Part shown: piece by piece, positions 1 to 12,191 of the stretch | Layout of the letters: every line of letters starts with the position of its first letter | How positions within the stretch are numbered: position 1 is the stretch's first letter | Source: an uncultured archaeon | Lineage (GTDB): Archaea; Halobacteriota; Methanosarcinia; Methanotrichales; Methanotrichaceae | Assembly: GCA_902385025.1 (NCBI GenBank) | Contig: CABMDX010000266.1 | Span: forward strand, 1-12,191 | DNA: 12,191 bases | Reading direction: 5' to 3' | Translations under genes and position numbers: made by a program | The notes under the pieces: model-generated | What the model was told of the DNA's origin: nothing | What the model saw: the letters and a program-made list of their open reading frames with translations, nothing else | Database searches by the model: none

Positions 1-1187
1 AGGAACAGGAGGAGGTAGTCTCTTATATGCCTGGTTATAAGGAAATTGTTCCTGACATGCTCTCTGCCATTCGATCCAAGAGTTTTGGCGTATTCAGGGT
101 CTCTCAGAAGCTCCTTCAAGTAGTAATCCGTTCCATCCAGGGAATAGGTGAGAATTCCGGAGTACTTGTGATTAATCTGCAGGGGAATGCCACCGACCGC
201 CGATGCAATAACGGGCTTGGCCTTCCAAAGCGCTTCAGTAACTGTCAGGCCAAATCCTTCCCTCAAAGATTTTTGAAGCACGACTGTGGAGGCCCTTTGA
301 AGGGCATTAATCTCTATATCGCTGGAAGGCGGAAGGAAGATCACGTGTATATCCGGGTCGCTTTCCGCTGCAGATTTTACAGACTTTAAAACCTGAAGCC
401 CCTCAGGATCATCTATAGCCCCGCCTCCGGCTAGAACGAGCTGGCAGTCGATATGCTTTTTGACCCGCTTATAAACTTTCACCACTCCTGCAGGGTCTTT
501 AAGTTTATCAAAACGGGAGATTTGAGTCACTATGGGTCTACCCATATCGATGTCGAAACCCTCGACTATGGAGCTTATTTTTGACTCCGGGAGTTCTTTA
601 TTCTTATCGCTCAAGGGATCTATGGATGGCGGTATTAGAAATTTCTTAATGCGAATGTCAGGTCGAGCGAATCTGGGTTAAGAGAAGACGGAAGAATTAT
701 ATTTGTCTATATAAGGCTTTAGACGGTCCATGGCCGTCTCCTGAGGCTCAGTGATGTCGATATGACACCTCCAGATCCACCGGTTACCTATCTCCTTTTT
801 TTTCTCCACGAGAGCGATAGGCTGCGGATCGTGGACCATTATTATGTCCGATGTGAGATCCATATCATCTGCGTTCTGGCGGTTGATCTCCAGGAAATAA
901 TTCCAATCCTCCTCAGTGATATCCAGGTTTACCCCATGCATGGCGTTGTGAAGGTCCTTGGTAATTCTGAAGAACCTCTCATTTCCTTTGATAACATCCC
1001 ATCTGACATCCACACCCAGCTCTTTAAGAAGAGGGATCATCCTGGTGAGGATCTCTGCCACTCCGCCACCGACAGCCGTGGAATTGATGTTAGTAATCGA
1101 TTTTCCCTTCAGCTTCTCCGAGAGCAGGTACAGTTCGTCAATAACATCCTGTCCCACGATGGAAGCGTAATCATTGAGAGTCGGCAT
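1..1187 (-). pseudogene. treT: TreT-like trehalose synthase (GT4 glycosyltransferase), partial, with in-frame TAA
   Basis: Retaining GT-B glycosyltransferase that in characterised archaea joins an NDP-glucose to glucose, making trehalose in the cytoplasm. The first 169 codons (1187-681) carry the family's N-terminal half: YASIVGQDVIDEL, then NSTAVGGGVAEIL, VIKGNERFF, HDPQPIAL and WIWRCHID. TAA follows at 680-678. The identical frame then stays open from 677 to the window edge (225 codons) and encodes the C-terminal half: IPPSIDPLSDKN, VTQISRFDKLKDP, LAGGGAIDDPEG and the donor-site E-x7-E motif in LREGFGLTVTEALW. Length to the edge is about 395 codons, so roughly the last 15 of a family-typical 410 are cut off. 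GGTG precedes the ATG, and the start overlaps the upstream DUF5752 gene by 17 bases. No ATG, GTG or TTG occurs between the TAA and the conserved PPSIDP motif, so a restart product would lack it. The stop is seen directly; loss of function is inference. Sucrose- or mannosyl-transfer specificity cannot be excluded. Confidence 0.85.
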
Positions 1188-1872
1188 ATTTTTTCACCAA
1201 TTGGATGAGTTTCAATCTCAGCCCCACCAGGCTTATGTTATAGGGGTTTAAGAGGCGGGCTCTTTCAGCAAGCTCCTCCTCTCCTATGCTCATAAACCAG
1301 GCTGAAAAGTCGTTATCATGCCTCTTCAACCTCATGGGCGCCTCGAACATATGGAAATAAAGGGAGTGGATGCTTATTTTGCTGAGGATTTCTACGAACT
1401 CTGTGAGATTATTGGCGGCATAGGCGGTGGGCATAACGAAGATTTTGCAGCTCATAAAGTCAAACTCCTGGCCCATGGGACAGTCTGCCAGGTATTCGCC
1501 TCTTGAAATGTAGCCATCCAATATTCTTATCAGCTCCGCCCTGAGATCCTCGAGATTAACAAAGCTCACGGTATCGACGTCCAGAAAGGCCTCTCCCAGG
1601 GATTCAAGGTGAATGGAGTCCTTCAGCCAGAGGGCGAAATCATTGGGCGGTTCAGGCGAGAGGTACTGATGCTGCAGTATGAACCTATGGGTATGGTAAT
1701 ATATGGAAGCGGCAGGCACATTCCTTATATTATCCAGCAACTCGACGGGATTTTTTGCCTTCAATCCCAGCAGCTCTACCAGGTTATGTTGCATATAAAA
1801 GCGAAAGCTTTCAGCCATTCTCTCCTCGGCAGCTTCTCTCCGATAAAAGTTTTCCTCAATCTTTATGCCCAT
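1171..1872 (-). CDS. DUF5752 family protein, internally duplicated
   Basis: A 233-residue soluble protein of unknown function that I recognise as DUF5752-like from the signatures SIYYHTHRFI, QHQYLSPEPPNDFALWL and DVDTVSFVNLEDLRAEL. Two similar halves are visible. Residues about 22-122 run F-x-x-Y, a leucine-rich helix, SIYYHTHRF, NDFALWL and a final helix. Residues about 132-230 repeat the pattern with KIFVMPTAY, SLYFHMFEA, NDFSAWFM and a final helix. No signal peptide or membrane segment is seen. The ATG overlaps the end of the exported-protein gene by 10 bases, and its own 3' end overlaps the start of the TreT-like gene by 17 bases, so the three are probably translationally coupled. Such genes sit near sugar glycosyltransferases in other archaea as far as I recall, so an accessory or regulatory role for the glycosyltransferase is a reasonable inference, not shown here. 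Confidence 0.8.
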   Translation of the reverse strand: MGIKIEENFYRREAAEERMAESFRFYMQHNLVELLGLKAKNPVELLDNIRNVPAASIYYHTHRFILQHQYLSPEPPNDFALWLKDSIHLESLGEAFLDVDTVSFVNLEDLRAELIRILDGYISRGEYLADCPMGQEFDFMSCKIFVMPTAYAANNLTEFVEILSKISIHSLYFHMFEAPMRLKRHDNDFSAWFMSIGEEELAERARLLNPYNISLVGLRLKLIQLVKKYADSQ

Positions 1873-2624
1873 GCAGAAATGTCCATATTCACGCCTTTAA
1901 ACAGAATCGCTTTGGGCCTGGATATTTCTGATACAAATGGTACCTTGACGATGAAACGCATCGACTCACCGGATGGGATCTTCCTCAAAGCATCACCTTT
2001 TTCTCCAGGATAAACCCAGCCGAACTGATCCACTAAGGCAAAATCAGATGCATTATAGCCGGATGTCTGGTTTCGGCTATTCGTGATGTTCACATCCAGG
2101 TTCCAGTTGCCCTGGCGCCACCTTATCCCGTTTGGTTCATAGTCTGCTCCATAGAACTCCAGAGTAGCATTCTGAACAACAATTTCCGGGCTTGTCCAGT
2201 TTATATAGAAGGGTTTTGAGTAAGAGGGAACGATTCTAAGACGGGATATAATGGCATCCTTAGGTACATCGAATAGGATCATATCCCGGATAGATCCATC
2301 ATACGCAGTCTCGGTAGGAAACCCGTGAAAAGTGTCTCTGTAGGGCGCATTATTGCCGCTATAGGTGTTGTTGTCTTTGTCGATCATCTCTGCCTCATAC
2401 ACATCTGTATCGCTGGCTGAGATATCAACATATAATCCATCACCATATTCATATTTCATAATACCATAGATGGTTGTATTGACCTCTCCGTTACTGCCAT
2501 GCAGAGGAAACGCCAGAGCCGGCTGCAACAATAGTATCATAAATGCGAATAGTATTCCAGCCCCCATCAGGCCAAGCTCAGAATCAAATCCCCTCATAAT
2601 AGGAAGCATTAAAGCCAATTTCAT
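1863..2624 (-). CDS. exported, sequon-rich protein of unknown function
   Basis: A 253-residue protein that I do not recognise with certainty. Residues 20-38 form a hydrophobic helix ending ALAFP, which reads as a signal peptide or membrane anchor after an unusually long N-terminal stretch. Another in-frame ATG at codon 20 (MGAGILF) would give a conventional signal peptide. The remainder is hydrophilic and beta-rich, with seven N-x-S/T sequons (NTT, NNT, NWT, NAT, NIT, NQT, NAS), as expected for an archaeal surface glycoprotein. The last third (about 170-250: LDVNITNSRNQTSGY, FALVDQFGWVYPG, FIVKVPF) resembles a DUF4352/telokin-like immunoglobulin fold; that match is tentative. It is the first gene of the unit leading to DUF5752 and the TreT-like gene. 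A TATA-like element (complement of 2664-2671) lies about 40 bases upstream and no clear Shine-Dalgarno is seen. Confidence 0.7.
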   Translation of the reverse strand: MKLALMLPIMRGFDSELGLMGAGILFAFMILLLQPALAFPLHGSNGEVNTTIYGIMKYEYGDGLYVDISASDTDVYEAEMIDKDNNTYSGNNAPYRDTFHGFPTETAYDGSIRDMILFDVPKDAIISRLRIVPSYSKPFYINWTSPEIVVQNATLEFYGADYEPNGIRWRQGNWNLDVNITNSRNQTSGYNASDFALVDQFGWVYPGEKGDALRKIPSGESMRFIVKVPFVSEISRPKAILFKGVNMDISAWA

Positions 2625-2663
2625 AAAAATGTTACGCTAATATGCATTTTAGTAGACCGATGG

Positions 2664-2671
2664 TTTAAATA
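2664..2671. promoter_or_regulatory. TATA box TTTAAATA in a divergent promoter region
   Basis: TTTAAATA matches the archaeal TATA consensus on the plus strand, with a predicted start near 2692-2697 and a leader of about 60 bases for the CLC gene. Its complement TATTTAAA could serve the minus-strand unit, with a predicted start near 2640 and a leader of about 15 bases. It is the only strong TATA candidate in the 133-base gap 2625-2757. Shared use is inference. Confidence 0.5.
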
Positions 2672-2757
2672 AGTGTCAATGATCTGCAATTTTAGATCAG
2701 ATTCAGTATTAGGCCAGGAACTCCATGGTAAGGACATGAGGAACGACGGATGCAACT

Positions 2758-4512
2758 ATGAGATCTGAAGTCGAAAATCTCTGTAATATTGCACGCGCAG
2801 GCTATGCCAGAAGATGGGTTACTTTAAGCATCCTGATAGGAATTGCCGCAGGGCTTGGTTCTATAATCTTCTATTGGTCTTTGACCAATGCAACTCAGCT
2901 CCTCCTGGGGCTGGGTGCAGGCTATGTTCCGCCCACATCCACCGGAGAGGGCGCGACTATATTTACAGGCGCCACAAGGCCTTGGGTCCTTCCAATTCTA
3001 ACCGCCGCAGGTGGACTGCTGAGCGGGCTCATAGTCTTCCGCTTTGCTCCAGAAGCCGAGGGGCACGGAACCGATGCTGCGATAAATGCATTCCATAATA
3101 AGGGAGGTTTCATTCGCCGCAGGGTACCTGTGGTCAAAGCCATAGCATCTGCCATTACCATAGGGTCCGGCGGCAGTGCCGGCAGAGAGGGACCGACCGC
3201 TCAGATAGCGGCGGGAATTGCTTCTATGCTCGCGGACCTGTTCCATCTGTCTGCATCAGACCGACGCATTGCCGTGGCCGCAGGCATCGGCGCTGGCATA
3301 GGCTCCATCTTCAAAGCTCCTCTGGGCGGTGCCATTCTAAGCATGGAGGTTCTCTACCGTCGTGATTTCGAATACGAAGCTCTCCTGCCGTCCTTTATAG
3401 CTTCTGCTGTGGGCTATTGCATCTTTGCTTTATGGAGCGGGTGGGCACCGGTATTTGGCAGCGGCACCGTCCAGCCATTCAGCCGGGCTTCGGAGCTTGT
3501 TTCTTATGCCATCCTCGGCATTGTCTGCGGCCTCGTGGGCATAGCATACGGACGTACCTTCTACTGGCTTCGAGATCTATTCAAGAGCGCCAAAATTCCC
3601 AATTGGATTAAACCTGCCATAGGAGGGCTCATGGTTGGTTTAATTGGAGTCTTTCTGCCGCAAGTCCTGGGCACAGGCTACGGATGGCTTCAGTTCGCCA
3701 TCAATGGCGATTCAATAGCATTGCCCGTGACGGTTATGCTGGCGGTGGTGGTCTTGAAGATTCTGACCACCGGGCTGACCATAGGGTCAGGGGGCAGCGG
3801 CGGTGTTTTCGCTCCAGGATTGGTGATAGGCGGAATGACGGGCGGCGTCTTATGGAATGTTCTTCATAGCTATCCAGCCATCATTCCCAGTTCTCCTTCA
3901 GCCTTTGTCATAGTAGGCATGATGGCCCTTTTTGGAGGTATAGCCAAGGTCCCTCTCGCGGTAATTCTCATGGTCAGCGAGATGACCATGGATTATACAC
4001 TCCTGATCCCCAGCATGCTCTCCTGCTCCATAGCCTATTTCGTCACAGGAGATAATTACATCTATGAGAAGCAAGTGGGTGTGAGGGCAGAGTCGCCCGC
4101 TCATAGACATGAGTATTCCGTTATGCTCCTAAAGGCGCTTGAAGTCAGAGAGGCCATGATAGAACATCTGCCAACCATCAGTTCCCAATCTACAATGAAC
4201 GAAGCAGCCAATCTGCTGGGAAAATATGAGGCTCATATCGTGCCAGTTGTGGATAGCGGCAAGTTAGTGGGAGTGGTAGCCGATCTGGATGCAGTGAGAT
4301 GCATTTGCCAGGATCGGCCTGAGGCATTGGTGAAGGATATAATGAGTTCCAGGCTGGTCGTGACCTTTCCCGATGAATCATTATTTGATGCAATGAATAA
4401 GATGATCGTAAATCACATCAGCCAGCTTCCGGTTGTGGAAAGAAACAACCCTGATCAGCTCATTGGCCTATTGGCTTTGGATGATGTGAGCAGGATCCAG
4501 TGCAAAGAATAG
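2758..4512 (+). CDS. CLC family chloride channel/transporter with C-terminal CBS pair
   Basis: A 584-residue integral membrane protein that moves chloride as a homodimer with one pore per subunit. Residues about 20-430 carry the CLC helices. The selectivity/gate motif GSGGSAGREGP is at 136-146, with the gating glutamate at Glu144. Next come the helix-H segment KAPLGGAILSMEVL (186-199) and the second anion-binding motif GSGGSGGVFAP (343-353). A possible pore tyrosine is Tyr436 in YIYEKQV. By eye alignment with E. coli ClC, the position of the internal proton gate Glu203 is Val198 here, as in animal ClC channels, which favours a passive channel over a proton antiporter. Residues about 462-515 and 525-580 form two CBS domains that may bind adenine nucleotides and regulate gating. 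The ATG at 2758 is the first in frame after a TGA at 2737; GAGGAAC lies 13 bases before it, which is rather far. Divergent from the trehalose unit and convergent with purF. Confidence 0.93.
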   Translation: MRSEVENLCNIARAGYARRWVTLSILIGIAAGLGSIIFYWSLTNATQLLLGLGAGYVPPTSTGEGATIFTGATRPWVLPILTAAGGLLSGLIVFRFAPEAEGHGTDAAINAFHNKGGFIRRRVPVVKAIASAITIGSGGSAGREGPTAQIAAGIASMLADLFHLSASDRRIAVAAGIGAGIGSIFKAPLGGAILSMEVLYRRDFEYEALLPSFIASAVGYCIFALWSGWAPVFGSGTVQPFSRASELVSYAILGIVCGLVGIAYGRTFYWLRDLFKSAKIPNWIKPAIGGLMVGLIGVFLPQVLGTGYGWLQFAINGDSIALPVTVMLAVVVLKILTTGLTIGSGGSGGVFAPGLVIGGMTGGVLWNVLHSYPAIIPSSPSAFVIVGMMALFGGIAKVPLAVILMVSEMTMDYTLLIPSMLSCSIAYFVTGDNYIYEKQVGVRAESPAHRHEYSVMLLKALEVREAMIEHLPTISSQSTMNEAANLLGKYEAHIVPVVDSGKLVGVVADLDAVRCICQDRPEALVKDIMSSRLVVTFPDESLFDAMNKMIVNHISQLPVVERNNPDQLIGLLALDDVSRIQCKE

Positions 4513-4554
4513 CCCCAGCTCGGGTCTGCAATAAGCTTTGGGTCTAATGGCCGT

Positions 4555-5973
4555 TCAATCCAATAATCCAAGATACTCTGACAGCTTGGTCTGGGTAGCC
4601 ATGCACTTTTCGCCCGGTATTTCCACAGGATAGATTCCCGTGAGGCATCCCATGCAAAGGTTCTCCTTGGGTATGCCCACCGCCTCCACCAGCCCCTTGT
4701 GACTAACATATCCCAGGGAGTCGGCATTGATGACCGCCTCCACTCCTGCAACTGTCTTGTAGGCGGCAATCAGCTCCTCGCGGCTTGCCATATCGATGCC
4801 GAGATAGCAGGGCGCAAGGATGGGCGGGCTTCCTATGCGTACATGAACCTCCTTTGCACCGGCTTTGCGCACCATGTTCACTATCCTTCTGCTGGTTGTG
4901 CCGCGAACAATGGAGTCGTCCACCAGGACCAGCTTATGCCCCTCGATATTGGGCCGGATGGTATTCATCTTCAGGCGCACAGCCGTCTCCCGCATGCTCT
5001 GGTCAGGCATGATAAAGGTTCTGCCTATGTACCGGTTCTTCATCAGGCATTCCCGGTAGCTGATCCCGGAACGCTGATGGTAGCCCACCGCCAGGGTTAT
5101 GCCCGAATCGGGGATGGGTGTGACCGTGTCTGCATTTGCCGGATGCTCCTTGGCCAGATGCGCGCCAATGTTCACCCTGACATCGTAAATCAGGCGGCCG
5201 TCCATTATGCTATCAGGCCTGGCGAAGTAGATGTATTCAAAGACGCAATGAGCGGGACTTGGAAGACGTGCCAGTTGGGGGCACTAGATCTGGCCGTGCT
5301 TGATCACCACCAGCTCGCCTGGCATAACATCGCGGATTAGGCGGCCGTTTAAGGTGTCTATGGCCACACTTTCCGATGCCACCATCATGCCTGAATCCAG
5401 TTCGCCTATGCAAAGAGGCTTGATGCCCAGAGGATCGCGCACACCCAGGACGGTATCTCCCCATAAAAAGACCAGAGAATAAGAGCCCACAATCTTTCGC
5501 ATCAGCGCCCGAACCGCTTCCTGCAGATCATGACGCAGAAGCTCTTTAACAAAAAGGTGGGCTATGACCTCCGTATCAGAGGTAGAATAGAATATATCCC
5601 CTGCCTGCTCCAGTTGCTCTCGAAGCTGGCAGGAGTTGACCAGATTACCATTATGTGCTACTGCAATAGCCCCGTCTTTATACTTGACGAGGAATGGCTG
5701 GGTATTCTCAATGCACGAGCGTCCGGTGGTAGGATATCTGACGTGGCCTATTCCAACAGTTCCGCGCAAAAGCGCAATCTGGGCATCATTGAAGGCCTCG
5801 GCGACAAGACCCATACCCCTGTGGGTACGAATGGCCTTGCCATCGTGAACGGAGATGCCCGCGGCCTCCTGCCCCCGATGCTGCAATGCGTATAGGGCGT
5901 AATAAATGGATTTGGCAACGCTCTTGCCCGTCTCATTGAAGGATATCCCGACAACGCCGCAGGCATCGTGCAA
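4555..5973 (-). pseudogene. purF: amidophosphoribosyltransferase PurF, interrupted by in-frame TAG at codon 230
   Basis: First committed enzyme of purine synthesis: PRPP plus glutamine gives 5-phosphoribosylamine. Codons 1-229 (5973-5287) are a complete class II glutaminase domain: the nucleophile Cys5 in MHDACGVVGI, then YALQHRGQEAAGIS, GIGHVRYPTTG, AVAHNGNLVN and STSDTEV. TAG occupies 5286-5284. The same frame then continues without a stop to TGA at 4557-4555 and encodes the phosphoribosyltransferase domain: [21 protein letters not shown], the PRPP loop [16 protein letters not shown], and likely Fe-S cysteines in APCYLG and LCMGCLTG. Full length is 472 codons, typical of the family. The only standard restart codon, ATG at 5205, would drop Cys243 (a cluster ligand in this family) and [11 protein letters not shown], so a natural two-piece enzyme looks unlikely. 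The start is TTG at 5973, six bases after TAGAGGT, which overlaps the rpl37e stop. Typed as disrupted because of the sequence as read; error or readthrough is possible. Confidence 0.88.
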
Positions 5974-5983
5974 CTTTAAACCT

Positions 5984-6154
5984 CTAGTAATCCGCCTTTC
6001 TCATCCACTTGTAGCTTCTGAGCTTCGAAGATATGCCAAAGCCGCATTTAACACATACTTTTCTCTTGAAATTAAACGATATACTGCCACAGCGTCTGCA
6101 CCTGATATGCGATCTCTTGTGGCGCCTACCCATTGAAGGAGTACCCTTGGTCAC
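5984..6154 (-). CDS. rpl37e: 50S ribosomal protein L37e
   Basis: A 56-residue zinc-ribbon protein of the large ribosomal subunit. The translation begins with a GTG codon and reads (V)[15 protein letters not shown], then CRRC (Cys19, Cys22), a basic stretch, CVKC (Cys34, Cys37), [13 protein letters not shown] and a basic tail ending in TAG. The four cysteines form the expected CxxC-CxxC zinc site, and TKGTPSMG is the family's N-terminal signature. GTG at 6154 is chosen because an in-frame TAA sits directly before it and GAGGTG (complement of 6161-6166) lies six bases upstream. That Shine-Dalgarno overlaps the lsm stop codon, so translation is probably coupled. The lsm, rpl37e, purF order is recurrent in archaea. 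Confidence 0.95.
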
Positions 6155-6160
6155 TTAAAA

Positions 6161-6164
6161 CACC

Positions 6165-6166
<2 letters not shown>
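6161..6166 (-). promoter_or_regulatory. Shine-Dalgarno GAGGTG of rpl37e inside the lsm stop
   Basis: On the minus strand this reads GAGGTG, six bases before the GTG start of rpl37e, and its first bases belong to the TGA stop of lsm (6167-6165). It fixes the rpl37e start and suggests termination-reinitiation coupling. Confidence 0.7.
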
Positions 6167-6419
<253 letters not shown>

Positions 6420-6442
6420 TCAAAAACTGACTTGCTCGTTGC

Positions 6443-6451
6443 ATATTTAAA
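6443..6451. promoter_or_regulatory. near-symmetric TATA box between lsm and the PUA gene
   Basis: The plus strand reads ATATTTAAA and the minus strand TTTAAATAT. Measured on the plus strand, the ATG at 6475 lies about 28 bases from its centre, so the PUA-gene transcript is probably leaderless. On the minus strand the same box fits lsm with a leader of about 36 bases that carries a Shine-Dalgarno sequence. No second TATA candidate is evident in the gap 6384-6474. Confidence 0.55.
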
Positions 6452-6456
6452 CCTAT

Positions 6457-6468
6457 CGGGATATCCCG
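6457..6468. repeat. 12-base perfect palindrome CGGGATATCCCG
   Basis: A perfect inverted repeat with no loop, lying between the TATA box and the ATG of the PUA gene, over the expected initiation zone. Position and symmetry suit a dimeric repressor site. As only one copy is seen in this window, a chance palindrome cannot be excluded. Confidence 0.35.
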
Positions 6469-6474
6469 GAGACC

Positions 6475-6957
6475 ATGAAGATAAAATCCAGGCACCACCT
6501 CAAAGGGAGCGATGCCAGGAAGGTAATCGCTAAGCTTGAATCGTTTCTTTGCGATCCGTCCCTTCTGCGTAAGGCATCACTGGAGATGGCGGTCAGCGAT
6601 GAGGGTGTTGATCTCATCTTCGTGAACGGCCGTCCTTTGATCATGATCATTGAGGAGCAGCCATTCTTCACTGTGCTGGGAGCCATAGAACTTGCGCCTA
6701 AGAAGAGGCTAGTGGTTGTAGATGCAGGAGCAGTGCGATTTGTAGTAAACGGAGCGGACATCATGAACCCCGGGATCGTATCCGCAGATCCGGAAATAGC
6801 TGCCGGTGACCTGGTAGTAGTGGTGGAAGAAAGGCATAAGAAGCCTCTGGCCATAGGCCGGGCACTGATACCGGGGACGGAGATGAGAGGAGAGGGGAAA
6901 GCGGTAAAGTCGATTCACCATGTAGGTGATCTGATATGGAAAGGGCTGGAGGGATAG
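6475..6957 (+). CDS. PUA domain RNA-binding protein (DUF1947/MCT-1-like)
   Basis: A 160-residue protein with an N-terminal alpha/beta domain (about 1-75: KIKSRHHLKGSDARKVI, then DLIFVNGRPLIM) and a C-terminal PUA domain (about 78-157). The PUA part shows the standard strand pattern: LVVVDAGAVRFVVNGADIMNPGI, AGDLVVVVEE and PLAIGRALI. This architecture matches the archaeal COG2016 group related to eukaryotic MCT-1/Tma20, which act at the ribosome in initiation and recycling; a role in translation here is inferred by family. It is divergent from lsm and probably leaderless. The next gene starts two bases after its TAG, so they are cotranscribed. It could also be a stand-alone tRNA or rRNA modification accessory protein. 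Confidence 0.85.
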   Translation: MKIKSRHHLKGSDARKVIAKLESFLCDPSLLRKASLEMAVSDEGVDLIFVNGRPLIMIIEEQPFFTVLGAIELAPKKRLVVVDAGAVRFVVNGADIMNPGIVSADPEIAAGDLVVVVEERHKKPLAIGRALIPGTEMRGEGKAVKSIHHVGDLIWKGLEG

Positions 6958-6959
6958 AA

Positions 6960-7862
6960 ATGGAGGAGATTGGCGAATTAATCGGCAAGGGATTTGTCAC
7001 CTGGAAGGACAATCTAATTCTCTGCCTTCCCTTTCTGCTGAGCTTCATCGTGTCGATGCTTGTGTTCATCCCCTTCCTGGCCGCCTTTGCAGTGGGTTTG
7101 GCGCCACTGGCAAGCCTGAATGCCACGAGCCTTAATGCCGCTTCGGCCAATGATATTCAGGACATGGTCTCCCGGATGGATGAAGCGATCAGCAGCATGG
7201 GAATGCAGCAGATCGCCCTGGCAATGCTGCTCTTTCTGGCGATGATGCTGCTCTTGTCCCTGGTCAGTGCCTTCTTCACGGCTGGAGCCATCGGCATGGC
7301 CAGGCAGGCTCTGGAGACGAGAAAATCTGATGCTTCATCCATGTGGGCGGCGGGCAAAAAGCATTTTTTAAACCTGTTCTTCGCCACGATCTTGATGGGG
7401 CTCATGACCCTGGCAGGCCTTGTCCTTCTTCTTCCGGGCGCATTTTTGCTCCCCAGAACCCTGCCGCCTGAGGCCGGGGCTTTGGGCCCCCTCCTTGCGG
7501 GCATTATTCTGTTCATCCTCTATGCTCTGACCCTCTCACTGATGCTGGCTTTGGCGCCCTATGCCCTGGTGCTGGAAAACCTTGGAGCGGTCTCAGCCAT
7601 TCGCGCCAGCCTGGATTTCTTCAGATACAACAAATTCGATGTGCTGGTTTTGTGGCTGGTGGTGCTTGCACTCTCCCTGGGGTTGCAGATGATCAGCACA
7701 ACCTTCTCTGCGAGTGGTGGGGGAGCGTATCCATCCTTATCCCTGGTCACGGGGTTGGTGAGCATGCTTGTGCTCTCCCCGCTTTCCAATCTATGGTGGA
7801 CAAGGCTTTATATGAATAGAAAGGGGATTCTATTGGTTGATGAGGTGAAGGACCCTTGGTAA
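6960..7862 (+). CDS. six-helix membrane protein (DUF7847/GPDPase membrane-domain-like)
   Basis: A 300-residue polytopic membrane protein with about six hydrophobic segments, near residues 20-47, 84-108, 137-164, 173-203, 226-245 and 260-280. The extra-membrane loop at 50-80 is polar, with an NAT sequon. The segment ALAPYALVLENLGAVSAIRASLDFFRYNKF is characteristic of archaeal membrane proteins related to the glycerophosphodiesterase membrane domain (DUF7847-like). No catalytic motif is visible and its function is unknown. ATG at 6960 is chosen over the in-frame codon at 6936 because GGAGGG (6948-6953) lies six bases before it and it follows the PUA-gene stop by two bases. It overlaps the next gene by seven bases. 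Confidence 0.78.
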   Translation: MEEIGELIGKGFVTWKDNLILCLPFLLSFIVSMLVFIPFLAAFAVGLAPLASLNATSLNAASANDIQDMVSRMDEAISSMGMQQIALAMLLFLAMMLLLSLVSAFFTAGAIGMARQALETRKSDASSMWAAGKKHFLNLFFATILMGLMTLAGLVLLLPGAFLLPRTLPPEAGALGPLLAGIILFILYALTLSLMLALAPYALVLENLGAVSAIRASLDFFRYNKFDVLVLWLVVLALSLGLQMISTTFSASGGGAYPSLSLVTGLVSMLVLSPLSNLWWTRLYMNRKGILLVDEVKDPW

Positions 7863-8143
7863 GCTTTGAAAATTTGAATTACAGAGATATTCTCATTCGA
7901 TTCCGCCAGCTTATGCCAATGCAGCAGGCTGCGATAGTTGGCGTGATATTTTTGGTGGTATACCTGCCGTATTCCTACTTCTTGCTGCATATGACGCCAG
8001 CAGAATCCTTCCGCATGTCGGTCTTCTCTACCATCATATTCGTTGTTGTCTACTACTTCACATCGGTCATTTTCGTGAAAAAGGGTGTGCAGGCCTCACA
8101 AGCTCGATCCAGGGGACCGAGAAAGGGCCTCAGAAATAAGTAA
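7856..8143 (+). CDS. small two-helix membrane protein, hypothetical
   Basis: A 95-residue protein that I do not recognise. It has two hydrophobic helices (about 25-45 and 54-75) and a strongly basic C-terminal tail (SQARSRGPRKGLRNK). The TTG at 7856 is supported by GAGGTG (7842-7847) eight bases upstream, and it overlaps the end of the preceding membrane-protein gene by seven bases. If the TTG is not used, the next ATG (7910) lies just before the first helix. The tight coupling suggests it is a partner subunit of the upstream membrane protein; that is inference. A run of seven T follows about 45 bases after the stop. Confidence 0.65.
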   Translation: MVSFENLNYRDILIRFRQLMPMQQAAIVGVIFLVVYLPYSYFLLHMTPAESFRMSVFSTIIFVVVYYFTSVIFVKKGVQASQARSRGPRKGLRNK

Positions 8144-8188
8144 GGCAGAAGGGCCACGGATCTGGAAAGATAAATCTCCCTTTTCAGC

Positions 8189-8195
8189 TTTTTTT
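8189..8195 (+). terminator. oligo-T terminator of the PUA/membrane-protein unit
   Basis: Seven consecutive T about 45 bases after the stop of the last gene in the unit, preceded by another T4 at 8181-8184. Archaeal termination typically occurs at such U-tracts without an obligatory hairpin. Confidence 0.5.
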
Positions 8196-8205
8196 ACCTC
8201 ATGGG

Positions 8206-8216
8206 CTAAAGTATAA
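8206..8216 (+). promoter_or_regulatory. candidate TATA region for the adenosine kinase/pyrC unit
   Basis: The sequence around CTAAAGTATAA is AT-rich and lies about 40 bases before the ATG at 8255. That would place initiation near 8240, just ahead of GAGGATGG, the likely Shine-Dalgarno region. The match to the TATA consensus is only partial. Confidence 0.35.
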
Positions 8217-8254
8217 GTCCATAGGCGGCGAATTTAGTCTTTGAGGATGGAAAG

Positions 8255-8737
8255 ATGGAACTCAAGGTCATCAAGATGAATATTCCCGAGGGAGCGAATC
8301 TGATTTTAGGTCAGAGTCACTTCATCAAGACTTGTGAAGATATATATGAAGTCATGGCAGGCACAGCGCCCGCTGCCAAATTCGCCGTCGCCTTCTCCGA
8401 GGCCAGCGGCGACTGCCTGGTACGCAGCGAAGGAAATGACGAAGCACTGGCAGAAGCCGCGAGAGCTAACTCGCTGGCCCTTTCCTGCGGCCATACATTT
8501 GTGCTGCTCATGAGCGGAGCCTTTCCCATCAATGTACTGAATGCCATCAAAGGCATTCAGGAGGTCTGCGGTATCTTCTGCGCCACGGCCAATCCCCTGG
8601 AAGTGGTAGTGGCAGAGACGGACCTTGGGCGCGGCATCATGGGCGTCATCGACGGCTTCTCGCCCAAGGGCGTTGAGGATGAGGGCAAGCTTCTGGAAAG
8701 GCGAGGACTGCTGAGGAGGTTTGGGTATAAACTGTGA
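8255..8737 (+). CDS. adenosine-specific kinase (COG1839)
   Basis: A 160-residue cytoplasmic protein matching the archaeal COG1839/PF04008 family across its whole length. Visible signatures are MNIPEGANLILGQSHFIKT, FAVAFSEASG, LALSCGHTFVLLM, ICATANPLEV-type (here IFCATANPLEVVVA) and GIMGVIDGFSPKGVE. The family is annotated as adenosine-specific kinase from structural and binding work on a crenarchaeal member; the physiological reaction is weakly established, so the substrate is by family name only. GAGG at 8243-8246 lies eight bases before the ATG. Its last 17 bases overlap the predicted start of dihydroorotase, so the two are cotranscribed and link purine-nucleoside handling with pyrimidine synthesis. 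Confidence 0.9.
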   Translation: MELKVIKMNIPEGANLILGQSHFIKTCEDIYEVMAGTAPAAKFAVAFSEASGDCLVRSEGNDEALAEAARANSLALSCGHTFVLLMSGAFPINVLNAIKGIQEVCGIFCATANPLEVVVAETDLGRGIMGVIDGFSPKGVEDEGKLLERRGLLRRFGYKL

Positions 8738-10016
8738 TCTGGTGGTGCAAAACGGTCGCGTCTGCACTCCATCCGGCCTGTTAAGCCTCGATATCTGGAT
8801 CAAAGACGGCCGCATAGCGATGCTTGGGGGCCCAAATCATGCCGAAGAGAGGATCGATGCCAGCGGGATGCTGGTGCTGCCTGGTGCAATCGATCTTCAT
8901 GTGCACTTCCGGGACCCTGGACCAAACTACAAGGAGGACTGGGCGAGCGGATCCCTGGCTGCGGCGGCCGGGGGCGTAACAACTGTGGTCGATCAGCCCA
9001 ACACCGAGCCCAGAACCCTGGATGCCCGGAGCTTTGAGCAGAAGCTGGATATTGCCCGGCACCGCTCCGTGGTCGATTTCTGCCTCAATGGAGGACCTGG
9101 CAACATCAGGGAGCTGGCGGACGGCGGAGCCACAGCTATCGGCGAGATCTTCACCTATGAGCATAGCGATCAGGATCTGCAAAGGATTCTGGCCGAGACG
9201 AAAGAGGCAGGGCTCTTGCCCACAATTCATGCCGAGGATGGGAAGACTGTTTCGGATAGTACTTCGGGCCTGCAGGACAGACATGATCCAGAGGTCTATT
9301 CAGTGGCAAGGCCAGCGAAGGCAGAAGCTCTGGCCATAGAAAAGGTGCTATCGTGGTCGGATCGGCTGCACATCTGCCATCTCAGCACAATCCAGGGGCT
9401 GAATCAGGTTGCAGAGGCCAGAGTGAGAGGCAAAAAGGTGAGCTGTGAGGTCGCACCCCATCATTTATTCTTCAGCGTCAAGGACTATCACCGCTTGGGC
9501 TCCTTTCTGAAGATGAATCCGCCGCTGCGCCGTAAGGAGGATAATGATGCACTCTGGGAGGGTCTGCGGACCGGCAGCATTGATATTCTGGCGTCGGATC
9601 ACGCCCCCCATCTGCCTGAAGAGAAGAGGGAAGACATCTGGGAGGCTCCGGCAGGCGTGCCGGGCGTGGAGACCATGCTGCCGCTGATGCTCCATGCGGT
9701 GAGGCGAAATCTCATCAGCCTGGAGCGGCTGGTGGAGTCCCTTTCGGCAGGGCCTGCCAGGATATTCGGACTTCAGAGCAAAGGCGCCATCATGCCTGGC
9801 AAGGATGCCGATCTGGTGATAGTGGATACCAAAGACATCCGCACCATAAACGCCGATAGGCTGCACAGCCGCGCGGATTGGACGCCCTATGAGGGAATGC
9901 AGGCCATGTTTCCACAGATGACGCTTGTGAGAGGCACTCTCGTCTGGAACGGAGACCTGCAGGTACGATATGGCTGCGGTCGCTTTCAGGGAAGACTGAG
10001 GCAAAAGGCTTTATGA
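8721..10016 (+). CDS. pyrC: dihydroorotase
   Basis: Zinc amidohydrolase that cyclises carbamoyl-aspartate to dihydroorotate in pyrimidine synthesis. Up to 431 residues. Metal and substrate motifs are complete: DLHVHFRDPG (His60, His62, Arg64), then IHAEDG (His170), ICHLST (His220), CEVAPHHLFF, KMNPPLR and ILASDHAPH (Asp293). GAIMPGKDADLVIVD is the usual C-terminal strand. The start is uncertain. TTG at 8721 follows GGAGGT (8715-8720) with no spacer at all. ATA at 8727 would have an ideal six-base spacer and give the family-like N-terminus (M)NCDLVVQNGRV. GTG at 8742 would begin inside the first strand. It overlaps the adenosine kinase gene and is followed 21 bases later by hsp20. Confidence 0.94.
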   Translation: MGINCDLVVQNGRVCTPSGLLSLDIWIKDGRIAMLGGPNHAEERIDASGMLVLPGAIDLHVHFRDPGPNYKEDWASGSLAAAAGGVTTVVDQPNTEPRTLDARSFEQKLDIARHRSVVDFCLNGGPGNIRELADGGATAIGEIFTYEHSDQDLQRILAETKEAGLLPTIHAEDGKTVSDSTSGLQDRHDPEVYSVARPAKAEALAIEKVLSWSDRLHICHLSTIQGLNQVAEARVRGKKVSCEVAPHHLFFSVKDYHRLGSFLKMNPPLRRKEDNDALWEGLRTGSIDILASDHAPHLPEEKREDIWEAPAGVPGVETMLPLMLHAVRRNLISLERLVESLSAGPARIFGLQSKGAIMPGKDADLVIVDTKDIRTINADRLHSRADWTPYEGMQAMFPQMTLVRGTLVWNGDLQVRYGCGRFQGRLRQKAL

Positions 10017-10037
10017 TAACAGAGCCTTGTTTTTGGC

Positions 10038-10496
10038 ATGAAATCTGATTCCTCAGGCAGCAGCGATCTGGAACGTGTGATCGGCAAGGCAGCGGTGGAA
10101 GCTGCGCGGATGTCCAACCAGGCTAGCCAGGCGGCAAAGAAGATCCTGGGAGATGTGAGCAGCGAAATTGGAGAGGCCAGAAGCTACGATATAGCCGCCA
10201 TAGATCTAATCGAGACCGAGGAGGAACTGATTGCTCTGGTTGCCCTGCCCGGTGCCTCCAAGGATAAGATCGATCTGAGGGTGACGGAAGATAACCTCTA
10301 CGTCGATGCCAAGGCATCTGCAAGAGACGGAAAATACCTGAAGAGGGAGATCAGCGCCCTCTGCATGAGGCGGGATATCAAGCTTCCAGTGGAGATCAAG
10401 CCAGAGCAGGTGAGGGCTAGCTTCAAGGACGGCATATTGGAGGTGCACCTTCCAAAACTTGTAATAGTCAATGCCAAGAGGGTGCAGGTGGAGTAA
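10038..10496 (+). CDS. Hsp20/alpha-crystallin family small heat-shock protein
   Basis: A 152-residue ATP-independent holdase chaperone expected to form cytoplasmic oligomers. Residues 1-48 are an Ala/Ser-rich helical arm. Residues about 50-140 are the alpha-crystallin domain, with VALPGASKDKIDLRVTEDNL, the LKREI strand (usually FxRxF/LP) and RASFKDGILEVHLPK, which matches the conserved A-x-x-x-G-x-L-x-x-x-x-P signature. A C-terminal I/V-x-I/V-like element (VIVNAKRVQVE) closes it. The ATG lies 21 bases after the pyrC stop. CTTTATGATAA (10009-10019) is a weak TATA candidate about 25 bases upstream, so it may have its own heat-inducible, nearly leaderless promoter as well as readthrough from pyrC. 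Confidence 0.9.
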   Translation: MKSDSSGSSDLERVIGKAAVEAARMSNQASQAAKKILGDVSSEIGEARSYDIAAIDLIETEEELIALVALPGASKDKIDLRVTEDNLYVDAKASARDGKYLKREISALCMRRDIKLPVEIKPEQVRASFKDGILEVHLPKLVIVNAKRVQVE

Positions 10497-10524
10497 GATC
10501 TTTCGGACCTGGCCGACCACACCC

Positions 10525-10529
10525 TTTTT
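10525..10529 (+). terminator. weak oligo-T terminator after hsp20
   Basis: Five consecutive T, 29 bases after the hsp20 stop and ahead of the hicBA promoter region. Short for an archaeal terminator; low confidence. Confidence 0.25.
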
Positions 10530-10590
10530 GTGCGAGAATGGTGGCAAGGTAGCAAACAGAGACCGCTTGGGTTCTGCAATAGCCGCAAGC

Positions 10591-10597
10591 TATATTT
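10591..10597 (+). promoter_or_regulatory. TATA box TATATTT of hicBA
   Basis: TATATTT is centred about 28 bases before the ATG at 10622, the spacing expected for a leaderless archaeal transcript. It supports that ATG over the GTG at 10607 or the ATG at 10613, which would lie upstream of the predicted initiation point. Confidence 0.45.
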
Positions 10598-10621
10598 CAT
10601 TATCCAGTGTCTATGTTATCT

Positions 10622-10855
10622 ATGAGAACTCTGAGCTACCGAATCACTCTCCGTAAGGAGCCCGAAGGAGGTTACACCGTGATGGTTCCGACGCTTCCAG
10701 GATGTGTCACTCATGGGAAGACCGTGGAAGAGGCCATCGAGATGGCCCGGGATGCCATTACGGGTTACATCGAGAGTCTCATTGAAGACGGAGAAACGGT
10801 TCCCGTAGAGGAAGATCTCATCGAGTGCAGGCTGACTGTGGAGGCTCATGCCTAA
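10622..10855 (+). CDS. hicB: HicB family antitoxin
   Basis: A 77-residue HicB-like antitoxin that in intact systems binds and neutralises the HicA mRNA interferase. The partial RNase-H-like fold is visible: LSYRITLRKEPEGGYTVMVPTLPGCVTHGKTVEEAIEMA is the family hallmark (substrate-mimic strand, PxLPGC, G-x-T-x-E-E-A), followed by DAITGYIESL and a C-terminal strand. No separate ribbon-helix-helix or HTH DNA-binding tail is present, so this is the short form. In-frame starts at 10607 (GTG) and 10613 (ATG) are possible, but 10622 fits the TATA spacing and family length. Its TAA overlaps the hicA start (ATGCCTAA). The antitoxin looks intact although the toxin partner is broken. Confidence 0.9.
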   Translation: MRTLSYRITLRKEPEGGYTVMVPTLPGCVTHGKTVEEAIEMARDAITGYIESLIEDGETVPVEEDLIECRLTVEAHA

Positions 10856-11073
10856 GCTGCCATCACTTAATCCTCAGAAAGTCATAACTATTTTAGAAAA
10901 GAAAGGTTTCGTATTGAAAAGAGTCACAGGAAGCCATTAATTATTTGTTCACCCGGAAACAAAGAGAAGAGTTACAGTTCTTTATCATAGCCCAGGATAT
11001 CGCCAGAGGCACACTTCTCCGGATTCTGGAAGACGCTGGAATAGACAGAGAAGAGCTGCAAAATCTTCTTTGA
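10848..11073 (+). pseudogene. hicA: HicA toxin remnant (in-frame TAA plus frameshift)
   Basis: HicA toxins are small double-stranded-RNA-binding-fold mRNA interferases. From ATG 10848 the frame reads MPKLPSLNPQKVI, ILEKKGFVLKRVTGSH, including the catalytic-type His30 in GSH. It then meets TAA at 10938-10940. The same frame resumes with LFVHPETKRRVTVLYH, as expected for HicA. Near 10985-10995 the coding signal moves to the +1 frame, giving DIARGTLLRILEDAGI and REELQNLL, ending at TGA 11071-11073. Total length is one base over a multiple of three, consistent with one inserted or two missing bases. Two independent lesions make a functional toxin very unlikely as read. It shares an ATGCCTAA overlap with hicB. 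Confidence 0.85.
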
Positions 11074-11102
11074 TTGAATGCAACTTTGCGGTGCTATAAT
11101 CA

Positions 11103-11134
11103 GTAAAAGAAAAAATAATTACGAGGGACAAAAA
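11103..11134 (-). terminator. two oligo-T tracts after the DUF4139 gene
   Basis: On the minus strand this stretch contains T5 (complement of 11130-11134) and T6 (complement of 11110-11115), 16 to 42 bases past the TAG of the DUF4139 gene. This is a good archaeal-type U-tract terminator. The remaining convergent gap 11074-11149 shows nothing else. Confidence 0.5.
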
Positions 11135-11149
11135 CAGGGAGTTCTTCAC

Positions 11150-12191
11150 CTAGCTCCCACTATCCAGGCTCTCCGTATTCACCACCTTATAGCTGTAGTC
11201 GATGGCCGTCTTCTGCCTTGGCAAAAGCTGCAGCCTCCACTTCAAGCTCGTCGCCGTGCTCTCCATTGGCTTTGGCGAGACAGAGACAACCACAGCTTCC
11301 TGCGGAATGGTGTCCGTGACCTCCACTGTTGCCGCGCGATCCAGGTTGCTCTCGACCTTCATGTGATATGTCCAGGTCTCAGTGGTCTCCTTTACAGTAC
11401 GATTCCGCCCCGCGGAACTGATATCCAGGATCTTTTCTGTGATGTTGTAGTCCGAGAGCTTTCTTGATACCTTCAGATCTGCAGACGGGCCAACGACGAT
11501 GGAAGCGTTTGTGCCTGAAGCCGTGTAGGGCATCTGAATTGTGGAGACGTACTCATCGTTTTTGTAAAGCAGCGCCCTTCCCGAAGGCCAGGGACCGGGC
11601 AGGGTATTATTGAGCCGTATCTCCTCCAAAGCAGGGCCTTCCTCCTGGCTATAAGCATCCCAGGTGTAAATTCTCACCAGAGGCGCATTCTCCTGTAAGA
11701 GCGGAAAGCTAGTTTGCTTGTTCATAGCAAGATCCTTTCGTCCTTCCAGCTCGAAGATATAGAGCGTCTCAAGCTCGGATGACGACGGCGCAGCGGCCGG
11801 TGCGGCGGCTTCAGCGGCAGGAGCGGCAGCCAGCATCATCCTTGCCATGGTCTGCGGTGCAGCTTTGGCAAGAATAGGCTCCACGCCGGAGTATAAGCCC
11901 GCCACAAGCTTCAGCCTCACGGCCTTCAGCTCCTCTCCGCCGCTATTGGTGAGAAGGGCATTAGCATTCACCGCAACAGAGGCATTGCCAAGATGCAGGT
12001 CATACCTTGGCTCCCAGGAGGCGGCATTGTACATAAGATAGCTGAGAGCAAAGCTCTGCGGCCCGGCTGAGGAGAGGTTCAGGGTGTAGACCGGATTTCC
12101 GTCGTAGACCACTCGCTCCACAGTCGCGTTGCTGACCGATAACAGGACTGATGATTTGTCGGCGGCATCAGGAAGGTTGATCACGAACTTA
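11150..12191 (-). CDS. DUF4139 domain cell-envelope protein, 5' end outside window
   Basis: The 3' part (346 codons in frame, entering from the right edge) of a protein with a DUF4139 domain; function unknown. The segment SYLMYNAASWEPRYDLHL, followed by an alternating NALLTNSGGEEL strand pair, is the DUF4139 entry signature. An Ala/Pro-rich linker (near window-relative residues 120-135) interrupts the domain at its usual variable loop. The domain resumes with GRALLYKNDEYVSTIQMPY, VVGPSADLKVSRKLSDY, WTYHMKVESNLDRAATVEVTDTIPQEA and LLPRQKTAIDYSYKV. Seven N-x-S/T sequons (NAT, NLS, NAS, NNT, NAS, NIT, NRT) suggest an extracytoplasmic glycoprotein; the expected signal peptide would lie upstream, outside the window. 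A GTG at 12184 is in frame, but KF precedes it, so it is not the natural start. It ends at TAG. Confidence 0.85.
   Translation of the reverse strand, partial: KFVINLPDAADKSSVLLSVSNATVERVVYDGNPVYTLNLSSAGPQSFALSYLMYNAASWEPRYDLHLGNASVAVNANALLTNSGGEELKAVRLKLVAGLYSGVEPILAKAAPQTMARMMLAAAPAAEAAAPAAAPSSSELETLYIFELEGRKDLAMNKQTSFPLLQENAPLVRIYTWDAYSQEEGPALEEIRLNNTLPGPWPSGRALLYKNDEYVSTIQMPYTASGTNASIVVGPSADLKVSRKLSDYNITEKILDISSAGRNRTVKETTETWTYHMKVESNLDRAATVEVTDTIPQEAVVVSVSPKPMESTATSLKWRLQLLPRQKTAIDYSYKVVNTESLDSGS

Follow-up and report, generated by a model that had tools for sequence, protein, structure and literature searches.

Methanosarcinaceae decode TAG as pyrrolysine, and spurious premature stops occur in draft metagenome assemblies. 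Both precedents bear on a gene for amidophosphoribosyltransferase (PurF) that we found interrupted by an in-frame TAG. The DNA analyzed here (the window, 12,191 nucleotides) is an entire contig of a Methanothrix-type draft genome (390 contigs totaling 2,278,623 bases; 78.6% complete) that was probably assembled from a metagenome. On its minus strand a purF frame runs from TTG 5973, preceded by a ribosome-binding-like sequence seen by eye, to a TGA at 4557–4555, and codon 230 of this frame is a TAG (5286–5284). We consider this TAG to be genuine in the record but probably not in the organism.

The TAG is flanked by open frame on both sides, with 229 codons upstream encoding the N-terminal glutamine amidotransferase half (5287–5973) and 242 codons plus the TGA downstream encoding the C-terminal phosphoribosyltransferase half (4555–5283). 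In a family profile search the N half covers positions 1–220 of TIGR01134 (E = 4.8e-74, 250.3 bits) and the C half positions 231–432 (E = 1.6e-80, 271.6 bits); either half singly falls below the whole-protein cut-off of 350 bits, and together they cover the profile as a member of the family does, apart from the uninterrupted reading frame that the TAG at codon 230 denies it in the draft. Pfam assigns GATase domains (GATase_6/7) to the N half and Pribosyltran to the C half, and the stop therefore sits in the interdomain linker. The motifs of the enzyme are retained, with HDACG at 2 containing the catalytic Cys near the N terminus, HNGNL at 107, C243 within its own motif, the PRPP loop motif at 351, and three further cysteines, C389, C440, and C443; we take the motif residues to have their usual family roles and the four cysteines C243, C389, C440, and C443 to be the likely Fe-S ligands. 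The first ATG, GTG, or TTG downstream of the TAG is ATG 5205, past C243, so a restart there would lose a likely Fe-S ligand. An amber codon at position 230 with open frame and family motifs on either side, a division falling between the two catalytic domains, and a next standard start that drops Cys-243 had all been described in an earlier reading of the sequence alone, and the frame, profile, and motif checks bear out each of these points.

To place the stop among related genes, we searched for the C half in 24 other same-genus genomes, 20 of which gave a copy spanning the TAG site. Against these 20 copies the N half has a median identity of 89% and the C half one of 93%, so the resemblance is not due to chance. 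All 20 have a sense codon at the site (13 Lys, 4 Arg, 1 Gln, 1 Thr, and 1 Ser), and in the wider class Glu was found in 9 of 9 copies (9 fetched of 16). Among purF relatives from named genomes, the best 80 of 417 were kept; the site holds Glu in 39, Lys in 19, Arg in 10, Ser in 6, Thr in 4, Gln in 1, and Phe in 1, and a stop in none of the 80. On these alignments codon 230 is a variable linker position, and because its residue varies among relatives, the TAG is not assignable to one particular precursor codon, such as the CAG that had been proposed. The best full-length PurF relative listed is 92% identical, and the best half matches are 92% (N) and 95% (C) identical. The draft contains a single PurF (two further N-half matches are 31% identical), and no same-species PurF, intact or split, was found among the 7998–8000 protein-collection candidates sharing most words, a collection whose clusters at 90% identity could conceal such a copy.

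Several other irregular purF records were encountered along the way. A stop in the C half is listed for ten relatives, and in 9 of the 9 fetched the first stop proved to be the natural end, at codon 468–472. Two of the best 80 relatives look broken in other ways: a Methanosarcinaceae draft (L256) has a purF with an internal TGA away from the codon-230 site, and in a Methanothrix draft (L204, probably identical with contig L025 of genome G001) purF looks frame-shifted near its end. These two cases indicate that other drafts, too, occasionally contain broken purF copies. In a further genus-mate genome, G006, a small conserved protein adjoining purF has an in-frame TAG (L032:5715–5717).

We then asked how well the window copy is preserved apart from its stop. 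It is changed at none of 130 columns that are invariant across 80 other sequences, and within the close group of 20 it departs at 2 of 339 columns, the eighth highest of the 20. DNA identity to same-genus sequences is 73–84% over aligned regions that cover purF and neighboring genes. Judged from these comparisons, purF shows no sign of decay apart from the TAG, and a gene otherwise undamaged implies that the TAG arose very recently or is not real. The codons surrounding the TAG are unlike those of all 20 relatives shown; this could reflect real divergence, and it counts against an error in the base calls.

The window contains two further interrupted frames. A TreT-type trehalose synthase frame on the minus strand is divided by an in-frame TAA at 678–680 into an N-terminal piece (678–1187, NF041139 positions 14–179) and a C-terminal piece in the same frame (3–677, NF041139 positions 193–409) that runs to the contig end; of 25 other same-genus genomes, just 2 gave a match, and both have open 412-residue TreT copies. 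On the plus strand, at about 10620–11073, lies a pair that we presume to be hicB/hicA-like, in which the hicA-like frame is interrupted by a TAA, appears to be continued in another frame, and may be a real pseudogene.

In-frame stops were also sought across the draft by two routes. In the first, the window and 60 draft contigs, one of them truncated to 20,000 bases, together supplied 372,991 bases that were compared with 958 open frames drawn from a near-complete same-genus genome (G004; 61 stretches). We left out matches of less than 50% or 55% identity, depending on the step, two frames taken as antisense or spurious (L036_8248 and L036_15070), and stops for which local identity did not exceed 0.4 on at least one side (for example, those in L106 and in L101 near 14683). 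Among the 72 matches kept, well-supported internal stops were found in isoleucyl-tRNA synthetase (IleRS), purF, and a DUF2111 protein, all TAG, together with a TGA near the contig end in a transposase-like gene (L089); no frame shift was flagged in any of the 72. A TGA at L080:4259, six residues into a repeat-protein match, is uncertain.

The second route was a codon-score scan of 416,498 draft bases, which selected 31 stops, of which 7 were judged mid-gene in a triage made by eye and not blind. The same scan selected 61 stops in 1,219,901 bases of G004, of which 2 were judged mid-gene (P = 0.0015 for draft versus G004; P = 0.014 with only the five family-confirmed draft stops), and 16 stops in 264,046 bases of relatives, of which none was clearly mid-gene and one (L033:5618) is uncertain. 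The remaining 24 draft stops and 59 G004 stops were dismissed by eye as natural ends, neighboring genes, or wrong frames, L070:749 being uncertain. The two probable mid-gene stops of G004 lie in genes that we named by eye as RuBisCO-like (L158:11576) and rhodanese-like (L166:18054). The scan missed the stops in purF, treT, hicA, and L089.

For five of the seven scan-found stops the same family matches on both sides at contiguous positions. The IleRS gene has a TAG at L103:2792–2794, with family positions 4–191 before the stop and 196–854 after it. A carB piece has a TGA (L076:1453–1455), an acyl-CoA ligase a TAG (L053:2058–2060), an aldolase-type 2-amino-3,7-dideoxyheptulosonate synthase a TGA (L101:18877–18879), and the DUF2111 protein its TAG at L100:3555–3557, each with the same family on both sides. 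For two others, the TAGs in L071 and L113, no family matches the sequence downstream of the stop. A second carB piece has a TAG at L292:1083–1085, codon 313 of the match and 12 codons before the contig end. Eight stops can thus be counted as family-supported, namely those in purF, IleRS, the acyl-CoA ligase, the DUF2111 protein, the two carB pieces, the heptulosonate synthase, and treT, made up of five TAG, two TGA, and one TAA. Four stand outside this count: L071, L113, and the accessory genes L089 (TGA) and hicA (TAA).

Some of these genes are essential or belong to the purine pathway. A search of the whole draft found a single IleRS gene, with its one internal TAG, and no internal stop in six weaker synthetase-like matches; ileS of other same-genus genomes has none in 22 matches. 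Both carB pieces found in the draft are interrupted, one by TGA and one by TAG, and carB of other same-genus genomes has no internal stop in 29 matches. It should be noted that ileS and the TGA-bearing carB piece were picked as already known to be broken, which does not apply to the second carB piece. No stop was found in the draft fragments of purL and purD, nor in 23 and 22 matches elsewhere, respectively.

Taken together, these data make a consensus base error in a fragmented draft the probable origin of the purF TAG, and we hold this reading with good confidence. Wrong bases are inferred here in preference to true mutations, since simultaneous loss of IleRS, carB, and purF would scarcely be compatible with life. 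The implied rate of wrong bases is about 0.13% (95% interval, 0.03–0.38%; 3 stops in 63,666 aligned bases), and a rate near this value would account for the IleRS, carB, and purF stops together. It also predicts one or two missense errors per gene, and the 130 invariant columns of purF, at which there are none, are too few to decide the matter. The stop-free purL, purD, and six synthetase matches count against the base error. If the error is as we suppose, the organism would carry an ordinary full-length purF, translated into one bifunctional enzyme that would combine glutamine amidotransferase and PRPP amidotransferase activities with a 4Fe-4S cluster. Sequencing error was among the options first offered for this site, and now that TAG, TGA, and TAA have all been seen inside other conserved genes of the draft it has become the best supported of them. 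A literature search on draft-genome errors and Methanosaeta purF found no paper.

A real and very recent nonsense mutation, or a variant of a single strain, could instead have inactivated purF, with the cell living by purine salvage or the variant being rare in its population. Apart from the TAG, both purF halves are undamaged and conserved, which fits an event of recent date, and transient in-frame stops are reportedly widespread in bacterial genes (PMC7918605). This explanation nevertheless leaves the IleRS and carB stops of the same draft unaccounted for, and the purL and purD fragments have been retained; we regard it as rather unlikely, at something like one chance in six.

We give very little credence to a decoding of TAG as an amino acid, by pyrrolysine or a suppressor tRNA, that would yield full-length PurF. 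What speaks for it is that TAG makes up 5 of the 8 family-supported mid-gene stops, including the one inside the sole IleRS gene found. This share, however, matches what random substitution predicts in the codon usage of the draft (51% TAG; P = 0.39 for 5 or more of 8), as does the share among all 12 stops (7 TAG; P = 0.42), and TGA and TAA interrupt genes likewise, so that TAG is not the only stop inside genes. Nor is TAG avoided as a terminator, since it ends 14 of 55 conserved draft genes versus 10 of 60 G004 counterparts (P = 0.26), and IleRS itself has one TAG inside and another as its end. No pyrrolysyl-tRNA synthetase (PylS) scored over the cut-off in the draft or in 26 genus genomes; in a control set of 14 genomes that included Methanosarcina acetivorans, one was over the cut-off. 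No CUA anticodon was present among 23 tRNA matches, introns allowed, in a draft that is 78.6% complete, and neither a tRNA nor an Rfam match was found within the window. The RNA downstream of the purF stop has an ordinary fold (z = 0.09) rather than a structure that might stimulate readthrough. The suppression or readthrough suggested by the sequence-only reading therefore finds no footing here, and recoding of TAG alone is not supported. Slightly less credible still is that this Methanothrix species tolerates all three stops through broad and efficient readthrough, with full-length PurF, IleRS, and CarB being made; if the stops were real, such wide readthrough in an archaeon would be remarkable.

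Least credible of all is that purF truly encodes two proteins, with a non-standard codon just past the TAG as the start of the second: although the break lies in the linker, and two database entries end (P0125, 228 residues, 71% identical) or begin (P0128, 249 residues, 94% identical) at about this point, where a stop or contig end may have cut either, none of the 80 best relatives (of 417) has a stop at the site, no ribosome-binding-like sequence was seen by eye before CTG 5274 (the start proposed for a split enzyme) or ATG 5205, the first standard start loses C243, and the other incomplete PurF entries viewed (5 of the 6 N halves and 3 of the 19 C halves, with all 6 and 4 of the 19 viewed) break elsewhere. 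A natural split would be expected to show its own C243-keeping start and to be common to relatives, and neither was seen. Two further incomplete entries, P0122 and P0123, were judged by eye to be frame shifts.

The purF stop is thus most likely ordinary and not a real feature. The description of the site and the sequencing-error option in the sequence-only reading have held up, whereas suppression and a split enzyme have not. Several housekeeping genes of the draft probably contain substitution errors, and it would be unwise to read recoding or gene loss from one in-frame stop in this assembly.

Compared with described systems, the locus shares with the pyrrolysine decoding of Methanosarcinaceae an in-frame TAG in a methanogen gene. 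It is unlike that system in that no PylS or CUA tRNA was found, TAG is a normal stop, other stops also lie inside genes, and PurF is not a methylamine methyltransferase. With amidophosphoribosyltransferase of the Methanothrix type (TIGR01134, EC 2.4.2.14) it shares domain order, catalytic motifs, and the likely Fe-S cysteines (of the 20 same-genus copies, 19 are 87–92% identical to it over nearly full length, and the frame-shifted L025 is 81% identical), and it differs in the TAG at codon 230, which is in none of the relatives fetched. The spurious premature stops of draft metagenome assemblies are likewise of the substitution type, of mixed kinds, and spread over unrelated conserved genes of one fragmented draft, as are those described here.
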